This document shows positions 1 to 64,000 of a stretch of 64,000 bases of DNA, piece after piece; position 1 is the stretch's first letter, and the number at the start of each line of letters is the position of its first letter. This DNA is from a virus, in the IMG/VR virus record IMGVR_UViG_3300036770_008686, positions 1-64,000 of that record; one strand, written 5' to 3'. The translations under genes were made by a program, and so were the position numbers. Below the pieces are notes generated by a model. That model was not told the origin of the DNA, did no database searches, and worked only from the letters and a program-made list of their open reading frames with translations.

Positions 1-75
1 GTCACTCTGGCTACCGCCAGTAGTAGCAACGTTCACCCACGCATCAACAAAATCAACAGCACTAACACGAGCCAT
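1..75 (-). CDS. N-terminal fragment of predicted HTH DNA-binding protein
   Basis: The gene runs off the left edge; 25 codons are visible. The ATG follows a good ribosome site (AGGAGAA). The pattern F..W......TG..QSD matches the start of the HTH protein at 22106..22432 (FITIWIDAYKTGKNQSD), so this is probably a paralogue whose recognition helix lies outside the window. It is preceded by the GGTACG element, as are the other HTH genes here. Family assignment is inference from a short alignment. Confidence 0.6.
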   Translation of the reverse strand, partial: MARVSAVDFVDAWVNVATTGGSQSD

Positions 76-136
76 AGCCAGTTCTCCTAAATGCCTACCA
101 TTTTACCGCTCACAGTCGGCGGCGACAGACTGATAC

Positions 137-155
137 CGTACCCACCCTGTAAAGC
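137..155 (-). promoter_or_regulatory. GGTACG element upstream of the partial HTH gene
   Basis: On the minus strand this reads CTTTACAGGGTGGGTACGG, about 62 bases before the ATG at 75. It is a member of the recurrent TTTAAA-N10-13-GGTACG motif. Promoter function is inferred from repetition and position. Confidence 0.55.
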
Positions 156-170
156 GTTATATTTATTAGT

Positions 171-755
171 TTATTTTTGTGCCACAAAATATATGTAACG
201 ATTTTCTTTTCTTAGTCTAGCAGAAAGTTCTATGAAATTTCCACTTTCAATAATTTTAAACCCAATATTTTTCAATATATTTTCTAATTCAACTTGTGAA
301 AAACATTTTATAAAAGGTTTAGCGGCACAATCAACGCACTGATCTGATCTGGCTGATAGAAAAATAGTTTCGTTTAATTTTTCATAAAATTTATTTAAAA
401 CATTCATATAATCAGAACAAGAATGTAAGACTCTGTGGCTTATTATGTGATCAAAATTTTCTCCTGTATATTCTGTTATACTTCCTTGTATCTTTTTTTG
501 ATTTTTATAATTACTTAAAACAAAGAAGTTCTCTAAAGAATCTAGTGCAATATCACTTACATCATTATAATAAATAAAAGATTCACATTCTGACATTAAT
601 ATTTTGGATGCCCTTCCGCTTCCACATCCATGATCTAAAATTTTTTTATTAGCACCACACACAGAATGAATATAATTTTTTAAACAAATATCTAATTGAA
701 TTTCCTCGTGGTTGTAATTTTGTCTATATCTGTTTTCCCAGCGTATTTTGCTCAT
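171..755 (-). CDS. Class I SAM-dependent methyltransferase
   Basis: The 194-residue protein carries the SAM-binding motif I of Rossmann-type methyltransferases at about 38-50 (ILDHGCGSGRASKIL) and a second strand-like segment near residue 100 (FDHIISHRVLHS). The length fits a minimal class I methyltransferase without an added target-recognition domain. The substrate cannot be read. The start overlaps the end of the upstream gene by 32 bases, so the two are probably translated from one message. Confidence 0.75.
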   Translation of the reverse strand: MSKIRWENRYRQNYNHEEIQLDICLKNYIHSVCGANKKILDHGCGSGRASKILMSECESFIYYNDVSDIALDSLENFFVLSNYKNQKKIQGSITEYTGENFDHIISHRVLHSCSDYMNVLNKFYEKLNETIFLSARSDQCVDCAAKPFIKCFSQVELENILKNIGFKIIESGNFIELSARLRKENRYIYFVAQK

Positions 756-1638
756 TTTTATCCTTAAAATTTATTTTATTTAAAAAGTTTTTTAAATCGT
801 TGTTTTCTTCTAATGTTAGTTCTATCTTACAATTATTTAGGTCTGCATTTAATTTTTTTAAATTATCAATAAAAATTTTGGTAAACTCTTTCGGAGGCTG
901 ATAGTGACCACTTCTATCAGTTATAGAAACAATTTTTCCTTCCACACACTCCAGTTCTCCAGCAAATGCTGCCGGTTCTCCTTGAATTATGCTTGAGTGC
1001 TTAATTTCAGATGGGCAGAGCACAACACTGAATTTATCTTGTTTAACAATTCCTTTTCTAATTAAAAGTTCATTTCTATTACACTTTTCTATCTCTTTTG
1101 GATTGTAGTTTTCATAGAACTCAGATCTGCTAAAAATTGTTGTTTTTTCTGTTTCTATTCCATATTCCCATATTTCATTGTTGCTTTCCATCCATATACA
1201 ATCTTTTTCTTCTCCTTTTTTTGTTAATTTTCCACAACAAATAAAAACTTCTCTTTCTAAATCGGCAAATGACTTAGTTTTTTCTAAAAAACTTTTTATT
1301 CTTCTAGGGGCAGCGTATATTTTTCCGTCTCTATCCATTACTAATAAAAAACTTTTGTAGCCGTCTCCAAGAGCCCTGTTTTCTGCTCTTGTGTCTAGTA
1401 ATTCTTTTTTACTATTTAAAACCAACCCATTTTCTATGGTTATTTTATAGGTTTCTCTTTCTTCTTTGGATAAATAAACAGCACTGGGAACTGCTCTTCC
1501 AAACTTATTTACTTTTCTAAACAGCTCTTCTGGAAATCTGTTGGGCAAAACATAGAACTGATCTTCTCTTTTTTCTGAATTTAACTTCTTGCATAAACTA
1601 AACTGGATTGATTTTATTTTCTTGACTGAAAACTCCAT
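724..1638 (-). CDS. Unknown protein with SGHYQP motif
   Basis: I cannot assign a function to this 304-residue protein. An N-terminal part has VMDRDGKIYAAPR (about 100-112). The C-terminal half has H-S-S, GEPAAFAGELE and ITDRSGHYQPPKEF (about 238-251), a combination I associate with uncharacterised proteins of large phages and some bacterial effectors. No membrane segment is seen. It overlaps the downstream methyltransferase gene by 32 bases. A terminator lies just upstream, so it probably starts a new transcript. Confidence 0.6.
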   Translation of the reverse strand: MEFSVKKIKSIQFSLCKKLNSEKREDQFYVLPNRFPEELFRKVNKFGRAVPSAVYLSKEERETYKITIENGLVLNSKKELLDTRAENRALGDGYKSFLLVMDRDGKIYAAPRRIKSFLEKTKSFADLEREVFICCGKLTKKGEEKDCIWMESNNEIWEYGIETEKTTIFSRSEFYENYNPKEIEKCNRNELLIRKGIVKQDKFSVVLCPSEIKHSSIIQGEPAAFAGELECVEGKIVSITDRSGHYQPPKEFTKIFIDNLKKLNADLNNCKIELTLEENNDLKNFLNKINFKDKNEQNTLGKQI

Positions 1639-1676
1639 GTTTAGTTCCTTAATAATTTCCTAACAATATATATAAA

Positions 1677-1704
1677 AAAACCCTTGCTTTTCAGCAAGGG
1701 TTTT
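1677..1704 (-). terminator. Rho-independent terminator
   Basis: A 12-bp stem (AAAACCCTTGCT with AGCAAGGGTTTT, loop of 4) is followed on the minus strand by a U run. It lies directly after the stop of the 1735..3180 gene. Confidence 0.8.
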
Positions 1705-1734
1705 ACAGATTCAATTTAAATTAAATTTTGAGCT

Positions 1735-3180
1735 TTAATCTCTGTTCAATGCGACAGACCTATCCAGATAAGATCTGTATTTCTTGATAAACTCTTTTTC
1801 TTTTTCTTTAGGCTCAGAATTATTTTTTCCTTTCGCCTGAACAATAAGATTTTGCTTTATCTCTATAGTAATCAAACTTTGATTTATGTTGTTCTTTTTT
1901 CTAAGAAAAACAATGTTTGTTTCGTTGTTTGCCATTCTTTTGTAATAACTTGCAACACAATGCGAAAGGTTTTGGCCCTCATTTATAAGGTCTTTAACGT
2001 CTTTTGGCAAAACAACAACGTACTGGTCGTCTGAGTATTCGATACTACTATTTTTCATATCACTAATTACATTTTGAAACTTTTCATTAAGAATTTCATC
2101 TTCTTTAATTTTATAGTTCTTTTGAGTGATGTTGTGAAGTGTTGAAAGATACCTTGGATATTTTTCATACTCTTTGTTCATTTCAACATTCATGTTTGCA
2201 TAATCAAAAAGCAATTGCAAGGCTCCATTAGAATCACTCCAGCGATTCGAAAAACCCAAATCTAGCCCTTGATTATAAACATCTCTATACAAATAGTCCA
2301 TTAGTCGAGTGGACTCATAACCCATTTCAATAAGCTTATTAATAAGCTTTACTTGAGAAGAAGTAATGGCCGCTCTATAGTTTTCAAAAACGTATTTAAA
2401 TTGATTCCTTAGATCATTTTTTACACAAGCAATATAGCCACCGATATGATCTATCAAAGTTTCGTCTTCAAAATAATTTTCACTCAACCTTTGGTTGCAA
2501 TTATCAAAAAACCAACTATCAAGTTTGGTCTTTTTGAAGTTTAAGTAAATAGCGTCATCATTGTAAGGAGAAGGCTTTGATCTGCTTGCCAATATAGAAC
2601 TAAGTGAATTCTCAAGCAAACCATCATAAAACTTAATAAGATCATCATTAGAAAGACTTTGTATATGAGCGATCTTACTAAAGCTTTCAATTGAATCAAA
2701 AAACAACTTATCGGAATTCAATACATGAATCTTGCATCTCTTTTTTTGCTTTCGATTATCTATCCATCCACCCTTTTTATGCTTTTGATTGGCCCAAATA
2801 TCTATAAGTCTAAAGAAGGTCTTAATCCAAGGAACCTCTGCTTTATTGGCCAATTCAAGCCAGAAAGTATCTCTTTCATAATAGCCAATTTTAACCATCT
2901 TATTTTCGATGTTAAGCTTGGTCTTGGAGAGAGCAGTTTCGCTAACCTTTGAGCCATTGCTCTTAACCACGGTCTTAGATGGCAAATCATAAAAAAATTC
3001 GCCATCGTTAAACTTAAAGGAGATTTGCTTCTTATCTCCAGATTCAGAAATTTCTACAAGATTATTAAAACAACTTTTTGTGCTTTTCTTGTTTATGCTA
3101 TTGATAAGGTCTGTGACTGAGAATCCTTCCTCAAGATTGATTTCAGCAATAACATTGCCATTTTCATCTTTAATTTTCAT
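1735..3180 (-). CDS. PcfJ-like protein
   Basis: The C-terminal block from about residue 398 (EGQNLSHCVASYYKRM, then TNIVFLRKK, ITIEIKQN, VQAKGKNN) matches the conserved core of the PcfJ family: a Cys in an H-C-V-x-S-Y signature followed by strands ending in a K-G-x-x-N turn. PcfJ proteins are named from a conjugative plasmid and are common in mobile elements; their biochemical role is not known. The first 390 residues are not recognised. The gene has its own downstream terminator. Confidence 0.65.
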   Translation of the reverse strand: MKIKDENGNVIAEINLEEGFSVTDLINSINKKSTKSCFNNLVEISESGDKKQISFKFNDGEFFYDLPSKTVVKSNGSKVSETALSKTKLNIENKMVKIGYYERDTFWLELANKAEVPWIKTFFRLIDIWANQKHKKGGWIDNRKQKKRCKIHVLNSDKLFFDSIESFSKIAHIQSLSNDDLIKFYDGLLENSLSSILASRSKPSPYNDDAIYLNFKKTKLDSWFFDNCNQRLSENYFEDETLIDHIGGYIACVKNDLRNQFKYVFENYRAAITSSQVKLINKLIEMGYESTRLMDYLYRDVYNQGLDLGFSNRWSDSNGALQLLFDYANMNVEMNKEYEKYPRYLSTLHNITQKNYKIKEDEILNEKFQNVISDMKNSSIEYSDDQYVVVLPKDVKDLINEGQNLSHCVASYYKRMANNETNIVFLRKKNNINQSLITIEIKQNLIVQAKGKNNSEPKEKEKEFIKKYRSYLDRSVALNRD

Positions 3181-3270
3181 ATATAAAAGACCTCAATTAT
3201 GTGTGCCATATAATAGTGGACGAAAAAAGTCTAAATAAATTTATCAAAACATAAAGGAAAATATTCTAAT

Positions 3271-3387
3271 ATGAACTGTTGTGATAATCTCCGTATTGTT
3301 TGTCCTAATTGTGATTGTCAACTGCCGACATATAAGGCAAAAAATAAAGGAAATAGTTCTAGGAAATATTTTATAGTTCAAAAATAG
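3271..3387 (+). pseudogene. C-terminal remnant of an HNH homing endonuclease
   Basis: This 38-codon plus-strand ORF, with DNLRIVCPNCDC then YKAKNKG, matches the end of the HNH protein at 39883..40482 (DNLRMICSNCDA then YKNKNKG). The catalytic HNH residues that should precede DNL are absent, so this is the tail of a deleted gene. It has an in-frame ATG after AAAGGAAA, so a short peptide may still be made. Its stop codon abuts the 3' end of the minus-strand tRNA gene next to it. Confidence 0.65.
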
Positions 3388-3457
3388 AGCGTGAGGGAAT
3401 CGAACCCACTTCTGTAGTTAATAAGACTACGGTCTTTTACCATTAGACGAACGCTCC
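3385..3457 (-). tRNA. tRNA-Ile (anticodon UAU), possibly degenerate
   Basis: A 73-nt cloverleaf folds with acceptor GGAGCGT/ACGCTCT (G1-U72 wobble), D-stem GTCT/AGAC, anticodon stem GTAGT/ACTAC and loop CTTATTA, giving anticodon UAU for codon AUA. Two features are weak: position 37 is U instead of a purine, and the T-stem (GTGGG/CCCTC) has one mismatch. CCA is not encoded. It may be a decaying or unusual tRNA. Confidence 0.6.
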
Positions 3458-3467
3458 AACCAGGGCA

Positions 3468-3491
3468 CGTACCCACCCAGCAACTTTTAAT
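3468..3491 (-). promoter_or_regulatory. GGTACG element upstream of tRNA-Ile
   Basis: The minus strand reads ATTAAA, 12 bases, GGTACG, ending 10 bases before the first base of the tRNA. The short distance suggests that transcription starts at or just after the GGTACG box. It is one of the recurrent elements. Confidence 0.55.
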
Positions 3492-3573
3492 TTTTTTCTT
3501 CATTGGAAGCCAAATATTCGACCCCATTTATAAGAATTTCACATGCTAAAATGTAAATCAGAAAAGCATCCAT
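3487..3573 (-). CDS. Small unknown protein (28 residues)
   Basis: A short ORF (MDAFLIYILACEILINGVEY...) begins at an ATG directly after the stop codon of the 3574..4077 gene and ends at the GGTACG element. Its first half is hydrophobic. Support is positional only. Confidence 0.4.
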   Translation of the reverse strand: MDAFLIYILACEILINGVEYLASNEEKN

Positions 3574-4077
3574 TTAATTCCAGGGCCCATGATGTTTATG
3601 TTTTAAACAACTTATCATAGATTGCTCTACAGTGTATTTTGTGATATTGCTTGGCTTAAACAATTCATAAAACTCTTTCTTGGGTAAACTATTTTTGGCG
3701 ACACTCATCTGCCAATCGTAAACTCTTTCTTCGCCTCTGAATTTTGACTCAACCCATGCGTGTAAATATCTTTTTGGATTGGAAGATAGAGGTTCTTCGA
3801 CTTCTCCATGACAAACAAAAATATCTTTTTCGTCAACAACACCGTCATTTAAAATTTCCATGGCCAAATTGTTAGCATAAGGAAAACACTTTCCCATTGC
3901 AATAACTTCTTGTTCTGTTAGCCATTTACTAAAATTTTCAAGATATTTTCCGCCTCTGTTTTTTCTTTTGCAATAATTTTTTTGGCTAAATCCTTTGGGA
4001 TTTTCACAATTTATGCTTTTTTTGTATTTCACACTCCATCTAGACTTGTGATTTTTTCTTGGCTTATTGTAACTCAT
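3574..4077 (-). CDS. Unknown protein with possible Cys-His-Asp papain-like triad
   Basis: The 167-residue protein has a basic N-terminus (about 1-45) and then GKCFPYANN (C64), RYLHAWVE (H106) and VYDWQ (D121). A Cys, a His in HAWVE and an Asp in YDW in this order is the pattern of transglutaminase-like/papain-fold proteins, so a hydrolase or transferase is possible. This is inference from three short motifs. The start overlaps the end of the upstream gene by 4 bases. Confidence 0.5.
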   Translation of the reverse strand: MSYNKPRKNHKSRWSVKYKKSINCENPKGFSQKNYCKRKNRGGKYLENFSKWLTEQEVIAMGKCFPYANNLAMEILNDGVVDEKDIFVCHGEVEEPLSSNPKRYLHAWVESKFRGEERVYDWQMSVAKNSLPKKEFYELFKPSNITKYTVEQSMISCLKHKHHGPWN

Positions 4078-4445
4078 TTTTTATGCTTGTAGTCTAGGTG
4101 GTGATAAACGTCATCCAAATACTCGCCAGCTAAATTTAATTTTGATTTAACCCAATCTTTTAATTCACCAACATTGTCTATTAACTCTTCAAGCTCTTCT
4201 GCTTTATCTTTGATGCTTCTTAGATTTCCAATAGACATTTTGTTTTTTTGTTCTTCTGTTTTGTAATATTTAACATAATCTAATACTATGTTTAAATAAT
4301 CTTCTGCGTGGGTTAGTTTTGCTTTAACCCAATCCTCTAATTCTTGATCCTCTATCATTTTTATTAGTTTTTCACTATAGGTTATAATTTTGTGAAGATC
4401 ATTTTTACTGTGATTTAAGCTTTCTAAATATTTTTTAAATTTCAT
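4074..4445 (-). CDS. Two-repeat helical phage protein
   Basis: The 123-residue protein contains the same motif twice: ELEDWVKAKLTHAEDYLN (about 36-53) and ELKDWVKSKLNLAGEYLD (about 97-114), each followed by a tyrosine-rich helix end. W-x-x-x-K-I/L-x-x-A-x-x-Y-L repeats are widespread in large phages without known function. The N-terminus MKFKKYLESL resembles the MxFxxWL leader of other genes in this window. A TATAAATA string lies 10 bases before the start. Confidence 0.55.
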   Translation of the reverse strand: MKFKKYLESLNHSKNDLHKIITYSEKLIKMIEDQELEDWVKAKLTHAEDYLNIVLDYVKYYKTEEQKNKMSIGNLRSIKDKAEELEELIDNVGELKDWVKSKLNLAGEYLDDVYHHLDYKHKK

Positions 4446-4469
4446 TTTTACCTCGTATTTATATATTGT

Positions 4470-4931
4470 TTATTTTATCAAAATCATATACTTAGCTGGC
4501 AAACCACAATAATTTAGCTCAAAAAACTCTCTAAATCCAAAAGTTTCCCAAAAGCTTTTTGAGCCCATAACGGAAGTTAAACAATAAACACTATTCCCAT
4601 TATTCAATACTGTTTTTACCAGCTGTTTAGCCGCACCTTTGCTCCTAAACTCTTTTTGCACACAAACATCATGTATATACCAACAATTAGTGTTATCTTG
4701 TTTTTCGTGAAAACAATTAATTGGAAAAGATTTTCCAACAAAATACGGAAAACTAATTATATAACCTATTACGCCATCCAAATCGGCCACAAAACAACTT
4801 TCATAATTGTTTTTTATTTTACTAATAAAACTTTCTTCTCCTTCGTAATATTCTTCTGCGTAATTTTTTGTTCCTAAATCACAAACTTCACTATAATCTT
4901 CTGGGTTTATATGTCTTATTTTAACTCTCAT
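4470..4931 (-). CDS. GNAT-family N-acetyltransferase
   Basis: The 153-residue length is typical of GCN5-related acetyltransferases. The acetyl-CoA binding motif A is visible at about 88-104 (DVCVQKEFRSKGAAKQL, with the R-x-x-G-x-A turn), followed by SKSFWETFGFREF, the usual fold-closing motif B. The substrate is unknown. The start codon lies inside one arm of a 20-bp perfect inverted repeat, which could hide the start in a hairpin or serve as an operator. Confidence 0.75.
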   Translation of the reverse strand: MRVKIRHINPEDYSEVCDLGTKNYAEEYYEGEESFISKIKNNYESCFVADLDGVIGYIISFPYFVGKSFPINCFHEKQDNTNCWYIHDVCVQKEFRSKGAAKQLVKTVLNNGNSVYCLTSVMGSKSFWETFGFREFFELNYCGLPAKYMILIK

Positions 4932-4969
4932 AAATATTAATTTCTATGATTAATATTTATGAGAGTTAA
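4921..4969. repeat. 20-bp perfect inverted repeat at a divergent start region
   Basis: Arms 4921-4940 and 4950-4969 (TTAACTCTCATAAATATTAA and its complement) are separated by 9 bases. The left arm contains the start codon of the GNAT gene; the right arm lies 34 bases before the plus-strand gene at 5003. It could be an operator for both or an mRNA hairpin. Confidence 0.8.
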
Positions 4970-5002
4970 GTATAAATATTTATAAGAAGAAAGGATTCTC
5001 TT

Positions 5003-5194
5003 ATGAAAAGAATGCTATTTATAATGGCGAGAACTATAGACTACAGAATAGGCCTAAGAAATGACGATAAGCCTGACCTGCCTTTATTAACGTTTGAAGA
5101 AGCTTTAATAAGCTTTAGTTTAAAATTAACTATAATGTTAATAAATTTAATAACATGTTTATTTGTTATAGCAAACGTCATACATCATTGGTAA
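5003..5194 (+). CDS. Small membrane protein, unknown
   Basis: A plus-strand ORF of 63 codons has a good ribosome site (AAAGGA, 8 bases before ATG). Residues about 32-58 are hydrophobic (ISFSLKLTIMLINLITCLFV), consistent with one membrane span. It overlaps the end of the minus-strand methyltransferase-like gene tail-to-tail by 17 bases. Support is the ribosome site and composition; no family is recognised. Confidence 0.5.
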   Translation: MKRMLFIMARTIDYRIGLRNDDKPDLPLLTFEEALISFSLKLTIMLINLITCLFVIANVIHHW

Positions 5195-5930
5195 TCTCAC
5201 AATCTTGTTCTGATTCCCAAAAAAAAGTTTCGCCTCTATATTTTTTATCTATTTCTCTATTGTGTTTCTTTTGATAAACGCCTAAGTAGTCGTGTATTCC
5301 CATGAAATTAGGCAAGTTTTGTTCTGCTAGTAGTTGAAAATTTTTATTTAAACACATGTGAAAACTCAAATCACCTGTACACCCACCGTCTCCTTCTCCA
5401 ATATAGAAGACTTTTGTGTCTATGGGCAAGCACTCTAATATTTCTGTTGCAACACAGCTTTGATATGGAGGCCAACTTAAAAATATATCTCCTTTTATTC
5501 TTTTTTTACTCATATCATAAGCTATTTTTATTGCATTTTTTCTTCTTATTTTAATTTTTTTAATTTTTTCATTACTTTTTTCAACTAGCCTATGATAGCT
5601 ATTTTTACTTAATATTTTGTGAATGTCGGATGCTCTAACATCAACCCCAGCCCTTTTTAAGATTCTTGCCCAGTAACCAGTACCAGCCATGACATCATAA
5701 AGCGGACCACAAGTAAACTTTTTAACAAGATCAACCGCTTCTTTACAGGGTATGCTCCAGCCAAAAAATTTTGTAAATTTGTCTCTAACAGAAAAAAGAG
5801 ATAGATAAAGATCTAAATCTGTGTTACTGTTTCTCTTATTAAGCAGATTACATATTTCAATCCTTGACATTTCGCCAAAGTTTTCTGCTAGTTTGGTGAA
5901 TCTATCGCTATCTAATTCTAGGTCATTCAT
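5178..5930 (-). CDS. SAM-methyltransferase-fold protein
   Basis: From the ATG at 5930 the product is 250 residues. It has a glycine-rich SAM motif YDVMAGTGYWARIL (about 78-91), an acidic strand end DVRASD and DIFLSWPPYQS, which sits where N6-adenine or protein methyltransferases carry the NPPY motif. The target is not evident. I chose 5930 over the longer frame at 5948 because it overlaps the upstream stop codon as GATGAATGA, the coupling style used throughout this region. Confidence 0.6.
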   Translation of the reverse strand: MNDLELDSDRFTKLAENFGEMSRIEICNLLNKRNSNTDLDLYLSLFSVRDKFTKFFGWSIPCKEAVDLVKKFTCGPLYDVMAGTGYWARILKRAGVDVRASDIHKILSKNSYHRLVEKSNEKIKKIKIRRKNAIKIAYDMSKKRIKGDIFLSWPPYQSCVATEILECLPIDTKVFYIGEGDGGCTGDLSFHMCLNKNFQLLAEQNLPNFMGIHDYLGVYQKKHNREIDKKYRGETFFWESEQDCEITNDV

Positions 5931-7710
5931 CAGATAGTATCTTGTCACTATACTTTTTTAAGAAATAAACAATTAGCTTGTTAATAAATTTGTAAGGTTT
6001 GTTTTCTATTTTATATTTATTTCCAACTTTTGTAAACTTAATAGAAAGTCTTTCTTGCATTCTATCTAAGTCTATTTTATTTATAGCATCTTTTCCCATG
6101 GCATTGGCAAGTCCAGCTAAATTTTTCTTAGCCAAGCCTGAAGGTTCATTATTTTCAAAATTGTTTAAAGGACTGCTAGAGTGTATTTGATTTATAACAA
6201 AATCAAAAATAGTGTATGCTTCTGGCGGTCCCACTTCTATTTTAGAGGTTAATAATTCTACTATTTTAAAAATATTAGGAGTTTTCAAAGTTTGAGTTGA
6301 AAAAGCTGAATCTCCGTGCTTCATTTGAGAATTCAGTATTTTTCTTATATTAATTTTTCTTATCTGCGTTTTTGTTAAGTTACCGACAGAAGTTAGTTCT
6401 TGTTTGGTTACACTAGCGTTTAGGTGATCATTTACTAAATCTTCAAATCTTTTCTTAGACACCTTTTTAAGAATCTCGTGTATCCAAGGTGAGTATAACG
6501 ATATTCTAGTTCCTATTATTAGTTGCTCGTTGCTTACAAGTTCATATTCTTTTTCTGAAAACTTTTCCGAAATTTCTTTGTCCCAAATGTAAGAACCTGA
6601 CTTTTTTATTAATTTTCTTTTTTCATATTCTTCTAGATTTTTAAAGTTTTCATCTTGAATTAAAGATAAACACGAATTAGAGCTTATTTTATTTTTATCA
6701 TTAGTGTCACTGTTTTTATACTCTTCAATACTTTCAAAAAATAAATCAAAATTATAGCAACTAATTTCTTTTTTTACATATTTATTAAGAAATCTTTTTT
6801 CTTTGTATTTAATTTCTTTAACAACTTCATCATCAACATCCATAAACTGTGCAGATGAACTGCCTGCTCGCCCAGCACTTTCACAACCAACAAACTGATA
6901 CTTGGGCTTTCCGCCTTCTTCAAGTATGTAAATATCATTATTTAAGTAGTAATGATCATAAGAACCAGTAGGGTTGGCAGTACACCAACTTGTTGTTTTT
7001 CCATATTTACACAACAATCTTTTTCTACTTTCAACTTTATTTTTTTTCTCTTCAATAAAGTCTGGGTGAATTCCTAGTTGGGGTAAAAATATTAGTTGAT
7101 AATCGCCCTCTTTTGCTATGAATCTTATAAGATCTTTGTCTTTCTCTAAAGTATCACCCTCTTTTTGAAGCTTTCTTTTTTTTCTGTTGCTTATCTCTTG
7201 TTGTTTAAGTAGATATTCTTTTACAAACTTATCTGCACTCAATCCTATTCTAAACCAACCTTCTTGTCCTATTTGACTTTTAGGTAGCTCACCGCTACTT
7301 ATTCTATTTTTAGTTACTTCTATAGCTAAATCTAGATCTTCTTCGTGGAATACTTTAACAACTAAATAACCAAGGCTAAAACTTAGCCAATTAATATTTT
7401 CTAACTTCTTGCCAGAAAGAACTTTTATTATTATTTTTTTATATCGACTTAAATTATTGTCAAAACTCTTTAAAATTTGATCTTCAAGAAGTTTCGTATA
7501 CTCCTTACTACCCCATCTACGTTGAATGTCGGCAGACACTCCTGTAATGAACGAAGTATTATTGAAGTGGTTTGACGAATTGCCGAAAAAACCGGCATAA
7601 TTCATTGAATTTAAATCTTTAATATTGGCGTGTCTAACTATACTAGTCACCCAATCATTAAAGTTGTTATTTATATTTTCGGATAGCAATAACCATTGGG
7701 CAAAACTCAT
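5923..7710 (-). CDS. 595-residue unknown phage protein with WCTA/QFMD block
   Basis: The central block SWCTANPTGSYDHYY, IYILEEGGKPKYQFVG and SSSAQFMDVDDEVV (about 240-293) is a conserved signature of uncharacterised phage proteins. The N-terminus MSFAQWLLLSEN fits the MxFxxWLxxxE leader shared by several unrelated proteins here. The rest is charged and probably helical. No catalytic motif is recognised. It is the first gene of a short run ending with the methyltransferase-like gene. Confidence 0.6.
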   Translation of the reverse strand: MSFAQWLLLSENINNNFNDWVTSIVRHANIKDLNSMNYAGFFGNSSNHFNNTSFITGVSADIQRRWGSKEYTKLLEDQILKSFDNNLSRYKKIIIKVLSGKKLENINWLSFSLGYLVVKVFHEEDLDLAIEVTKNRISSGELPKSQIGQEGWFRIGLSADKFVKEYLLKQQEISNRKKRKLQKEGDTLEKDKDLIRFIAKEGDYQLIFLPQLGIHPDFIEEKKNKVESRKRLLCKYGKTTSWCTANPTGSYDHYYLNNDIYILEEGGKPKYQFVGCESAGRAGSSSAQFMDVDDEVVKEIKYKEKRFLNKYVKKEISCYNFDLFFESIEEYKNSDTNDKNKISSNSCLSLIQDENFKNLEEYEKRKLIKKSGSYIWDKEISEKFSEKEYELVSNEQLIIGTRISLYSPWIHEILKKVSKKRFEDLVNDHLNASVTKQELTSVGNLTKTQIRKINIRKILNSQMKHGDSAFSTQTLKTPNIFKIVELLTSKIEVGPPEAYTIFDFVINQIHSSSPLNNFENNEPSGLAKKNLAGLANAMGKDAINKIDLDRMQERLSIKFTKVGNKYKIENKPYKFINKLIVYFLKKYSDKILSDE

Positions 7711-7737
7711 ACAATATATAATGTTTTTAGTTTATTT

Positions 7738-8070
7738 TTAAAATCCATAATATTCTTTGTAATACTCTAAAATCTCAGGTTTAAACTCTTTTATATATCT
7801 TAATATTAATTCATAATAATTGTTTTCAATCGTCTCAAGACAACATCCACCGGCATATTTTGGCCAATGCTCTGTTTCACCGAACTCATCCAAGATAGAT
7901 ATTATTCTGCCGATGTATAAGTTGAGTTGGTCTTTTTTTGAAAACTCAAATCTATTAGGCCCCAAACTATTTCCAGGATGGTTTATTGGGAAAAGTTTCT
8001 CCAAATTTGAAATTTCAGAAAGTTTTTCTTTTTCTGTTAAGTTCTTAAAAACATTTAATTCGTTATTCAT
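7738..8070 (-). CDS. Unknown protein (110 residues)
   Basis: A longer frame begins at 8172, but its first 34 codons overlap the preceding gene. The internal ATG at 8070 (MNNELNVFKNL), 17 bases after that gene's stop, is the better start. A HWPKYAGGCC segment and an aromatic C-terminus (YYKEYYGF) stand out. No family is recognised. Confidence 0.55.
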   Translation of the reverse strand: MNNELNVFKNLTEKEKLSEISNLEKLFPINHPGNSLGPNRFEFSKKDQLNLYIGRIISILDEFGETEHWPKYAGGCCLETIENNYYELILRYIKEFKPEILEYYKEYYGF

Positions 8071-8086
8071 AGTATATAATTCTTTC

Positions 8087-8788
8087 TTAGAATTTACATA
8101 TACTTCTAATGTAATGATAACAATACGGTTGGGCCACCGTGCTTGTCTCAGGTTGCCAAGGTGCCGTATCATTAAAATAAAGCTTTAGATAGTCTATATC
8201 TTTTAATTGCCATCTATTGGTTGGTGTTTGGTGATCTGTATATTCTTTAGTAAAAGTTCTCAGTTTTAAAGATTTTTCTATTTCTTCTTCGAACCTTCCC
8301 TTAATAACAAATTTTGAATAATGATACATTGCTTTGTTGCTTTTTAAAAATACTTTTTCTTTTTCCCTGGGCAGTCTTTTTTTTAAAACAAAAGCAGAAT
8401 AGAAAAAAGAACAATCCGGGTTGTTGTAGACTCTTTTCATTATTTTTTTATTCAAATCATTATTTGAAAACTCTTTTTGATTTGTTATTGCCAAATAATT
8501 TATTGCGTATACTGTATTTTTAGAAAAAACACTTTCTAATTCTCCGCTGAGCTTACACTCTTCTGGATTGTTAAATTTAAACTCTCTAATACCATTTCCT
8601 TGTCCAACATAATCGACATCAAGAAACAAAGTGTATAAATAATTATAAGCTAATTTAGCATTGGTACAAAAAGCCCTATCTAATTCATAGGTCCTTTTGA
8701 CAGGTTTCTTTGTAACTCTTCCGATATAATTAAGAAACTTTTCCTTGGCCTTATGATCGTTTTCTTCAATTTCTATATTAACTATCAT
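8087..8788 (-). CDS. Helical-repeat protein of the Y(A/S)xxV(L/I)KxR family
   Basis: Residues about 120-185 carry degenerate repeats of the form FFYSAFVLKKRLPREKEKVF and MYHYSKFVIKGRFEEEIEKS, ending in LKLRTF. The same repeat and ending occur in the proteins at 15383, 19543, 38513 and 40594. The repeats resemble short alpha-helical units that could form a solenoid. Function is unknown; a binding scaffold is a guess. Confidence 0.6.
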   Translation of the reverse strand: MIVNIEIEENDHKAKEKFLNYIGRVTKKPVKRTYELDRAFCTNAKLAYNYLYTLFLDVDYVGQGNGIREFKFNNPEECKLSGELESVFSKNTVYAINYLAITNQKEFSNNDLNKKIMKRVYNNPDCSFFYSAFVLKKRLPREKEKVFLKSNKAMYHYSKFVIKGRFEEEIEKSLKLRTFTKEYTDHQTPTNRWQLKDIDYLKLYFNDTAPWQPETSTVAQPYCYHYIRSICKF

Positions 8789-8789
8789 T

Positions 8790-9002
8790 TTAGTTGTTGC
8801 TATACTTTAGAGTGTTACGTAAAACCATAGAAGTTGCAATATCTCTTATTTCATTCAACAGAGAAACATATTGATCTTGGTCTATCTTTTGCTCACAGTA
8901 AAGTGAGTGTATCATCATCCCGGCAAACATGGCATTATGTATGCACTCATTTACATTTGAAACTTCTTCAAAAGCTATGCCGTTTTTATTATATTCAATC
9001 AT
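8790..9002 (-). CDS. Unknown protein (70 residues)
   Basis: The frame is open to 9041, but the ATG at 9002 overlaps the stop of the upstream small gene as ATGA, so that start is chosen. It has a predicted helical centre (NVNECIHNAMFAGMMIHSLY) and no recognised domain. It ends 1 base before the start of the 8087..8788 gene. Confidence 0.6.
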   Translation of the reverse strand: MIEYNKNGIAFEEVSNVNECIHNAMFAGMMIHSLYCEQKIDQDQYVSLLNEIRDIATSMVLRNTLKYSNN

Positions 9003-9148
9003 TCTTCTCTCGCTGGATAATCTCCGTCGCTCACTATCCATCTAGGCTTTTTTGTATCTTCTTCGGTAAGTATATCTATTGCTATGCTTATTGTTCCTAA
9101 AAAAAACAGAACAAGCAACAAACCAATTATGTATATCCCTATGCTCAT
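8999..9148 (-). CDS. Small single-span membrane protein
   Basis: This 49-residue protein begins MSIGIYIIGLLLVLFFLGTI, a clear membrane span at about 3-25, followed by a polar tail. It fits exactly between the upstream zinc-ribbon gene (1-base gap) and the downstream gene (ATGA overlap), which supports it as real. Function is unknown. Confidence 0.6.
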   Translation of the reverse strand: MSIGIYIIGLLLVLFFLGTISIAIDILTEEDTKKPRWIVSDGDYPAREE

Positions 9149-9149
9149 A

Positions 9150-9311
9150 CTAACGACCAACGGAACACTTTATGTGTTTTGAAACTTCTAAACGCACAGG
9201 TTTATAAAATTCAACAAAGCTCCAAAAACGCTTGCTCGATAGTTTTAAACAATCAAAGCATGTTTTTGAAAAATTATTTGTATTATTGTTACACAATCTA
9301 CACTTATTCAT
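9150..9311 (-). CDS. Small zinc-ribbon protein
   Basis: The 53-residue protein has CRLC (4-7) and CFDC (18-21), two CxxC knuckles that would bind one zinc, followed by a basic tail. It lies between the 9321 gene and the membrane-protein gene, 1 base from the latter. Such free zinc ribbons recur in this window. Function is unknown. Confidence 0.6.
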   Translation of the reverse strand: MNKCRLCNNNTNNFSKTCFDCLKLSSKRFWSFVEFYKPVRLEVSKHIKCSVGR

Positions 9312-9320
9312 ATTTAACTT

Positions 9321-9590
9321 TTATTCATCTGAGTGGTTTACAATAAATTCTTTTATGTCTTTTGGAAGTATATTAAGGAGTCTTTTTCCAAAACGTTTTG
9401 TAAAAAAATCTACTATCGCTTGAACTTTATTTTTGGCATAACCATGTGCAGCCATGGTTTCTTTTATATCAGGATCAACTTCTATCCAACTCAAATCTGA
9501 AACAAAGAACTCCTTTAGTTTTAGTTCTTTATTCTCTTCTAGAAAATTAATAATTCTTTTTTCAATTTCGCTTATATTGAATTCATTCAT
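9321..9590 (-). CDS. Unknown protein (89 residues)
   Basis: The ATG at 9590 follows AAGGAT at a normal distance. The protein is charged and helical; no domain is recognised. It is the first gene after tRNA-Glu and heads the run of small genes down to 7738. Confidence 0.6.
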   Translation of the reverse strand: MNEFNISEIEKRIINFLEENKELKLKEFFVSDLSWIEVDPDIKETMAAHGYAKNKVQAIVDFFTKRFGKRLLNILPKDIKEFIVNHSDE

Positions 9591-9614
9591 TTTGCTATCC
9601 TTACAAAATAAGTA

Positions 9615-9686
9615 TGACCCCTATGGGATTCGAACCCATGTTAGCGGAGTGAAAGTCCGCTTTCCTAACCTCTAGAAGAAGGGGCC
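9615..9686 (-). tRNA. tRNA-Glu (UUC)
   Basis: Acceptor GGCCCCT/AGGGGTC, anticodon stem GCGGA/TCCGC with loop CTTTCAC (anticodon UUC), T-arm ATGGG TTCGAAT CCCAT, discriminator A. CCA is not encoded. The first 22 bases overlap the 3' end of the upstream coding gene (9665..9880), whose TAG stop lies in the D-arm. Confidence 0.93.
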
Positions 9687-9880
9687 GTATAATTTTTTTG
9701 GTGTTCTAAATACTTGTAGTCAGTAATTTCATTATATATTTTTTTTACAAGATTGTCAAGAGATTTCTCTTCTCCGCTTTTTTGAGTATTTAAACAAGTC
9801 CAAATAAAAGTTTCATCCTTTTTGGAAACTTTATAATTATTTTTTTTGGCCCATTTTGTTACTTCGTTCCACTTAAGCAT
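9665..9880 (-). CDS. Small basic protein, paralogue of 41436..41621
   Basis: The 71-residue product (MLKWNEVTKWAKKNNYKV..., ending in IYNEITDYK) aligns along its length with the protein at 41436..41621 (W..., Y.V, one W after an aromatic residue, YNEI.KD). Function is unknown. Its last 22 bases lie inside tRNA-Glu, so its message cannot be translated fully if the tRNA is cleaved out first. Confidence 0.55.
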   Translation of the reverse strand: MLKWNEVTKWAKKNNYKVSKKDETFIWTCLNTQKSGEEKSLDNLVKKIYNEITDYKYLEHQKNYTAPSSRG

Positions 9881-11108
9881 ATTTTTTATTCATCTTAGTG
9901 TCAGTAGTTGCCCAAGTTAACATGGCAAAAGTTTTTGCTGGTATTGAAATAGGACTAATTTTCAAAGGTGGGTTAATAGGTTTTGCTGGTATAGAGATAG
10001 GGCTAATTGAAATAGTTGTAGCTTTTTTCTTATCTGGGCCTATCGTCAAACTAAAGGCTCTTCCTGTAGGGCCGATCAGTTCTTGAAAGGAGAAAGTTAA
10101 GTGACTATGGCCCCAAGGGTTTACCAAATAAAATTTACCTTGAGAATAAGAGCTAATATAGTAAGAGTGCCCGCTGGTTCTATTATTGTCCATATATCTT
10201 GAAACAGATACAGGCAAGCCATTGTTTAATGCACTAATAAGTTTGCTCTCAGACGAAGGAACATTTGTTATATACTCTATATTTGTATCCTTGTAAGAGT
10301 AAAGTTGATTAAATACAACTTTAGTCCAACCGCCGCTAATAGCATCATAAGAGTTGCTAGTATCGCCTTGTAAGGTCAAACCGGTCTCATTCCATTGAAC
10401 ATACGCTTTCTCTAGCAGGCCGACCCAAAGTTCGTTGTTTGGGTTAGTCCACATGCCCCCAAAACTTGCATAGTAAGAGTATCCAAATCTGCTCACCGGT
10501 AACATATTGTCTACCGTAACAAAATGTTGGTGTTTAAAACCTTCATTTGTGGTGCTATAAAAAGAAACGGTCCAAGTTCCATCAAGATTATCAATAAAAC
10601 GGTCTCTTATGGTTTGCGGATCTTTATCAGCAACAGCAGCGAAACTTGCAAGCAAATAACAATCTCCAACACTACCTTGCCTAATATCCTCGCTTGAAGG
10701 CCCATTAACAAAAAGTTGACCACTTACAGGCTTATAAGTAGTAAAACTGTTGGCGACTGGATAGTGTTTACCATAAAAATGTTTGTCTATAAGCCAATTC
10801 AAGTTAGCTGTTGTGGAGTTTACTTTTAAATCTCTACCTTTGTTTGCTACACTACTAAACATACTAGATGAAAGATACCAGTCTTGCCTTGACATACTCA
10901 GCGATGTAATCTTTTTAAGATCGTTATATTCTTTAAGGTCAACCCGTCCCCCATCACCGGCAATCCTAAAAACCTGAATGATTTCTTGCCTATTTATTCT
11001 GTTGTCGGCAAGGGCACTTCTCATAAACGCATTAATCTCCTTATCTGAATAGCCAGAAAGGAGTTTTTTTGTTTCGAATTGTTCAAATTTAAGAATAAAG
11101 TTTTTCAC
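9873..11108 (-). CDS. Calpain-family (C2) cysteine protease
   Basis: The 411-residue protein shows the full calpain triad: C150 in DIRQGSVGDCYLLASF, H314 in TSGHSYYIS and N330 in LVNPWG. NELWVGLLEKAY and ISGGWTKVV also match the family. Calpains cleave proteins at limited sites; bacterial members are often exported, but I see no signal peptide here. The N-terminus MKNFILKFEQFE is reminiscent of the phage leader motif. The C-terminus repeats SPISIPAK twice. The target could be host or virion protein. Confidence 0.85.
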   Translation of the reverse strand: MKNFILKFEQFETKKLLSGYSDKEINAFMRSALADNRINRQEIIQVFRIAGDGGRVDLKEYNDLKKITSLSMSRQDWYLSSSMFSSVANKGRDLKVNSTTANLNWLIDKHFYGKHYPVANSFTTYKPVSGQLFVNGPSSEDIRQGSVGDCYLLASFAAVADKDPQTIRDRFIDNLDGTWTVSFYSTTNEGFKHQHFVTVDNMLPVSRFGYSYYASFGGMWTNPNNELWVGLLEKAYVQWNETGLTLQGDTSNSYDAISGGWTKVVFNQLYSYKDTNIEYITNVPSSESKLISALNNGLPVSVSRYMDNNRTSGHSYYISSYSQGKFYLVNPWGHSHLTFSFQELIGPTGRAFSLTIGPDKKKATTISISPISIPAKPINPPLKISPISIPAKTFAMLTWATTDTKMNKKYA

Positions 11109-11422
11109 AGATCCTTTTTCCTTTTGACATCAGAGACAGTAGAGTTCCACTTAATTTTGTTTTTCTCACAGTAAATTCTTGGGCTTTCAAGATTACCGCC
11201 TTTGATATAGCCGTTTTCTTTAAGCCAATTCCAAGAGTTCCAGTAGTATTGATCCCCATAGCCATATGTAAAGTCTATTTTGTGCACAAATTCATTATTA
11301 ACATAAATTTCTGCTGTGTGGTAGGTATTGCCATTGGTTCTTTCAAACCACCGGCGGCCCACAACCATAATACTCTCTACTTTAACAAAAGAATCAAGTT
11401 TTTTCTTAATAGTCAGTGTCAT
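11105..11422 (-). CDS. Unknown protein (105 residues)
   Basis: A beta-rich small protein with R-W-F-E-R-T-N-G-N-T-Y-H and DQYYWNSWNWLKENGY segments; aromatic residues are abundant. It overlaps the protease gene start by 4 bases and the upstream gene end by 17, so it sits within one operon. No family is recognised. Confidence 0.6.
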   Translation of the reverse strand: MTLTIKKKLDSFVKVESIMVVGRRWFERTNGNTYHTAEIYVNNEFVHKIDFTYGYGDQYYWNSWNWLKENGYIKGGNLESPRIYCEKNKIKWNSTVSDVKRKKDL

Positions 11423-11642
11423 TATTTATATCCAACTTAAGATAACCAGCAGTATCTGGAATCATAAAACAATTCTCTGGCTCGCTGCATTCCCATAGGT
11501 TGGCTTTAATTTTGCGTACAAAGTGTTCCGTGTTCCTTCTTTTACGCAAAATCTTAGCCGCAGCAATCCTACAGTCTATTTCGTCTCCCCTAGAAATTTC
11601 CCAAGTCATTCCAGAAAATGATGTAAAAGTTAATGTGCTCAT
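11406..11642 (-). CDS. Unknown protein (78 residues)
   Basis: The frame opens with TTG at 11660, but the first ATG (11642, MSTLTFTSFSG) is the more likely start. The protein has a central basic stretch (AAKILRKRRNTEH) and one CSEPENC. No family is recognised. Confidence 0.55.
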   Translation of the reverse strand: MSTLTFTSFSGMTWEISRGDEIDCRIAAAKILRKRRNTEHFVRKIKANLWECSEPENCFMIPDTAGYLKLDINNDTDY

Positions 11643-11656
11643 ATGATTCAACTCAT

Positions 11657-11992
11657 TCAAACAGATGTTACAAGTTGTTTTTCTTGATTAATCTTTTTTT
11701 CACGATTACTCAATATAGCATTAACAACTTCCAAATCTTCTCCCTTGATGTTGCCATCAATAGCACTTTTATACTTGGTGCTTTTGATAATCACACAACT
11801 AAGATTGGAGGTTTTCACAACACTATTTGCTACAGCCTTTGCTTCTTTAATATCCTTGTAATTTTCTGGTTCTATTTGTTGGCCGCAATCATCAATAGAG
11901 TTTCCAAAAGAAAGTTTATAACTAGAACTTTTTGTGCAAGCATAATACTTTCCTTCTTTATTCATCCACATTATAATTTTATTTTTCTTCAT
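11657..11992 (-). CDS. Unknown protein (111 residues)
   Basis: A basic N-terminus is followed by mixed sequence with a K-rich C-terminus. It overlaps the upstream gene by one base and lies in the same operon as its neighbours. No domain is recognised. Confidence 0.6.
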   Translation of the reverse strand: MKKNKIIMWMNKEGKYYACTKSSSYKLSFGNSIDDCGQQIEPENYKDIKEAKAVANSVVKTSNLSCVIIKSTKYKSAIDGNIKGEDLEVVNAILSNREKKINQEKQLVTSV

Positions 11993-12237
11993 TAAATTAT
12001 CTTTCCAACTGGGTTATCGCAAAGAATAAAACTATATTCACTTTTATAAACTGTAATTCCGTAGTCTCTTGCAAGCCTTAGCAACTCTCCACTATCCTCA
12101 ACTGTTTCATCACTAAAAAAAACTTCCACACAACCACATTCAGCCAAAGTTTTTATTACATTTTTTGATTTATCGTTCATTTCTACAGGTATTTGATAAC
12201 CATAGAAATCAATTGTTTCTTTCTCTAGTGTATTCAT
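11992..12237 (-). CDS. Unknown protein (81 residues)
   Basis: The sequence has an alternating pattern (VIKTLAECGCVEVFFSDETV, then ARDYGITVYK) that suggests a small alpha/beta fold. It starts one base after the stop of the zinc-ribbon gene. No family is recognised. Confidence 0.6.
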   Translation of the reverse strand: MNTLEKETIDFYGYQIPVEMNDKSKNVIKTLAECGCVEVFFSDETVEDSGELLRLARDYGITVYKSEYSFILCDNPVGKII

Positions 12238-12238
12238 T

Positions 12239-12415
12239 TTAATAAGAGTATTTTAATTTTCTAGAGCAATTATCACAAACTTCTTGATTTTTTCTTTTAA
12301 GAAAACTACTACACTCTTGACACTTTTGTTTAGTGTTTTTTTTCTTTTTAAGAGTTATAGTATAATTCTGTTTGTAGAAATCAAAATTTTCTTCGTACTT
12401 ATCGTAAGATATCAT
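12239..12415 (-). CDS. Small zinc-ribbon protein
   Basis: The 58-residue protein has a lysine-rich middle and two knuckles, CQEC (32-35) and CDNC (47-50), expected to bind one zinc. It is the first gene after a GGTACG element and ends one base before the next start, so it leads the operon down to the calpain protease. Function is unknown; nucleic-acid binding is possible given the basic residues. Confidence 0.65.
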   Translation of the reverse strand: MISYDKYEENFDFYKQNYTITLKKKKNTKQKCQECSSFLKRKNQEVCDNCSRKLKYSY

Positions 12416-12461
12416 CTATAATCTTGTCTGGTGGAATGAACTAGAAACTACACACCAGACC

Positions 12462-12486
12462 CGTACCCACCCATCAACCATTTAAG
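12462..12486 (-). promoter_or_regulatory. GGTACG element upstream of 12415
   Basis: The minus strand reads CTTAAA, 13 bases, GGTACG, about 47 bases before the ATG at 12415. The gap 12416-12498 holds nothing else that I can see. Confidence 0.55.
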
Positions 12487-12498
12487 TTAGTAAAAGTC

Positions 12499-12879
12499 TT
12501 AAGACTCAACTATAAATATTCTTCTGCCTTTGGTTGTTAGTTCTTTATACTTTGAATTGTCAAAAGAATTTTCTTCGTTATTTTTTTTCCAAAAAGGAGC
12601 TATTTTTGGATCGTATAAAAGTTCCTCTAAACAGTCTGTTTGTGTATCGCATCTTTGTAAAATTTTAAATTTTTTACATCTTACAAATCCACAAACATCT
12701 CTTCTTTGTGTGGCAAAAACTTTTTCAGCCGTACCCTTATTGTTTTTCAAAACGCAATCATACATTTGAATGGTAAAAAATTCAGGGTTGCAATACTCAA
12801 CAGTCTTATTAATTAAGTCTTTAATCCACCAATGTCTAAAATGCTTTCCTTTACCTTTATTAAATCGAATATCAAACAT
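12499..12879 (-). CDS. Unknown protein (126 residues)
   Basis: A basic, aromatic N-terminus (GKGKHFRHWWIKDL) is followed by a region with five cysteines (YDC, DVCGFVRCKKF, RCDTQTDC). Metal binding is possible but not in a standard spacing. It follows the RNA ligase gene by one base, so an RNA-related role is conceivable from context only. Confidence 0.55.
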   Translation of the reverse strand: MFDIRFNKGKGKHFRHWWIKDLINKTVEYCNPEFFTIQMYDCVLKNNKGTAEKVFATQRRDVCGFVRCKKFKILQRCDTQTDCLEELLYDPKIAPFWKKNNEENSFDNSKYKELTTKGRRIFIVES

Positions 12880-12880
12880 A

Positions 12881-13891
12881 TCAATCTTCCTTGAGTAAAA
12901 AATTATTATTTATAACTTTAAAGCTAATGCCAGAACAGTTGCTTCTTATTACTATTCCTTCTCTTTCTTGATCTTTTTTTGCATTGCTAAAATGCTCTAC
13001 ATACTTTCCTTTTGCTTTATCTAAAAGTTCATCTTTTGAATAAGAAAAATTTTCTCCCGATTCAATAATAGGAACAAAATTTAATCCCAAAGTTTCAACA
13101 ATTTCTCTAGATTCATCAAGCGGAAGTTTGACGTTATTGTTTATTTCAACTACATTAAATACAAAAAAATCAACAAAATTTAAACCCAAAGGATTTTTTT
13201 GTATTCCTGGTCCTACGCATTCTCCTTGAATTGCTATTTTATTGCCTAATTTTCTTAAGCCATTTTCTATATTATATTTTTCCTCTATTTTCCAAAAACT
13301 ATGATCAGAGCTTTTTTTATAACTATAATTTCTGCCACAAACATGGAATTCATTTTCTTTTATAATATAAGTAGAGCTTGTTCCATCTAATTTTAGGCTT
13401 ATATAATATGGTTTATTTTTTAAACTTTCTAAAAGAAATAATCCTTCTTCTGTTTGAATTCTTATTTCATCTGTTTTGCTTATAGGCCAAATAAAAGATT
13501 TTGCGTCTCCTGCAATTTGTGTGGGTATTGGCGGCTCATATTTTTCTACTCCTAAAATTTCTGTGACGTCTACCCCGACATCTAAACTTGCAAGTTCCGG
13601 GAATACAGATAGAGGTAAGGCAAGCCCTTGGCTAATTTTTTTACGCAATCTTACTGTTCTTAATCTAAACTTTTTAAGATCTTCTTTGTAACAACTCTTT
13701 CTTAAAAACTCAAATTCTGGTCTCTCTGGCAAAAGGGAGTCTATTTCAAAGTATACACATTTATCGTTTTCTTTAAATTCACCTTTCTTACTCACAACCT
13801 CCCAACCTAAAACACCCACAGTTTCTATACTATCGGCGTCAGGTATTGGTTTAACATACTTGATTGCTTGTATGCTTGCTAATTTTCTCAT
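12881..13891 (-). CDS. RNA ligase, Rnl5 (DraRnl)-like
   Basis: The 336-residue protein has an N-terminal OB-like domain (about 1-115, beginning RKLASIQAIKYVKPI) followed by a nucleotidyltransferase domain. Motif I is SLKLDGTSSTY with the AMP-accepting lysine at 167; motif III is VCGRNYSY (about 184); motif IIIa GECVG; motif IV REGIVIRS; motif V SFKVINNNF. The N-terminal OB before the ligase core is the arrangement of the Deinococcus RNA ligase family, which seals nicks with a 3'-OH RNA strand. It lies in a genome with many tRNAs, so repair of cut RNA is plausible. Confidence 0.82.
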   Translation of the reverse strand: MRKLASIQAIKYVKPIPDADSIETVGVLGWEVVSKKGEFKENDKCVYFEIDSLLPERPEFEFLRKSCYKEDLKKFRLRTVRLRKKISQGLALPLSVFPELASLDVGVDVTEILGVEKYEPPIPTQIAGDAKSFIWPISKTDEIRIQTEEGLFLLESLKNKPYYISLKLDGTSSTYIIKENEFHVCGRNYSYKKSSDHSFWKIEEKYNIENGLRKLGNKIAIQGECVGPGIQKNPLGLNFVDFFVFNVVEINNNVKLPLDESREIVETLGLNFVPIIESGENFSYSKDELLDKAKGKYVEHFSNAKKDQEREGIVIRSNCSGISFKVINNNFLLKED

Positions 13892-13892
13892 T

Positions 13893-14633
13893 TTAAGTCC
13901 ACAAACTTTTTCTCACTTTGATAAGTTTTATCAACATATCTTCTTCTTCTTTTTCTTGTTTCTCTTCCAATTCCTGAAGTTTTCTTAGACAATCAGATTT
14001 TTTCTGCTCTAGATCTTTATTGCTTTTTAAAGAATCCAATACATAATTGCTTTCGCATAAATCAGACCACCCACTTTCCTCCATAGGATCGGGCCTATTA
14101 GGATAACTTTTCCACCAATTATACAATTCTAAAATTTCTTTCGCAGAATCAGATTGTGCAGTTGGCTTTCCTTTTTCATCAAGCAAAGAAATAGACCAAT
14201 TTAAATAAGAAATTCCATCCTCTTCTGACCTACGTAACTTTGTTTTTTCTTTTTTATGAAAAACCTGATAACTTCTGGCTAGTTCAATTTCGACAAAGTC
14301 TTTTAACTCGTTAAATAACCCATGCAATATTCGAGTGTCTAAGTCATAGTAACATCCAGGAGTAAGTCCGGTCTTTAAACAATGCATTTTATCTACGTAA
14401 CGATTATCAATATAGCTTTTAAAATTTAAAAATAAATCTCTTGGGAAATACAATATGTTCTGCAGGTTGTTTAGGACTGTGTCAGATAAATAGAATCTTA
14501 TCGGTCTTTTACTCTTTTGTTCTTCTTTCCATTTTTTCCAATCTTCGAGAGTTAAAGCAAAAGGTTTTTTTTCACCCCTGACAAAGTCAGCAAATTTACT
14601 ACAACTCCAATAGTTACTTTTATTTCTAAACAT
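13893..14633 (-). CDS. Conserved phage protein of unknown function (FRNKSxYWSCSKFADFVRG)
   Basis: The N-terminus FRNKSNYWSCSKFADFVRGE, the KPFALTLEDWKKWK segment, SYIDNRYVDKMHCLKT and LFNELKDFVEIELA form the signature of a protein found across large phages. Its function is unknown as far as I know. The C-terminus is a charged coiled coil (about 195-246). It is one base upstream of the RNA ligase start, in the same operon. Confidence 0.65.
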   Translation of the reverse strand: MFRNKSNYWSCSKFADFVRGEKKPFALTLEDWKKWKEEQKSKRPIRFYLSDTVLNNLQNILYFPRDLFLNFKSYIDNRYVDKMHCLKTGLTPGCYYDLDTRILHGLFNELKDFVEIELARSYQVFHKKEKTKLRRSEEDGISYLNWSISLLDEKGKPTAQSDSAKEILELYNWWKSYPNRPDPMEESGWSDLCESNYVLDSLKSNKDLEQKKSDCLRKLQELEEKQEKEEEDMLIKLIKVRKSLWT

Positions 14634-14644
14634 GATTTTTTAAA

Positions 14645-14980
14645 TTAATAAGGGCATTCTTTCTGTTTTCTTTTCTCTATTGTATTTAGTGCTCTATGGT
14701 AGCCCTTGGCGTAACTGCTTTCCTCAACAACATAGCCATTTTCATCCGCCGCCTGAATTGGGATTTCTTCCTTCATATACTTGTTAACTTTTATTTTTTT
14801 TGTTTCAATCAACATTGAACTATCACCAAACTGTCTGACTGCTGCGTTGTGACCTAGTATTTCCTCAAACTCAGACTCCGAAATTATCTTTGTTTCACTC
14901 TTCACAGATCTAAAAGAACTAATAAAGAAAAACATCACAGCAACAAAAGAGAGCAAAACAATCCAATTTTTGAGTTTCAT
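14645..14980 (-). CDS. Membrane-anchored protein, unknown
   Basis: The start follows AAGGAGG, the best ribosome site in this area. Residues about 5-26 (NWIVLLSFVAVMFFFISSF) form a membrane anchor or uncleaved signal; the remaining 85 residues are polar. A periplasm-facing or surface role is likely. No family is recognised. Confidence 0.65.
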   Translation of the reverse strand: MKLKNWIVLLSFVAVMFFFISSFRSVKSETKIISESEFEEILGHNAAVRQFGDSSMLIETKKIKVNKYMKEEIPIQAADENGYVVEESSYAKGYHRALNTIEKRKQKECPY

Positions 14981-15013
14981 TTTTTCCTCCTTAAAAATTA
15001 ATTTGCCTTTATG

Positions 15014-15286
15014 TCAATTTACCTTTATGTCCAAAACGTGAGTTTCTGGTGTTCCGAAAGCATTTTTGCAAGTAAACTTTAAAGTAACAGTGTTAACTGA
15101 AACCTTTGTGTATAAATCATGAAAAACTAAAGTGTCTGGGTGGTTTACCATGTTTTTTACTATTTCTTTTGCTTTAAGTATTTTATTTATCTCCTCGTCA
15201 GATATTCTTATCTCCGAAGCAGTAGACTCGCATACAATTTGATTTGAAAAAGTCAAAAATAAACAGGCGTAAATGAAAAACTTCAT
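15014..15286 (-). CDS. Exported protein, unknown (90 residues)
   Basis: An N-terminal signal peptide (MKFFIYACLFLTFSNQIVCE) with a likely cleavage around residue 19-22 is followed by a small mature domain with TLKFTCKNAFGTPETH. This last segment resembles small secreted beta domains. The ATG follows AAAGGAAAA. With the gene before it, it forms an envelope-directed pair. Confidence 0.65.
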   Translation of the reverse strand: MKFFIYACLFLTFSNQIVCESTASEIRISDEEINKILKAKEIVKNMVNHPDTLVFHDLYTKVSVNTVTLKFTCKNAFGTPETHVLDIKVN

Positions 15287-15382
15287 ATTTTTCCTTTAAG
15301 AGAAAAAGAACAAAAAACCAAAAATCTATTATACCACAATCGTCCGAGGCAAATTTTTTTGATATTTCTACAAAAGACGATA

Positions 15383-16111
15383 CTAAGATTGAGTTACTAA
15401 GCTTTCCAAAAATTCTTTATAAACTTTGTAGTGATACTTTTCACTTTCATTAAAACTTTTAAAGCTCTTCAGCTTGAAATAATTTTCTAAATTTAATGGA
15501 AGTCGGTGTTTTAAAACTTCCGTGGCATACAAAAAGCACAGATAAAAATCTTCTTTCAAACAATCCTCCAGAGAAGGATCTAGCCTTCCTTTTATTACAT
15601 CATAAGCATAGCAAAGAGCAATAGAAGGGTTTTTAATCAATATTGATTCATTCTTCAGCCTTTGGCCGGTTATGTATGCTGCGTAATAAGCACAAAAAAC
15701 CTTATTATAAAACTTTTCTGTTTTCCTGTTTACAAAATCTTTTCTATGAAGAGTTAGATTCTGAAAATCAGATACAGTGTCGGCATACTCTTTCGCTTCT
15801 GCAACAATATGTTGTATTTCAATTTTATCTATCAAAAAGTTTTTACTAACAATCTTGTCCGAAGAGTCGTATACTTTGCCTTCTTCATAATAATAGTCTT
15901 CTTCATCTTCTAAATCTATTCCATTGATTTTAGTCACGCAAATTCTGGAGTAGTAGTTGCTATCGTCATACTCTTGAACATTAGATAAAGTTACACTTAT
16001 TAAATTATCAATGTTCTTAAAAAGATTAGTTATGGATATCTTTTTAAGATGCAACCTCTCGGCAGACAAATGACTTGATATTAAGTTGTTTCTAAAAGTT
16101 TCTAAAAGCAT
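15383..16111 (-). CDS. Helical-repeat protein of the Y(A/S)xxV(L/I)KxR family
   Basis: The C-terminal third has ALCYAYDVIKGRLDPSLEDC and LCFLYATEVLKHRLPLNLEN, ending in YFKLKSF. The overall plan (acidic N-terminal half, two repeats, F-x-L-K-S/A-F) closely follows the protein at 38513..39274, so the two are paralogues. Function is unknown. Confidence 0.6.
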   Translation of the reverse strand: MLLETFRNNLISSHLSAERLHLKKISITNLFKNIDNLISVTLSNVQEYDDSNYYSRICVTKINGIDLEDEEDYYYEEGKVYDSSDKIVSKNFLIDKIEIQHIVAEAKEYADTVSDFQNLTLHRKDFVNRKTEKFYNKVFCAYYAAYITGQRLKNESILIKNPSIALCYAYDVIKGRLDPSLEDCLKEDFYLCFLYATEVLKHRLPLNLENYFKLKSFKSFNESEKYHYKVYKEFLESLVTQS

Positions 16112-16113
16112 TT

Positions 16114-16485
16114 TTAATCACAGAAACTGTTTAATTTGGCCCGCTTAAGTAAAGCTTTTGCTTCTTTCATAGAAATAACAATATATTCACCAAACTGTTT
16201 TTTATTTACTAGTGATTCAAATTCTATTTTTGCTTGTCTATGGACCATGAAAACAAAATTTGTTTTTCTAAAGTCTTCGCAGTTATTAAGTAGTACTATG
16301 TCATCTGCGTACAAAAAAAATTGAGGTTTTTCATTAATGGCAATGCTCCTGTTTGCGTAAATTTTTGAAAATATATTTTTGGAGTTTTTAGAAACTCTAA
16401 GAACTTCATTTTTATTGCGTTCTTCTAAAAGTCTGTAAAACTCATTTTTCACCAATATGCAATCTTCTAAGTTCAAATTAAACAT
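16114..16485 (-). CDS. Unknown protein (123 residues)
   Basis: Mixed alpha/beta sequence with PQFFLYADDIVLLN and FVFMVHRQ strands and a C-terminal helix (MKEAKALLKRAKL). No family is recognised. It lies two bases before the repeat-protein gene at 16111, in the same operon. Confidence 0.55.
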   Translation of the reverse strand: MFNLNLEDCILVKNEFYRLLEERNKNEVLRVSKNSKNIFSKIYANRSIAINEKPQFFLYADDIVLLNNCEDFRKTNFVFMVHRQAKIEFESLVNKKQFGEYIVISMKEAKALLKRAKLNSFCD

Positions 16486-16493
16486 TTTTTTCT

Positions 16494-17042
16494 TTAATAC
16501 CGATCATAATCATAATCATAATCATCTTCACGATCATCATAATAATCTTCGTAGTCCGGTGGGCTAAAATCTTTGTTATCAATTTCTTTGCTGAAAGCAT
16601 CGTAGATTTTATCTAAGTATTTGCTTGGAACTTCAACTGCGATTTTATTCGCATAATCAAATACAATTTCAGCACAAGTCACGGTTCTCTCTTCATCCCA
16701 ATCTTCTGGATAACAATCTTCAGGTGGACCAGAAATTCTACCTGGATCGTAGTGTCCGCTAACATCATATGAGATCGTAAGATCAACCTCTCTCATTGTT
16801 TTTTCTTCATTTTTTTCATAAAAATCTTTAATGAAATTTGCTGTTTTTTCATCAACAAATTCTTTTAAATCAGCATCAATATCATAAAAATAAAATTTTT
16901 CTACAATACCATTTTCGATCCAAACGTCAACTAAATTCTTTTTATCTTCTTCTTCAAAATAAGTCAAATTACTATTCGTTGATTTTAAAACCCTAACATC
17001 TATAGTAACACCAACGCTGTCTTCTCCTGAATAACTACCCAT
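16494..17042 (-). CDS. Acidic unknown protein with YD-repeat tail
   Basis: The 182-residue product is strongly acidic and ends in an Asp/Tyr tail (DDREDDYDYDYDRY). The middle contains VSGHYDPGRISGPPEDCYPE, a proline-rich loop. The tail may mimic nucleic acid or bind cations, but this is speculation. No family is recognised. Confidence 0.6.
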   Translation of the reverse strand: MGSYSGEDSVGVTIDVRVLKSTNSNLTYFEEEDKKNLVDVWIENGIVEKFYFYDIDADLKEFVDEKTANFIKDFYEKNEEKTMREVDLTISYDVSGHYDPGRISGPPEDCYPEDWDEERTVTCAEIVFDYANKIAVEVPSKYLDKIYDAFSKEIDNKDFSPPDYEDYYDDREDDYDYDYDRY

Positions 17043-17053
17043 TATTATGTTCC

Positions 17054-17365
17054 TTAATTTAAAAATTCTAAAACTATAGACAAAACATCAGTACTAATGT
17101 GTGGTTTCGATAACTTATTAATAGCTAAGTTTTTAAGATTTCTCTTTTCTTTGCTTGACAAGTTATTTGTGTCACCAATATATTTTTCCCAACTTTCTAC
17201 AAGTAATTTTTCTGCAATTGATAATTTAGAAATATCTTTGAAAGAATTATCCCAAATAGGCCCATCACTATAATGCTCTGTGCCTTCGGGCCAAGTGACA
17301 TAAATTTTTGTTTCCAAATCTCTCTTAAGCTCAGAGCCAACAGATTTTTTCCAGAATTTAAACAT
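17054..17365 (-). CDS. Unknown protein (103 residues)
   Basis: The frame extends to 17398, but the ATG at 17365 follows TAAAGGAGTAATA, an excellent ribosome site, and the region before it overlaps the DNA ligase gene. The product begins MFKFWKKSVGSELK. No domain is recognised. It is directly downstream of the ligase. Confidence 0.65.
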   Translation of the reverse strand: MFKFWKKSVGSELKRDLETKIYVTWPEGTEHYSDGPIWDNSFKDISKLSIAEKLLVESWEKYIGDTNNLSSKEKRNLKNLAINKLSKPHISTDVLSIVLEFLN

Positions 17366-17375
17366 TATTACTCCT

Positions 17376-18848
17376 TTAAGTGCTACGCCGATCTCCATGC
17401 AAATATTTAAAAGTAGGAAACCTTAAACTAGTTCCACCCTCTTGATTATTACTCTCTGCAAAATATTGAACAGTAATGACCTTGCCAATAATTTTTTGCG
17501 GGTCTTGATAAAACTCCTGCCTTTGTTCTATGCTGAATCCGCTTCCAACTCTTACTTGATGTCCTTTGTGTTGAATTGTAACACAACTAAGCATTTCTTC
17601 TTCTGCTTCCTGGCCATCACTAACATACCTAAACGGGCCCATTTCAACATCTATCACCTCGTATTCATCATCAAAAAAGCTCTTATATTTAAGAAGGTCT
17701 TTGCTTCGCTTTCCTTTATAAGGCTTGTCAGCTCTCAACATAAGACCTTCCCAGTTGTTTTGGGTTGATTTGGAAACCCATTGCTCAAAATGACAGTTAT
17801 CTTTAATTTTTTCTTGCTCTAGTACACTCAAGCAGGGACAAGTGTTGTTTTCCATTATTTTTTTCAAATCAGACAATCTAGCAGAAAATGGGCGATCATT
17901 GTTGCCTTTATTACTCCAAAACTCATTCTCTTTAAGCATGTCAAAAATCTTAAAAGAAGGGTTTGGAATAGTGTGATCTTTTTTACGAAGCTCTTTCATT
18001 ACTCCTTGAAAGTCTTCATTTCCATTTTCATCTACAAGACAAAGTTCGCCATCCAACACTACTCCCAAACCAATATCTGACTTTTTCAGTCCTAGAGCCT
18101 TTATACCATCTTTCACCACATCTAGTGTATCAAAAGTATTTCCAGCCCTTGATCTAAAATCAATTTGATAATCGTGCTTTTTTTCTCCGTATTCAACTCT
18201 TTCATTTATTATACTAACAAATGCAAAACATCTTACACCATCAATTTTTCTACTTACATACCAATCTTTGTCCCAATCTACAAGTTTGGGATCATATTTC
18301 TCGGCCAATGCAACGCTAAACTCAGGAATAAGATCAGGAATAGCCTTATTGATAATCTTATCGCTCGCCCTTGTTTTGAGATCTTTATCTATAACACAAT
18401 AGATAATATCCTTGAATTCAGGTATATCTTTGGTAAATAGATTAACCGATGCTATAGCATCGTGACCTGTAACATTTCTTCTAGACAAATCATCAAGAAG
18501 CCCAAAAAAGCATCCATAAGTTACTACCTCGCAACTACCTTTAATATCTGGGTTCTTTTTTATATTATCGCTAGTTACATTATAATGCTTTAATGGATGA
18601 TATGTATAGTACAGAACGCTTTTTGCAAAATCCACTAGGTCGAATTTTTCGTCATTATGCTTTTTGAGAACATCAACATTTTCTGGTTCATACACACAAT
18701 ATTTTTTAATAATATTGACTTTTTCAATTGTGCTGCTAGTGGCTCTAAGTTCTTCAATCATTTTTTGAACATAGCCAAACTTTTTGCAAACTTTTTCTAA
18801 GTTTTCAGCTTTTGTTTTTTCGATAATATTTTTGATGTTTTCCGGCAT
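17376..18848 (-). CDS. ATP-dependent DNA ligase (T4-like)
   Basis: The 490-residue length is near that of T4 DNA ligase. The catalytic lysine is K201 in YVSRKIDGVR (motif I). Motif III is SRAGNTF, IIIa VLDGELCLV with FKIFDML after it, motif IV WEGLMLRAD, motif V DLLKYKSFF. A C-terminal OB domain ends with KVITVQYFAE. The first 190 residues match the helical DNA-binding N-terminus of this family. It seals nicks in phage DNA. A second, WGR-type ligase is at 55431..56504. Confidence 0.9.
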   Translation of the reverse strand: MPENIKNIIEKTKAENLEKVCKKFGYVQKMIEELRATSSTIEKVNIIKKYCVYEPENVDVLKKHNDEKFDLVDFAKSVLYYTYHPLKHYNVTSDNIKKNPDIKGSCEVVTYGCFFGLLDDLSRRNVTGHDAIASVNLFTKDIPEFKDIIYCVIDKDLKTRASDKIINKAIPDLIPEFSVALAEKYDPKLVDWDKDWYVSRKIDGVRCFAFVSIINERVEYGEKKHDYQIDFRSRAGNTFDTLDVVKDGIKALGLKKSDIGLGVVLDGELCLVDENGNEDFQGVMKELRKKDHTIPNPSFKIFDMLKENEFWSNKGNNDRPFSARLSDLKKIMENNTCPCLSVLEQEKIKDNCHFEQWVSKSTQNNWEGLMLRADKPYKGKRSKDLLKYKSFFDDEYEVIDVEMGPFRYVSDGQEAEEEMLSCVTIQHKGHQVRVGSGFSIEQRQEFYQDPQKIIGKVITVQYFAESNNQEGGTSLRFPTFKYLHGDRRST

Positions 18849-19239
18849 TTTGTTTCAACTTCTTATATAAATAGTCTGTCCATTTACATCCTGGCGACAA
18901 AGCACCTGCATTAGATGCCATACGTACCCATCCGATAATTTTTTTTTCTGTTTTTTTTGGTATTTCTAAGTTAAGGTTTTTAGCAAACTCTACTATTCGA
19001 TTTAAAGTGATATTTATGAAATTAACTTTCACCTCAGGAGTCAACTCTATTAAACTCCCGTCAATAAAAGGAGGAAGTTCAATATTAATTATACTTTCTT
19101 GTTTTTCTTCTTTTAAATAGTCAACAAATTTCTTGCAATTATTGTCAAAGGCCATCAAGCCAGTTTTAAAATGTTTAATAAGATCATCAAGTATTTCATT
19201 AAACACTTCATCGGATTGTTCGATGTTTTTCATCCCCAA
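18805..19239 (-). CDS. Unknown protein (144 residues)
   Basis: A helical protein with a basic C-terminus (KLKQNAGKHQKYYRKNKS). It overlaps the ligase gene start by 44 bases and the upstream gene by 10. A GGTACG-like string lies inside it, about 75 bases before the ligase start. No family is recognised. Confidence 0.55.
   Translation of the reverse strand: MGMKNIEQSDEVFNEILDDLIKHFKTGLMAFDNNCKKFVDYLKEEKQESIINIELPPFIDGSLIELTPEVKVNFINITLNRIVEFAKNLNLEIPKKTEKKIIGWVRMASNAGALSPGCKWTDYLYKKLKQNAGKHQKYYRKNKS
18923..18945 (-). promoter_or_regulatory. Possible GGTACG element inside the gene before DNA ligase
   Basis: The minus strand reads AAATTATCGGATGGGTACG, within coding sequence (GWVRM). The A-run and GGGTACGT spacing resemble the intergenic elements and it lies 75 bases before the ligase start. 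It may be chance. Confidence 0.3.
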
Positions 19240-19550
19240 TAAACTAGAATATTGTTTTTTAATTTTTGTTCTAAATCTTCTACATTTTCTATTTTAATAA
19301 CTTCGTAGCTTTCACTTGTTATCATGTGCCATCTTCGTGATTCGTTGTTGTACTTTATTATGTGCTTCAATTTCTTTTTAACAGTTCTTCTTGATCGGCC
19401 GATGTAACTTGCCATCAAGAGCATATCACCTCCCTTTAGTAATATTTTTTTATAAATGTCAATAAAAACGGAGTTGGCTATAAATCCGGCTTCCACTTTT
19501 GGAAGATCATCCAAGTTTATAAAAACTCTTAACTTCGAATTACTATACAT
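19230..19550 (-). CDS. Unknown protein with possible HTH
   Basis: The 106-residue protein contains LLMASYIGRSRRTVKKKLKHI (about 43-63), which looks like a helix-turn-helix with a basic recognition helix. The N-terminus has a beta strand LRVFINLDDL. It overlaps both neighbours by a few bases. DNA binding is inferred from this segment only. Confidence 0.5.
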   Translation of the reverse strand: MYSNSKLRVFINLDDLPKVEAGFIANSVFIDIYKKILLKGGDMLLMASYIGRSRRTVKKKLKHIIKYNNESRRWHMITSESYEVIKIENVEDLEQKLKNNILVYWG

Positions 19551-20358
19551 TAATAGGCGTTATCTTTGCCGTATTGTTTATAGACTTTCTATTTCCTTTG
19601 CCTTGATATAATACTTTTTTCCCATCTGGTGTTTCGCTAATCAAAAAATATGTTGAGACATTTTTTTTCGAAACTTCATCAACCTGAGCATAGGTCAACC
19701 ATTCTTCGGATTGAAAAACTCTATAGTTATAGACACTTTCTTGAAAATTTTTAACATAGTATTGATACACATGATTACTTAATTTTTTTCCGGTGCTCAA
19801 TAATACAACATCGATTTCTTTTTTACCGCTTATTTTTAATTTATGGGTGGGTTTCCAAGAATAAAAGTTTTGAGAAAAGTTTTCATCGCTGCTAAACCCT
19901 GCAAGTTTGACAGCAAGTTTGAACTCTTTAATATCACTTTCATTTTTTAAAAGAGATAAATAGTTTATTATTTGGTTGCTTTTAATTATGTATTTTTCAA
20001 TCTCTTTCCACCTTCCTTTAACAACGTATTTGGAATAGAAAACTAAAATACTAGGATCGAATTGGTTTTTCATCCAAGTTTTTTCGCCAAAATAAACATT
20101 TTCACATATTTCTAATATTTTGTTTTCACCAATTTTCCATCTTTTTTTTATTACATTTTTAATGTAAAGACATAAAAACCGTATGTCAGAAGGAATGTCG
20201 TAGGGAAGATATAACAATCTATCTTCGTATCTTTTCCATCTTTTTTTCAAAATATTTTTAGAATATTCATAAGAATACTTTTTGTTTTCAAGAATAAAGG
20301 GCTCCAATTTTGGTTGAGGCTCAGATATTCTTTCGTATATTTTATGTACAAAAAACAT
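19543..20358 (-). CDS. Helical-repeat protein of the Y(A/S)xxV(L/I)KxR family
   Basis: Three degenerate repeats are visible in the first 130 residues: YEYSKNILKKRWKRYEDRLL, LYIKNVIKKRWKIGENKILE and FYSKYVVKGRWKEIEKYI. The C-terminal half is a different, beta-rich region ending DGKKVLYQGKGN. The repeats match those at 8087, 15383, 38513 and 40594. Function is unknown. Confidence 0.6.
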   Translation of the reverse strand: MFFVHKIYERISEPQPKLEPFILENKKYSYEYSKNILKKRWKRYEDRLLYLPYDIPSDIRFLCLYIKNVIKKRWKIGENKILEICENVYFGEKTWMKNQFDPSILVFYSKYVVKGRWKEIEKYIIKSNQIINYLSLLKNESDIKEFKLAVKLAGFSSDENFSQNFYSWKPTHKLKISGKKEIDVVLLSTGKKLSNHVYQYYVKNFQESVYNYRVFQSEEWLTYAQVDEVSKKNVSTYFLISETPDGKKVLYQGKGNRKSINNTAKITPINV

Positions 20359-20359
20359 A

Positions 20360-21418
20360 TTAAAATGGAGTTTTTAGTTGAGAAACTTCTTCGTGCTTTT
20401 TAGTCCACTGTTCTTTCGACCAATCCAAATCATAGCTTTCGTTTAATTTGTGCAACTCTGCAATAGTGTCAAAAATTATTCTATAAAAAGATCCGTCTTT
20501 ATAGTTGTACTCTTTTCTAAAATCTTTTAATTTATAACAATTAGCCAATGCAAGAGTCGCATTGTTTATTTCAAAGTGAGCCAGCTTTAATATTGTAGAA
20601 GGAAGCTTATTTAAATAACTAATTAAATCAATAGGATTATTAGCATTTATATAGTTTTCTTTGCTAGGCGAGGGCTTACGAATGCTCTTAAGTTGCATCT
20701 CTGGTAGTTTACATAAATCATTTTTAGACTTAATAGAAATTAACCTATTTTTGCTAAAGCTGTTTTCACACAATTTTTTCCACAAACTTTTTGGAAAATA
20801 TTTTTCTAGTTCGTTTGTTCTCATTCCTGAGTAAAAAACAAATGGAATCATATTACATTGATTATTTCTTTTTGTTTCATTTAAAAGTTCTATATTTTTA
20901 TGGAGCAAATGAACACTGTTTTCGTCTATGCAAAGAAATCCTACTTTTTTGAAATTTTCTATTCTAAATCTTTTTGAATAGCAAAACTGGGAAAAGTAGG
21001 GCTTTATTTCCCATATATCTCTCATTATTTGATTAAATATTTTTCTAAATACAGCCGCCCTTATTCCATACTTTTTATAAAAACCAACATACATTAGTTT
21101 TTTATATTCTTTGTGATATTTTTCTCTCAATACGTTACTATGCTGCCATTCATTTTGGCGAGTCATAAAAACATCAAGCGTAGAACTGTTTTTACCAAGA
21201 GTATTTAAACAATAATCTTCAAAAGACTCTATTTGATAGGTGCCAGCAAACATCTCGCAAACAACTTTTGTTTGTGAGATGAAATTAAATTCACTCCAAC
21301 TTCTTTCTAAACCTTCTGATTGAAACACAAGAGTGTTATCCTCCCTGAATAACTTGCTCTTGTACTTAGAAAGATCTATAGTCATAAGGAGTGTCTTGGT
21401 CTGTTGGTAATTCCTCAT
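20360..21418 (-). CDS. Unknown protein (352 residues)
   Basis: A large charged protein without recognised motifs; basic helices around 85-160 (KYHKEYKKLMY, YGIRAAVFRKIFN). The start is uncertain: ATG 21418 overlaps a short upstream ORF, and ATG 21385 (MTIDLSKYKSK) is an alternative; neither has a strong ribosome site. The stop lies one base before the repeat-protein start. Confidence 0.55.
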   Translation of the reverse strand: MRNYQQTKTLLMTIDLSKYKSKLFREDNTLVFQSEGLERSWSEFNFISQTKVVCEMFAGTYQIESFEDYCLNTLGKNSSTLDVFMTRQNEWQHSNVLREKYHKEYKKLMYVGFYKKYGIRAAVFRKIFNQIMRDIWEIKPYFSQFCYSKRFRIENFKKVGFLCIDENSVHLLHKNIELLNETKRNNQCNMIPFVFYSGMRTNELEKYFPKSLWKKLCENSFSKNRLISIKSKNDLCKLPEMQLKSIRKPSPSKENYINANNPIDLISYLNKLPSTILKLAHFEINNATLALANCYKLKDFRKEYNYKDGSFYRIIFDTIAELHKLNESYDLDWSKEQWTKKHEEVSQLKTPF

Positions 21419-21467
21419 ACAAATCAGATTCGTTTTCTAAGTAAGGACTAACTTCTGGATATATCAT
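21366..21467 (-). CDS. Possible small acidic protein (33 residues)
   Basis: A short ORF (MIYPEVSPYLENESDLYEEL...) starts six bases after tRNA-Gln and overlaps the following gene. It has no clear ribosome site. It is acidic, unlike a random translation of AT-rich DNA, but support is weak. Confidence 0.3.
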   Translation of the reverse strand: MIYPEVSPYLENESDLYEELPTDQDTPYDYRSF

Positions 21468-21472
21468 TCTAA

Positions 21473-21545
21473 ATGCCCGGGCTGGAGTCGAACCAGCAAC
21501 CTAGGGAACCAAAATCCCTTGCTCTACCAATTAAGCTACCGGGCA
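21473..21545 (-). tRNA. tRNA-Gln (UUG)
   Basis: Acceptor TGCCCGG/CCGGGCA with the U1-A72 pair that marks tRNA-Gln, D-stem GCTT/GAGC, anticodon stem AGGGA/TCCCT with loop TTTTGGT (anticodon UUG), T-arm GCTGG TTCGACT CCAGC. The discriminator is U rather than the usual G. CCA is not encoded. Confidence 0.9.
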
Positions 21546-21576
21546 AAATAACAACAAAAATATTATAGAACAAAAA

Positions 21577-21861
21577 CTAGATTTTTGGAAGAGTTTTTTC
21601 CTCTTCTTTAAGAGGAGGATCAATTTTATTGATTCCGGTGCTCATTTCGGTGTAAATCAAATTTTTTCTACACAAATCAATACTCTCATAAACCGCTTCA
21701 TTGAGTTTTTTATGATCTTTCAAAGAACGCTCTAAATTGGTGCGAATTGTTGCCAAAACTTTGATAAGATCGCAATTACGCTCAGCAACCCTTCTACTTT
21801 TCTCTTCTTGTTGGTTTATATAAGATTGAATATTATTAATTGATTCTAAGACGTTCATCAT
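21577..21861 (-). CDS. Unknown coiled-coil protein (94 residues)
   Basis: The middle is a long amphipathic helix (about 8-75) with heptad-like hydrophobics, so a coiled coil is likely. The C-terminus is charged. The ORF starts MMNVLES; either Met may be used. It lies one base after the next upstream gene. Confidence 0.55.
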   Translation of the reverse strand: MMNVLESINNIQSYINQQEEKSRRVAERNCDLIKVLATIRTNLERSLKDHKKLNEAVYESIDLCRKNLIYTEMSTGINKIDPPLKEEEKTLPKI

Positions 21862-21862
21862 A

Positions 21863-22096
21863 TCAATCTCCGGATATATTTTTAAAATAATATTCTGTTA
21901 TTATCTCTTTTACCTTGAAAGCAGCAGTTGTCAAGTGAACATTTTCATAAAAAGATTCTTCTATGCAAGATTCTACTTGGCTTGTTGCCAATAAAGGAAG
22001 TGGATAAAGATCTTCATGAAGGGTGTTTTGTGACCATTCATTTTCATAATACCAATCTACAAGATTTTTGTAATCTTCAAAACATTCAATATTCAT
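21863..22096 (-). CDS. Unknown protein (77 residues)
   Basis: Acidic and aromatic (FEDYKNLVDWYYENEW). It lies ten bases downstream of the HTH regulator gene and probably shares its message. No family is recognised. Confidence 0.55.
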   Translation of the reverse strand: MNIECFEDYKNLVDWYYENEWSQNTLHEDLYPLPLLATSQVESCIEESFYENVHLTTAAFKVKEIITEYYFKNISGD

Positions 22097-22105
22097 TTTT
22101 ATCTT

Positions 22106-22432
22106 TCAAAAAAACAAATCTTCTTCCTTGGACTCAGTAGGATTAGAAAAACTTTCCTCTTTAGTTGTTTCCTCTTTTTCAATTTCTCCAAGAAGTTTGC
22201 TAACAAGAGACTTAGCAGCACACACATTCATTCCAGAAGATGAATTCTTGGAAAGATCAGGCAAATCAATTCCCATATTACGAAACTTTTTAGCCTTAAC
22301 ACTCACAGCAGCAGGAGTGACACCAAGTTGACGAGCAATATCAGATTGGTTCTTGCCAGTCTTATAAGCATCAATCCAAATAGTGATAAAGTTTTCCATG
22401 TCAATACCAGAACCAGCAACAGGACGACCCAT
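22106..22432 (-). CDS. HTH DNA-binding regulator
   Basis: Residues about 28-52 (KNQSDIARQLGVTPAAVSVK) form a clear helix-turn-helix: a positioning helix with Q-S-D-I-A, a turn at LGVT and a recognition helix PAAVSVKAKK. The C-terminus is acidic and poor in structure. Related proteins are at the left edge of the window and at 45997..46275. It is preceded by a GGTACG element and shows stronger codon bias than its neighbours, suggesting high expression. Confidence 0.75.
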   Translation of the reverse strand: MGRPVAGSGIDMENFITIWIDAYKTGKNQSDIARQLGVTPAAVSVKAKKFRNMGIDLPDLSKNSSSGMNVCAAKSLVSKLLGEIEKEETTKEESFSNPTESKEEDLFF

Positions 22433-22484
22433 AAATTCACCTTTACTGTAGAAGATTTTTCCCGACGACCGGACAAGAGAGAGA

Positions 22485-22509
22485 CGTACCGACCCTGTAA
22501 CCAGCTAAA
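22485..22509 (-). promoter_or_regulatory. GGTACG element upstream of HTH gene 22432
   Basis: The minus strand reads TTTAGCTGGTTACAGGGTC then GGTACG, about 53 bases before the start codon. GGTTACAGGGT is shared with the element at 137..155, which also precedes an HTH gene. Confidence 0.6.
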
Positions 22510-22969
22510 TAGCTTTTTTCTGTTCTTTAAAGCTAAAAAGTTTCATTCTTTTATAATCATAAATTATTTCTAAAAAAATGTAATCACACTTATTATCGTT
22601 TTGAATTTTTGAATTATGTAACTGTCTAATATTTACTGCTGGTTCGTCTACTATTACATTGCAGCAATTCCAATAGTAACGCTTAGGTATTACTTTAAAG
22701 CCACTTATAGACACAAACTTTTGATAGGCGTTTTCGTCATCAGTAAAATTTAAAAAAAATTTAAAATCAAAAGGATTGTACTTCATCATTTCTGACAAAA
22801 CAACTGGATAATTCTTTATTTCAATTAAATTATGTTTTGTTTTTTCTTTTTTTATTTCGTTTATTATTTCTTCCCCAATGTTTAAAGTTTCAAAATCAAC
22901 CCTTTCTTTTTCAATTTCAACAAAAGGGGTTATTCCTGTTATTAACTCGAGCACCTTAAATTTTGGCAC
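22505..22969 (-). CDS. Unknown protein (154 residues)
   Basis: An alpha/beta protein with FKVIPKRYYWNCCNVIVDEP in the C-terminal half. No recognised domain or catalytic motif. Its end overlaps the GGTACG element. Confidence 0.5.
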   Translation of the reverse strand: MPKFKVLELITGITPFVEIEKERVDFETLNIGEEIINEIKKEKTKHNLIEIKNYPVVLSEMMKYNPFDFKFFLNFTDDENAYQKFVSISGFKVIPKRYYWNCCNVIVDEPAVNIRQLHNSKIQNDNKCDYIFLEIIYDYKRMKLFSFKEQKKAI

Positions 22970-22988
22970 AACTTACACCTTTTTTGGT

Positions 22989-23354
22989 TTAGATATTTTG
23001 CTTCACTTTGAAGTTGTTTAAAGTTTTGTTTATTCTATACCAATTCTTGGTTTGACAATTAAACACATAACCTTTACCTAGGCTACAAGAGCTACTCCCT
23101 CCATCTGAATAGTTGTACGTCAAATGTAGGTCGTGAATAATATATTTATCATCTTTTTCTTTTATTAAGTTAAAACTACTAAACCTACAATTTACAAAAG
23201 TATGTTTAAATATTCCTAAATCTTTTATAAGGAAGTCTGTGCTTGTTAATAAGATTCCTTTTGGACGAACTTGAATTGATAAAGAAACTTCTACTCCAAA
23301 ATCCTCTTTCAGCAGCAATTCTAGTTGACTAAGATTTAATTCGGGTTTATTCAT
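22989..23354 (-). CDS. Unknown protein (121 residues)
   Basis: The first ATG is at 23354, overlapping the upstream stop as GATGAATAA. The protein is beta-rich (DKYIIHDLHLTYNYSDGGSS). No family is recognised. Confidence 0.55.
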   Translation of the reverse strand: MNKPELNLSQLELLLKEDFGVEVSLSIQVRPKGILLTSTDFLIKDLGIFKHTFVNCRFSSFNLIKEKDDKYIIHDLHLTYNYSDGGSSSCSLGKGYVFNCQTKNWYRINKTLNNFKVKQNI

Positions 23355-23538
23355 CAAGAAGTTTTCTTGCTAAGCCTAAAAGCCTTTCTGCCCTCTGTAA
23401 CTCGTCTCTATCCATTTTAATGAAGCCCTTACCAATACCGGTGGAATAAATGCTCAGAGCATTTACAATAGTTTTAATGTCGTATTTATTTTCTTTGCTT
23501 AAAAAGTTGAATAATTTTTGAAGAACATCTTCATTCAT
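23347..23538 (-). CDS. Unknown protein (63 residues)
   Basis: The frame opens with TTG at 23571, but ATG 23538 (MNEDVLQKLFNFL) lies after AAAGGAACTAGA and overlaps the upstream gene by only eight bases. Helical throughout (LQRAERLLGLARKLLDE). No family is recognised. Confidence 0.55.
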   Translation of the reverse strand: MNEDVLQKLFNFLSKENKYDIKTIVNALSIYSTGIGKGFIKMDRDELQRAERLLGLARKLLDE

Positions 23539-23920
23539 AAACTCTAGTTCCTTTGCTTTGCAAAGATCCAACTTTTTTTTCTACAACAACAAAATATTCT
23601 TCTTCTCCATCTACTTCTGGTAGGTAATCAGCCTCTAAGCCTCTTGCCTCTAGCCAATCAAGTTCGTTGCTGCATTTTTCACTAAAAGACTTTTTTGCTT
23701 CAAAGTTTAAATCTTTAGCATATTCCTGTACTTTCTCTAAAGCAAAATTAGCCTCTTCTAAGGTTGAATATTGTTTGTAAGCTTCTAAATGAGTGTCGCT
23801 TCCCCACCAACCACCTTCTTCTGGTCCTCCGTAATAAGGAACTTTTACATAAAGAGAAACAAAAAAAGATTCTGGTGTTTTTGCATCGTTGCAAATTTTG
23901 TAAAAACTTTCTTTGATCAT
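23531..23920 (-). CDS. Unknown protein with YYGGPEEGGWWG motif
   Basis: SLYVKVPYYGGPEEGGWWGS (about 22-41) followed by a predicted helix is a signature I recognise from small uncharacterised proteins in phages and bacteria. Function is unknown. Its start codon lies in one copy of a 31-bp tandem duplication, so a nine-codon mini-ORF with the same ribosome site sits immediately before it. Confidence 0.65.
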   Translation of the reverse strand: MIKESFYKICNDAKTPESFFVSLYVKVPYYGGPEEGGWWGSDTHLEAYKQYSTLEEANFALEKVQEYAKDLNFEAKKSFSEKCSNELDWLEARGLEADYLPEVDGEEEYFVVVEKKVGSLQSKGTRVYE

Positions 23921-23973
23921 TTTAACCTTCCAAATTAGTGAGTTTGATCATTTTAACCTTCCAAATTAGTGAG
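23912..23973. repeat. 31-bp perfect tandem duplication over a start codon
   Basis: Bases 23912-23942 and 23943-23973 are identical. Each copy holds, on the minus strand, a stop codon context, the ribosome site GGAAGG and ATGATCAAA. One copy serves the 23531..23920 gene; the other starts the mini-ORF MIKLTNLEG, which ends just before that gene's ATG. Confidence 0.9.
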
Positions 23974-24841
23974 TTTGTAACTCTTGAAAACTACCTAAAT
24001 ATTTGTAATAATGTGGTCTTTCATACCATTTTTCAAAAAAATCTTTAAAGTTGTTCACAATTTCTTCAACTTGATTGTCTGGCATTTTTATATCGTAAAC
24101 TAAAAACTCTATTTCACGATTAAAACTCTCCTCGCTAATATTATAGTCTTCTTCCATTTCTAGATACCGACTATTAATATTACTAGTACTGGTTTTAATA
24201 GGGTGTGGCTTAATTCCAAAAACCTTAGCTAATTTAATACAATCGCTAATAGCCATTATTGTGGAGAAATCTGTTGAGTCTGGTGTTATGATAATGTCTT
24301 GAAATTCACCATAAATTTCTTCAAATTTGACTTTATTGTTTAAAAAATTATTTAAAGCTTTTTTTTGGCCACAATAATTATTATGAGTCAAATATTCATT
24401 TAATATTTGCTCACGATCCATTAAGCTTTTTGTAAAATCTAGCCTCATCTCTGAACCTCCGCCCCTAAATTCAGCAATTTTATAATTAACTTTACACAAG
24501 TAAGCATACACAATTACAAATGAATTAAAACCTAAATATTTTATAAAGTTTTTTGGTATATACCAACTATCTTCATATGCACACCCTTCTTCCTCTGCTT
24601 GTGATTCTATCCAAACTTTAACCAACGCAGCAAGATTTTCACAAGTCAAAGAAAACCAACCATGAAGATCATTAGTTTCTTTATCTTTTTTGCATTGTTT
24701 TTTAAATTTTTTAGAATCAAAATTTAAATCTGATATTGGTCTTTTGCCTGCTAATACTTGATCTATTAGGCTGATTTTTTCTTCGTCTAGGCTGCGGCCA
24801 TCAGTAGTTATTAGATCAAAATGTGCTGGAAGATCGTTCAT
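23966..24841 (-). CDS. Unknown protein (291 residues)
   Basis: A mixed protein with FRGGGSEMRLDF near the middle and a tyrosine-rich C-terminus (YERPHYYKYLGSF). No catalytic motif is recognised. The stop codon is within the duplicated 31-bp unit. Confidence 0.55.
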   Translation of the reverse strand: MNDLPAHFDLITTDGRSLDEEKISLIDQVLAGKRPISDLNFDSKKFKKQCKKDKETNDLHGWFSLTCENLAALVKVWIESQAEEEGCAYEDSWYIPKNFIKYLGFNSFVIVYAYLCKVNYKIAEFRGGGSEMRLDFTKSLMDREQILNEYLTHNNYCGQKKALNNFLNNKVKFEEIYGEFQDIIITPDSTDFSTIMAISDCIKLAKVFGIKPHPIKTSTSNINSRYLEMEEDYNISEESFNREIEFLVYDIKMPDNQVEEIVNNFKDFFEKWYERPHYYKYLGSFQELQTH

Positions 24842-24853
24842 GAAACTTTAACT

Positions 24854-25426
24854 CTAGTTAAGATGAATATTTGACAGATCAAATATCGCTGTTTTGATTT
24901 GCTCGCTTAAATTAATATTTTGTCCATAATTTCTTAAATTAAGAGATGTGGGCAAAAAAGGAATATCATTCTTTTGAAAAGAATAATCATCATAATCTTT
25001 TTCACTACACATATCAAATCTTTCTAGTTTAACTTCCCCTTCATTATCTATATAAAATATTTCCCATCCATAAAAATAAGCATCGGGGTGAACAAAATTA
25101 TCGCTATTTGTTTTACTTCCACCCATAAAACGCCAATATGTCCCTATAAGGTCTAAACCAGTCTTTTCTTGTTCGTATGAATCCAAAAATTTTATTACAG
25201 AAAAATATTCACGCAAGTGTTTGGCAGTTTTGTTTTTAGAATTTATTCCAATACATCTAATGTCTGGTTTTAACTCTACACGAATTCCAAAACTTTTTCC
25301 ATCTGGGTCGGCATCAGCCCAATGATATTGCTCAGAAACCAAAATTAAACAATCAATATTTGATTTTTTAAATATTGACTTGATTTTGTTTTCAACTATT
25401 TTTTGGTAATTTTCGAGTGCATTCAT
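24854..25426 (-). CDS. Unknown protein (190 residues)
   Basis: Segments EQYHWADADPDGKSFGIRVE and IGTYWRFMGGSKTNSD look like a compact globular domain with conserved aromatic and acidic residues; a nuclease or binding role cannot be told. It lies four bases after the upstream gene. Confidence 0.5.
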   Translation of the reverse strand: MNALENYQKIVENKIKSIFKKSNIDCLILVSEQYHWADADPDGKSFGIRVELKPDIRCIGINSKNKTAKHLREYFSVIKFLDSYEQEKTGLDLIGTYWRFMGGSKTNSDNFVHPDAYFYGWEIFYIDNEGEVKLERFDMCSEKDYDDYSFQKNDIPFLPTSLNLRNYGQNINLSEQIKTAIFDLSNIHLN

Positions 25427-25430
25427 AAAT

Positions 25431-25895
25431 TCAGATTTTACTTTTTTTCTGCTCTAGCCAATTAAAAACACTATATTCGCCAACTCTCCTGCCCAATGCC
25501 TGAAAAAGTCCTTCAAGTTTTCTATTAAGTTCCCGCCTTCTAACCTCTACAACATTAAATGGAAGTTCTCCATCACAACTAATATTCTCAGGACTAAGCT
25601 TGTTGTAACAACAAGCAATTGCTTCCAGAATGTGTTGTTCCATTTGATCTTGACAAACGCTATATGCTATAACATCAGATGTTATGGGAGAGTTTATTTC
25701 GACTCCTTCTTCTGCAATAGATAAAAGATTATAAGAAACCCTCCAAACAGTTCCGGCAGTTGTCCTACCTCTATCTTCTTCTGTTCTGACACCTGCGGTT
25801 GTTTTATTTAGTTTTACTATTCTTCCTTTGGTTTTTTCTCCATTCCCTTTACCAAAAACAACTTCCATTCCAATTCGACAATCGGCTTTATTCAT
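25431..25895 (-). CDS. Unknown protein with N-terminal beta-barrel-like domain
   Basis: The first 60 residues (IGMEVVFGKGNGEKTKGRIV ... TVWRVSYNLLS) resemble a small SH3-like domain common in uncharacterised phage and bacterial proteins. The C-terminus (about 90-154) is helical and basic (EVRRRELNRKLEGLF). It may bind nucleic acid; this is inference. Confidence 0.6.
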   Translation of the reverse strand: MNKADCRIGMEVVFGKGNGEKTKGRIVKLNKTTAGVRTEEDRGRTTAGTVWRVSYNLLSIAEEGVEINSPITSDVIAYSVCQDQMEQHILEAIACCYNKLSPENISCDGELPFNVVEVRRRELNRKLEGLFQALGRRVGEYSVFNWLEQKKSKI

Positions 25896-25917
25896 GTTAT
25901 CTCCTAAAAAAATTCAA

Positions 25918-26181
25918 CTAATTTTCAAAAATAATCTTTGTTAAGTCTGATCTTTCCATCATGATAGTAGCTTTTCCAGTTTTTTGCCAACTCACCCAAT
26001 TAGAACAATTAGCACACAAAGGCTCGTAATCTTCGCATTGTTCGCCAAAGTAAGTTATCATTTCATCATAGGTCAAATGAAGCTCAACATTGACCCAAAG
26101 AGAACTCGTTCCATAACGTTCGACCATCTTCTTGACTTGTTCTTCGTTCTCTTTGAACTTTGGTTCGTTTTCTTCTTGCAT
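25918..26181 (-). CDS. Small protein with CxxC (zinc-knuckle) motif
   Basis: The 87-residue protein has YEPLCANCSNW (CANC, about 56-59) and an upstream Cys. The N-terminus is charged. It directly follows a GGTACG element and heads the operon. Function is unknown. Confidence 0.55.
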   Translation of the reverse strand: MQEENEPKFKENEEQVKKMVERYGTSSLWVNVELHLTYDEMITYFGEQCEDYEPLCANCSNWVSWQKTGKATIMMERSDLTKIIFEN

Positions 26182-26225
26182 ATTTTCTGCTTCCTATTAG
26201 AAAATAATTTGTTCTATAGAACAGA

Positions 26226-26247
26226 CGTACCGATTTAGCTTTTTAAA
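26226..26247 (-). promoter_or_regulatory. GGTACG element upstream of 26181
   Basis: The minus strand reads TTTAAAAAGCTAAATCGGTACG: TTTAAA, 10 bases, GGTACG. It is the clearest form of the bipartite element. A palindrome TGTTCTATAGAACA follows immediately downstream. Confidence 0.65.
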
Positions 26248-26274
26248 TTTTTGCGTATTAAAAACTGGTGGTGC

Positions 26275-26613
26275 TTATGATCTTCTGTGTTTAGTAATGT
26301 TTAGTTGATTATTATTTTTGATCCATCTTTCATAGGAAAAGTTTTTCTTTTTTTCTATTAGCTCTTCAACTTCGGCGTGACAATTTAAACAAAGTAAGTC
26401 ACATTTTTTAAGTTCTCTTTTAATTATTTTCCAAGGTCTTTTTAAGTTGTTTTTTGAAAGACAAAAACTCTTTTCTTCGGGTTTTATGTGATGAAAACTT
26501 AGTGCTCTTTGTGTTTTTTTATATCCACATTTTTTACATTTACCGCCACTTAGTTTTACTATTCTTTTTTTTCTACTTTCTTTTATGCTTTTAGCTTTTC
26601 TTCTATTACTCAT
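26275..26613 (-). CDS. HNH endonuclease (small, free-standing)
   Basis: The 112-residue protein has the HNH core: CKKCGYKKTQRALSFHHIKP (first zinc knuckle and HH), then LLCLNCHAEVE (second knuckle and the final His). The basic N-terminus (NRRKAKSIKESRKKRIVK) would bind DNA. Such genes are typical selfish homing elements of large phages, though small HNH proteins may have other roles. No intron is associated with it here. Confidence 0.8.
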   Translation of the reverse strand: MSNRRKAKSIKESRKKRIVKLSGGKCKKCGYKKTQRALSFHHIKPEEKSFCLSKNNLKRPWKIIKRELKKCDLLCLNCHAEVEELIEKKKNFSYERWIKNNNQLNITKHRRS

Positions 26614-26636
26614 AAAATAATAGAGAGTAAAGCTTT

Positions 26637-26900
26637 CTAATTTCTATTTAAGTAATCCTCTAACTCATACTTGGTTGCAGGAATCATACTAACCAAATCT
26701 TCTTTTTGTAAAATCCATAACCCCAAAGAGTCTTCTAACAAAATGCAATCTGGGGGTTTTATTTCATATGCTTTACAATGAAACTTACCTTCTGTGGGAA
26801 GTTTGGGAAATAATTTCTCATTATCTTCTATTAAATAGCAAACTTCTTCCACAATTTGCTTTTCTTGATTTAAATACTTTATTCTAACTATTTCAGCCAT
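26637..26900 (-). CDS. Unknown protein (87 residues)
   Basis: Beta-rich (VRIKYLNQEKQIVEEVCYL) with a C-terminal helix. It overlaps the upstream receiver-domain gene by eight bases. No family is recognised. Confidence 0.55.
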   Translation of the reverse strand: MAEIVRIKYLNQEKQIVEEVCYLIEDNEKLFPKLPTEGKFHCKAYEIKPPDCILLEDSLGLWILQKEDLVSMIPATKYELEDYLNRN

Positions 26901-27192
26901 TTTGATAAGCTTTTTTCCAGCTTTCCATAAAACTAATTATGTTGTTTTTTCCTATAGGGTTTGCAGAATGTACATAGTAGGAAGGAATTTCTGTTTTTTC
27001 GTCCCAATAATTATATAGTTTTTTTAAGAACACCATAACGGTATCATCGCCACCAAGATCATGGTCGAAACTAAAATGATAAGGCATCCCATTTTTTTTA
27101 ATGTAATTCAAAGCCTCATCTGTGGATCTACAAACCACATAATCTTTATCTTGTGGATGACGCTCATCGTCTAGAAACATTTTATATTCCAT
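26893..27192 (-). CDS. Cyclic-phosphate-processing receiver-domain protein (CPPR-like)
   Basis: From ATG 27192 the product is 99 residues: YKMFLDDERHPQDKDYVVCR, a middle helix with TDEALNYIKKNG, and FSFDHDLGGDD. LDDER at the start and DHDLG in the core identify the receiver-like domain that has been linked by comparative genomics to processing cyclic phosphate ends of RNA. A longer frame (27222) overlaps the upstream gene. It would fit the RNA ligase in an end-healing and sealing pair, which is inference. Confidence 0.68.
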   Translation of the reverse strand: MEYKMFLDDERHPQDKDYVVCRSTDEALNYIKKNGMPYHFSFDHDLGGDDTVMVFLKKLYNYWDEKTEIPSYYVHSANPIGKNNIISFMESWKKAYQNG

Positions 27193-27196
27193 TTTA

Positions 27197-28471
27197 TTAA
27201 CAGTCCTCTGCACAGTTTCCAATCAATCCTTGAGGAGAAAAATAAGATCTATCGCACACACAGTTTCCAACCGGGGATATTGCTTCCATTACTTTTATTT
27301 TTTGTTGTTGTCCACCACAATCAACTTCCATGTAAAGTTCTGCTGCTGGGTCTTTTGAAGTTTTAAGCAAATTCAGCAGTTTTGTTTTTAGTAATTTATA
27401 GAAAACATCTTTTTTATCGCCTGCTTGCTTTTTGGCAGCATCTATAATTATTTTAGTTTTTTTATCATCTAAAATTTTATCATTTGGAAAATTTGGTTGA
27501 CTTACTGTGATTATTAGTTTGGGATTGCCTCCGCCATTTAAGCAATTATTGTATTGTTCGTTTATGTTTTCGAGAGCACCTTCAACATCGGCATCTAATT
27601 CACAAACTGTTTTTCTTCCATCTTTTCCTTTTTTACCCAATAATACACCTTTTGGTTTTTGCTTTTGCTCGGGCGGTGGCGGCAATCTTTCTAAAGGATT
27701 ATTTGGGTTTAAAGCAATTGGATTCCCTTGACCATCAACTTCCCGCTCCTCAGTAACAGGATCTAATTTGTATAAGTTGCCATCTATTGGATCTTTTTCA
27801 AAAAATACCATCTGACCATTAACGACAATTCCTATTTTATTTCCGATTTGGACACCAACCCAACCCGGACCAGATATTGGAGTTGCCCCTGGTGGTAACT
27901 GTACTTGTTGTGGGCTTAATATTAAGCCATAATCTTCAGGTTCAATTGCTGTTATTTCTTCTCCGGAAAAAACATTAGTTCCAAGTATTAATGGTTCTCC
28001 TGTCTCAAAACCAACAGAAGGAGAGACTATCGTTGTGTAAATAAGAGAAATAGTGGTGTTTGAAAAAGGTTCTATATTAAGCTGTATAGGATTAGGTTGT
28101 CCGCAACTCGCCTCATTCACGGCAACAGAACCGTCCTGACAACAATGTCCATTAAAATAGGGCCAAATTTTTTCTCCACATGTAGTATAGCCTTCTACTT
28201 GATCTAAGTCCAAAATTATATCATCTAAACTTGCTTGAAAGCCAAGATCAAAATTTTGTTTTAGATATAAAGTTATACTTAAATTTTCATTTTTTGGATT
28301 TATAATTTTAACATCAAAATTCACAATTTCATTTATTTGTGGATTTTTTTTGCTTACTGTATACTGGTATCCTGCGTTATACTCGTTTTCATTAAGAAAC
28401 AGAGAAAAATTTCTCTCTGGATTATTATAACTGTATGCTATGGCATAGTCATAATCTTGTGGTACTATTAT
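27197..28471 (-). CDS. Large C-terminal part of a probable frameshifted gene (unknown, virion-like)
   Basis: This frame is open from the A10 run at 28471 to the stop at 27197 (424 codons). Its only early start is a GTG at 28324 with no ribosome site, while 49 codons before it remain open. A -1 slip in the A10 run joins it to the 28468..28854 frame and gives a 552-residue product. The protein has a proline/glycine-rich middle and a cysteine-rich end (NCVCDRSYFSP, NCAEDC), as seen in some structural or adhesive proteins. Function is unknown. Confidence 0.55.
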   Translation of the reverse strand: MIVPQDYDYAIAYSYNNPERNFSLFLNENEYNAGYQYTVSKKNPQINEIVNFDVKIINPKNENLSITLYLKQNFDLGFQASLDDIILDLDQVEGYTTCGEKIWPYFNGHCCQDGSVAVNEASCGQPNPIQLNIEPFSNTTISLIYTTIVSPSVGFETGEPLILGTNVFSGEEITAIEPEDYGLILSPQQVQLPPGATPISGPGWVGVQIGNKIGIVVNGQMVFFEKDPIDGNLYKLDPVTEEREVDGQGNPIALNPNNPLERLPPPPEQKQKPKGVLLGKKGKDGRKTVCELDADVEGALENINEQYNNCLNGGGNPKLIITVSQPNFPNDKILDDKKTKIIIDAAKKQAGDKKDVFYKLLKTKLLNLLKTSKDPAAELYMEVDCGGQQQKIKVMEAISPVGNCVCDRSYFSPQGLIGNCAEDC

Positions 28472-28854
28472 TTTTTTTTTAAATCGCTATAGTAAACACT
28501 TGAATTTGTGTCAAAAAAATCATTTGTATTTAGGGACCAGCCATTTTCAGACAAAAGATTACTACTTAAAACTTCAGTTCTACAATAATCTTCTGGATCA
28601 ACTGCTCCCGGTATTTCGTAGCCAAGTTGGCCGGGTTTTGTAAAAATCAAATAAACATTATCGCTCTCTAACCTTGAAAATTGAGATCCAAATACATTAT
28701 CTGGCACATATGCTTGAAAAGTGCTTCCTACTGGTTGCTGCACTCTGAATATTTTGAATATTTTTTCTTTTATTTCAGCGGGCAAGCTATTCAAAGTCAA
28801 ACTGCTTTGACCGCAATTAAATACTATAAATTGTTGTGGTTTGGCTATTATCAT
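28468..28854 (-). CDS. N-terminal part of a probable frameshifted gene
   Basis: The zero-frame product is 128 residues and ends KKK-stop exactly at an A10 run, UUAAAAAAAAAAUAA. The sequence NVYLIFTKPGQLGYEIPGAV resembles small beta domains in large-phage proteins. The heptamer A-AAA-AAA followed by a stop is a known type of -1 slippery site. Either programmed frameshifting makes both a short and a long protein, or the gene is broken or carries a sequencing error. Confidence 0.6.
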   Translation of the reverse strand: MIIAKPQQFIVFNCGQSSLTLNSLPAEIKEKIFKIFRVQQPVGSTFQAYVPDNVFGSQFSRLESDNVYLIFTKPGQLGYEIPGAVDPEDYCRTEVLSSNLLSENGWSLNTNDFFDTNSSVYYSDLKKK

Positions 28855-29216
28855 ACATTTATATATGATTTAGCTTCTATATTTTTTAGATCGTTTTTAA
28901 ACAATTTTAAAGTTTTGGAGTTTATCTGCTCCGAAACTTCTTGAAGTTCTTCTTTTAGCTTTTTTTTCTTTGTTTTAAGCTCTTCTAGTTTTTCGTTTTC
29001 TTTAATTTTTAATCGTTCTTCAAATTTTTCAACACATTTTGATATAGAATGTAGTGAGTCGTGATTTTCCCAAAAATTAGGACTAAGTCTTATTACTTCT
29101 GATACTACTTCGCCATATTCAAAATTGCACAAAGAAACTCTATAGCCGCTAACATGGTTCGTGATAACTATTCTATTATCATTGGAATTCAAAAAATCTT
29201 TAATAACTTTATTCAT
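28851..29216 (-). CDS. Unknown protein with coiled coil
   Basis: From ATG 29216 (TGATG overlap with the upstream stop) the 121-residue protein has a globular N-terminus (RIVITNHVSGYRVSLCNFEY) and a long charged helix (about 60-105), probably a coiled coil. No family is recognised. Confidence 0.55.
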   Translation of the reverse strand: MNKVIKDFLNSNDNRIVITNHVSGYRVSLCNFEYGEVVSEVIRLSPNFWENHDSLHSISKCVEKFEERLKIKENEKLEELKTKKKKLKEELQEVSEQINSKTLKLFKNDLKNIEAKSYINV

Positions 29217-29932
29217 CAAAAGTCCGATTCGTTTTGTTTTGAGTTTAGAAAATTCCAGTTATAAGAACAAATATAAAGATGATTTTGTTTTACTGTTTTT
29301 TCAGAAAACGTTTTGGGAAAATTAGAAAAAATAATTTCTGCAATTTCGACGTCCTTTTCTTCGGTTATTTGGTTATTACAATCTATATTAAGAGATCCTT
29401 TTTCTAGATTGGATATCCAAATTTCTGATAGGTCTATGAGAAAGCTGTGGATATTCTTATATGTAAGGGCTCCTTTTTTTGATTCAAGAATCGCAACACA
29501 TTTAGATGGTTTAAAGTTTTTAATAACAGAAATAGTTTTAGGGGTGGGCCCACATAAAGTTTTTCTTAAATTTTTAGCAAGTTTTATTTTAGATTGTTCT
29601 TCTTTTATGGTCTTTATTAGTTCTTCATCAATTAAATAATCTTTTATTGCTTTATTAATTTTAAAAGAACCAATATCGACCATGCCTAAGTCTATAAGTT
29701 CGCTTAAAAGTTTTTTATACCAAGGCGTAAAATCATCTGGTAGCTCTTCAATGATTGCAGGCCAACAATGGTTCAAAAATAACTTAGATGGCGAATCCTT
29801 TTTGAAAGATTCACAAAGTAACAACCTCCACCACTCAGTCTTCTCCAAATATTTTGGATTATTTTTCTCAATGCTAAATTTCAACAATTCAGCCAAACGC
29901 TCATCTTCAAACAACGAAGCCAGCGTAAACAT
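29216..29932 (-). CDS. Unknown protein (238 residues)
   Basis: A helical protein; LFEDERLAELLKFSIEKN at the start and EWWRLLLCESF after it. No recognised motif. It starts four bases after the PTH2 stop, so they are likely co-transcribed. Confidence 0.5.
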   Translation of the reverse strand: MFTLASLFEDERLAELLKFSIEKNNPKYLEKTEWWRLLLCESFKKDSPSKLFLNHCWPAIIEELPDDFTPWYKKLLSELIDLGMVDIGSFKINKAIKDYLIDEELIKTIKEEQSKIKLAKNLRKTLCGPTPKTISVIKNFKPSKCVAILESKKGALTYKNIHSFLIDLSEIWISNLEKGSLNIDCNNQITEEKDVEIAEIIFSNFPKTFSEKTVKQNHLYICSYNWNFLNSKQNESDF

Positions 29933-29935
29933 ATA

Positions 29936-30322
29936 TTACAGTAACTTTAATCCAGAAGTAACAGCATCTATTTTAGAACACTCGTCGGGTCCGATAGCAA
30001 CACAAGTATATGTTGGCTCTTTAAACTCTGTTTTAGCACTATCTTGAATTAAGTGTGCTTCTAGATTTTGTTCTTTTGCTTTTTCATAAATTTCCAAAAG
30101 CTCTTTCTCGCTATCAACTCTTACACAAATTTTAACAAAACTATTATTAAACCAATTATATTCTGCTTCTGTGAATTTGGGGCTTGTAGCATTTCCGTTG
30201 CTATCAAATACCCTTCTGCTTAAAAAAGCCATAGAAGCATGACTTCCTTGGGCAATCATTTTGCCCTTCCTCATAGGAGGGTCTGTATCTGTCCTCATAA
30301 CTATAACTTGTTTGGTTTGCAT
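29936..30322 (-). CDS. pth2: Peptidyl-tRNA hydrolase, PTH2 family
   Basis: From ATG 30322 (TTGAGG eight bases upstream) the product is 128 residues, near the 115-120 of the PTH2 core. Signatures are KQVIVMRTD, RKGKMIAQGSHASMAF, LIQDSAKTEFKEPTYTCVAI and IGPDE, matching the archaeal/eukaryotic-type enzyme, which frees tRNA from peptidyl-tRNA dropped by ribosomes. It is unrelated to bacterial Pth. With the tmRNA and tRNAs in this window it fits a translation-rescue role. Confidence 0.85.
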   Translation of the reverse strand: MQTKQVIVMRTDTDPPMRKGKMIAQGSHASMAFLSRRVFDSNGNATSPKFTEAEYNWFNNSFVKICVRVDSEKELLEIYEKAKEQNLEAHLIQDSAKTEFKEPTYTCVAIGPDECSKIDAVTSGLKLL

Positions 30323-30415
30323 AAATAGCCTCAAGAGTGTCTTGACAATGTTTTTTTCTTAAAATCGAAATTTTACTTCATATATAGAAGTGATTCAAAT
30401 TTCGAAAAGCAAATT

Positions 30416-30901
30416 ATGATTAAATGTCAATGCTGTGGAGAAAAAACTACAAATCCCAAATTTTGTTCAAGATCTTGTTCTGCCAAAATAACTAACAAGA
30501 TACCCAAGCGTAAAAAAAATATTAGTTGCTGTGTTTTGTGTGGCAAAGAAACCGAATTTTTCAGACGTAAATATTGTCAAATTTGCAATCCAATGAAAAA
30601 AGATTGGGATAAAATTACTTATGGGGAGGCAACCGGCAGACGTAAGTATCAAAAAAATTCTCGTATACGCAACTTAGCTCGCAATGCATATAAAAATTCA
30701 AATAAGCCAAAACGCTGTATCGTTTGCGGGTACTCTTCTCATTTTGAAGTTTGTCATGTAAAATCTATATCATCATTTCCAAGCGAAGCAACAATAGCAG
30801 AAATTAATCACATAAACAACTTAATAGCATTATGTCCTAACCATCACTGGGAACTAGATCACAATATTTTAGTACTGCCGGTAGGATTTGCACCCACGTA
30901 A
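30416..30901 (+). CDS. HNH homing endonuclease with zinc-finger N-terminus
   Basis: The 161-residue plus-strand protein starts with zinc knuckles (CQCCGEKTTNPKFCSRSC and CVLCGKETEFFRRKYCQIC) and ends with the HNH core: CIVCGYSSHFEVCHVKSI, INNLIALCPNHHWELDH. This plan is that of free-standing homing endonucleases. Its last ten codons run antisense through tRNA-Arg, which suggests the gene inserted next to, and merged with, the tRNA. Promoters for it and for the minus-strand PTH2 gene share 30323-30415. Confidence 0.8.
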   Translation: MIKCQCCGEKTTNPKFCSRSCSAKITNKIPKRKKNISCCVLCGKETEFFRRKYCQICNPMKKDWDKITYGEATGRRKYQKNSRIRNLARNAYKNSNKPKRCIVCGYSSHFEVCHVKSISSFPSEATIAEINHINNLIALCPNHHWELDHNILVLPVGFAPT

Positions 30902-30945
30902 ATCAACTTAGAAGGTTGATGCCTAATCTACTCGGCCACGGCAGC
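30873..30945 (-). tRNA. tRNA-Arg (UCU)
   Basis: Acceptor GCTGCCG/CGGCAGT with a G1-U72 wobble, D-stem GCC/GGC, anticodon stem TCAAC/GTTGA with loop CTTCTAA (anticodon UCU, codon AGA), T-stem GTGGG/CCTAC. The T-loop is TGCAAAT, so the usual U55 is G. CCA is not encoded. The 3' end overlaps the plus-strand HNH gene. Confidence 0.85.
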
Positions 30946-31004
30946 ATATTTTCGAAATCTATTTTATAGTTTGCCCACACAAAAGTCAACAATTTAACAA
31001 TAAA

Positions 31005-31273
31005 TAGGAGCGGTGGGACTCGAACCCACACTTGAAGGATTTTCTTACTACTATGGCTTTCGCCACCCTCTCGGTTTGTAGTCTGGACTTTACCTTCACC
31101 ATTACCTTTCGGTTTTAGGTGCTGCCCGTCAAGTCTCTACACCTTCCCTTACGGGCTTGGCTCGGTATTAGCAGTTAAGCCTCCACCGAATTTGAGCAGT
31201 TCTACTCTAAAGGTTTCCCTCTAGGCACTCAATTTCATTAAGTCCTTTGACTCTGCCGTTGGTCTACGCTCCC
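31005..31273 (-). tRNA. tRNA with UAA anticodon (Leu), split by a group I intron
   Basis: Exon 1 is 31240-31273 (34 nt) and exon 2 is 31005-31043 (39 nt). Joined, they give a 73-nt cloverleaf: acceptor GGGAGCG/CGCTCCT (G1-U72), D-stem GAC/GTC, anticodon stem AAGGA/TCCTT with loop CTTAAAA (anticodon UAA, codon UUA), T-arm GTGGG TTCGAGT CCCAC. The intron sits between U34 and A35. A leucine tRNA should have a long variable arm, but this one has five bases. CCA is not encoded. Confidence 0.85.
31044..31239 (-). other. Group I intron in the anticodon of tRNA(UAA), 196 nt
   Basis: The 5' exon ends in U and the intron ends in G. Core pairings can be drawn: P1 GGACUU with GAGUGCC (U-G at the splice site, one bulge), P3 CUGCUC/GGGCAG, P4 UUCGGU/ACCGAG, P7 GACUU/AAGUC (R and S elements, AGAGACUUGACGG and AAAGUCC), P8 CACC/GGUG, and a GAAA-capped P9. 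There is no internal ORF. Insertion point and core resemble the tRNA-Leu(UAA) introns of cyanobacteria and plastids (IC3 type). Confidence 0.88.
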
Positions 31274-31303
31274 AATCTTCTAGTTTAAAACGGTCTACTT
31301 CAA

Positions 31304-31376
<73 letters not shown>

Positions 31377-31384
31377 AATTAACT

Positions 31385-31600
31385 TCAGTTCAAAAACAAC
31401 CATTGATTTTGGTTATAGACATACCAGTGTCCATTGTAATACATGTACCACACTCCCGTATTGTTGTCAAGGCGATATTGTGGTTCCTGATAAATTTGGC
31501 GATTCTGGCTAAGGTTTCCACTTTGGAAGTTTTGAATACCGTTGTAACCCTGCAGAATAACAAAAACAATATTAAGTACGGTGGTGATGACAGTTAACAT
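31385..31600 (-). CDS. Small membrane-anchored protein with GHWYVYN motif
   Basis: The 71-residue protein has a hydrophobic N-terminus (about 1-20, VITTVLNIVFVILQG) and ends with VWYMYYNGHWYVYNQNQWLF, an aromatic repeat-like block. The ATG follows AAGGAAG at a suitable distance. It ends eight bases before tRNA-Lys. Function is unknown. Confidence 0.6.
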   Translation of the reverse strand: MLTVITTVLNIVFVILQGYNGIQNFQSGNLSQNRQIYQEPQYRLDNNTGVWYMYYNGHWYVYNQNQWLFLN

Positions 31601-31614
31601 TTTTATTTTCTTCC

Positions 31615-31642
31615 TTGAAATTGTTTTTTTTTACTCTATAAT
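31615..31642 (+). promoter_or_regulatory. Sigma70-like promoter for small RNA 1
   Basis: TTGAAA at 31615-31620, a 16-base spacer and TATAAT at 31637-31642, on the plus strand, opposite to the surrounding genes. No plus-strand ORF follows; a terminator does. Confidence 0.6.
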
Positions 31643-31648
31643 AATCAA

Positions 31649-31740
31649 AGACAGCAAATGATTAAAATTTAGAGTTCCTTTGGTCGGTGTCACCGGGAGC
31701 CTTCTTCTTGTGGTGAAGTTGAAGGCTCCCGGTTTTTTTT
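31649..31740 (+). ncRNA. Candidate small RNA 1
   Basis: About 92 nt from the predicted start to the end of the U run. It ends in a strong rho-independent terminator: CCGGGAGCCTTC (31693-31704) paired with GAAGGCTCCCGG (31721-31732), then eight T. No ORF of note. Its middle (TCCTTTGGTCGGTGTCACCGGGA) resembles that of candidate 2 (TCCTTTCTTGGCGTGCCGCCGGGA), so they look like paralogues. Confidence 0.6.
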
Positions 31741-31776
31741 ATAGTCTTAGTGCTAATTCTTAGCACAAAACCTATA

Positions 31777-31798
31777 CGTACCGAGATATGTTTTTAAA
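31777..31798 (-). promoter_or_regulatory. GGTACG element in the small-RNA gap
   Basis: The minus strand reads TTTAAA, 10 bases, GGTACG, a textbook form of the element. It would drive the 31385..31600 gene and the tRNA-Lys/tRNA-Leu pair, about 175 bases downstream. A 7-bp inverted repeat (GTACCGA/TCGGTAC, 31778-31784 and 31801-31807) frames it and a small hairpin (31750-31766) follows it. Confidence 0.55.
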
Positions 31799-31810
31799 TT
31801 TCGGTACAAT

Positions 31811-31850
31811 TAAATTGGTTTAAATTAAAGCCTTGAATTAAACCAATTTA
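31811..31850. repeat. 13-bp perfect inverted repeat over the small RNA 2 promoter
   Basis: TAAATTGGTTTAA (31811-31823) and its complement (31838-31850) flank the -35 box of the next promoter. This is a good shape for an operator site. Confidence 0.7.
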
Positions 31851-31860
31851 TTGGTATAAT
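31833..31860 (+). promoter_or_regulatory. Sigma70-like promoter for small RNA 2
   Basis: TTGAAT at 31833-31838, a 16-base spacer and TATAAT at 31855-31860. The same boxes and spacing as for small RNA 1. Confidence 0.6.
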
Positions 31861-31866
31861 ATAAAT

Positions 31867-31953
31867 CCTTTCTTGGCGTGCCGCCGGGAATCTCTTGCAT
31901 TGACTAGAGTTTGATCTCTAGTGACGCCTTTGTGGGAGGTTCCCGGCTTTTTT
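31867..31953 (+). ncRNA. Candidate small RNA 2
   Basis: About 87 nt. An outer stem pairs GCCGGGAATCTC (from 31883) with GGGAGGTTCCCGGC (31934-31947), followed by a T run; an inner perfect hairpin ACTAGAG/CTCTAGT sits in the loop. It ends at the stop codon of the convergent CCA-enzyme gene. Together with candidate 1 it accounts for most of the gap 31601-31951. Confidence 0.6.
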
Positions 31954-33184
31954 AATCTCTTGATCCATTGTAGATTTCAAATTCGTCCTGATTCATTTTT
32001 TTACTTATATCTGGACCGTTTAAATGTGAATAGTCTTGACTTTTTGTTTGAATTTCATAATCTAAAAATTTCCAAGCCTTGTTAACACTGCCTATAATTT
32101 TCCCATACTCTAATAGACTTATTCTTTTTTCTTTATGTAAATCTTCTTTCATTCTTAAAAGTTTTATAATATTTTTATTATTTAATTCATAGAAAACAGT
32201 GTGTATAAAAAACACAGTATCAGATATTTGGTTAGAATATTTTAATTGATTTAATTTTTGTCGTGTTTCTTTTGGATCATTTTCTCTTAATATATAAGTA
32301 ATTATTGCTGTCGAATCCCTAGTTTTGTTAACATTGCTATCGACTCTCACCTTAAGTCCAGGGAAAATAGTTTCCAAAAGACCAAGACTTTTAAAGCTTA
32401 AAATATAGCTTTCAATATTTAAGCTGGTTTTTAGTCCGCTCAAAAACTCAGCACTTATTCTTTCTTTGCTTACACCTTTTAAATCTTTGTAATTGTCTAT
32501 AGCGCTTATTGTTCTAGGGTCTAGGTGTTTTGAGATAATATCGTTGTTGAATCTTGAAAAAAATCTTATCAATCTTAACACTCTAAGTTTGTCTTCTCTA
32601 AACCTCTCAAAAGGATCACCTACCACCCTAACTTTTTTGTTTTTAATGTCAATAAAGCCCTGTCCTTTTCCTTGGCTATCGATATTGTAGTCTTTTATTT
32701 CTTTGTTGTTTAAGTCATAAAAAAGAGCGTTTATATTTAAATCTCTTCTTTTTGCGTCTTCTTTTGCATTGCTATAAGTAACCTCGTCTGGTCTTCTTCC
32801 GTCGCCACTCAAAGAATCATAATATTCTTTTCTGAAGGTTGCTATCTCAAACTCTTTTCCGTTTACTATGGCACTAATTACTCCAAAACTAGCACCTTTT
32901 GCAAAAACCTTAATACCAGCGGCGGCGGCTTCTGGAGAACTTAGTATTTTTTCAACCTGCTCGGGTGGTTGATCGGTGGTTAGATCTATATCTTTTGGAT
33001 TATATGGTACATCTTTTTGATGAAAAAGATGATATAAATAGTCTCTTATAGAACCACCTACTGCATACAGTTTTGCTCCAAATTTACTAAAAAGACCATT
33101 TAACATATGCACTTCGTCCGGCATAGGAACTTCTGCGGCAAGGCTCTCATACTCTTCAGTAATTAACCAATTTTTAAAATTCAT
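31952..33184 (-). CDS. cca: CCA-adding tRNA nucleotidyltransferase
   Basis: The 410-residue protein is a class II nucleotidyltransferase: YAVGGSIRDYL (40-50), the catalytic DIDLTTD (65-71), KRRDLNINALFYD and the ATP/CTP-recognising EDKLRVLRLIRFFSRF. The C-terminal half is helical. It adds or repairs the 3' CCA of tRNAs; none of the tRNAs in this window encodes CCA, so the phage carries the enzyme needed to finish them. The N-terminus MNFKNWLITEE fits the shared MxFxxWLxxxE leader. Confidence 0.88.
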   Translation of the reverse strand: MNFKNWLITEEYESLAAEVPMPDEVHMLNGLFSKFGAKLYAVGGSIRDYLYHLFHQKDVPYNPKDIDLTTDQPPEQVEKILSSPEAAAAGIKVFAKGASFGVISAIVNGKEFEIATFRKEYYDSLSGDGRRPDEVTYSNAKEDAKRRDLNINALFYDLNNKEIKDYNIDSQGKGQGFIDIKNKKVRVVGDPFERFREDKLRVLRLIRFFSRFNNDIISKHLDPRTISAIDNYKDLKGVSKERISAEFLSGLKTSLNIESYILSFKSLGLLETIFPGLKVRVDSNVNKTRDSTAIITYILRENDPKETRQKLNQLKYSNQISDTVFFIHTVFYELNNKNIIKLLRMKEDLHKEKRISLLEYGKIIGSVNKAWKFLDYEIQTKSQDYSHLNGPDISKKMNQDEFEIYNGSRD

Positions 33185-33252
33185 TATTATTATATATCAA
33201 ATTTGATTATTATTATATATCAATTTAACGTAGTTTTAAACTATAATATTTT

Positions 33253-33495
33253 ATGTATTTTTCTTCTAAAGAGTTGGACTTAGCCAAAAAATATGCGAGT
33301 GGAGACCTAACTGAAGTTCAATTAAACTATTTGGCTTTTCAAATAGGAACAAATAAAAGAAAGCTAAAAAAATTAGCTAAGTGCTTAAAAAACACAGAGC
33401 CTTTTTTTGTTGCCACTAAATTGTTACTTGGATTTATAATATTTCATCTTTTATTTTGTTTTTTTTATTCTTTATACAATGTTTTGATCTGCTAG
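33253..33495 (+). CDS. Small membrane protein, unknown
   Basis: An 80-residue plus-strand protein: a charged N-terminal half with helical character (SSKELDLAKKYASGDLTEVQ) and a C-terminal membrane span (about 55-78, KLLLGFIIFHLLFCFFYSLY). It shares the gap 33185-33252 with the CCA gene as a divergent promoter region. No family is recognised. Confidence 0.55.
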   Translation: MYFSSKELDLAKKYASGDLTEVQLNYLAFQIGTNKRKLKKLAKCLKNTEPFFVATKLLLGFIIFHLLFCFFYSLYNVLIC

Positions 33496-33563
33496 GTAAT
33501 ATATAATTATAGAACAAGATGTTCACATAAAAAAGATTTTTATGTTTTTAAAAAAGGAGTTTT

Positions 33564-34484
33564 ATGTTAAAAAAAGGATTTTTAGTATTATTATTGTTCA
33601 TACTGATTTTTTCATTAAGTTTTAAGAGTGCTCCGGCCACTAAGCAACCTGTTGCCAAGCCGATCAACGCCCCAAAAATAGAACAATATATTTCTTCTTA
33701 CCAGACATATGAAGAAATTATAACACGTTTTAAAGATTATGAAAAGGAATCACCAGAGCTTATAGATGTTTTCCAATATGGAAAAAGCTCCAAAGGCAAA
33801 GATCTTTATTGCGTTAAAATAAGCAACGAAAGAAAGCCTGGAGATAATAAGGTTTTAGTGACCGCTAGCATACATGGTAATGAGCCCTTAAGCACGAGTG
33901 TAAGCATGTCATATGTTCTTTACTTTTTAAGTAACTATAAAAAAGATAAAGAACTAACAAATCTACTTGACAAAACAACAATCTATTATGTTCCTGTAGT
34001 GTCGCCAGATAGTTATCCTCACTCTAGGAGTGTTGATAACGTTGATCCAAACAGAAACTTCCCAACTATCAAAGACCCAAACAAGGAAAGTATTTTGGTG
34101 GTTGAAAACTTAAAAAAACTTTTTTCTAAAATCAAACCACATAGTGTTTTATCTTGCCACACATATGGAAGAATGTTTTTGATCCCTTGGGGAGACAATA
34201 AAAAAGATTGTCCAAACCACAAGGATTACTATGATTTGGCAACAAAGATGGGTACCTCAGCAAACTATAGAGTCTTAAAAATATCTCAATTGTATGGGCA
34301 TCCAATATTTGGAACAGAAAGCGACTATTACTATAGAAATGGATCTTTTTCTATAGTAATCGAGTTGGGAACTCACCAAAAAAAGCCATCTTTTGAAGAT
34401 ACTAAAAAAGAGTTCGAAAGAACAATAATTAGCTTTTTAATGTTTGTTAAAGAGTCGCCTAAAATTAGGATTCTTGAAAAATAA
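33564..34484 (+). CDS. Secreted M14 zinc carboxypeptidase
   Basis: An N-terminal signal peptide (about 1-22, KKGFLVLLLFILIFSLSF) precedes a full M14 domain. Zinc ligands are H104 and E107 (SIHGNEPLS) and H199 (LSCHTYG); substrate carboxylate binding N163-R164 (DPNRNFP); catalytic E267 (IVIELGTH). AAAGGAG precedes the ATG. The family removes C-terminal residues of peptides or cleaves peptidoglycan stem peptides; export suggests the cell wall as target, for lysis or wall editing. Confidence 0.87.
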   Translation: MLKKGFLVLLLFILIFSLSFKSAPATKQPVAKPINAPKIEQYISSYQTYEEIITRFKDYEKESPELIDVFQYGKSSKGKDLYCVKISNERKPGDNKVLVTASIHGNEPLSTSVSMSYVLYFLSNYKKDKELTNLLDKTTIYYVPVVSPDSYPHSRSVDNVDPNRNFPTIKDPNKESILVVENLKKLFSKIKPHSVLSCHTYGRMFLIPWGDNKKDCPNHKDYYDLATKMGTSANYRVLKISQLYGHPIFGTESDYYYRNGSFSIVIELGTHQKKPSFEDTKKEFERTIISFLMFVKESPKIRILEK

Positions 34485-34490
34485 ACTAAT

Positions 34491-34805
34491 TTAGGCTCTA
34501 TTTAGGTATTTACAAACATCACAGAGGCCAGCCTCTTTGATGCCAACGTTACAGTCTACACAAAAACATCCTGTTTCGTTGTCCGGAATATGAGACTTCT
34601 TTAGTTCTTCTGGTATTTTGATTTTTATATGTGTTTCTATTTCCCAAACAACATCATCCTCATCCGTCGCTACAAGTCCATTTACAACATCGTAATTCAT
34701 ACTTTTAATTACTTTATTTCTTTTGCCTGCTTTTCTCATGGCGTCTTTAAAAAGCCAAATGAGAACATAAGAATTAAAATCAGATTCTAATTTAATGTTT
34801 GACAT
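34491..34805 (-). CDS. Unknown protein with C-terminal zinc ribbon
   Basis: The last 25 residues contain CFCVDC and GLCDVCKYL, two knuckles likely to bind one zinc. The N-terminal 75 residues are mixed. It overlaps the upstream membrane-protein gene by 14 bases and ends six bases from the convergent carboxypeptidase gene. Confidence 0.55.
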   Translation of the reverse strand: MSNIKLESDFNSYVLIWLFKDAMRKAGKRNKVIKSMNYDVVNGLVATDEDDVVWEIETHIKIKIPEELKKSHIPDNETGCFCVDCNVGIKEAGLCDVCKYLNRA

Positions 34806-35016
34806 AAAATGATGAAAAATAGCTAAACAATAAAATAAAAGTATTAAAAGTCAAGAACAATATAATATTTAAAACGTAATTTGCGTTATAATTTCGATTA
34901 TAATTAATTTTAAAAATATCGACAATTATAGCTGCAACTGTGGAATAAACAAAGAACAAGACAATCGAAAGAACTCCTGCTGCTACTAAATTTCTAAATG
35001 TATTTAATAAGAACAT
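34792..35016 (-). CDS. Two-span membrane protein, unknown
   Basis: The 74-residue protein has hydrophobic segments at about 9-30 (LVAAGVLSIVLFFVYSTVAA) and 48-70 (VLNIILFLTFNTFILLFSYF), joined by an asparagine-rich loop. A small hairpin-like membrane protein. Function is unknown. Confidence 0.6.
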   Translation of the reverse strand: MFLLNTFRNLVAAGVLSIVLFFVYSTVAAIIVDIFKINYNRNYNANYVLNIILFLTFNTFILLFSYFSSFYVKH

Positions 35017-35022
35017 GATAAA

Positions 35023-35262
35023 TTATATATATCTAACTAAATACTCTTCTTCGCAGTCAATAACCATTGGAGAGGGTTTTAATTCATCAAACCACAACAT
35101 TTTTTGACAGTCTCCCCAAGCCTCTATACTAATTATTTCTATCCAACCAATGTTGGGTCCTCCGTATTTTTTTGGAAAAGCACAATAAAAATAGTTTCCT
35201 GGTTTAAAATTTTTACCCGGAATGAGGTGCGGTTTAACAAAACCATTTAAAGTCTTATGCAT
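35023..35262 (-). CDS. Unknown protein (79 residues)
   Basis: The frame extends to 35307, but ATG 35262 overlaps the upstream stop (ATGCATAA) and is preferred. The protein begins MHKTLNGFVKPHLIPGK and has CAFPKKYGGPNIGWIEI. No family is recognised. Confidence 0.55.
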   Translation of the reverse strand: MHKTLNGFVKPHLIPGKNFKPGNYFYCAFPKKYGGPNIGWIEIISIEAWGDCQKMLWFDELKPSPMVIDCEEEYLVRYI

Positions 35263-35527
35263 CTTTTTTATCTTCTTCAAAACATCCATAACCAGCTTGG
35301 TGTTCAAAAGTTAGCAGTCCGACTCTAGGACTTTTATTGTTTGTGCAAACCCCCCAATCCATTCCTAATTTTCCTTCCAAAACAAAATAATGTTTACATC
35401 CACTGCTACAATCTGGGTAACTTTCATTATCTTTTTCCCAGCGTTCTACCTTTCCCCAAGGAATATAGTCTGTTGGGAGTTTTTTCATTATGTTTAACAA
35501 ATTGTCATGTAACTTGGTCATCATCAA
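35255..35527 (-). CDS. Conserved cysteine-rich protein, unknown
   Basis: The 90-residue protein has YPDCSSGCKHYFVLEGKLGM, DWGVCTNNKSPRVGLLTFEH and a late Cys. The four cysteines and histidine could hold a metal. I recognise the MDWGVCTN...SPR.GLLTFEH signature from uncharacterised bacterial and phage proteins but know no function. Confidence 0.6.
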   Translation of the reverse strand: MMMTKLHDNLLNIMKKLPTDYIPWGKVERWEKDNESYPDCSSGCKHYFVLEGKLGMDWGVCTNNKSPRVGLLTFEHQAGYGCFEEDKKDA

Positions 35528-35723
35528 TATCTTTTTTAATAGAGCCAGATATTAGTTTAATAGGAGCACAATCGCAATGCACCGCCATCATTTCTTGGCA
35601 ATCATTAATCATTTCCCTGGCTTCTGTGTAGTCTTTGTCTCCCAAAGAGTTTTTAATTTTATTTTTTAAAATAGAAAGTTTAGAAGCCAAATCACAAAGA
35701 AGATAAATAGTGTCTTTATTCAA
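35505..35723 (-). CDS. Unknown protein (72 residues)
   Basis: Helical with a CQEMMAVHCDC segment; possibly metal-binding. It overlaps the next gene by 23 bases. No family is recognised. Confidence 0.5.
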   Translation of the reverse strand: MNKDTIYLLCDLASKLSILKNKIKNSLGDKDYTEAREMINDCQEMMAVHCDCAPIKLISGSIKKDIDDDQVT

Positions 35724-35742
35724 TTTAAGCCTTTAAAAAAAG

Positions 35743-35784
35743 TAAAGGCCTGTTTCACACACCCAAACGTGAAACAGGCCTTTA
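35743..35784. terminator. Strong bidirectional terminator
   Basis: A perfect 16-bp stem (TAAAGGCCTGTTTCAC and its complement, loop of 10) lies between the small gene at 35802 and the 35505..35723 gene. U runs are present on both strands. Confidence 0.85.
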
Positions 35785-35801
35785 TAGAAAAAAAACTTTT
35801 A

Positions 35802-35960
35802 TCAGGAACTCTTCTCTATCGGAATATACTTAACACCGCTATCGGTGGTCTGGACAGTGCCAACTTTATACTTTGGGCTTTCTTCCTTAACCTTATTAAT
35901 CCATGCTTCAACATTAATATTGGGGTTGTCACCCAAAACAATTACACCTACTTGCGACAT
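35802..35960 (-). CDS. Small unknown protein (52 residues), own transcription unit
   Basis: The protein (MSQVGVIVLGDNPNINVEAW...) lies between a GGTACG element and a strong terminator, so it forms a single-gene unit, suggesting high or special expression. RBS AAGGATTTGGAG lies upstream of the ATG. It looks like a compact alpha/beta domain. No family is recognised. Confidence 0.65.
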   Translation of the reverse strand: MSQVGVIVLGDNPNINVEAWINKVKEESPKYKVGTVQTTDSGVKYIPIEKSS

Positions 35961-36011
35961 ACTATTCTCCAAATCCTTTTAGGCAAATGAAAACCAAGAA
36001 CAAAGAAGAAA

Positions 36012-36033
36012 CGTACCCGGTCAATTTTTTAAA
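36012..36033 (-). promoter_or_regulatory. GGTACG element upstream of 35960
   Basis: The minus strand reads TTTAAA, 10 bases, GGTACG, about 50 bases before the start codon. Confidence 0.6.
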
Positions 36034-36293
36034 TTAGTTGTTAAGCCAAGAGACATCAACTTGCCTCTTATTGTTTCTTGGCTTGTTTGATACTTTTTAC
36101 TCAAATCTTTTATTCCATATTTCTTATACTTTTTTAGAAAATTTAATATAGAGTCTTTCATCTCAAAGCTTTCGCTTCTTGTGCATACCTGAATTTTGAC
36201 CACATCTTTCAAAAGCTTTTTAAGCTCGTTAGAAGAAACTTCTTTTGAAAAACTTTTTCCGCCTTTTTCATACTCAACTTTGAGCTTGCTCAT
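36021..36293 (-). CDS. Small protein with possible HTH
   Basis: The C-terminal half (KKYGIKDLSKKYQTSQETIR, then GKLMSLGL) looks like a helix-turn-helix; the N-terminal half is basic. The ATG follows AGGGTAGAG. It may be a regulator related to the other small HTH proteins here. Confidence 0.5.
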   Translation of the reverse strand: MSKLKVEYEKGGKSFSKEVSSNELKKLLKDVVKIQVCTRSESFEMKDSILNFLKKYKKYGIKDLSKKYQTSQETIRGKLMSLGLTTNLKN

Positions 36294-36450
36294 TTCTCTA
36301 CCCTTCTTGGTTTTAAAAAGAACGCTAGTCTTGTAACCGCCTACGAAAAGGACAACTAACAGTCATCCGACAAAATAATATACGCTATTTTGCCACAACA
36401 GTTCAAGTGTTTTTTTATTTTTTATTTTCATATATATTTTTAGAAACAAA

Positions 36451-36891
36451 ATGGAAAAAGAATTTTTAAATAAAGACCAAATCAAGCAGGAAATTAAACA
36501 AGAAATAAAAGAGTTTAAAAAATTTGCCTTAAAAGAAGATACCATGAAAATAGCGATTGCTGTCATAGTGGGTGGCTCAATACAAAGGTTTGCCAACTCT
36601 ATATCGAATGATATATTATCGCCTATAATAAACCTTTTAGTATACAAACCAAGTGGGTTTTGGAACAAATTAGCTGTCAGCATCAACAAAGATACTAAAA
36701 TAGAAATAGGCAACCTAATAAGTTCATTTTTAGAATTTACAATAATATCTTTAATAGTTTATGTAGTTTATATGAAGCTAATAAAAAATTTAATTAAAAA
36801 TGAAAATATTAATAATAAGACTTGCAATCAATGCTTTTCTTCTATTAACTACATGGCAAAAAGATGTCCATATTGTACAAGTAGACTGTAA
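36451..36891 (+). CDS. mscL: MscL-like large-conductance mechanosensitive channel with zinc ribbon
   Basis: After a charged N-terminal helix, FKKFALKEDTMKIAIAVIVG followed by SIQRFANSISNDILSPIINL (about 22-62) matches the MscL N-terminal and first membrane helix. The second span is about 90-112. The C-terminus adds a zinc ribbon (C125, C128, C139, C142) absent from ordinary MscL. MscL opens under membrane tension. In a phage it could buffer osmotic stress or aid lysis or entry; that is inference. Confidence 0.72.
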   Translation: MEKEFLNKDQIKQEIKQEIKEFKKFALKEDTMKIAIAVIVGGSIQRFANSISNDILSPIINLLVYKPSGFWNKLAVSINKDTKIEIGNLISSFLEFTIISLIVYVVYMKLIKNLIKNENINNKTCNQCFSSINYMAKRCPYCTSRL

Positions 36892-36917
36892 AAAATAATG
36901 TTGTATAATTGTTGTTG

Positions 36918-37079
36918 ATGAACAAAGAAAAATTAGATTTATTTAAAATAAAAGAAAAGTGTGTGATCTGCAAGGAATGTACGCAATACGATAAAAATAC
37001 CCACATAAATAAAAGATACTTCTATGTAGATTGCGTAGGTCAATTGTGCTCAAAATGTTACAAAAAATTTGTAGTTTGA
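36918..37079 (+). CDS. Small zinc-finger protein
   Basis: The 53-residue protein has CVICKEC (15-21) and CSKCYKK (44-47), with a further Cys at 39. It lies 26 bases after the MscL gene and 23 before the kinase-like gene, on the same strand, so the three form an operon. Its cysteine pattern echoes the MscL zinc ribbon. Function is unknown. Confidence 0.6.
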   Translation: MNKEKLDLFKIKEKCVICKECTQYDKNTHINKRYFYVDCVGQLCSKCYKKFVV

Positions 37080-37102
37080 TATAATTTATAATATATAACT
37101 TT

Positions 37103-37711
37103 ATGTATTTTAAAAACTGGTTGAAACTTTTTGAACAAAATATGTTCTTATTGAGAGATAAAACTCAAAAATTAGATTTGGGAAAAATTCTTGGGTTTAA
37201 AAAACCACTTGTAAAATTTAGCCAAGGAAGCATAGCAACAATATACGAACACCCCAACACTAAAGACTTATTAATAAAAGTAACTTCGCACAAAGACGAT
37301 ATCAAAAATATAATCACTGCACAAAAACTAAAGAGCGATAACGTTGTAAAGGTCTTTTCTTGGCAAACCGGAGAGTTGGTAAAACAAATTCCACAAATAA
37401 ATTCATACGCAATAATAGTCGAAAAAATATTAGGCAACTCTATGAGTTACACAACCAATGAATTTTTTGAATTAAGCTTAGATGGAAGATTTGAATTAGC
37501 AGCAGATTGGTTAGATGGAAACCTTCACAAAAGACAAATAGCCGTACTAGAACACAATCAAAAAAACAATCTAAAAGAGCACTCCAAGCTAAATAGTCTA
37601 TTTCGTGTATTAAACAAATTAGAGAGTCTCTACAGAATAGAACTCTCAGATTTTCAAGATAATATAATAGACTCAGGAGATAGATATGTTATTGTTGATA
37701 TGGGATTTTAA
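37103..37711 (+). CDS. Protein-kinase-like fold protein, compact
   Basis: The 202-residue protein has a glycine-loop-like segment KFSQGSIATIYEH (about 38-50), a lysine-bearing strand LLIKVTSH, a hinge-like YAIIVEKILGN, and LSDFQDNIIDSGDRYVIVDM near the end, which looks like a catalytic loop (D-x-x-x-x-N) followed by a DMG in place of DFG. It ends soon after DMGF, so the usual activation segment and C-lobe are missing. The N-terminus MYFKNWLKLFEQ has the shared leader motif. Confidence 0.5.
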   Translation: MYFKNWLKLFEQNMFLLRDKTQKLDLGKILGFKKPLVKFSQGSIATIYEHPNTKDLLIKVTSHKDDIKNIITAQKLKSDNVVKVFSWQTGELVKQIPQINSYAIIVEKILGNSMSYTTNEFFELSLDGRFELAADWLDGNLHKRQIAVLEHNQKNNLKEHSKLNSLFRVLNKLESLYRIELSDFQDNIIDSGDRYVIVDMGF

Positions 37712-38032
37712 TTTAGATGTCTCAAATTCACATCTAGTCTCATGTTCATCATAAATATAATTTAATTTTCTATTTAAAGTTTTTTCTATTTTTTTAATCA
37801 ATTTTTTTGTTATTTTTTCTCCACAATAAAAATTATTTCCTACAACTCTGGCCCTTCTTTGCGAATAGGGCAGGTCGATAATATCGCTTCTGGTGATATC
37901 GTATTTTTTTGAAAAGATAAAAGAAACAATGTCTCGCCAATAATCTACGTGATTGACATCTTGAATGTCGTAGATAATGGTGTCATCATCTAAAATATAG
38001 ACCGGGAATCCACCATCTGGTTCTTCAGGCAT
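37673..38032 (-). CDS. Unknown protein (119 residues)
   Basis: An alpha/beta protein (FPVYILDDDTIIYDIQDVN). Its 3' end overlaps the convergent kinase-like gene by 39 bases. No family is recognised. Confidence 0.55.
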   Translation of the reverse strand: MPEEPDGGFPVYILDDDTIIYDIQDVNHVDYWRDIVSFIFSKKYDITRSDIIDLPYSQRRARVVGNNFYCGEKITKKLIKKIEKTLNRKLNYIYDEHETRCEFETSKLKSHINNNISIS

Positions 38033-38516
38033 TGTTTTTCACATAATTTTTAGGCTTGATATAATTTGAACCCATCATTCTTATGAAAGTTCTAGTTCCA
38101 GTTTTCTTGCAAACAACGCCCTTGTGGGGTTTTTTGCTATCGTATACAAAAAAATATTTTTCGGGTATTTCATAACAAGGCTTATCTTTGAGCAAAGATT
38201 CAAGTAGTTTATTTTGAAGATTTCTATCATCAGGAAAACTAGAAAAGTCTATTTTTTCATCACAAAAAATAGTTCTATTTGGACCTTCGCAATAAATGCA
38301 ATATTCATTATCTTTTTTATAATCGCCATCCAAGTGATATCTAACATCAACACAAGTTTTATCGCCAACTTTACAACTTTTTATCATCAAATCTACTAGG
38401 TAGCAACTAAAATTATTGTTAATTTTAGTCTTCATCTCTTCGACTATTTCTTTGTACTCATTAAACCTTTTAATGAATTTACAGTAATCAAAATCTTTTA
38501 CAAAAATTTCATTCAT
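38025..38516 (-). CDS. Unknown protein (163 residues)
   Basis: Several cysteines (VCKKTG, YCIYCEG) and a basic C-terminus. No recognised domain. Overlaps both neighbours by 4-8 bases. Confidence 0.5.
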   Translation of the reverse strand: MNEIFVKDFDYCKFIKRFNEYKEIVEEMKTKINNNFSCYLVDLMIKSCKVGDKTCVDVRYHLDGDYKKDNEYCIYCEGPNRTIFCDEKIDFSSFPDDRNLQNKLLESLLKDKPCYEIPEKYFFVYDSKKPHKGVVCKKTGTRTFIRMMGSNYIKPKNYVKNNA

Positions 38517-39274
38517 TTTTCAAAAGAAGCTAAGTAGAGATTTAAAAAATGCTTCTCACGACCAGTTAAACCATCTTTTTCAAAAGCCTTCATTCTAAAA
38601 TAGTTTTCTAAGTCTTTTGGCAACTTGTCTTTAAGAACATGTTTTGCGTAATAGTATGCATATTCTATGTTTTCTTTGAAACAATTTTCTTGATTCTTAT
38701 CGAGCTTATTAAAAACAGAATAAATAAGTGTTAAACGAGGATCAACACCTTTAAATCCACTGGTTTTTCTAATCAAGAGCTCTTTTAAAGCATTCCAATC
38801 ATTTTCAAAGTCATCAGGAACAACATCATCTCCGAGATGGTCATTATAAAAATGAGATTTATAAGAAAGTTCTTGAAAATCTTCTCTATTTAAAATATGA
38901 TCTCCATAATCATACATTAATCCAACTTCTTGAACGACTCTACCAATCAATTCTAATTCATCGCTAGAGACGATAAGATTTTTTTCTAGAACAGGCTCAA
39001 AACCTTCTGAATCATCAGGGTCATTGTTTAATATTGTTCCTTTTTCGTCTACAAAATAGTTGTAAGTATAAGGCTCTATATTTATAGTGTTCACGCTGTT
39101 CAGGCGAATATCATTAAAGTAGTTATTATCATTATACTCACTAGAAACACTAAACTCTAATGAATTAAGATTTTTTATTTCTTTGAACAAGAGATATAAA
39201 AGCTTACGCTTGATGTTCTCTTTTTCTTTTTCAAGAAAATTAACTAAATTTAAACCATTTATAATTTCAATCAT
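38513..39274 (-). CDS. Helical-repeat protein, paralogue of 15383..16111
   Basis: The end AYYYAKHVLKDKLPKDLENY then FRMKAF mirrors LYATEVLKHRLPLNLENY then FKLKSF in 15383..16111, and both share an acidic N-terminal half. The paralogues sit 23 kb apart. Function is unknown. Confidence 0.6.
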   Translation of the reverse strand: MIEIINGLNLVNFLEKEKENIKRKLLYLLFKEIKNLNSLEFSVSSEYNDNNYFNDIRLNSVNTINIEPYTYNYFVDEKGTILNNDPDDSEGFEPVLEKNLIVSSDELELIGRVVQEVGLMYDYGDHILNREDFQELSYKSHFYNDHLGDDVVPDDFENDWNALKELLIRKTSGFKGVDPRLTLIYSVFNKLDKNQENCFKENIEYAYYYAKHVLKDKLPKDLENYFRMKAFEKDGLTGREKHFLNLYLASFEK

Positions 39275-39276
39275 TT

Positions 39277-39834
39277 TTATTTAAGAAGTTTTTTAAGCTC
39301 TTTCCAGGTTCCTTGAACGGGCTTTTCTAAATTTTCCTTTTTTTCAATCTCTTCTTCTTTTTTAAATTCATTAAGATAGTCATCTAAGTTCTGTATTACT
39401 TCTTTTAAATCAGATCTAGGAAATCGAACAGAAACTAAAAACTTAAAATAATGTGGACCTTTGAAAGTTTCTATTATACAATCTTCATCAAAAGTACTTT
39501 CAACTCCATAATCAACTGGGTTAACACTATACTTCCAAAAAGTACTTTTTAAATTCTCTTCTTCAATGCTATCTTCGGGCACCCAGTGCTGTCTAATTCT
39601 GTTATACAAACAATCTATGTCTGGACTATACTTTGATACCACACTCAAGAATCTTTCGGCCTGATATGAGGATAAAAATTCAACCCAAACCCAACCTTTA
39701 GGAATATTATCTTCGCAAGAGTTGGTTGTTTTAATATTTAATTTTAATAACCTCTCCATAAGAGGGGCTATCCCCTCGTCTACTTCTAAAGAGACAAGAT
39801 CATGTTTTACCAAAACCTGTTTGTGCTCAGTCAT
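39277..39834 (-). CDS. Unknown protein with NSCEDN motif
   Basis: VDEGIAPLMERLLKLNIKTT followed by NSCEDN and WVWVEF (about 18-55) is a signature found in uncharacterised proteins; the Cys is conserved in those I recall. The C-terminal tail is charged and lysine-rich. Function is unknown. Confidence 0.55.
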   Translation of the reverse strand: MTEHKQVLVKHDLVSLEVDEGIAPLMERLLKLNIKTTNSCEDNIPKGWVWVEFLSSYQAERFLSVVSKYSPDIDCLYNRIRQHWVPEDSIEEENLKSTFWKYSVNPVDYGVESTFDEDCIIETFKGPHYFKFLVSVRFPRSDLKEVIQNLDDYLNEFKKEEEIEKKENLEKPVQGTWKELKKLLK

Positions 39835-39882
39835 TTATTGGCTATTTTATAAGAGTTGGTCACGATGAGGCGTGTTCGTGTT

Positions 39883-40482
39883 TCAAAAAGACTTTCCTTG
39901 TCTGTACCTTTCTCTTCTATACGACCTTCCGTTTCCCTTGTTTTTATTTTTATAGAAAGGAGTTGTAGCATCGCAATTAGAACATATCATTCTCAAATTA
40001 TCAAGTCGCCAATCTTCTGAATTGCCATTAATATGGTCGCATATCAACAAAATTGGCCTCCCCAACCAGGTGCTATTACCACACATATCACAACTATTTT
40101 TTGTTTCAAGTAAAAAACGACGAGCTTGCCTTATGCCTTCCACTTTTCCACTTTCGTTTATTTTATTTTTCTTAATTTGCCAACGATGTCTTGTTTGACA
40201 CTTTTGGGAGCAATATTTTTTTGCACTATTTCCCAATTGTTTTTCGCACAAAACACAAAGTTTAGTTTTCTTTTGTCTTTTTGTATTATTGAATTTAGCC
40301 GAACAAGATTTAGAGCAAAATTTGTTTTTTCTTAATTTATAATCTAACTCTGAGCCGCAGCACTCGCAATAGTTTGGATTTTTTAAATAAGATTCTTTAA
40401 GTGACTTCCATTTTGCTTCTAAAATCTTTTTGATTTTCTGATAGCCAATTTTTCCACATTCTGACGGACTTAATTTACACAT
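39883..40482 (-). CDS. HNH homing endonuclease with zinc fingers
   Basis: The 199-residue protein has three zinc-finger-like blocks (CECCGSELDY..., FCSKSCSAKF, LCVLCEKQ/YCSQKCQ), then SCDMCGNSTWLGRPI and the HNH core ICDHINGNSEDWRLDNLRMI with CSNC after it. The basic C-terminus KNKGNGRSYRRERYRQG would contact DNA. The fragment at 3271..3387 is a remnant of the same family. It ends 48 bases from the next start and has no intron partner nearby. Confidence 0.85.
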   Translation of the reverse strand: MCKLSPSECGKIGYQKIKKILEAKWKSLKESYLKNPNYCECCGSELDYKLRKNKFCSKSCSAKFNNTKRQKKTKLCVLCEKQLGNSAKKYCSQKCQTRHRWQIKKNKINESGKVEGIRQARRFLLETKNSCDMCGNSTWLGRPILLICDHINGNSEDWRLDNLRMICSNCDATTPFYKNKNKGNGRSYRRERYRQGKSF

Positions 40483-40543
40483 ATAAGTGTATATAAGTAA
40501 ATGCCGTCAAATTTTTTCAAAAAACCTCATAAAGTTTTTAAAA

Positions 40544-40574
40544 AACAGATAGCACTGTTTCGAGTCCTGCTATC
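40544..40574 (-). terminator. Rho-independent terminator
   Basis: GATAGCA/TGCTATC stem (40548-40554, 40568-40574) followed on the minus strand by a U run, just after the 40594..41439 gene. Confidence 0.6.
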
Positions 40575-40593
40575 AGCGTGTTTTCATTTTTAT

Positions 40594-41439
40594 TTACACA
40601 CTTGTAAAAGTTTTTAAGGACATTTTTTTATGCATATATTCAGGTAGTTTTCCCCCTAAAACAGAAATAGCATAGGACAAGAGTAGATCATCGCTCTCAG
40701 AAATAGATTTTTCTCCTAGTTCAAATCTACCTTTTACGATTTCTTTTGCATATTTTAAAGAACAGTATCCGTCTAGTGCTATAGAACTCTCTCCTGCCGG
40801 AAAAATACCTTCTTTATAATTTAAAGCATAATCTAAGCTAGTATGTGCATTTTTACTAATGCCTTTTTCCACCATATCCAATATTTCTTCTGGAATTTTT
40901 TTGTTTAATATTTTTTCTAAATATGTGATTGTGTTTTTAGGATCTTCAAATATTGATTTTTCGCCTTCTACAAATCTTTTTTTTGTTATCAAAGAATAAC
41001 TTAAAGAGCAATCTGAATCTTTTGCTATCAAGGGAATGGCCTCAGGAATTTCTAGGATTGGATTTGCTCCACGACTTTTGATTCTATCAAAGTTTTGTTT
41101 GTCGCTTAGAAACCTGATATATTCTATAGCTAATTTCGCATTTTTTTTAGAGTTTTGATACCAACTTTGAATCAGCAAGTCTAAACTAGGGAAGGATTCT
41201 TTGTCATTTCGATTGATTAAAAAATAATTTTCAACGTATCTGTAGGAGTGTTTGGGACTCCTTATGTAAAGTATCCAGTTAACTGGGTCTGTGGCGGGTG
41301 ATGGATATTCATGAATTTCAAATTTTTTCAACTCTTTTTTTGCATCAACTTCTAAAGAGTGTATGGTTTCATCAACAAGATCGTTATCTATTTTTTCATT
41401 CTCAATAAACCTATAGTAAGCCTCTGCGTAAACACTCAT
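40594..41439 (-). CDS. Helical-repeat protein of the Y(A/S)xxV(L/I)KxR family
   Basis: The 281-residue protein is largely repeats: SLSYSLITKKRFVEGEKSIF, TITYLEKILNKKIPEEI, TSLDYALNYKEGIFPAGE, SLKYAKEIVKGRFELGEKSI, LLSYAISVLGGKLPEYMHKK, ending MSLKTF. Unit length is about 20 or 40 residues. It is the most regular member of the family in this window. Function is unknown; a solenoid scaffold is a guess. Confidence 0.65.
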   Translation of the reverse strand: MSVYAEAYYRFIENEKIDNDLVDETIHSLEVDAKKELKKFEIHEYPSPATDPVNWILYIRSPKHSYRYVENYFLINRNDKESFPSLDLLIQSWYQNSKKNAKLAIEYIRFLSDKQNFDRIKSRGANPILEIPEAIPLIAKDSDCSLSYSLITKKRFVEGEKSIFEDPKNTITYLEKILNKKIPEEILDMVEKGISKNAHTSLDYALNYKEGIFPAGESSIALDGYCSLKYAKEIVKGRFELGEKSISESDDLLLSYAISVLGGKLPEYMHKKMSLKTFTSV

Positions 41440-41621
41440 TTCACTTTCTCGTAATTTTTTCTTTTTTGTATATCCTTTAATATTTCGTTGTATGTCTCCA
41501 CAACAGTGTCACAACTTTGGGTTTTATCTTCTAGATTCTTTTTCCAAAAATAACTTTTTCCAATCCTACGCACAGAATATGCGTTTTCAAGACACAACTT
41601 TTCTAGTTGCCAGTACTTCAT
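41436..41621 (-). CDS. Small protein, paralogue of 9665..9880
   Basis: The 61-residue protein (MKYWQLEKLCLENAYSVRRI...) aligns with 9665..9880 over its length. Function is unknown. It starts one base after the upstream stop and overlaps the next gene by four bases. Confidence 0.55.
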   Translation of the reverse strand: MKYWQLEKLCLENAYSVRRIGKSYFWKKNLEDKTQSCDTVVETYNEILKDIQKRKNYEKVK

Positions 41622-41622
41622 G

Positions 41623-41982
41623 CTAGATAACTCCGGCTAACACCAAAGCACTCTTAACAGTATTTGTATCACAATCTTCGCAGTAGCCTTGAGAACAATC
41701 CGGTTCTACTTCTGTAGTATAGGTGCAATCTTTATTTGTGCAAATACCAGGGCAAACACTATCAATGCTTGCTTCTTCAAGCAAATCCATTACATCCAAA
41801 CCTTCAATATCAGCTAAGTCTTTTAATTTAGACATTTTACTTTCCTTTCTCTTTTCCATTTCTTCTAAAACTAAAACTTCGTAACTAGGCACATACTCTT
41901 TTTCGTGATAAGGTTTAATTTTTTGACAAGCATACCAAAACCTTTGAATTGTTTCGTCGTCGTACTTTGACAAATCTCCCAT
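41623..41982 (-). CDS. Conserved zinc-ribbon phage protein
   Basis: The C-terminal half has CPGICTNKDCTYTTEVEPDC then GYCEDCDTNTVKSALVLAG, a signature of a small zinc protein seen in many large phages and some bacteria; function is unknown. A Met within (MSKLKDLADIEG) could be a second start for just the conserved half. A GGTACG string lies 10 bases before the ATG. Confidence 0.65.
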   Translation of the reverse strand: MGDLSKYDDETIQRFWYACQKIKPYHEKEYVPSYEVLVLEEMEKRKESKMSKLKDLADIEGLDVMDLLEEASIDSVCPGICTNKDCTYTTEVEPDCSQGYCEDCDTNTVKSALVLAGVI

Positions 41983-41991
41983 AATGGGCTG

Positions 41992-41997
41992 CGTACC
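41992..41997 (-). promoter_or_regulatory. GGTACG string upstream of 41982
   Basis: AGGTACGC lies only 10 bases before the ATG, closer than elsewhere, and TTTAAA is 20 bases away. It is a weaker match to the bipartite element. Confidence 0.3.
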
Positions 41998-42026
41998 TGC
42001 TTCCTATTTGAAATTAGTTTAAATTT

Positions 42027-42632
42027 TCAATCCCACCAAAAGCGAAAAACTTTAGTGTTTGGGTTTAATGGTATGTTTTTTGGGAAAATATTATTATTGA
42101 CAACGACAATGTAGTTGTTTCCTTCACAAGAATTATAAATTCTTCCGACACTATTAATTAATACTAGATTGCACTCATCTACAAGCATTTTTTTTGAAAT
42201 ATAACTTGAAGTTTGAAAGCTACTTTTTATTGTTTTTTGACTCTTAGTGCTAGGCTTTAGTGTTGATCCGTAGAACTTGTGTGGCTCAAATTCCGAATAA
42301 TTATTACTTTCAATATCTTCTAAAACGCTTTTTTCTTCTCTGCTTAATTTTGAAACAAAATAAATAGCAACACTACCTTCTCTTGCTATATAGACTTCTC
42401 CATTTTCATCTATTTCCTTTAAGTTTTCTAGAATATTTGGAGTGAAATTATTGTATCCGGTCATACACTCATTCAAAATGTCTATTGCTGTGTCAATACA
42501 AACTGGATTGTTTGAGCAGTAGTCCAACTGTCTTATTTTGCAAGCAACATCAAAGTCTAAAGTGCAATCAGAATATACTTTTTTGACTTCTTGATATATG
42601 CGTAAAAACTTTTGTAATTTATTTTTATTCAT
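42027..42632 (-). CDS. Unknown protein (201 residues)
   Basis: Mixed alpha/beta protein; ending NPNTKVFRFWWD. No recognised motif. Starts within the last codons of the upstream gene (overlap of four bases). Confidence 0.5.
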   Translation of the reverse strand: MNKNKLQKFLRIYQEVKKVYSDCTLDFDVACKIRQLDYCSNNPVCIDTAIDILNECMTGYNNFTPNILENLKEIDENGEVYIAREGSVAIYFVSKLSREEKSVLEDIESNNYSEFEPHKFYGSTLKPSTKSQKTIKSSFQTSSYISKKMLVDECNLVLINSVGRIYNSCEGNNYIVVVNNNIFPKNIPLNPNTKVFRFWWD

Positions 42633-43177
42633 GTAGAAAATTGTATCGGATTAACTATAGTGTGTTTCTTTTTTGGAGTCTTTTTAAGAGACTTAAAGGG
42701 TCTGTACGTGGCGTACTTGTCTTGCTTTACTCCGTATACACTAACAATAAAATCTCTTGAAAAATTTACTTTTTTAAGTTGAAGCATTTGAAGCATATAA
42801 TTACTTCTCTCTTTTTTGAATAAATTTTTATAGTAATTCATATGCTTACTTCTTATATTGAATAGTATTTGTTTGTAGTTTTCTTCTTTACAAAAAACAA
42901 TATTCACCCCATCTTTTGATCTAAAAACAACTGCGTAGTCGGAGCCTCCTTTTATTAATTTTCTATAAATCTTTTCAACAACACTATAGTTTTTAACAAC
43001 TTTAGTGTTGTGAAGCTTTATTTGAAATCCATTTCTATTTTCCTTGACCACAGAAGAATCAAGGTTAATCAAAGATATTCTTTGAGAAACAAATTCTTCG
43101 AATTCTTTAGTTGGCAAAACAAAAGAACTCAGAAGACTTTTGTTAAAATTGGTTTTGGGCTTTTCCGTTGCCACCAT
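42629..43177 (-). CDS. Unknown basic protein with long structured leader
   Basis: The 182-residue protein has a basic C-terminus (YRPFKSLKKTPKKKHTI) and a middle rich in lysine and aromatic residues. No domain is recognised. Its upstream region contains three perfect hairpins after a GGTACG element, so its expression may be controlled at RNA level. Confidence 0.5.
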   Translation of the reverse strand: MVATEKPKTNFNKSLLSSFVLPTKEFEEFVSQRISLINLDSSVVKENRNGFQIKLHNTKVVKNYSVVEKIYRKLIKGGSDYAVVFRSKDGVNIVFCKEENYKQILFNIRSKHMNYYKNLFKKERSNYMLQMLQLKKVNFSRDFIVSVYGVKQDKYATYRPFKSLKKTPKKKHTIVNPIQFST

Positions 43178-43204
43178 AAGCCTTTTTCCTTTTTAATTTA
43201 ATCT

Positions 43205-43316
43205 CGTGGCAATTTGGTTGCCACGAACAACTCTATTGACTGTTGCTGAGTCTCAACCCCGTTTTGCTAAAAGAGCAACCTTAAAAGCAAAACATTAGTC
43301 AAACATTTTTGACTAA
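43205..43316 (-). promoter_or_regulatory. Structured leader RNA with three hairpins
   Basis: Three perfect stems follow one another: CGTGGCAA/TTGCCACG (43205-43212, 43218-43225), GTTTTGCT/AGCAAAAC (43261-43268, 43286-43293) and TTAGTCAAA/TTTGACTAA (43295-43303, 43308-43316). They lie in the 170-nt leader of the 42629..43177 gene. No small ORF explains them. They could be a regulatory leader or a processed small RNA. Confidence 0.6.
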
Positions 43317-43342
43317 CAAGGATGGGCCAACCAAATCTTGAA

Positions 43343-43365
43343 CGTACTCGGATAGATTTTTTAAT
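43343..43365 (-). promoter_or_regulatory. GGTACG-like element (GAGTACG) before the structured leader
   Basis: The minus strand reads ATTAAA, 11 bases, AGTACG, about 165 bases before the start codon at 43177 and just before the three hairpins. Confidence 0.5.
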
Positions 43366-43763
43366 TACTTTTTAACAACCTCATAATCATGTTCTTTTTG
43401 ACAAAAATCGCACAAGGTGTCTACCCAATTTCCTCTTTTACAATAATTTCCTTTTTTCCCGCAAAATTCACAGACATTATAAGAAAAGCTTTCAGCCATG
43501 TTTACAATTCCACTAATATACTCATCGCCGCCAGAGTAATATAGTCTAAGTCCGGCAAACTTTGATTTAATTTGAGTCCAATAGAAATCTATTTTTTTAT
43601 TTTTTGAATCAAGATGATCTAAATGATTCTGAATAAGAGAACATGCTGTGTGTATCAGGTCCGACCAACCTTCTCTGCATTCTATACCACTAGGTCCATA
43701 TTTAGAACCTATATTTTTAAATTGTTCAGGGAACTTTTGTTTAAAATTTTCAAAAACTTCCAT
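43365..43763 (-). CDS. Conserved small zinc protein, unknown
   Basis: The 132-residue protein has GIECREGWSDLI, QIKSKFAGLRLYYSGGD and a C-terminal ribbon VCEFCGKKGNYCK followed by LCDFCQ. This order (GW, QIKxKFxGLRxY, CxxCG) is common in uncharacterised phage and bacterial proteins. Function is unknown. The gap 43764-43858 on its 5' side holds no clear feature. Confidence 0.65.
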   Translation of the reverse strand: MEVFENFKQKFPEQFKNIGSKYGPSGIECREGWSDLIHTACSLIQNHLDHLDSKNKKIDFYWTQIKSKFAGLRLYYSGGDEYISGIVNMAESFSYNVCEFCGKKGNYCKRGNWVDTLCDFCQKEHDYEVVKK

Positions 43764-43858
43764 GCTTTAACCCCTTAAAATAAAAATTTTTAGTCTTACA
43801 AAAAATTTTAAAATCTACGGAAGGCTAATTAAAGGGATACCCGCAACCCTAGCGATGC

Positions 43859-44464
43859 TTAGCCTAATTTTGTTGTTTCTAGTTCGTCCAAACAAATGAA
43901 ATCTGTTTTATTAATGGTCATTTTCCAAGATTTATGGTAATGACCAAAAATCCAAATTTTTGGTTGATGAATATTAAATAATTCATTTAAAGCCCAGCTT
44001 GTATTGTTTTCATATATCCTGCTTCCAGGCGGCAGTAAGTATGGTATAAGCTCTATTGGGCAATCATGAGTTAAAACGATATCCGGCTTTATTGAGCGAT
44101 AAAGTTCTCTAGCTTTCATAAATTCTTCTATATTTAACTGTTCTTTTTCCCACCAATCTATTCCTATGGTACGATACATTCTATCTATACTATAGGCTCC
44201 TCTATAGTGAAAAAAATCTATTCCGTGGAAATTTACTGTGTGTCCGAAGTCGCCTAAATAATTTGGAACTTTTTCAACAATATCATAATTATCATGATTT
44301 CCTCCTATGAAAACGTGTTTCGTAGGATCAACATTTTTTAGAGTTTCGTAATCAAACCCAAAATCCCCCAATTGGACAGAGTTTGGATTCTTATTTTTTT
44401 CTCTTATTATTTCGTGATATCTACGATATTTGCCGTGAACATCACCTATGATTGTAACACTCAT
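43859..44464 (-). CDS. Calcineurin-like metallophosphoesterase
   Basis: From ATG 44464 the product is 201 residues. Metal-site motifs are in order: GDVHGKY (about 6-12), GDFGFDY, GGNHDNYD, VLTHDCP and FGHYHKS. These are the five blocks of the calcineurin-like phosphoesterase fold. The substrate may be a phosphoprotein or a nucleotide. A longer frame from 44503 lacks a start signal; at 44464 a TATAAT lies six bases before the ATG, so the mRNA may be leaderless. Confidence 0.85.
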   Translation of the reverse strand: MSVTIIGDVHGKYRRYHEIIREKNKNPNSVQLGDFGFDYETLKNVDPTKHVFIGGNHDNYDIVEKVPNYLGDFGHTVNFHGIDFFHYRGAYSIDRMYRTIGIDWWEKEQLNIEEFMKARELYRSIKPDIVLTHDCPIELIPYLLPPGSRIYENNTSWALNELFNIHQPKIWIFGHYHKSWKMTINKTDFICLDELETTKLG

Positions 44465-44470
44465 CGAAAA

Positions 44471-44499
44471 ATTATACAATGTTGGTTGGAAAAAATCAA
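44471..44499 (-). promoter_or_regulatory. Sigma70-like promoter abutting a start codon
   Basis: The minus strand reads TTGATT, 17 bases, TATAAT, TTTTCG, ATG. Transcription would start at or next to the A of the ATG at 44464, and there is no ribosome site. Confidence 0.5.
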
Positions 44500-44515
44500 G
44501 CAAAAAAACCGGAAC

Positions 44516-44899
44516 TTATTTAAGAAATTTAAGCTTATAAATTGTTTTATATGTTAAAGAAACAATCTCATCTAATATGTTTTGTAGATGATTTTCTTTT
44601 AAAGTTTCTCTAAAAACTTTTACTTTGCCACAAAAATCTTCTAAGTAAGAAACCATATCATCACAGTCGTTTGCAACCATTTTTAAATTGGTTAAGAGAC
44701 CATATTGGCCTTGATAGGTTTCCACAAAGTTATCTATATGATTTAAAAGATCGTTATAAAAATTTTCTAATGCTTTATGTTCGCTATAGCTTTTAGTTTT
44801 TAGGTGATAGTTATGAGAAACTTGCCTTGCTTCGAACATCTTTTCGACAAATTTGTTTATTTCTTTATTTTTAAATTCTTTTATATTTAACATAATCAT
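44516..44899 (-). CDS. DUF5856-like helical protein
   Basis: Residues FVEKMFEARQVSHNYHLKTK and SYSEHKALENFYNDLLNHID (about 17-56) match a family of small helical proteins in phages (DUF5856, Dps-like helices). The remaining sequence is helical. Function is unknown. Overlaps the sulfotransferase gene end by four bases. Confidence 0.55.
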   Translation of the reverse strand: MIMLNIKEFKNKEINKFVEKMFEARQVSHNYHLKTKSYSEHKALENFYNDLLNHIDNFVETYQGQYGLLTNLKMVANDCDDMVSYLEDFCGKVKVFRETLKENHLQNILDEIVSLTYKTIYKLKFLK

Positions 44900-45414
44900 C
44901 TTTCATAATTAAACTTGATAAAATCTTTTTTGTATATTTTATATATTATATTTTTGTCTTTTTTAGTCAATTGATAATCATTTTTTTTTGTTGCATTCAT
45001 AACAGGCAATTGTTTTTTTTCCATTTTTAAAAATTCCATTAATTTATTAAAATCTTCTTGAAGATTTTCAAACCTGCCAATAAAGTCGGCACCATTAGGA
45101 AGCCAAAAACTTTGTGGCTTAAAGTGTTTTTGGTATTTTGAAGCAAAAAGAAGATTTTCTTTAATGAAATCTTCTAATTCATAATTTCTTAAAAAAAACC
45201 TCTTGTCTTTTAAATCATAATTATTACATCCGCCATTTTTTAAAAAGCGAAAACAACTTAAAAATCTATCGTAAGGATTTCTTACAAAAGAAAAAACAAA
45301 CGAGTTTTGATGTTTTCTTTTGTTGACAACCTTGTGTCCATTAATTGGCAAGCCCAACGTGCTGTTTATGCTTATTCCGCCTGTTTTTGGTATATGACAA
45401 AAAATATATTCCAC
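44896..45414 (-). CDS. Sulfotransferase-family protein
   Basis: The 172-residue protein has the PAPS 5'-phosphosulfate-binding loop HIPKTGGISI (7-16) and the 3'-phosphate site FVRNPYDRFLSCF (about 44-56), as in carbohydrate sulfotransferases. It is shorter than most family members. It may modify a surface glycan or lipid of the host or virion. With the GDP-fucose synthase at 60279, it hints at glycan modification. Confidence 0.75.
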   Translation of the reverse strand: MEYIFCHIPKTGGISINSTLGLPINGHKVVNKRKHQNSFVFSFVRNPYDRFLSCFRFLKNGGCNNYDLKDKRFFLRNYELEDFIKENLLFASKYQKHFKPQSFWLPNGADFIGRFENLQEDFNKLMEFLKMEKKQLPVMNATKKNDYQLTKKDKNIIYKIYKKDFIKFNYER

Positions 45415-45421
45415 AAAGTAT

Positions 45422-45733
45422 TTAGTTATATGTTCTTTTGAATTCTATATTATTTTTTGAACAAAAAGTGTCTGTCGGCAATATAGAGTTTTCTTCTTCT
45501 TTAAACCCGCTTATATAGTTCATTTTCTCCAACCAAGAAAATAGTAAGTTTTCAAATCTTATTTGCTTGTGATATCTTGAATTAAATTTAAAACTTGAAA
45601 TATCTATTTCTATATCATTTATTTTAACTTTGATTTGATCTAATATTTCATTGTAAAATACAAAATTTTTTTTACTTGGATATGTTATTTCTATTTTTTT
45701 AATTTTTTCAAACAGTATTAAATTTTTATTCAT
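45422..45733 (-). CDS. Unknown protein (103 residues)
   Basis: Basic and beta-rich (NDIEIDISSFKFNSRYHKQI). Its start overlaps the upstream small gene by eight bases. No family is recognised. Confidence 0.5.
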   Translation of the reverse strand: MNKNLILFEKIKKIEITYPSKKNFVFYNEILDQIKVKINDIEIDISSFKFNSRYHKQIRFENLLFSWLEKMNYISGFKEEENSILPTDTFCSKNNIEFKRTYN

Positions 45734-45896
45734 ATTCTTCCACTATAATTTTGTACTTTTTGTTTTTAACATAATCCTCCTTGTTTTTGGTCACTAGCCT
45801 TAATTTTTCATGAAGCTCATTTTCAAAAATATGAATAACTTCTTCTGGTTTTACTAACTCGCAAACTTTAATAAAGTTTATTGACTTTTTAGACAT
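45726..45896 (-). CDS. Small charged protein (56 residues)
   Basis: A short ORF (MSKKSINFIKVCELVKPEEV...) with a lysine/glutamate-rich composition, ending inside the start of the next gene. Coupled overlap and composition support it. Function is unknown. Confidence 0.55.
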   Translation of the reverse strand: MSKKSINFIKVCELVKPEEVIHIFENELHEKLRLVTKNKEDYVKNKKYKIIVEEYE

Positions 45897-45937
45897 TCAA
45901 TACACCTATTATAAATCAAGTGTATTATAAAAAAAAT

Positions 45938-45964
45938 AACCGACATGTCAAGGACATGTCGGTT
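45938..45964. terminator. Bidirectional terminator after the HTH gene
   Basis: A perfect 12-bp stem AACCGACATGTC/GACATGTCGGTT (45938-45949, 45953-45964, loop of 3) with a U run on the minus strand, 32 bases after the stop of 45997..46275. Confidence 0.85.
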
Positions 45965-45996
45965 TTAAAAAACCAATTTGATTTTTTAGAAGAAGA

Positions 45997-46275
45997 TCAC
46001 TTCTTCTTGCTAATCCGCTCAAGGATAGCCTTGGCGTCCTCGATAAGCGTGCTCTTGCGAACACCGCCCTTAAAACGAGGAATCTCCATCTCAACACCAG
46101 CCTCCTTAAACTTCTTGCGAAGTTGAGAAAGACGAACGGAAACGCTCGCCGGCTTAAGATTAAGATCCTTGGCACACTCCTCAACAGTCTTGCCAGCAGC
46201 AGCGTGCTTGGCAACACTCTCAAGGAAACGATCAAGAGGCACCGCCTCCTGTTCCTTAACACGTGGCATTTTCAT
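45997..46275 (-). CDS. HTH DNA-binding regulator, well expressed
   Basis: The 92-residue protein has a helix-turn-helix at about 30-53 (GKTVEECAKDLNLKPASVSV then RLSQLRKKFK), of the same type as 22106..22432. Its codon use is markedly richer in G/C and more biased than its neighbours, and it forms a single-gene unit between a GGTACG element and a strong terminator. This suggests an abundant nucleoid-like or regulatory protein. The ATG follows AGGAGAGC. Confidence 0.75.
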   Translation of the reverse strand: MKMPRVKEQEAVPLDRFLESVAKHAAAGKTVEECAKDLNLKPASVSVRLSQLRKKFKEAGVEMEIPRFKGGVRKSTLIEDAKAILERISKKK

Positions 46276-46346
46276 GCTCTCCTATTTATAACCAACGGTT
46301 GCTGCCAACAACGTGTTAGCGACCACAACCACTCACAACCCTATAA

Positions 46347-46368
46347 CGTACCAGATCAGTATTGTAAA
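46347..46368 (-). promoter_or_regulatory. GGTACG element upstream of 46275
   Basis: The minus strand reads TTTACAATACTGATCTGGTACG, about 72 bases before the start. A TATAAATA string also lies at the ribosome site. Confidence 0.6.
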
Positions 46369-46410
46369 TATTTTTCAAATATTGTTTGAATTTATATTTT
46401 ATGACTTTTA

Positions 46411-46491
46411 AATAAAAAACCCAGCATGGGTCACATGCTGGGTTTTTGTGTTTCGTATTCTCTTGCTTAGGAAATGATGAAAACTAAGCAG
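46411..46491 (-). ncRNA. Candidate small RNA with terminator
   Basis: In the 303-base gap 46276-46578, a TATAAT (minus strand, 46498-46503) is followed by a perfect hairpin TGCTTAG/CTAAGCA (46484-46490, 46464-46470) and a strong terminator AAACCCAGCATG/CATGCTGGGTTT (46417-46445) with U run. No ORF fits. It may be a small RNA or simply the processed end of the VWA mRNA. The gap's remaining part holds the GGTACG element and an imperfect inverted repeat (CCAGTTTT.../...AAAACTGG). Confidence 0.4.
46417..46445. terminator. Strong terminator
   Basis: A 12-bp stem (AAACCCAGCATG/CATGCTGGGTTT, loop GGTCA) with T runs on both sides, between the HTH gene and the VWA gene. Confidence 0.8.
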
Positions 46492-46578
46492 TCTAGGATT
46501 ATATCACCAGTTTTTGCTGACATCATTCTTCTTAGCAGGTTTTAAAACTGGCAATAAAAACACAAATTATGTATGCAT

Positions 46579-48435
46579 TTAATTGTATATTCTAATGTTT
46601 TTATTGCAGATCTGTTTTAAGAATCTTGTTATAATGCCGACAGAAGAATCTACATCATCTAATACAACAAAATTATTTTTTCCATATAATCTCCTTCCAG
46701 TACCTTCCTCAAAGGCACTACACACACCTATGCCATAAACTTCTGTTTCTAACTTAGATCTAATCATATTACAAACATTGTTTACGTGTTTTTCTGCACT
46801 TTCTCCGCCATAATAACTACCGCTAGGCTCTCCATCAGATATATGAAATAGTATTCTTCTGGTGTCAGGGTAATCTAGGTAAAACTTTTTAGCTACCAAC
46901 TCTATAGCAAGTCCATCTATATTTTCACTTTTAGCTTCTATCCGAACACAAGATTCTATTTTGTTATTTCTTGGAGTATAATACTCTGTTATTAAGCAAC
47001 CATCTACACTAGATGTTTCTGCTGTGTGTCCATATATGGATATAGGGAAATACTCTCTCAAACCTTCCGATAGGGCTATGGTGGCATTTATTGCCTCGAC
47101 ATATTTATCATCCATAGATCCACTTTCGTCAACCAACAGACAAACAGATATCTTTTTTTGTGATAAAACATCTGTTTTACTCATCACTCTATCGTCATTC
47201 ATTCTTAATTTATAAAGATTGTTTTCATCTATATCGCCAGAAAAGTGTCCATAAGAACTCACAGATAACTTATTGTTTATAAAGTAAAAGTTATTTTTAA
47301 TTCCCATTATTACATTTTTTAAGTCACTAACTTTTTGTAAGTATTCACTTTTATGTGAATCGTTAGCGCTTTTAATAACAAACTTATTTTTAAGATTGGC
47401 AATGGAACATTCATCGCAATCGACCAGAGAATCAGAATCTCTGCTAGTTGTCAGTTCAGATAAACGACAATCAACCTTATTAGAAACTTCCGCTCCGAAC
47501 AATTGTTCGTCGCATATTTTAAATTCGTTTATTTTAAGACGAGAGTTGCTAAAACCTCCACCAAATTCAGAATCAGATTTTGAAATCTTTTGATTTAAAA
47601 TTTTACTTATTTCTCTAACAATTTCGTTACAAGCTTTGAATCTTTGTTTTTCTGTGTCTTCTTTGCTTAAAATATTTTCCGCTATATCTAAACAAGCATC
47701 GTAAACATCTGGTATTTCCACGCTATTGTGTTCATGAACAAGATTCCACGATATGCCTAGAATTGCAGCATCTAAACTAGGGCTCTCTACGGAACTATCT
47801 AAAAACGCCTGAACTTTTATTTTGTCTGAGCTGCTATAGTCTATTTCTTTGACAACGTGCGGCATAAATCCACACCAATTGTTTTCAATAAAGTTTTTAG
47901 CAATATTTGTTTCTAACGACTCCCAAAGCTTAGAAATAAATATTCCAAATTTGCTATCTACTGAGTTTTTAAAAGCCTGAGATCTAGAGAAATCTTCTTT
48001 TGTTATTTGGCTGTGTAAAATTTTATAAAGATATACTTTCCCCGTAAGTATATCCACCATTTCCTCTTTAACCACAGGACCAATATCTGATTCTTCTAGT
48101 AAACTATTTGGCGACAAATAAACAAAATCACTTTCAGGTGAATTGTAGTTCTCGCCATTGCTCCACTTAACCTTTAAAAGTTTATCAGAGTTTATAACAT
48201 TTATACTAGTTTGTAACTGTTCTAGTAGTTTCTTATAGGCTATTTCTTTTTTGTCTTTTTTCTTGTCGAGCCAAGAATAGCCCCAATCGTAGTGACCTAA
48301 CTTTTCCATCCAACCCCTTGTGGGGTTTTTGTATGAGCTAGTCCACCAGCCTGAAGACTCTTTTTCTTCTTTATAAAAAGAATCTTTTGTTTTATATTTT
48401 TCAAGCCACCAATAATTTTTTTTAGTCTTAGCCAA
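46579..48435 (-). CDS. VWA-domain protein, CobT-like (pair 1)
   Basis: The 618-residue protein has a C-terminal von Willebrand A domain (about 428-618) with an intact MIDAS: LLVDESGSMDDK (D436-x-S-x-S), followed by YGHTAETS and FHISDGEPSG. The N-terminal 420 residues include tryptophan-rich WWLEKY and GWW segments. It is downstream of, and paired with, the AAA+ gene at 48467. Such AAA+/VWA pairs insert metals or remodel protein complexes (CobS/CobT, MoxR/VWA). No cofactor pathway is seen here. Confidence 0.75.
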   Translation of the reverse strand: MAKTKKNYWWLEKYKTKDSFYKEEKESSGWWTSSYKNPTRGWMEKLGHYDWGYSWLDKKKDKKEIAYKKLLEQLQTSINVINSDKLLKVKWSNGENYNSPESDFVYLSPNSLLEESDIGPVVKEEMVDILTGKVYLYKILHSQITKEDFSRSQAFKNSVDSKFGIFISKLWESLETNIAKNFIENNWCGFMPHVVKEIDYSSSDKIKVQAFLDSSVESPSLDAAILGISWNLVHEHNSVEIPDVYDACLDIAENILSKEDTEKQRFKACNEIVREISKILNQKISKSDSEFGGGFSNSRLKINEFKICDEQLFGAEVSNKVDCRLSELTTSRDSDSLVDCDECSIANLKNKFVIKSANDSHKSEYLQKVSDLKNVIMGIKNNFYFINNKLSVSSYGHFSGDIDENNLYKLRMNDDRVMSKTDVLSQKKISVCLLVDESGSMDDKYVEAINATIALSEGLREYFPISIYGHTAETSSVDGCLITEYYTPRNNKIESCVRIEAKSENIDGLAIELVAKKFYLDYPDTRRILFHISDGEPSGSYYGGESAEKHVNNVCNMIRSKLETEVYGIGVCSAFEEGTGRRLYGKNNFVVLDDVDSSVGIITRFLKQICNKNIRIYN

Positions 48436-48466
48436 GATAAACTCCTTTTAAAATGCTTGTTTTATT

Positions 48467-49345
48467 TTATCTTGACCCTTTTAATCTAGGCTTGGCGGCT
48501 TTCACATCACTAACACCAAATTTACCTTGTATAAGTTGAAGAACACCAGCCCTTTCGCTAGTAGTTCCACCTTCTGAGCTAAACAAATTGCTAATGGTGA
48601 ATGTGAGACTATCCACTCCACCATCTACAAAATCTTCGGCTGCAGCGATAAGCTGTCTAGTTGAGAATCCCGATGAAAAGCTACTTGATATTCCAACACT
48701 CTTTTTTCTAATTTGGTTTGCAATATCAACTAGGCTTATTGCATCTTTTACTTCTACGCCTGTCCTCTTAATTAAGAGTTCGGCTTCTTTTTCTGGTGAG
48801 AGGTACTTTACCTCTACAACCCTACTAAATCTATCTCTTAAAGCATTATCTGTGGCACTGGTTCCACTGTATCCAGCACCTTCGTTCATGGTTGCAAAGA
48901 AAACAACCCCGCAGCCAAGTCTGATTACATCGTTTTTTTCTTCTAAATAAGTAAAGCCTCTGTTATCTAACAGAGGGAGCAAAGTATTCATCACATTAGG
49001 ATGAACCCTGTTAATCTCGTCAAGTAGAATAACAATGTTTCCGGCTCTCACAGCCCTATCAAACTGACTTTCATGCCAAACAACATTGCCGTTTTCTATT
49101 TTTTTGTAACCAAACCAATCCCTAGGCTCTCTTAAATTAGCACAATCCATAATCAACATAGGAAGATTGTGGATTGCAGCATAGTGCATGGCCATTTCAG
49201 TTTTACCTGCCCCGTGCGGGCCTTGCAAAAGAACTTTTTGTGTTTTTTTGCTTCTATTAGATTCAATTCTTTGAAAAAGATTGTTTATATCATCTTCAAT
49301 AAAATAAGTATCATTAACAATAGGATTGAAAATACCGTTATTCAT
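48467..49345 (-). CDS. AAA+ ATPase, MoxR/CobS-like (pair 1)
   Basis: From ATG 49345 the 292-residue product has Walker A QGPHGAGKTEM (41-51), Walker B IVILLDEINRV (about 105-115), sensor-1-like FFATMNEG and an arginine finger in ALRDRFSR. The family hydrolyses ATP to act on partner proteins. It is 31 bases upstream of VWA pair 1. Its start overlaps the stop of the zinc-finger gene as GATGAATAA. Confidence 0.82.
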   Translation of the reverse strand: MNNGIFNPIVNDTYFIEDDINNLFQRIESNRSKKTQKVLLQGPHGAGKTEMAMHYAAIHNLPMLIMDCANLREPRDWFGYKKIENGNVVWHESQFDRAVRAGNIVILLDEINRVHPNVMNTLLPLLDNRGFTYLEEKNDVIRLGCGVVFFATMNEGAGYSGTSATDNALRDRFSRVVEVKYLSPEKEAELLIKRTGVEVKDAISLVDIANQIRKKSVGISSSFSSGFSTRQLIAAAEDFVDGGVDSLTFTISNLFSSEGGTTSERAGVLQLIQGKFGVSDVKAAKPRLKGSR

Positions 49346-49820
49346 CACTAACCTTTCTATAAATGGATTTTGGAAAAACTACATTTCTATTGTAATAACA
49401 TTCCATACTACAATAATTTTCTTTAATATTTTTTTTAGTTGGCTTATTAAGCGATATAGATTGTTGATAATTTGTTCTTTTAAAGCTATTCCCACAACTA
49501 ATGCATGTGAGATTTAAAAAAGAATGCTTGCTCCATTTTGCATCTTTTTTAACATTAATTTGAACTCTTAATGCCTGCCTACATTCAAGACTGCATGTTT
49601 TTGTTTTAAAAAAATCTTCTTTTTTACAAATTACACAAGTATTTTTTACTTTTTCGTGTCTTTCCCAAGGAATTTTACTTCCCTCTTTTTCGGCTTTCTT
49701 AAGCAGATTATATATTGCCTGTCTGCTTACGCCATATTCTTTTGCCAAAAAAGAGACAGAAACTCCATTTTGTCTCTTTGAAACTATTGTTATTTGCAAA
49801 CCATTTAAAGGAGTGCTCAT
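49338..49820 (-). CDS. HTH plus zinc-finger protein, homing-endonuclease-like without HNH
   Basis: Residues about 20-45 (SVSFLAKEYGVSRQAIYNLL) form a helix-turn-helix. Three zinc knuckles follow: CVICKKEDFFKTKTCSLEC, LTCISCGNSFK and NYCSMECYYN. They resemble the N-terminal fingers of the HNH enzymes here, but there is no HNH core, so it may be a captured DNA-binding module or a truncated endonuclease. Confidence 0.6.
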   Translation of the reverse strand: MSTPLNGLQITIVSKRQNGVSVSFLAKEYGVSRQAIYNLLKKAEKEGSKIPWERHEKVKNTCVICKKEDFFKTKTCSLECRQALRVQINVKKDAKWSKHSFLNLTCISCGNSFKRTNYQQSISLNKPTKKNIKENYCSMECYYNRNVVFPKSIYRKVSDE

Positions 49821-49847
49821 TTTAAATATTTAAAAAAAATGTATAGT

Positions 49848-50027
49848 TTATAAGTTATTATTTAAAGGCAGCTTATTTATTTTGCATTCTTCTACAACTT
49901 TTGTGATTGTTATGCACAAAGCATAATTCTCTAGATCTTTAACGTTGGATAATTCACTATTTATTAGCTTGTTTATTTTGCTGCATATTGTTTCGCAGTC
50001 TAATCTTTTGTTCAGCAGAATTACCAT
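49848..50027 (-). CDS. Small unknown protein (59 residues)
   Basis: A short ORF (MVILLNKRLDCETICSKINK...) with a weak AT-rich upstream region. It has four cysteines not in CxxC spacing and is helical. Located between the zinc-finger genes. Low but reasonable support. Confidence 0.45.
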   Translation of the reverse strand: MVILLNKRLDCETICSKINKLINSELSNVKDLENYALCITITKVVEECKINKLPLNNNL

Positions 50028-50042
50028 TTTTAATTATTATTC

Positions 50043-50273
50043 TCAAGTATCAGACTGTCTTTTTCTTTTGAGAATATTGGGGTATTTTTTTCTTATTTCT
50101 TCTAATTGTTGTTCACAATAATTGCAAAGAGAATTCATTCTTCTTTTTACAAACATGTCATCAACTGGAAACTGCACCGTATGTTTTTTTTCACAGTAAC
50201 CACAAGGTTTTTTAATTTTTACAATACCATTTTCCAAAGAAAGTACAGAATATTTTCTTTTTTTTCTTCTCAT
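50043..50273 (-). CDS. Small zinc-ribbon protein
   Basis: The frame runs back over the tRNA, but ATG 50273 follows AGGGGGC and gives a 76-residue protein: a very basic start (MRRKKRKYS), PCGYCEKK and LCNYCEQQ knuckles, and a basic tail. It probably binds nucleic acid. It is the third gene after the tRNA in this run. Confidence 0.6.
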   Translation of the reverse strand: MRRKKRKYSVLSLENGIVKIKKPCGYCEKKHTVQFPVDDMFVKRRMNSLCNYCEQQLEEIRKKYPNILKRKRQSDT

Positions 50274-50389
50274 CGAGTTTTGCCCCCTGAAAGACAGCGG
50301 TATTGTAGCACGGACCATTTTTTTTGCAAATAGTTTTTTTTTAGAAACTAAAATAGAAATATAACCTAGTTTGGATAAGTTGCTGAAAA

Positions 50390-50463
50390 TAGGCCGACTA
50401 GGACTTGAACCTAGAACCCCCAAATTATGAGTTTGGTGCTCTAACCGATTGAGCTATCGGCCC
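50390..50463 (-). tRNA. tRNA-CAU, probably tRNA-Ile2 (lysidine type)
   Basis: Acceptor GGGCCGA/TCGGCCT (G1-U72), D-stem GCTC/GAGC, anticodon stem CCAAA/TTTGG with loop CTCATAA (anticodon CAU), T-stem CTAGG/CCTAG. The acceptor carries C4-G69 and C5-G68, the pairs used by TilS to pick tRNA-Ile2 and reject tRNA-Met. The gene lies 26 bases downstream of a TilS gene. So the CAU is likely modified to read AUA. CCA is not encoded. Confidence 0.85.
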
Positions 50464-50489
50464 ATTTTCAGAAACTTTTCACCTAAAAA

Positions 50490-51206
50490 TCATACCATAA
50501 AACTTTTCAATTTCAAGCTACTTTCTATTTTTCTTTTTGCGAATTTTTCAAGAGATAATTTATTTTTTCTCATCTCTGGTAAGATGGTGTTTCTAATCCA
50601 ATTTCTTCTACTACCTTTTGAAACTTTATTGGTTTCATCTTCTACTAAATATTTGTTGTAGTTATTTCTTTCAATAAATTGAATAAAGTCCTTTTTTTTG
50701 GTCAACAAAAATGGATGAATGATTTTAAACCTAGACTCACCAAAGTTAAATTCACTCTCCAACTCAATAGGAGTGTGGTTTGGATGTCCTCTAAAGCAAT
50801 TTAGTAGATAACTTTCCACATAATCATTAAGATGATGTGCTGTGATGATCGTGGGTGTTAGATCTCCTAAATAAAGAACTTGTTTTGCAAAAGCAGAAAT
50901 ATCTTTGTAGAATTCAATTCTTAAATTTCTAAAATCAGCTTCTGTATGACATTCTTTGGTATCTAATGTAAGCGTTGGACTATGGGTAATAAAATCGCTC
51001 TTTGTATTAAAATCCTTACAAAACTCTAAAAACTTTTTTTCCATTAAATCGTTTTGAGGGCGGAGCTTGTGGTTAAAATGAACAGGAACAACTTCATACC
51101 CAGCAATTTTCATCCAAATAAATGCGGCTAGACTGTCCACGCCCATACTTAAACTAAATAAATATGGTTGTTTTTTATCCACAACTTGTTTAATAATTTT
51201 AATCAC
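50490..51206 (-). CDS. tilS: tRNA-Ile lysidine synthetase (compact)
   Basis: The 238-residue protein has the PP-loop SLSMGVDSLA (18-27, S-x-G-x-D-S), VHFNHKLRPQ (42-51), CHTEADFRNLR, ITAHHLNDYVESYLLNCFRG (121-140) and a second half with PFLLTKKK, YLVEDETN and SRRNWIRNTILPEM. These are the conserved TilS blocks. It lacks the C-terminal domains of longer TilS proteins, as in compact forms. It attaches lysine to C34 of tRNA-Ile(CAU); that tRNA is the next gene downstream. Confidence 0.87.
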   Translation of the reverse strand: MIKIIKQVVDKKQPYLFSLSMGVDSLAAFIWMKIAGYEVVPVHFNHKLRPQNDLMEKKFLEFCKDFNTKSDFITHSPTLTLDTKECHTEADFRNLRIEFYKDISAFAKQVLYLGDLTPTIITAHHLNDYVESYLLNCFRGHPNHTPIELESEFNFGESRFKIIHPFLLTKKKDFIQFIERNNYNKYLVEDETNKVSKGSRRNWIRNTILPEMRKNKLSLEKFAKRKIESSLKLKSFMV

Positions 51207-51536
51207 TTAGCCACTGCTTCTCATTTTCTCGTTAAAAGTTCTTAAAAAAGGAACTATTTTATTTGGAATTCCTATCTTAACAGTTTTAACTTTTTCTTCA
51301 AAATTATTTGTAACTTTATCGCAATTTTCTAAATCCATGGTATCTTGAATATCTTGAAGTTCTTCTAAAAATTTTTCCACTTCAAAACTTGGAACGAAAC
51401 CAGAGCAAAATTCTTCATTTTCAGAAATTTTCAGTATCATTTCTGCAAAGTTTAGTGCCCATTCAGGTGCTGTTTCTATATCCTCTCTAGATAAAATACC
51501 TTTTTCGACTATTTGAATCCTAGTTTGTTCATTCAT
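51207..51536 (-). CDS. Unknown protein (109 residues)
   Basis: Acidic and helical; the stop is one base before the TilS start. The N-terminus has REDIETAPEWALNFAE. No family is recognised. Operon position upstream of TilS is the only clue. Confidence 0.55.
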   Translation of the reverse strand: MNEQTRIQIVEKGILSREDIETAPEWALNFAEMILKISENEEFCSGFVPSFEVEKFLEELQDIQDTMDLENCDKVTNNFEEKVKTVKIGIPNKIVPFLRTFNEKMRSSG

Positions 51537-51558
51537 TTAAAAATTTTTCTAATTAGAT

Positions 51559-51662
51559 TAGTTCAAATAATTATAGCGAATAACTTCACCAAAAGGTGGC
51601 TTAACATCGCTAGTTCAAATCATTATAGCGAATAACTTCACCAAAAGGTGGCTTAACATCGC
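51559..51662. repeat. 52-bp tandem duplication over the end of the VWA gene
   Basis: 51559-51610 and 51611-51662 differ at one base (A/C). The second copy encodes the C-terminus of the 51610..52866 gene; the first is a leftover downstream of the stop. Confidence 0.9.
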
Positions 51663-52866
51663 TAGTCATGACCCATAGAACGTCTAGTTTTGGATCAACT
51701 CCAAACTCTCCGTATCCATCAGTAAAAAATACACAATAGTCAGGCTTAATTCCATTGTTTTTAAGATGTTCGAATACTGGTCTAAAGTCTGTTCCTCCAC
51801 CACCCTTTAATGAAGGCAAAGGCTCAAAAGGATTAATCCATCTACTAGAGTAAACACCAGCATCACAATCTAAAAAGTAAACCTTAGCATTAAGTTTCTT
51901 CCTAAGATCTTCAAGTTCGCTAATAGCACTATTAAGGTCTTCTTCGCTCATGCTGCCACTGGTATCTACAGCATATGCAAGTTTTGGACTATCCGGGCCT
52001 ATGTTACTGGGAAAAATAAAGTCGCCACCCAAGAACCTTCTGTTAGGGAAATTCCAAGTAACATCTCTTTTTTCAAGTCTGCTAGTTCCAAACCTCATTT
52101 TCTGCCTGAGGGCTGTAACCCAATCCACCTTACTCTTAAGATGAGAATTTATAATTCTCTCTAAGCCAACGGGAATATCACCCTGGCTTTTTGCAACAGT
52201 ATAAGCATCACAAACAGCTTTGTTAACAAAATCTTTAAGCTCTTGATCTGCTTGCTTTTTGCTTTTACCTTTTGTTTCCGGCAGCGGTACACGTCTATCT
52301 CTAACAACAGAAGATGATCCTTGACCCTCTCCGTCAGCAGATTCTTCACCTAAAATATCTTCCATGTTTAGCTGAATAACTTCTGCCTTGTTGATCAAGT
52401 CAGAATAAATTAATTCAGCATTCATTCCATCATACAAAGGCTTGTCGGTTTTCCAACTATCATCAAAAATGCCGCCTTTGATAATATACTTTTCATTCTC
52501 AAACTGATACCATAACATCAAATTTACTGCATAATCTACTGCAATGTTCCAAATAACAGGATCTCTATTTGCTCTTCTAGGGTTGTGCTCAAAGACAAAG
52601 TGGCTTATTTCGTGTGCGACCAAGAATAAAAATTGATGGTCGGTTAGTTTAATACAAAAATCATAATTAAAGATAATATGGCCATTCTTATCAACACAGG
52701 CTGTAGGAACAGCTGTTTTTGTAACACTATACTTGCACCGCTCACTAAGCACACCCCAAAAAGGATAATGATGAGCAAAAGCAAAAAGAATAGTGTCAAT
52801 TTTCTTGCGAAAATTATCCTCTTCTTCTTCGGTTAATACGTTATTTTTTTCAATAGTTTTAGTCAT
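51610..52866 (-). CDS. DUF2201-type metallopeptidase/VWA protein (pair 2)
   Basis: The 418-residue protein has an N-terminal zinc-peptidase-like HEISHFVFEH (85-94, HExxH) and a C-terminal VWA-like domain with AVDTSGSM (300-307) and DCDAGV, GGGGTDFRPV and FFTDGYGEFG. This plan is that of the DUF2201 family, which pairs with MoxR-like ATPases. Function in phages is unknown. Its mRNA start is preceded by a strong hairpin. Confidence 0.78.
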   Translation of the reverse strand: MTKTIEKNNVLTEEEEDNFRKKIDTILFAFAHHYPFWGVLSERCKYSVTKTAVPTACVDKNGHIIFNYDFCIKLTDHQFLFLVAHEISHFVFEHNPRRANRDPVIWNIAVDYAVNLMLWYQFENEKYIIKGGIFDDSWKTDKPLYDGMNAELIYSDLINKAEVIQLNMEDILGEESADGEGQGSSSVVRDRRVPLPETKGKSKKQADQELKDFVNKAVCDAYTVAKSQGDIPVGLERIINSHLKSKVDWVTALRQKMRFGTSRLEKRDVTWNFPNRRFLGGDFIFPSNIGPDSPKLAYAVDTSGSMSEEDLNSAISELEDLRKKLNAKVYFLDCDAGVYSSRWINPFEPLPSLKGGGGTDFRPVFEHLKNNGIKPDYCVFFTDGYGEFGVDPKLDVLWVMTSDVKPPFGEVIRYNDLN

Positions 52867-52887
52867 GTTTGTGTCCTTTCAAGAAAA

Positions 52888-52924
52888 CTGCTGCTAGGGT
52901 TTCTCTTGTTGCCCCTAGCAGCAG
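52888..52924 (-). terminator. Hairpin between MoxR and VWA pair 2, possible attenuator
   Basis: A perfect 12-bp stem (CTGCTGCTAGGG/CCCTAGCAGCAG, loop of 13) lies in the 72-base gap between the ATPase stop and the VWA start; on the minus strand it is followed by TTTTCTT. It may partly end transcription or set the ratio of the two proteins. Confidence 0.6.
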
Positions 52925-52938
52925 CCTCTTCACAAAAT

Positions 52939-53997
52939 TCAACCAAGCTTCATGCTGCCTTTGATTAACTCATCATTTTTTTCAAGCCACTTGCCAATAT
53001 TTTCGCTTTCGTAAGCGATGTCTCTAATTTTGGCGGCTTTACTATCATTCATGATTCTCTTTATAAAAAGAGCAGCAGGCTCAGGACTAATATCAATCAA
53101 AACATTTGCACAATTCTCGAAAATCTTCTCAGGAGACTTGTGTTCAATTAAATGGCTGGCCAAAGCACTCGCCACTGCATAGCTAACACTAATCTTCTTT
53201 TTATCCTCTTTCCATTTACTCTTACCAGAAACAAGCTTATCCATATCAGGAAGGCTTTTACAAACATCAAGATAAGCCATAAATTCACCCGCACTACCCC
53301 CGACACAAGCCCTAATATCGGCAAGATTAGTAAACTTGTTTTTAAGCCGGTCGCTAACATAACTCCAACTCCTAGGATTTGCACTAGGAGTATACTCGTC
53401 AACTACAGGCTGAATGAGAAGTTCTCTTCTAAAGCTGATAAACCCGATAACATCAGGGTGAACCCCAGACTTAATCGCCCAATCAATCCAATTCTCGACG
53501 TTAGGAACATAATCATAGACAGCAAATCTAGCAATAAGGGCACTACTAAGAGGGTAAACATGAGCCCTATCTTCACTTCGATTGCCAGCAGCAACAATAT
53601 ACCAGCCATCACCTAAGTGGTGATTTCCAACTTTTCTGTCCAGAACAAGTTGCAAAGCAGGGTTCTGCACACTAGGCGGTGCAGTATTAATTTCATCAAG
53701 AAAAATAATGCCCTTGCCGTCATAAGGAAGAAACTCAGGCCTCACCCAACTAACGGTTGGATTGCCCTTCTCGTCTTTTTGAATAACAGGTAGACCTCTA
53801 AGGTCAATGCTATCCAGGCTGTTAAGTCTCAAATCAATACAAGTTTCATCATTCTCAATGCTCTGCCAAACTTGCTGGCTTTTGCCTACTCCCGGGGCTC
53901 CAAAGATAAGCATAGGCCTATCGCAAACCCTGTTCCTCTTAACAACATCAACAAGACTCTCAGAAATAATATTTCTGTTTGTGAGATCACTAGCCAT
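52939..53997 (-). CDS. MoxR-family AAA+ ATPase (pair 2)
   Basis: The 352-residue protein has Walker A IFGAPGVGKSQ (31-41), Walker B GIIFLDEINTAP (96-107), sensor-1 VAAGN and the arginine pair in SSALIARFAVYD. MoxR ATPases remodel proteins with VWA partners; the DUF2201/VWA gene follows directly. It starts after a GGTACG element and uses more biased codons than most genes here, so it may be abundant. Confidence 0.85.
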   Translation of the reverse strand: MASDLTNRNIISESLVDVVKRNRVCDRPMLIFGAPGVGKSQQVWQSIENDETCIDLRLNSLDSIDLRGLPVIQKDEKGNPTVSWVRPEFLPYDGKGIIFLDEINTAPPSVQNPALQLVLDRKVGNHHLGDGWYIVAAGNRSEDRAHVYPLSSALIARFAVYDYVPNVENWIDWAIKSGVHPDVIGFISFRRELLIQPVVDEYTPSANPRSWSYVSDRLKNKFTNLADIRACVGGSAGEFMAYLDVCKSLPDMDKLVSGKSKWKEDKKKISVSYAVASALASHLIEHKSPEKIFENCANVLIDISPEPAALFIKRIMNDSKAAKIRDIAYESENIGKWLEKNDELIKGSMKLG

Positions 53998-54043
53998 CAG
54001 TTATAAATCCTTATTTTTGTGAAGAACGAAACCACGGAGCTTC

Positions 54044-54066
54044 CGTACCAGGGTTTACTTTTTAAA
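54044..54066 (-). promoter_or_regulatory. GGTACG element upstream of MoxR pair 2
   Basis: The minus strand reads TTTAAA, 11 bases, GGTACG, about 47 bases before the ATG at 53997. A small hairpin ACGGA/TCCGT follows immediately. Confidence 0.6.
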
Positions 54067-54348
54067 TTATTTGGAGATTATCTGACCGCTAACAGGGGAA
54101 AGTGTATCAGAATTATCCTCTCTTGTATTAATATGAGATCTTATTTCCAGTAAAAAAGTAAGAGTCTTATCGAAACATCCTTCGCAAAGATCTATATCGT
54201 AAACATCACCATCTTTTGAAGAGTCATAGCCCCAGTGAGCAAAAAGTTTTGCACTCTCTATATCTAGATTTTTTTTGCAACTATTACCACAAATATCACA
54301 AACAATATCGTCTAATTGCAAAACCAGTTTTTTTTTATTTCTTTTCAC
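54067..54348 (-). CDS. Small zinc-binding protein, unknown
   Basis: CDICGNSCKKN (17-27) and LCEGCF (about 54-59), with AHWGYDSSKDGDVYDIDL between, form a known pattern (CxxCG...WGYxSxxDG...LCExCF) of small zinc proteins with unknown function. Overlaps the next gene by four bases. Confidence 0.6.
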   Translation of the reverse strand: MKRNKKKLVLQLDDIVCDICGNSCKKNLDIESAKLFAHWGYDSSKDGDVYDIDLCEGCFDKTLTFLLEIRSHINTREDNSDTLSPVSGQIISK

Positions 54349-55109
54349 AAGCTCACCACAAAGTTGCTGTTACTGAAGTCAATTTGATTTCTAACTTTTT
54401 TAAATTTCAAGCCAACTAAAACATTTTTGGGGTCTTTGTATCTCATATCATAATCATCCCCGTTGATAACTTGAATTCCTTTATATTCTTCTGGTATTTC
54501 GTCTTTAAAAACAACAGCAACTCTTACGTTGTTTTTTAATGCTTCCAAACATTCATCCCAATTTTCTCCACTGTAACTAAAAGTGAGATCATAATTAGGG
54601 TATTTTTCTAAGAGTTTTATTCTTGATAAAACCTTTGTGTAATCAAAAAATTGAATTTCAGGAAAAGTTTCTAGTATGTTTAAGTTGTTTGTTTTAAATC
54701 TTTCTGGATTCAAATCACTGACATTATTTAGCCGAACACTGAACGTGTAATTTTGATTCAAAGCTTTCAAATAAGTACTTTTAATTTCATCAATTAAAAG
54801 ACTCATAAAAAACTCTCTGTTTTCAAAAAATAATTTTGTCTTAGCTATTCTGCTTTTGTTGATCTTGTTCTCTTTAACATCTATCCTATTATAACCGGAA
54901 CCATGCAAACACGCAACCGTGCATTCTTTTGTTCTTTTTGGGCAAACCTCGTAACCAGAAGTGTCAGCCGGCGACAAGTAAAGGGTATAAACTAACTCAT
55001 TATAGTTGAAGGCCTTTGCGTGTTTTGCTGTCAGATTAACAGATCCTAGGTAACTAATACCTAGAAGTTTTTTGGCTTTATGCAAATTTTCGTATACTAA
55101 ATTTTTCAT
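54345..55109 (-). CDS. GP88-like phage protein
   Basis: The 254-residue protein has YTLYLSPADTSGYEVCPKRT, KECTVACLHGSG, and R-A-K-T-K-L-F, then FSVRLNNVSDLNPERF. The Y-L-S-P-A...G-Y-x-V-C-P...C...A-C-L order is that of the GP88 family of mycobacteriophage and other phage proteins. The cysteine set suggests metal binding. Function is unknown. Confidence 0.65.
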   Translation of the reverse strand: MKNLVYENLHKAKKLLGISYLGSVNLTAKHAKAFNYNELVYTLYLSPADTSGYEVCPKRTKECTVACLHGSGYNRIDVKENKINKSRIAKTKLFFENREFFMSLLIDEIKSTYLKALNQNYTFSVRLNNVSDLNPERFKTNNLNILETFPEIQFFDYTKVLSRIKLLEKYPNYDLTFSYSGENWDECLEALKNNVRVAVVFKDEIPEEYKGIQVINGDDYDMRYKDPKNVLVGLKFKKVRNQIDFSNSNFVVSL

Positions 55110-55427
55110 TTAAAATAAATTAGCAATTTCTAAAGTTTTAAACCTTATTATCAATCCAACATTATAATTTTCATTATTTTCTATTATTTTTACTGCATCT
55201 CTATCTATAACTTTGCATATAGATTCACTAGAAACACTAGTTTCACACATGTTTCCAAAAAAGAAACCTACATCATTTTTTTCCTCTGGGTCTACTATAA
55301 CTTCTAATGGGGTGTGATGCTCTGAGACCATCCTACTAGTCAAATCAACAAAAATTCTTTTGCCATTAAAAGATTTCAAAACTTCATTTAAGGTTAAACT
55401 TTCTTTAAATGAATCTAGTTTTTTCAT
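55110..55427 (-). CDS. Unknown protein (105 residues)
   Basis: Mixed alpha/beta; it lies three bases after the WGR-ligase stop. No recognised motif. Confidence 0.5.
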   Translation of the reverse strand: MKKLDSFKESLTLNEVLKSFNGKRIFVDLTSRMVSEHHTPLEVIVDPEEKNDVGFFFGNMCETSVSSESICKVIDRDAVKIIENNENYNVGLIIRFKTLEIANLF

Positions 55428-55430
55428 AAC

Positions 55431-56504
55431 CTAATCTTCTTCTTTTTTATATTTTAATTGGCTTTTTTGACAATCACTATCTTGTATGTCTTGTCTCATA
55501 CCAAGATATGTTGGTTGATATAAGTTGCCTGATTGCTTGTAAGCATACAAGTACCTAATTTCAACAATCGCTCCCACCTCAGGAACGTCATAATTAACTG
55601 GTATTGTCACCTTTCCACAATCTATAAGTTTTCTTCCATTCAACAAACCTAGTTTGACACTTCTTTTTCCTTCATTTATTTCGGTAACAAAACAACTACA
55701 AGTTGCATAAAATTTATACTTAACATAACTACCACCGCTTGATGGCCTACCAATATAATACTTGGCAGATTTTTCTTTGAAAACAACACCTTCTTCATTT
55801 TTTTCAAATGATTTTTTATAAAATTCTTCTTTTTCTTGCTTTGTGTAGTAACTATCGGTCAAGCAAACAGACTCAGAGAAAGACTTGAACTTGTCTAGAT
55901 ATTTTAATCTTTCAACTAGAGTAAAGTTTTCTAATTTTTCACCATCATATTCTAGAATGTCGAACACATAATATTTTTCACCAACAAGCTCGCCGTCAAG
56001 TAAAAAATCTTTGTCATGTTTTTCGGAGTCATTCCAAATCACAGTTGGGATGTTACAATTAAGACCTCTCCTGTTATAGGCTCTTAATGTTTTATCTTTT
56101 TTATGTAACATAAATCTCACACCATCAAATTTGGGCTGGGCTAACCAGTTTTCATCATTTATGTAATCTTGTAATTGGCTTTCTTTTATTGGATTCAAAA
56201 GAACACACTTAGACTCAGAAATAGTTTCGGGAAGATTTTCAGGTACGTGTATTGCCTGAGATTGATCCAGGGGTATCTTTTGATAACCTTTTCCAGTTTT
56301 TTCCTTCAACAAAGACTCATATATCTTTTTAGCTTGGTCCAAACTAACTGCATTATTGGTTTTAGTGCCACTTTTTAAAGCACCTCCTCTTCTTCCGTAG
56401 CTAAAATTAACAACAAAACCGCCATTCTTTTCTTCTATTGCAGCATTATACAGTTTGTCGCTAACGCCTTCTTTGTAGTACAAACTAGTAGATTCAATTG
56501 TCAT
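55431..56504 (-). CDS. WGR-domain ATP-dependent DNA ligase
   Basis: Residues about 5-75 form a WGR domain (VVNFSYGRRGGALKSGTKT) as in poly(ADP-ribose) polymerases, which binds DNA ends. Residues about 100-357 form a ligase: motif I LAQPKFDGVRFML (K125), III YNRRGL, IIIa LLDGELVG with YYVFDIL, IV EEGVVFKEK, V YVKYKFY, then an OB domain. A repair ligase with end-binding head is likely. The window's second DNA ligase. Confidence 0.85.
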   Translation of the reverse strand: MTIESTSLYYKEGVSDKLYNAAIEEKNGGFVVNFSYGRRGGALKSGTKTNNAVSLDQAKKIYESLLKEKTGKGYQKIPLDQSQAIHVPENLPETISESKCVLLNPIKESQLQDYINDENWLAQPKFDGVRFMLHKKDKTLRAYNRRGLNCNIPTVIWNDSEKHDKDFLLDGELVGEKYYVFDILEYDGEKLENFTLVERLKYLDKFKSFSESVCLTDSYYTKQEKEEFYKKSFEKNEEGVVFKEKSAKYYIGRPSSGGSYVKYKFYATCSCFVTEINEGKRSVKLGLLNGRKLIDCGKVTIPVNYDVPEVGAIVEIRYLYAYKQSGNLYQPTYLGMRQDIQDSDCQKSQLKYKKEED

Positions 56505-57038
56505 TTAACATCCTTTTTTAAAACTTTTAAGATTGCCATTACAAATTACTCCAAAAAAATAATCTTTTATATTTTTACTTTTGTCATTGATGTAGGAATC
56601 AAATTTATTTTGATTAACACAAAGCAAGAATTTATTAAGAAGAGAGTTGCTAGAAAGTATTATCATGGCATCACCTAAATTGCCATGAACACTAGGGTGC
56701 AAGAAACTCTCCGGGTATGACCAACCAAACTTTTTATCTTGAGAAATAAAATTAAAAGTAAGGCTATAAAGTCCAATTAAATGTTTATGACCAGTTCCTT
56801 CACGACTCAAATTTTCTTTGCTTATTTCTCCACTAAATTCAGGGATTGTCATTCTGAATAAGCTAGCAGTATACTTATCTATTTTTTTAATTTCTTCAAA
56901 ATGCTTTAGTGAATCAAAGCAACTTATCATCACTCTTTCCGGATATTCTGTTTTCAGATGTTGCTTGTTAAAAATTAAAGTAATTGGTTTAACATCTATT
57001 TCATGAAGATCAGAAGCAATTAAAACTTTTTCTTTCAC
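56505..57038 (-). CDS. Unknown protein (177 residues)
   Basis: Starts MKEKVLIASDLHEID; the SDLHE could recall a phosphoesterase first block, but no other metal motifs follow, so I do not assign it. One base before the WGR-ligase start. Unknown. Confidence 0.5.
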   Translation of the reverse strand: MKEKVLIASDLHEIDVKPITLIFNKQHLKTEYPERVMISCFDSLKHFEEIKKIDKYTASLFRMTIPEFSGEISKENLSREGTGHKHLIGLYSLTFNFISQDKKFGWSYPESFLHPSVHGNLGDAMIILSSNSLLNKFLLCVNQNKFDSYINDKSKNIKDYFFGVICNGNLKSFKKGC

Positions 57039-57223
57039 TTTAAAAGCTTAACCTTATTACCAGAAGTTGTTGTGGTTTTTATGTTAATGTTAGCATGGCT
57101 AACTACTATTTCAACTTTAATATTGCCTAAGTTATTACTAACAATACGATTTAACTCAATTTGATCTATTTGAAAACAAACAATTCTATGTTTATCTTTT
57201 TTGCTTTTCAAATACAAATTCAC
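57035..57223 (-). CDS. Small unknown protein (62 residues)
   Basis: Beta-rich (GNIKVEIVVSHANINIKTTT); overlaps both neighbours by four bases. No family is recognised. Confidence 0.5.
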   Translation of the reverse strand: MNLYLKSKKDKHRIVCFQIDQIELNRIVSNNLGNIKVEIVVSHANINIKTTTTSGNKVKLLK

Positions 57224-57621
57224 TCCCCAGGATAATCTGTGTATTCGAATAAAGGTGATTCTTCGCTCGATGTGTAGTAGTAAGTGTTCTCTATTTTTAT
57301 AGAACCTTCATCTAAGTCTATGTTCACCAAACCCGAACATCCTTCATCATTAAAACTGATACCGTCGTGTTTTTCAAAAGCATCAAATATAACACTGCTT
57401 ATGAAGCTGTTATGGGATCGAACATCTTCGTCTATTTTTTTTATTTCTTCCGAAACAGGCCTATTTTTTTCAAACTCTTTTAAATTTTTATTTTTGCCCA
57501 AAGCAACATAGGCTTCCACATCATAAAAATCATCAAATTGATCACCAGAGCCCTGGTAACCTATTACTATTTTTCCTGTTTTTGGGTAGAGTTTTTTTAA
57601 TTTTTGAATAGTTTTATTCAT
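57220..57621 (-). CDS. DUF6878-like protein
   Basis: GKIVIGYQGSGDQFDDFYDV (about 16-35) followed by a helical segment and an acidic FNDEGC...NIDLDEGSI block resembles DUF6878-type proteins. Function is unknown. The bases around its start are an exact copy of those around the start at 58179. The frame is also open for some 27 codons upstream without a start codon. Confidence 0.55.
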   Translation of the reverse strand: MNKTIQKLKKLYPKTGKIVIGYQGSGDQFDDFYDVEAYVALGKNKNLKEFEKNRPVSEEIKKIDEDVRSHNSFISSVIFDAFEKHDGISFNDEGCSGLVNIDLDEGSIKIENTYYYTSSEESPLFEYTDYPGE

Positions 57622-57632
57622 GATCTTTTTTG
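57606..57632. repeat. 26-bp direct repeat, copy 1 (second copy at 58164..58190)
   Basis: AATAGTTTTATTCATGATCT and the next TTTTTG occur identically here and 558 bases on. Both copies contain a start codon and codons for MNKTI on the minus strand. Confidence 0.85.
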
Positions 57633-57697
57633 GAGAATCATATCCTTTTACACAACAAATATATGATCCATTTATAATAGGTTGACCATATGCCAGT

Positions 57698-57919
57698 TCA
57701 TTTTCCTCTCCTAATAATCACACATTTTTCAGCATTACCATCAATAAAAGATGACGATTCATGTGGCCCATAATACCAAGGATCAGAACCCCTAGCATTA
57801 AGAACAATCTCGTCATCATAAACTTGAACATTATTAAAACCACCCTCATAACCAACAGTAAGAACCCTCGTATCACCGGGATAGTTCTTCAACTGCTCAA
57901 TAAGTTCGTTAACGGTCAT
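57698..57919 (-). CDS. Conserved small protein (MTVNELIEQLKNYPGDTRV family)
   Basis: The 73-residue protein starts with TVNELIEQLKNYPGDTRVLT and has GYEGGFNNV, a pattern known from many small phage and bacterial proteins without function. RBS GAGGAAAATA lies in the end of the upstream mini-gene, which it overlaps. Confidence 0.65.
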   Translation of the reverse strand: MTVNELIEQLKNYPGDTRVLTVGYEGGFNNVQVYDDEIVLNARGSDPWYYGPHESSSFIDGNAEKCVIIRRGK

Positions 57920-58007
57920 TATTTTCCTCTAAAACCTGTTCCACAATCTTTAGTATCTCTTGAAACTTTGGATCAAGAAACTCATCAAGAAACTCGTCAA
58001 GTGTCAT
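57909..58007 (-). CDS. Very small acidic protein (32 residues)
   Basis: The ORF (MTLDEFLDEFLDPKFQEILK...) fits exactly between the neighbouring genes: it starts one base after the upstream stop and overlaps the downstream start. It contains the heptad-like DEFLDEFLD. Function is unknown. Confidence 0.5.
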   Translation of the reverse strand: MTLDEFLDEFLDPKFQEILKIVEQVLEENNDR

Positions 58008-58008
58008 T

Positions 58009-58179
58009 TTAGTTCCCGTCATCCCTATAGTTCATCCACCAAGGTGCAGGCATATATCCTGCGTTAGCAAGTCGAGTGCTTTCTTCTCTGGTTTCACCAC
58101 ACGCTCGCCAACACAAATAGCGAACTTCCCAACTACCGCAAATGTCCAAGACGGATCGTAACTCAATAGTTTTATTCAT
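58009..58179 (-). CDS. Small tryptophan-rich protein (56 residues)
   Basis: Product MNKTIELRSVLDICGSWEVR... has five Trp and three Cys; ATGA overlap with the upstream stop. The start region is a 26-bp duplicate of that of 57220..57621. It is richer in G/C than its neighbours. Function is unknown. Confidence 0.55.
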   Translation of the reverse strand: MNKTIELRSVLDICGSWEVRYLCWRACGETREESTRLANAGYMPAPWWMNYRDDGN

Positions 58180-58433
58180 GATCTTTTTTGAAAAACATAA
58201 AGTTTTTCATTTTTTAAAACTTGAAAACTACCCTTGAAAACTAAGTAGCAAAAAGGCCAAGGTAGAATATCTTTTTCTGTCCTGTAGTGGTAAAAGTATT
58301 TTTGTGTTTTAACTATAAAATGAGGAACAACTGTGCCCGGTCTAAAACCAATTATTATTTTGGGATTATATTTTCTTTTTTTCCAAAAAAGTATTAAACT
58401 TCCCAAAAAACAATTTCCGTATGTATTTTTCAT
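58176..58433 (-). CDS. Unknown basic protein (85 residues)
   Basis: The frame extends to 58559, but that part is the 3' half of the tmRNA, so ATG 58433 (MKNTYGNCFLGSLILFW), 18 bases after the tmRNA, is chosen. It is basic and aromatic with IGFRPGTVVPHF, possibly membrane-associated at its start. No family is recognised. Confidence 0.5.
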   Translation of the reverse strand: MKNTYGNCFLGSLILFWKKRKYNPKIIIGFRPGTVVPHFIVKTQKYFYHYRTEKDILPWPFCYLVFKGSFQVLKNEKLYVFQKRS

Positions 58434-58450
58434 CCTTGAAAAAATTAAAA

Positions 58451-58803
58451 TGGAGGCGAGGGGAGTCGAACCCCTGTGTTGTGATAATTTTAATATGACC
58501 TCTACAAGTTTATTTTGTTCATAAATTTTGAGAAAGACTAAAGAACAAACAACATTCATCTTTCCGTACCAACAAGTCTTAGTCTAGGACCCGTTGGCTA
58601 TCCTAGAAGCAGAAGGATTTTACGACGATTTTTCGGACGCTACCTTCAATCGCTTCCTAAAATCGTTGCTGCTATTTATTAAGCAGCAAGAGCTAACTGA
58701 TTTGTGCCAGTTAAAGCATTAATCTGGTTTTAAAGTAGCCTCCAGATCAACTACTACTTGCTAGTCACAGTAAATTTTATCCAATCGATACCTTTACGCC
58801 CCC
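58451..58803 (-). ncRNA. ssrA: tmRNA (transfer-messenger RNA)
   Basis: The 353-nt RNA starts GGGGGCG and ends CGCCTCC-A, forming a 7-bp acceptor stem with the third-pair G-U that alanyl-tRNA synthetase needs. The 3' part has a T-arm GGGG TTCGACT CCCC. The tag reading frame is at 58682-58717, coding ALTGTNQLALAA followed by two stops, with the LALAA ending recognised by ClpXP-type proteases. CCA is not encoded. tmRNA releases stalled ribosomes and tags the peptide. Confidence 0.93.
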
Positions 58804-58806
58804 TTT

Positions 58807-58814
58807 TATTTATA
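58807..58814 (-). promoter_or_regulatory. TATAAATA upstream of tmRNA
   Basis: CTATAAATAAAAGG on the minus strand, with TATAAATA 3 bases before the tmRNA 5' end; it may be part of the promoter or only AT-rich spacing between the 58821 stop and the tmRNA. Confidence 0.35.
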
Positions 58815-58820
58815 GTTTAA

Positions 58821-59507
58821 TCACTCAAAAATACCAAAGCTTTTGACGATTTCACTCACCTTGGCTTTAGCATCAACAGGATCATCGCTAAAGTGAGGTT
58901 GCATGATAGTAACCTGACTAACCTTCTTAAGAAGATCTTTAATCTGTGTTTTATCAGAAACCTTCTCAAAAACACTGTCAATCGTCTTATTGCTTGCAAC
59001 AACCTTCACAGTTTGCTCAAGCACGTCATTGGGATCAATTCCAGCCTTCTGGAGTGCTTCGGTGATCTTGAAAACCATTTCTTCGTTTTCAAGGACATTC
59101 TTCTTGATGTTAACAGTTTCCTTGTAATCCAAGTCGATGCCTTCTTCTTCAAAAACCTTAATGGTTTTTTCATCAATAGCACTTGTGGCCTTATACTTAA
59201 GAGTAACTTTGGCCATGCTAACTTCACCTTGTGCAACAAAAGTTTCAGGAGCACTTCGGGTATTTACACCAATATCAATAAACTTGTCAAGTAGGTTGTT
59301 TTCCTTAAGTTGAACCTCAATGTTTTTGAGTTCATTCTCAATAATACTACCAGCAGTCTTAAGTGCGGTAACAAGATCAAAAAGATTCTGGTCGCCGGGA
59401 CCAATTTCATCAAACTTGTAACTATCATAGTTCTTACCACCACTCTTAGAAGGCTCAGCCTTCTTTTCATCAAGAACTTTACCAAAAGCACTAGGTTTCT
59501 TAGCCAT
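58821..59507 (-). CDS. Unknown 228-residue protein, probably abundant
   Basis: From ATG 59507 (AAGGAAATATACA upstream) the product starts MAKKPSAFGKVLDEKKAEPS. A longer frame to 59612 crosses the promoter and is rejected. The sequence is charged and helical with two similar lysine-rich halves (IKKNVLENEEMVFKITEA, DLLKKVSQVTI). Codon use is strongly biased and it has a GGTACG promoter and hairpin, so high expression is likely. No family is recognised. The tmRNA follows 17 bases after its stop. Confidence 0.65.
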   Translation of the reverse strand: MAKKPSAFGKVLDEKKAEPSKSGGKNYDSYKFDEIGPGDQNLFDLVTALKTAGSIIENELKNIEVQLKENNLLDKFIDIGVNTRSAPETFVAQGEVSMAKVTLKYKATSAIDEKTIKVFEEEGIDLDYKETVNIKKNVLENEEMVFKITEALQKAGIDPNDVLEQTVKVVASNKTIDSVFEKVSDKTQIKDLLKKVSQVTIMQPHFSDDPVDAKAKVSEIVKSFGIFE

Positions 59508-59551
59508 TGTATATTTCCTTATTTGAAAAATAGTAAAATCTATAGAACTTG

Positions 59552-59580
59552 CGTCCGATACGGGAGAGCCGTACCGGACG
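59552..59580. repeat. 12-bp near-perfect inverted repeat overlapping GGTACG
   Basis: CGTCCGATACGG (59552-59563) and CCGTACCGGACG (59569-59580) pair with one mismatch and a 5-base loop, covering the GGTACGG box of the 58821..59507 promoter. It could be an operator or a leader hairpin. Confidence 0.65.
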
Positions 59581-59592
59581 ATGGATTGTAGC
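59570..59592 (-). promoter_or_regulatory. GGTACG element upstream of 59507
   Basis: The minus strand reads CTACAATCCATCGTCCGGTACGG, about 63 bases before the ATG. The TTTAAA half is poor here; the GGTACG box lies in the hairpin. Confidence 0.5.
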
Positions 59593-59617
59593 GACCTTTT
59601 ATTTTTTGTCAAATAGT

Positions 59618-60262
59618 TTAAAGCATGTGATCAAACCGATATTTTCTATTAGAAAAGTTTATTTCATCTATTGTTTTTTTAACAACAATAATACAATTAT
59701 GAGCAAAAGTAATCGATGATATATTCAAGGTGTTTTTCTTTTTATTAAATTCACAATTTATTTGATCTGGTGTGTTTTTGAAATAATCGATTATATTAAA
59801 GTGGCCTATTTCATATCCATATATAGAAGTTTCTGGTCTCCAGTAGTTGCACTCTATATCTTCTATAATATAGATTCCCCCATACTCTAATATTTTATCA
59901 AAAAACTCTAAAAAAGTTTCTAATTGATGAATAGGATGGTGTGACCCATCATCAATAATAAGTTGGCACTTAGGAATGAGTTTTGTAGCTTTTTTTATTT
60001 GATCTAAATCGCTTTGATCTATTTTATAGATTGTAAAATCATCATTTTTTAATTCAAGATTAATATCAATTCCATATATTTTTGCTTTAGGAAAATACTC
60101 CTTCCACAAAAGAAGCGAACCGCCGGTGTCAATTCCTATCTCTAACAAATTAAAACTACTTTTTCTTAGTGACTCTAAAAAAGTAGGATAAAATCTATCA
60201 TACCTATGATGATAGATTTTATCAGTCAAATTCAAACCTATTTCATAAAAACTTTTTTTCAT
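59618..60262 (-). CDS. SAM-dependent methyltransferase-like (cephalosporin-hydroxylase/MycE type)
   Basis: The 214-residue protein has NLLEIGIDTGGSLLLWKEYF (about 38-57), AKIYGIDIN, CQLIIDDGSHHPIHQL and GGIYIIEDIE, the pattern of class I methyltransferases often placed in sugar-modification clusters. Substrate is unknown, but it is next to a GDP-fucose synthase, so a sugar or glycan is plausible. Confidence 0.72.
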   Translation of the reverse strand: MKKSFYEIGLNLTDKIYHHRYDRFYPTFLESLRKSSFNLLEIGIDTGGSLLLWKEYFPKAKIYGIDINLELKNDDFTIYKIDQSDLDQIKKATKLIPKCQLIIDDGSHHPIHQLETFLEFFDKILEYGGIYIIEDIECNYWRPETSIYGYEIGHFNIIDYFKNTPDQINCEFNKKKNTLNISSITFAHNCIIVVKKTIDEINFSNRKYRFDHML

Positions 60263-60278
60263 TAAAGCTAATTAGTTT

Positions 60279-61178
60279 TTACTTTCTAACATTTGGATAT
60301 TTTTCTAAAAACCAATCTATAGTTCTTTTTAAGCCTATATTGAGAGGCGTAAAATCATAAGATCCTATTATACTTAATAATTTTTTATTACTGCTGTGTT
60401 TTCTTAATTGACCGTCAGGTGTGTCTTTTTTCCACATTATAGGACCATCATAACACATTAATTTGGCAATCAGATTGGCAGTTTGCTTTATAGAATATTC
60501 ATTAGAACTAGATATTATTACATTGTCTTCTTTAACATTTTTTTCAATTAAAAGATCAACTATATTGGAAACATCAAAAGAATACAAAAACTCTCTTAGT
60601 GGGTCGCCCGACCCCCAAACTTCGAAACACTCTGCCTTTTCTTTAGCTAAATAACATTTATGAATCAAAGAAGGAATAACATGTCCATTTTGTAAATTGA
60701 AGTTATCATTTGGACCATAAATGTTTGTGGGGGTTACACAAAAATAATTTAAACCGTATTGCTTATTATAAGATTTAACTTGAACTTCAACCATTCTTTT
60801 TGCATAAGCATATGCGTAATTGCTTTCATGTGGCGGGCCTAAATGAATTTTATCCTCTGTGAGCGGGTAATCGACTTCATCAGGGAAAATACACGTTGAT
60901 AAAAAACAAACAAGTTTTTTTACTCCCAATTTATAACAAACATCAATAATGTTTGTATTCATTCTTATGTTATCTATAAAAAACTCTGCTGGCCTGTTTA
61001 TGTTTGCACCTAATCCTCCGACCAAGGCAGCGGTGTGTATTACTACATCAGGTTCTTCTTTTTTAATAAGACTATATGTGTCATCATAGTTTCTCAAATC
61101 AAAACTAGAGTCAACTTTTATACCTTCTTTAAAACTAGAACCAACTAAACCAGATCCACCTGTTATTAACTTTCTCAA
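60279..61178 (-). CDS. fcl: GDP-L-fucose synthase
   Basis: The 299-residue epimerase/reductase has GGSGLVGS (7-14) for NADP, HTAALVGGLGANINRP, LSTCIFPD, ESNYAYAYAKRM (Tyr-x-x-x-Lys) and PTNIYGPNDNF. It makes GDP-L-fucose from GDP-4-keto-6-deoxymannose. No GDP-mannose dehydratase is in the window, so substrate would come from the host or elsewhere in the phage. Fucose could decorate the virion or host surface. The gap 61179-61308 upstream is AT-rich and holds nothing I can identify. Confidence 0.87.
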   Translation of the reverse strand: MRKLITGGSGLVGSSFKEGIKVDSSFDLRNYDDTYSLIKKEEPDVVIHTAALVGGLGANINRPAEFFIDNIRMNTNIIDVCYKLGVKKLVCFLSTCIFPDEVDYPLTEDKIHLGPPHESNYAYAYAKRMVEVQVKSYNKQYGLNYFCVTPTNIYGPNDNFNLQNGHVIPSLIHKCYLAKEKAECFEVWGSGDPLREFLYSFDVSNIVDLLIEKNVKEDNVIISSSNEYSIKQTANLIAKLMCYDGPIMWKKDTPDGQLRKHSSNKKLLSIIGSYDFTPLNIGLKRTIDWFLEKYPNVRK

Positions 61179-61308
61179 TTTTTTTCCTTTACAATTTAAT
61201 TTAATTGTATGAAATTTTAAACTTATTGCAAATTTAGATGAAAAACTATTATTGCAATTATTAAAAATAAAAAAAATATAAAAACAAAAATTTCAGTTAA
61301 AGTTCTAT

Positions 61309-61533
61309 TCAAAATTTATCAACCTTAGAAAAATCCTTGATTTTAACCCCTACTATCTCTCCAGTCTCCATGTTTTTATAAACATCAATATAATCATTCA
61401 TGGGTTCACAATAAAAAGAAGAGTCTTTCAAATAAACACTTACTTGGTCCATGGAAGTATTGTGAATAACGTATGGCATAAACTGCTTCCAATCCTTTGT
61501 TTTAGAAAATAAAGCATCTATTTCCTTGCTCAT
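61309..61533 (-). CDS. Unknown protein (74 residues)
   Basis: Short alpha/beta protein ending IVGVKIKDFSKVDKF. It overlaps the DUF5662 gene by four bases. No family is recognised. Confidence 0.55.
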   Translation of the reverse strand: MSKEIDALFSKTKDWKQFMPYVIHNTSMDQVSVYLKDSSFYCEPMNDYIDVYKNMETGEIVGVKIKDFSKVDKF

Positions 61534-62057
61534 AGTAGAAATCTTTCTCTCATAAAAACTATTGTGTTCTTAAAAATATTTGATAGTTGTTCAGACATAT
61601 TGAACCTCTTTTTATTATAGTCTATAGATTCTATTATGTCAATTTTGTTTTCTTTGGAATGTCTTTCATTGGCAGCCACCCAATCAACAAACATTTCCAC
61701 TATATCAAAAAGATTCATTCCATCTATTCCATTTTTATAGTGCTCGGGATGATGCGAATTCCTTGCATAATGATGGTCAAGTGCAGGTTTTAATTTTTTT
61801 AAAAAATCATTATATTCTTCAGTTCCATACTTAGAATTTTTCAAATACGGAGTATATTTATCAAAATAACTTTTCTCCGGTTCTCTTAGTTTTGATGAAT
61901 CGTGATTATTAGACCTCTCTAGCATTTCTATAACGAAAACAGAGAGAAGCGATGCGACTCTTTTTATATGAAGCAAAGTGTCCTTAGAACAGTCGTAAAT
62001 TTGACTGTCATCCTCTTCATCTTGTTGAGGATTTTCTTCCAAACTTATTTTATTCAT
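61530..62057 (-). CDS. DUF5662 family protein
   Basis: The blocks LLHIKRVASLLSVF, RSNNHDSSKLREPEKSYFD, YGTEEYNDFL, LDHHYARNSHHPEHYKNGID and LFDIVEMFVDWVAANERHS are the conserved order of DUF5662. The many His/Asp residues (HD, HH, DW) recall HD-type phosphohydrolases, so nucleotide hydrolysis is possible but unproven. Confidence 0.75.
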   Translation of the reverse strand: MNKISLEENPQQDEEDDSQIYDCSKDTLLHIKRVASLLSVFVIEMLERSNNHDSSKLREPEKSYFDKYTPYLKNSKYGTEEYNDFLKKLKPALDHHYARNSHHPEHYKNGIDGMNLFDIVEMFVDWVAANERHSKENKIDIIESIDYNKKRFNMSEQLSNIFKNTIVFMRERFLL

Positions 62058-62111
62058 AACTAACCTATAGTATTATATATAACTTTTTTTCAAAAACAAA
62101 TAACAAAAAAA

Positions 62112-62131
62112 CCCCGCTCTTGCGAGCGGGG
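62112..62131 (-). terminator. Rho-independent terminator
   Basis: CCCCGCTC/GAGCGGGG, loop of 4, with a seven-U run on the minus strand, after the 62220..62783 gene. The 62140-62219 stretch also contains a weak GATAAC/GTTATC hairpin. Confidence 0.85.
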
Positions 62132-62219
62132 CTAAAAAAATCAGCGGATAACAAGCGCAATGTTATCTATCTAAGATCTTCAGGGGCTTGTAAAACCTTA
62201 GAAAAAACACTAATTTTTA

Positions 62220-62783
62220 TTAGTCGTGTTCATAAGTTTCTGTTTTTATTTGATCTTTAAAGACAGTTACTTTAACGTGATCTCCAAACATATTTTCAAA
62301 AGTACTTTTATCCACTACAGACATAATTTCTTCTATGTCTTTTAAAAAATTTAATCTTTTTTCTACTTCTTCAAGATTCAAAGTATTTAACTCTTCAATC
62401 AAATCTTTATTTCTTTTTATTTTCCATTCATTATCTTTTTTGTTTGATTCTAATTTTTTAATCTCTTTTTCAAGATCTTTTATAGACTTTTCTTTGTTAA
62501 GAAGACTCTTATAGGTATTCTCTAATTCATATACATAAACAGACTCTTCCTCTTCGTTTATGTATATCATATCAGAATATACATGGAACTCTGTTGGATC
62601 CCCGTCGTTCCAATACATTGTATATTGTGGCCAAGAAAAGCTTTCAAAGTCTTTATTCTTTTTGAATATTTCTTTGCAACCTTCTTTGAAGAGCTTTTCT
62701 CCGTCTTTTTCTAATTGACTTTGTAATTTACTTATTTTTTTTTGTGTATCTTCAATTTTTTGTTTTAAATTTTTTGTTGACAT
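62220..62783 (-). CDS. Coiled-coil protein with FSWPQYTMYWNDGD motif
   Basis: The 187-residue protein has a coiled coil at 1-35, FESFSWPQYTMYWNDGDPTE (about 47-66) and a second coiled coil (about 95-150). The FSWxQYTxYxNDGD signature is known from uncharacterised bacterial and phage proteins. Function is unknown. It lies between the terminator and tRNA-Cys. Confidence 0.65.
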   Translation of the reverse strand: MSTKNLKQKIEDTQKKISKLQSQLEKDGEKLFKEGCKEIFKKNKDFESFSWPQYTMYWNDGDPTEFHVYSDMIYINEEEESVYVYELENTYKSLLNKEKSIKDLEKEIKKLESNKKDNEWKIKRNKDLIEELNTLNLEEVEKRLNFLKDIEEIMSVVDKSTFENMFGDHVKVTVFKDQIKTETYEHD

Positions 62784-62881
62784 TTTTTCTCCAAATGAAG
62801 CTGCCCTAGGATTGTATCGACTTTTATTTTTTTAGCAAGATCCAAGACAACTATTAACAATAGATTTGTAGTCAATCTAAA

Positions 62882-62953
62882 AAGGCACCTATCGGAGTCG
62901 AACCGATCTCTACGGATTTGCAATCCGCTGCCTAACCGCTTGGCTAAGGTGCC
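62882..62953 (-). tRNA. tRNA-Cys (GCA)
   Basis: Acceptor GGCACCT/AGGTGCC, D-stem GCC/GGC, anticodon stem GCGGA/TCCGT with loop TTGCAAA (anticodon GCA), T-arm ATCGG TTCGACT CCGAT, discriminator U, the Cys identity base. CCA is not encoded. Confidence 0.95.
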
Positions 62954-62958
62954 AGAAA

Positions 62959-63363
62959 TCAATCTAGATTCAAAACTTTTTTAATTTTCGTTTTTTCTAT
63001 TTTTTTAAAACTGCTGGGTGTGCTGTCTTTGGAATTATTCATCCAACTTTTTATCTCCATTTCCTGCAGATAATCTTGAGGAGTGGGTATGAATCTCATT
63101 CCAAAGTCTTCAAGAATATGTTGTTCGCCTATATCTCTAACAGAAACTTCCTTGTTATCACTATTTTTAATCACAACGCCAAATATAAGCTCTAGCGGTC
63201 CACCAGCAGATACAAACCAACTATTGTGAGTTAAGGCTCTATGGCGGTTGTCTCCAATTGATCCTTTGCTACTATCCATTAGGTTGTGAATAGGCAAATA
63301 ATCTTCTGGTTTACCACCATATATTCTGGCACTGTTTTTTGCGTGAACCCAAGGCTTGCTCAT
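62959..63363 (-). CDS. DUF6915-like protein
   Basis: HAKNSARIYGGKPEDYLPIH, DNRHRALTHNSW, VVIKNSDNKEVSVRDIGEQH and MRFIPTPQDYLQEM match a conserved small protein family (DUF6915) with several invariant His residues. Function is unknown. The start overlaps the upstream gene by four bases. Confidence 0.7.
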   Translation of the reverse strand: MSKPWVHAKNSARIYGGKPEDYLPIHNLMDSSKGSIGDNRHRALTHNSWFVSAGGPLELIFGVVIKNSDNKEVSVRDIGEQHILEDFGMRFIPTPQDYLQEMEIKSWMNNSKDSTPSSFKKIEKTKIKKVLNLD

Positions 63364-63590
63364 AAAATTTGATAATCGTCTTTGTAGGGCAAAATTCCCA
63401 GGATTCTTCCATTATCCCATTTGACGGAAATTTGGTCAAATTTTTTACTTCCATGTATGCTTACATGGGTAATTGTACCCTCTAACCCTACTGGTAAATC
63501 TTCTTCTGGCATCCAGATAGAGTCATCGTTTGTCATCGTTTTTAGTAACTTGATTCTTTTTCCAACTAAAGCATCTTTATAATTATTCAT
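63360..63590 (-). CDS. DUF4314-like protein
   Basis: From ATG 63590 (overlapping the upstream stop) the 76-residue product has VGKRIKLLKTMTNDDSIWMP, GLEGTITHV and ISVKWDNGRILGILP, the DUF4314 pattern, a small beta-barrel-like domain. Function is unknown. Confidence 0.7.
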   Translation of the reverse strand: MNNYKDALVGKRIKLLKTMTNDDSIWMPEEDLPVGLEGTITHVSIHGSKKFDQISVKWDNGRILGILPYKDDYQIL

Positions 63591-64000
63591 TTTCTTTGTC
63601 CCATTCATCAGTTTTAAGGCCTGTCCAAATATCTTTTCCGGCCAAATACCTTTCACGCATAATTTTGGCTCGATTTGTCATTATTTCTTCTTCCATTTTT
63701 TTAACACTCGAGTGTTGTTTGTTTTTAATAATTTCTTCTTTTTTTCTTAAATTTTTTATTTTAGAAACTTCACCATAAGATATTTTTATTTTTAAAGCAG
63801 ATAAGTGATATAAAATTTTATTTTTACTTATACTTATTTGATTTTGTTTATTCCATATATCCAACAATTCATCTGGCGTTTTTCCCTGCCAATTTTTGAT
63901 TAAAAAATCTTTAAATTTTTGAAGATTTTTCTTGTCAAACTTTTTTTGTTCTGTTTTCTTTGTTAATCCAAGACTTTGTAATTTTTTTTGTATAGCATTT
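63583..64000 (-). CDS. Partial HTH-repeat protein (runs off right edge)
   Basis: The frame is open to the window edge (139 codons), beyond the TTG at 63867. It contains two homeodomain-like helical units (around LKNFKDFLIKNWQGKTPDEL and ISKNKILYHLSALKIKISYG) and a basic C-terminus (TNRAKIMRERYLAGKDIW). It may be a DNA-binding protein. The N-terminus lies outside. Confidence 0.5.
   Translation of the reverse strand, partial: NAIQKKLQSLGLTKKTEQKKFDKKNLQKFKDFLIKNWQGKTPDELLDIWNKQNQISISKNKILYHLSALKIKISYGEVSKIKNLRKKEEIIKNKQHSSVKKMEEEIMTNRAKIMRERYLAGKDIWTGLKTDEWDKENE

Follow-up and report, generated by a model that had tools for sequence, protein, structure and literature searches.

A compact group I intron in the anticodon loop of a phage tRNA-Leu(UAA) and its relatives in other tRNA genes

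Introduction

Group I introns of tRNA genes are best known from cyanobacteria and plastids; these introns are ancient and have mostly been kept by vertical inheritance. For bacteriophages, a 2014 review placed all of the introns observed by then in protein-coding genes, despite the many tRNA genes found in phages (PMC3984707). A search of the open-access literature found no later report of phage tRNA introns, and the word “intron” is absent from both the huge-phage paper and the paper on phage Atu_ph07. Intron-bearing tRNA genes of the kind described here are present in the uncultured 735-kb phage record LR756501 and in Atu_ph07. In the record of a Microcoleus phage (OR578706), the annotation lists a tRNA-Arg of 286 nt; one or more records have thus included a gene of this kind, uncommented. 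With default settings, the tRNA finder ARAGORN skips intron-bearing tRNA genes, and tRNA counts for large phages may therefore be underestimates.

This report describes one such gene in a phage represented by IMG/VR record IMGVR_UViG_3300036770_008686, of which positions 1 to 64,000 were analyzed as a single stretch of 64,000 nucleotides (hereafter, the window). Judged from its sequence, the segment 31239-31044 on the minus strand is an intact group I intron within a phage tRNA-Leu(UAA). It is very probable that the tRNA is a working one and that the intron belongs to a family of small, mobile anticodon-loop introns.

Structure of the Interrupted tRNA Gene

The gene runs from 31273 to 31005, and all of its parts lie on the minus strand. 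Its 5' exon (31240-31273; 34 nt, GGGAGCGTAGACCAACGGCAGAGTCAAAGGACTT) has C32, U33, and U34 as its last bases and is delimited both by ARAGORN in intron mode and by an uninterrupted twin in viral contig L244. The intron (31044-31239; 196 nt), which is identified by the Rfam model RF00028, by structure, and by covariation, closes with the omega-G at 31044. The 3' exon (31005-31043; 39 nt, AAAATCCTTCAAGTGTGGGTTCGAGTCCCACCGCTCCTA) begins with A35 and is of class I, with a 5-nt variable loop and the discriminator A73; it does not encode CCA. Joined, the two exons are predicted to form a 73-nt tRNA with the anticodon UAA. When introns are allowed, ARAGORN returns a tRNA-Leu(taa) with a 196-nt intron (“gactt-Intron-aaaat”); in default mode it reports no intron-bearing tRNA-Leu in the window. 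The intron contains no ORF of 60 or more amino acids.

Helices P1, P2, P3, P4, P5, P6, P7, P8, and P9 can all be drawn on the window sequence. P1 and its loop (31227-31243) join exon bases A31, C32, U33, and U34 to the guide GAGU (intron positions 10-13), with an AAU/AUU extension. P2 (31207-31224) is a 7-bp helix with a GAAA loop; P3 pairs the 5' strand CUGCUC (31194-31199) with 31127-31122. The P4-P5-P6-P6a domain (31141-31189) is defined by the drawn structure together with covariation. The guanosine-binding helix, P7, pairs its 5' strand GAGACU, which includes a bulged A (31132-31137), with 31089-31085. P8 and an inner hairpin occupy 31097-31121, and P9 and P9b, the latter with a GAAA loop, occupy 31047-31082.

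These helices were compared across 60 aligned relatives, of which 48 are viral and 12 cellular. Standard pairs fill 94.1% of the pair cells, a measure that in itself favors the true register over slid ones, given a structure based on the window sequence. Compensatory changes weigh more, and both-side changes are found at 36 of the 56 pairs. The covariation score is 0.482, compared with 0.161 for shuffles (0/500) and at most 0.108 for slid-partner controls. Every pair of P2 (7/7) and of P3 (6/6) covaries, as do three of the four P8 pairs, all three pairs of the inner hairpin, and four of the five pairs of P9b, and P9 is 100% paired. P7 is paired in 99.7% of cells and is nearly invariant, with its bulged A, as expected for the guanosine site. 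The U34.G10 wobble that marks the 5' splice site is kept as U.G in 59 of the 60 relatives. The terminal G is also invariant, which is no test, as it belonged to the pattern by which relatives were sought.

The Rfam model Intron_gpI (RF00028) matches 31249-31063 (minus strand) with 50.7 bits (E=3.4e-12; gathering cut-off 50) in a cmscan restricted to the region and run with permissive filters; when the whole window was scanned with default filters, the intron was not reported. Relatives mostly score between 52 and 96 bits, with two phage relatives at 40-42 bits, and sampled introns from other tRNAs give comparable values (Gln, 61.2 bits; Asn, 62.5 bits; Lys, 53.4 bits), except for the Lys intron of L485, which reaches only 36.6 bits. 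DUF805, IMES-2, and other weak Rfam matches in the region were rejected as overlapping and under the cut-off.

A preliminary description, made from the letters alone, had proposed a 196-nt group I intron without an ORF, split the tRNA between U34 and A35, drawn P1, P3, P4, P7, P8, and P9, and suggested a covariance-model search. Its account of the intron holds: the Rfam core match and the intron mode of ARAGORN agree on the intron, ARAGORN places the split at the same point, the joined exons equal the tRNA of L244, and the six helices are drawn here with compensatory changes among the 60 relatives.

The Rfam score barely exceeds the cut-off, and splicing is predicted from sequence, both of which leave a little room for a decaying or non-splicing insertion in a tRNA pseudogene. 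With the catalytic helices all intact and covarying, the exons identical to an intact tRNA, and every tRNA stem paired, such a pseudogene is scarcely credible. In the intact intron favored here, the RNA would fold with CUU of the exon paired to the guide GAG; an external guanosine, bound in P7, would cleave after U34; and U34 would then attack behind the terminal G, so that the exons become a 73-nt tRNA able to read UUA.

The predicted product exists as a gene. Viral contig L244 encodes a tRNA without interruption that equals the predicted 73-nt spliced form at every base, and this contig is similar on both flanks to the intron-bearing phage contig L068 (503 nt upstream, 80%; 232 nt downstream, 71%). 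By this flanking similarity, L244 and L068 are the empty and occupied versions of the same site.

The Host tRNA and Its Surroundings

The preliminary description had noted a standard UAA anticodon. The interrupted gene does not encode a standard tRNA-Leu(UAA): the tRNA lacks the long variable arm and has a 5-nt variable loop in its place, which sets it apart from the canonical class II form. The D arm has three pairs with a mismatch at 13.22, and A73 is present (from the sequence and the ARAGORN drawing). A 3-bp D stem, a 13.22 mismatch, and A73 are Leu-type traits, and on these the molecule may be read as a tRNA-Leu that lost its long arm. Class I genes for tRNA-Leu(UAA) often occur free of an intron, as in P-SSM7, in P-RSM6, and in at least 120 viral stretches. 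The armless tRNA-Leu(UAA) with a Leu-type D arm is represented by window positions 31005-31273 and by L244-L363. The intron-bearing gene is the sole tRNA-Leu detected in the window phage, in which 38% of leucine codons are UUA and the GC content is 32%.

Two intronless tRNA genes flank the interrupted one on the same strand: tRNA-Arg(UCU) at 30872-30945 (ARAGORN) and tRNA-Lys(UUU) at 31303-31377 (ARAGORN; Rfam, 74.5 bits). A CCA-adding tRNA nucleotidyltransferase is encoded at 31952-33184 (minus strand; PHROG 2244, E=7.9e-41; PolyA_pol), 575 bp from the tRNA-Lys gene that neighbors the intron-bearing tRNA. This phage enzyme probably supplies the CCA missing from the tRNA-Leu gene and would so complete the spliced tRNA. 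On the opposite strand, an ORF of 161 amino acids encodes an HNH_2 endonuclease (30416-30901, plus strand; Pfam PF13391, 28.8 bits; PHROG HNH). Its 3' end overlaps the tRNA-Arg gene and lies 104 bp from the 3' end of tRNA-Leu.

Neither a near-identity search of phage records with 25 kb of the window nor a search for relatives via the neighboring CCA-adding enzyme gave a match. The window phage carries a second group I intron, between ORFs without assigned function (G000:C1:100348-100584, minus strand, also held as L001:1501-1737; 56 bits). Other features of the window include a phage tmRNA at 58448-58803 (minus strand; 104 bits) with the tag GTNQLALAA, which is also the tag of the tmRNA in L105; a putative DUF2201 metallopeptidase with a VWA-like domain at 51610-52866 (minus strand); and a phage MscL mechanosensitive channel at 36451-36891 (plus strand).

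Relatives in tRNA-Leu(UAA)

Relatives in tRNA-Leu genes were sought with a pattern made of the intron 3' core and the UAA 3' exon, which selects one 3' core and misses more distant introns. The pattern occurs in at least 120 viral stretches and at least 109 bacterial contigs; these counts are lower bounds rather than prevalences, and the viral contigs are metagenomic, a source in which the occasional contig may be cellular and mis-sorted. Class I tRNAs account for 21 of 123 viral genes (the matches listed, two phage records, and the window), and the remainder are class II. Among cultured phages, Agrobacterium phage Atu_ph07 (MF403008; L007:957-1318) has an unannotated class II tRNA-Leu(UAA) with a 278-nt intron, and as this phage is cultured, splicing is open to test now.

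Among the matches listed, the introns nearest to that of the window are a phage tRNA-Leu intron (L075, 88%) and then three tRNA-Lys introns (L388, L385, and L389, 81-84%). The nearest phage intron is about 88-89% identical to the window intron, other bacterial tRNA-Leu introns have a median identity of 72%, and nine canonical cyanobacterial trnL introns, at about 61%, form a clade of their own (100/100). The preliminary description had likened the intron to the trnL introns of cyanobacteria and plastids and suggested aligning it with the former; the likeness stands for the insertion site and the general fold and gives way on closeness, as the window intron falls outside the cyanobacterial clade. 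Of the two histories that it offered, transfer from a cellular tRNA gene or an old phage lineage of the intron, the old phage lineage is the better fit.

The cellular history, in its most direct form, is a recent gain of intron and tRNA together from a host trnL of the cyanobacterial or plastid type. Such a gain would account for the shared site, anticodon, and general fold, and bacterial tRNA-Leu(UAA) introns with a matching 3' junction are present in at least 109 contigs. It is nonetheless very unlikely, given the separate cyanobacterial clade, a phage tRNA that is missing the long variable arm seen in its cellular counterparts, the abundance of similar intronless phage tRNAs, and nearest introns that lie in phage tRNA-Leu and tRNA-Lys.

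Introns of class I and class II tRNA-Leu genes interleave on the intron tree, with eight changes of class, at least three of them forced by well-supported branches. In AU tests, a single origin of the class I introns is marginally rejected (p=0.029), and a single origin within one phage lineage is not rejected (p=0.27). In the related phages L081 (9623-9838) and L086 (4325-4534), the introns and flanks are nearly alike, and the exons are class I in one and class II in the other.

Introns in Other tRNA Genes

The intron family extends beyond leucine to several other phage tRNAs, a range that was out of view for the preliminary description. Relatives of the window phage, recognized by their RIIA protein, carry the matching intron type in tRNA-Gln, tRNA-Arg, and tRNA-Met. 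A wider scan used 3' exons that begin otherwise than with A35, and loci were parsed by a P1 rule that required at least three pairs with the intron's own exon; splitting of these tRNAs without the rule gave false anticodons and was discarded. A few doubtful entries (Tyr, Phe, stop-codon anticodons, and very long introns) do not enter the counts. Non-redundant viral introns occur at three adjacent sites: between positions 34 and 35 in Leu(UAA) (at least 60), Arg(UCU) (at least 10), Lys(UUU) (at least 7), Gln(UUG) (at least 2), and Ile(UAU) (at least 2); between 33 and 34 in Met(CAU) (at least 13), Leu(UAA) (at least 4), and Arg(UCU) (at least 4); and between 35 and 36 in Asn(GUU) (at least 8) and Lys(UUU) (at least 7).

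The guide follows the exon, with the pairs CUU/GAG, GACU/GGUC, GCCU/GGGC, CUUU/GAAG, and GCUGU/GCAGC. The best P1 has a mean length of 3.6 with the intron's own exon and 2.3 with the exons of other tRNAs, a comparison that is partly circular, as parsing required own-exon pairing of at least three, and so lends support without being an independent test. When P1 is left out of the tree, the matches listed show 30 changes of tRNA type, several of them forced by well-supported branches; the bootstrap of this tree is rough and had not settled.

Strict vertical inheritance would make this an old phage tRNA-Leu intron that diverged with its phages and never moved from gene to gene. Intron and flanks do diverge jointly in some phage clades (e.g., L081 and L086). 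The interleaving of class I and class II introns, the 30 changes of tRNA type among the matches listed, and a site that is occupied or empty in related phages make strict inheritance very improbable, and movement of the intron among genes is the reading preferred here.

Several further observations concern the range of these genes. Phage contigs G067 and G070 hold three or four group I introns each, and several of these interrupt tRNA genes that differ from one another. The tRNA-Arg of Microcoleus phage OR578706 (L008:813-1098) has the anticodon CCU and a 213-nt intron; elsewhere the Arg type is UCU. A possible class II tRNA with the anticodon UCA, split between 34 and 35 (L468:11654-11743), could be a suppressor or selenocysteine-like.

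In bacteria, the non-Leu pattern is rare: in two phyla, 4 of 395 genomes and 3 of 398 match it. Among the former four is one whose 3' exon is of the Leu type and begins with U34. The Leu pattern gave one and two matches in the same genomes, seeds counted. Met- and Arg-type tRNA introns of the family lie in bacterial genomes in L525-L531, where they may belong to prophages. A phage-only distribution of the non-Leu introns was rejected on the 4/395 and 3/398 genomes, and the intron family is thus not confined to phages. There is perhaps an even chance that a broader proposition is true, namely that phages carry a large intron family specific to the anticodon loops of tRNAs, which passes from one tRNA gene to another, unrelated one, changes among the three adjacent sites by rewriting a guide of 3-5 nt, and exchanges with bacterial genomes, with phages possibly a main reservoir of bacterial tRNA introns.

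Proposed Mobility and HNH Endonucleases

HNH genes are contained in 25 of the 27 long viral class II introns. Short introns have them nearby: within 600 bp, HNH density is 0.50/kb for class I and 0.32/kb for class II loci, compared with 0.007/kb for intronless class I tRNAs, and it falls to near nil further out. These free-standing HNHs are related to the intron-borne ones. Counted by non-redundant loci, an HNH lies within 1.2 kb of 9 of 16 class I and 15 of 52 class II introns and of 2 of 102 intronless tRNAs (Fisher p=6e-8 and 1.4e-6, each against the intronless set), a contrast that could partly reflect phage sampling, since the intronless controls are unmatched for phage lineage. The HNH query sequences derive largely from the tRNA introns under study. 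Near non-Leu introns, many of which are near-copies, the density is 0.258/kb within 600 bp and 0.004/kb beyond 4.8 kb. The enrichment of HNH genes beside intron-bearing tRNAs suggests homing. The HNH_2 of the window, which adjoins tRNA-Arg and differs in subfamily from the HNHs beside other introns, is a possible homing partner.

Spread could instead have occurred solely by reverse splicing, with HNH genes as passengers that accumulate in tRNA clusters for other reasons. A guide match of 3-5 nt would suffice for it, an HNH is missing from the surrounding 1.2 kb of many short introns, and the window HNH belongs to another subfamily. Since HNHs are found near intron-bearing rather than intronless tRNAs and are homologous to the intron-borne HNHs, reverse splicing as the sole route is possible but rather doubtful. 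In the mobile family proposed here, introns would pass from one tRNA gene or phage to another through homing driven by an HNH, with the enzyme encoded in the intron or in an adjacent gene, or by reverse splicing, and would adapt to new tRNAs by changes in the guide sequence.

Comparison with Known Systems

A phage intron family spread over leucine, lysine, arginine, methionine, asparagine, and glutamine tRNAs offers a living system for the origin of new intron sites. It makes the guide sequence and empty sites available for study, along with intermediate phages and enzymes that are candidates for homing.

The trnL introns of cyanobacteria resemble the window intron in their site (U34|A35), a P1 of CUU/GAG with U.G, a small core, and the order of helices. 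They differ in forming a separate clade at about 61% identity, in their 3' end, and in a host that is a cellular class II tRNA, whereas the host here is a class I phage tRNA. The tRNA-Leu(UAA) introns of other bacteria (Bacteroidota, Pseudomonadota, Bacillota, Acidobacteriota, and others) share both the site and the terminal AGURGUAAG with the window intron at a median identity of about 72%; their hosts are cellular class II tRNAs, and their clades lie mostly apart from those of phage introns.

Group I introns of phage protein genes (e.g., T4 td, Twort, and cyanophage psbA) are likewise self-splicing, as the window intron is predicted to be, and have a homing endonuclease inside or nearby, as the tRNA introns may have; here, in contrast, the host gene is a tRNA and the core is small. 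A parallel for the pairing of an intron with a separate enzyme is collaborative homing, exemplified by F-CphI beside the psbA intron (PMC6083498; PMC10448857), in which an intron free of an endonuclease gene also adjoins a free-standing one. The tRNA introns differ from that system in that homing is deduced from gene neighborhood alone, that the candidate enzymes belong to the HNH family, and that the target would be the tRNA anticodon loop.
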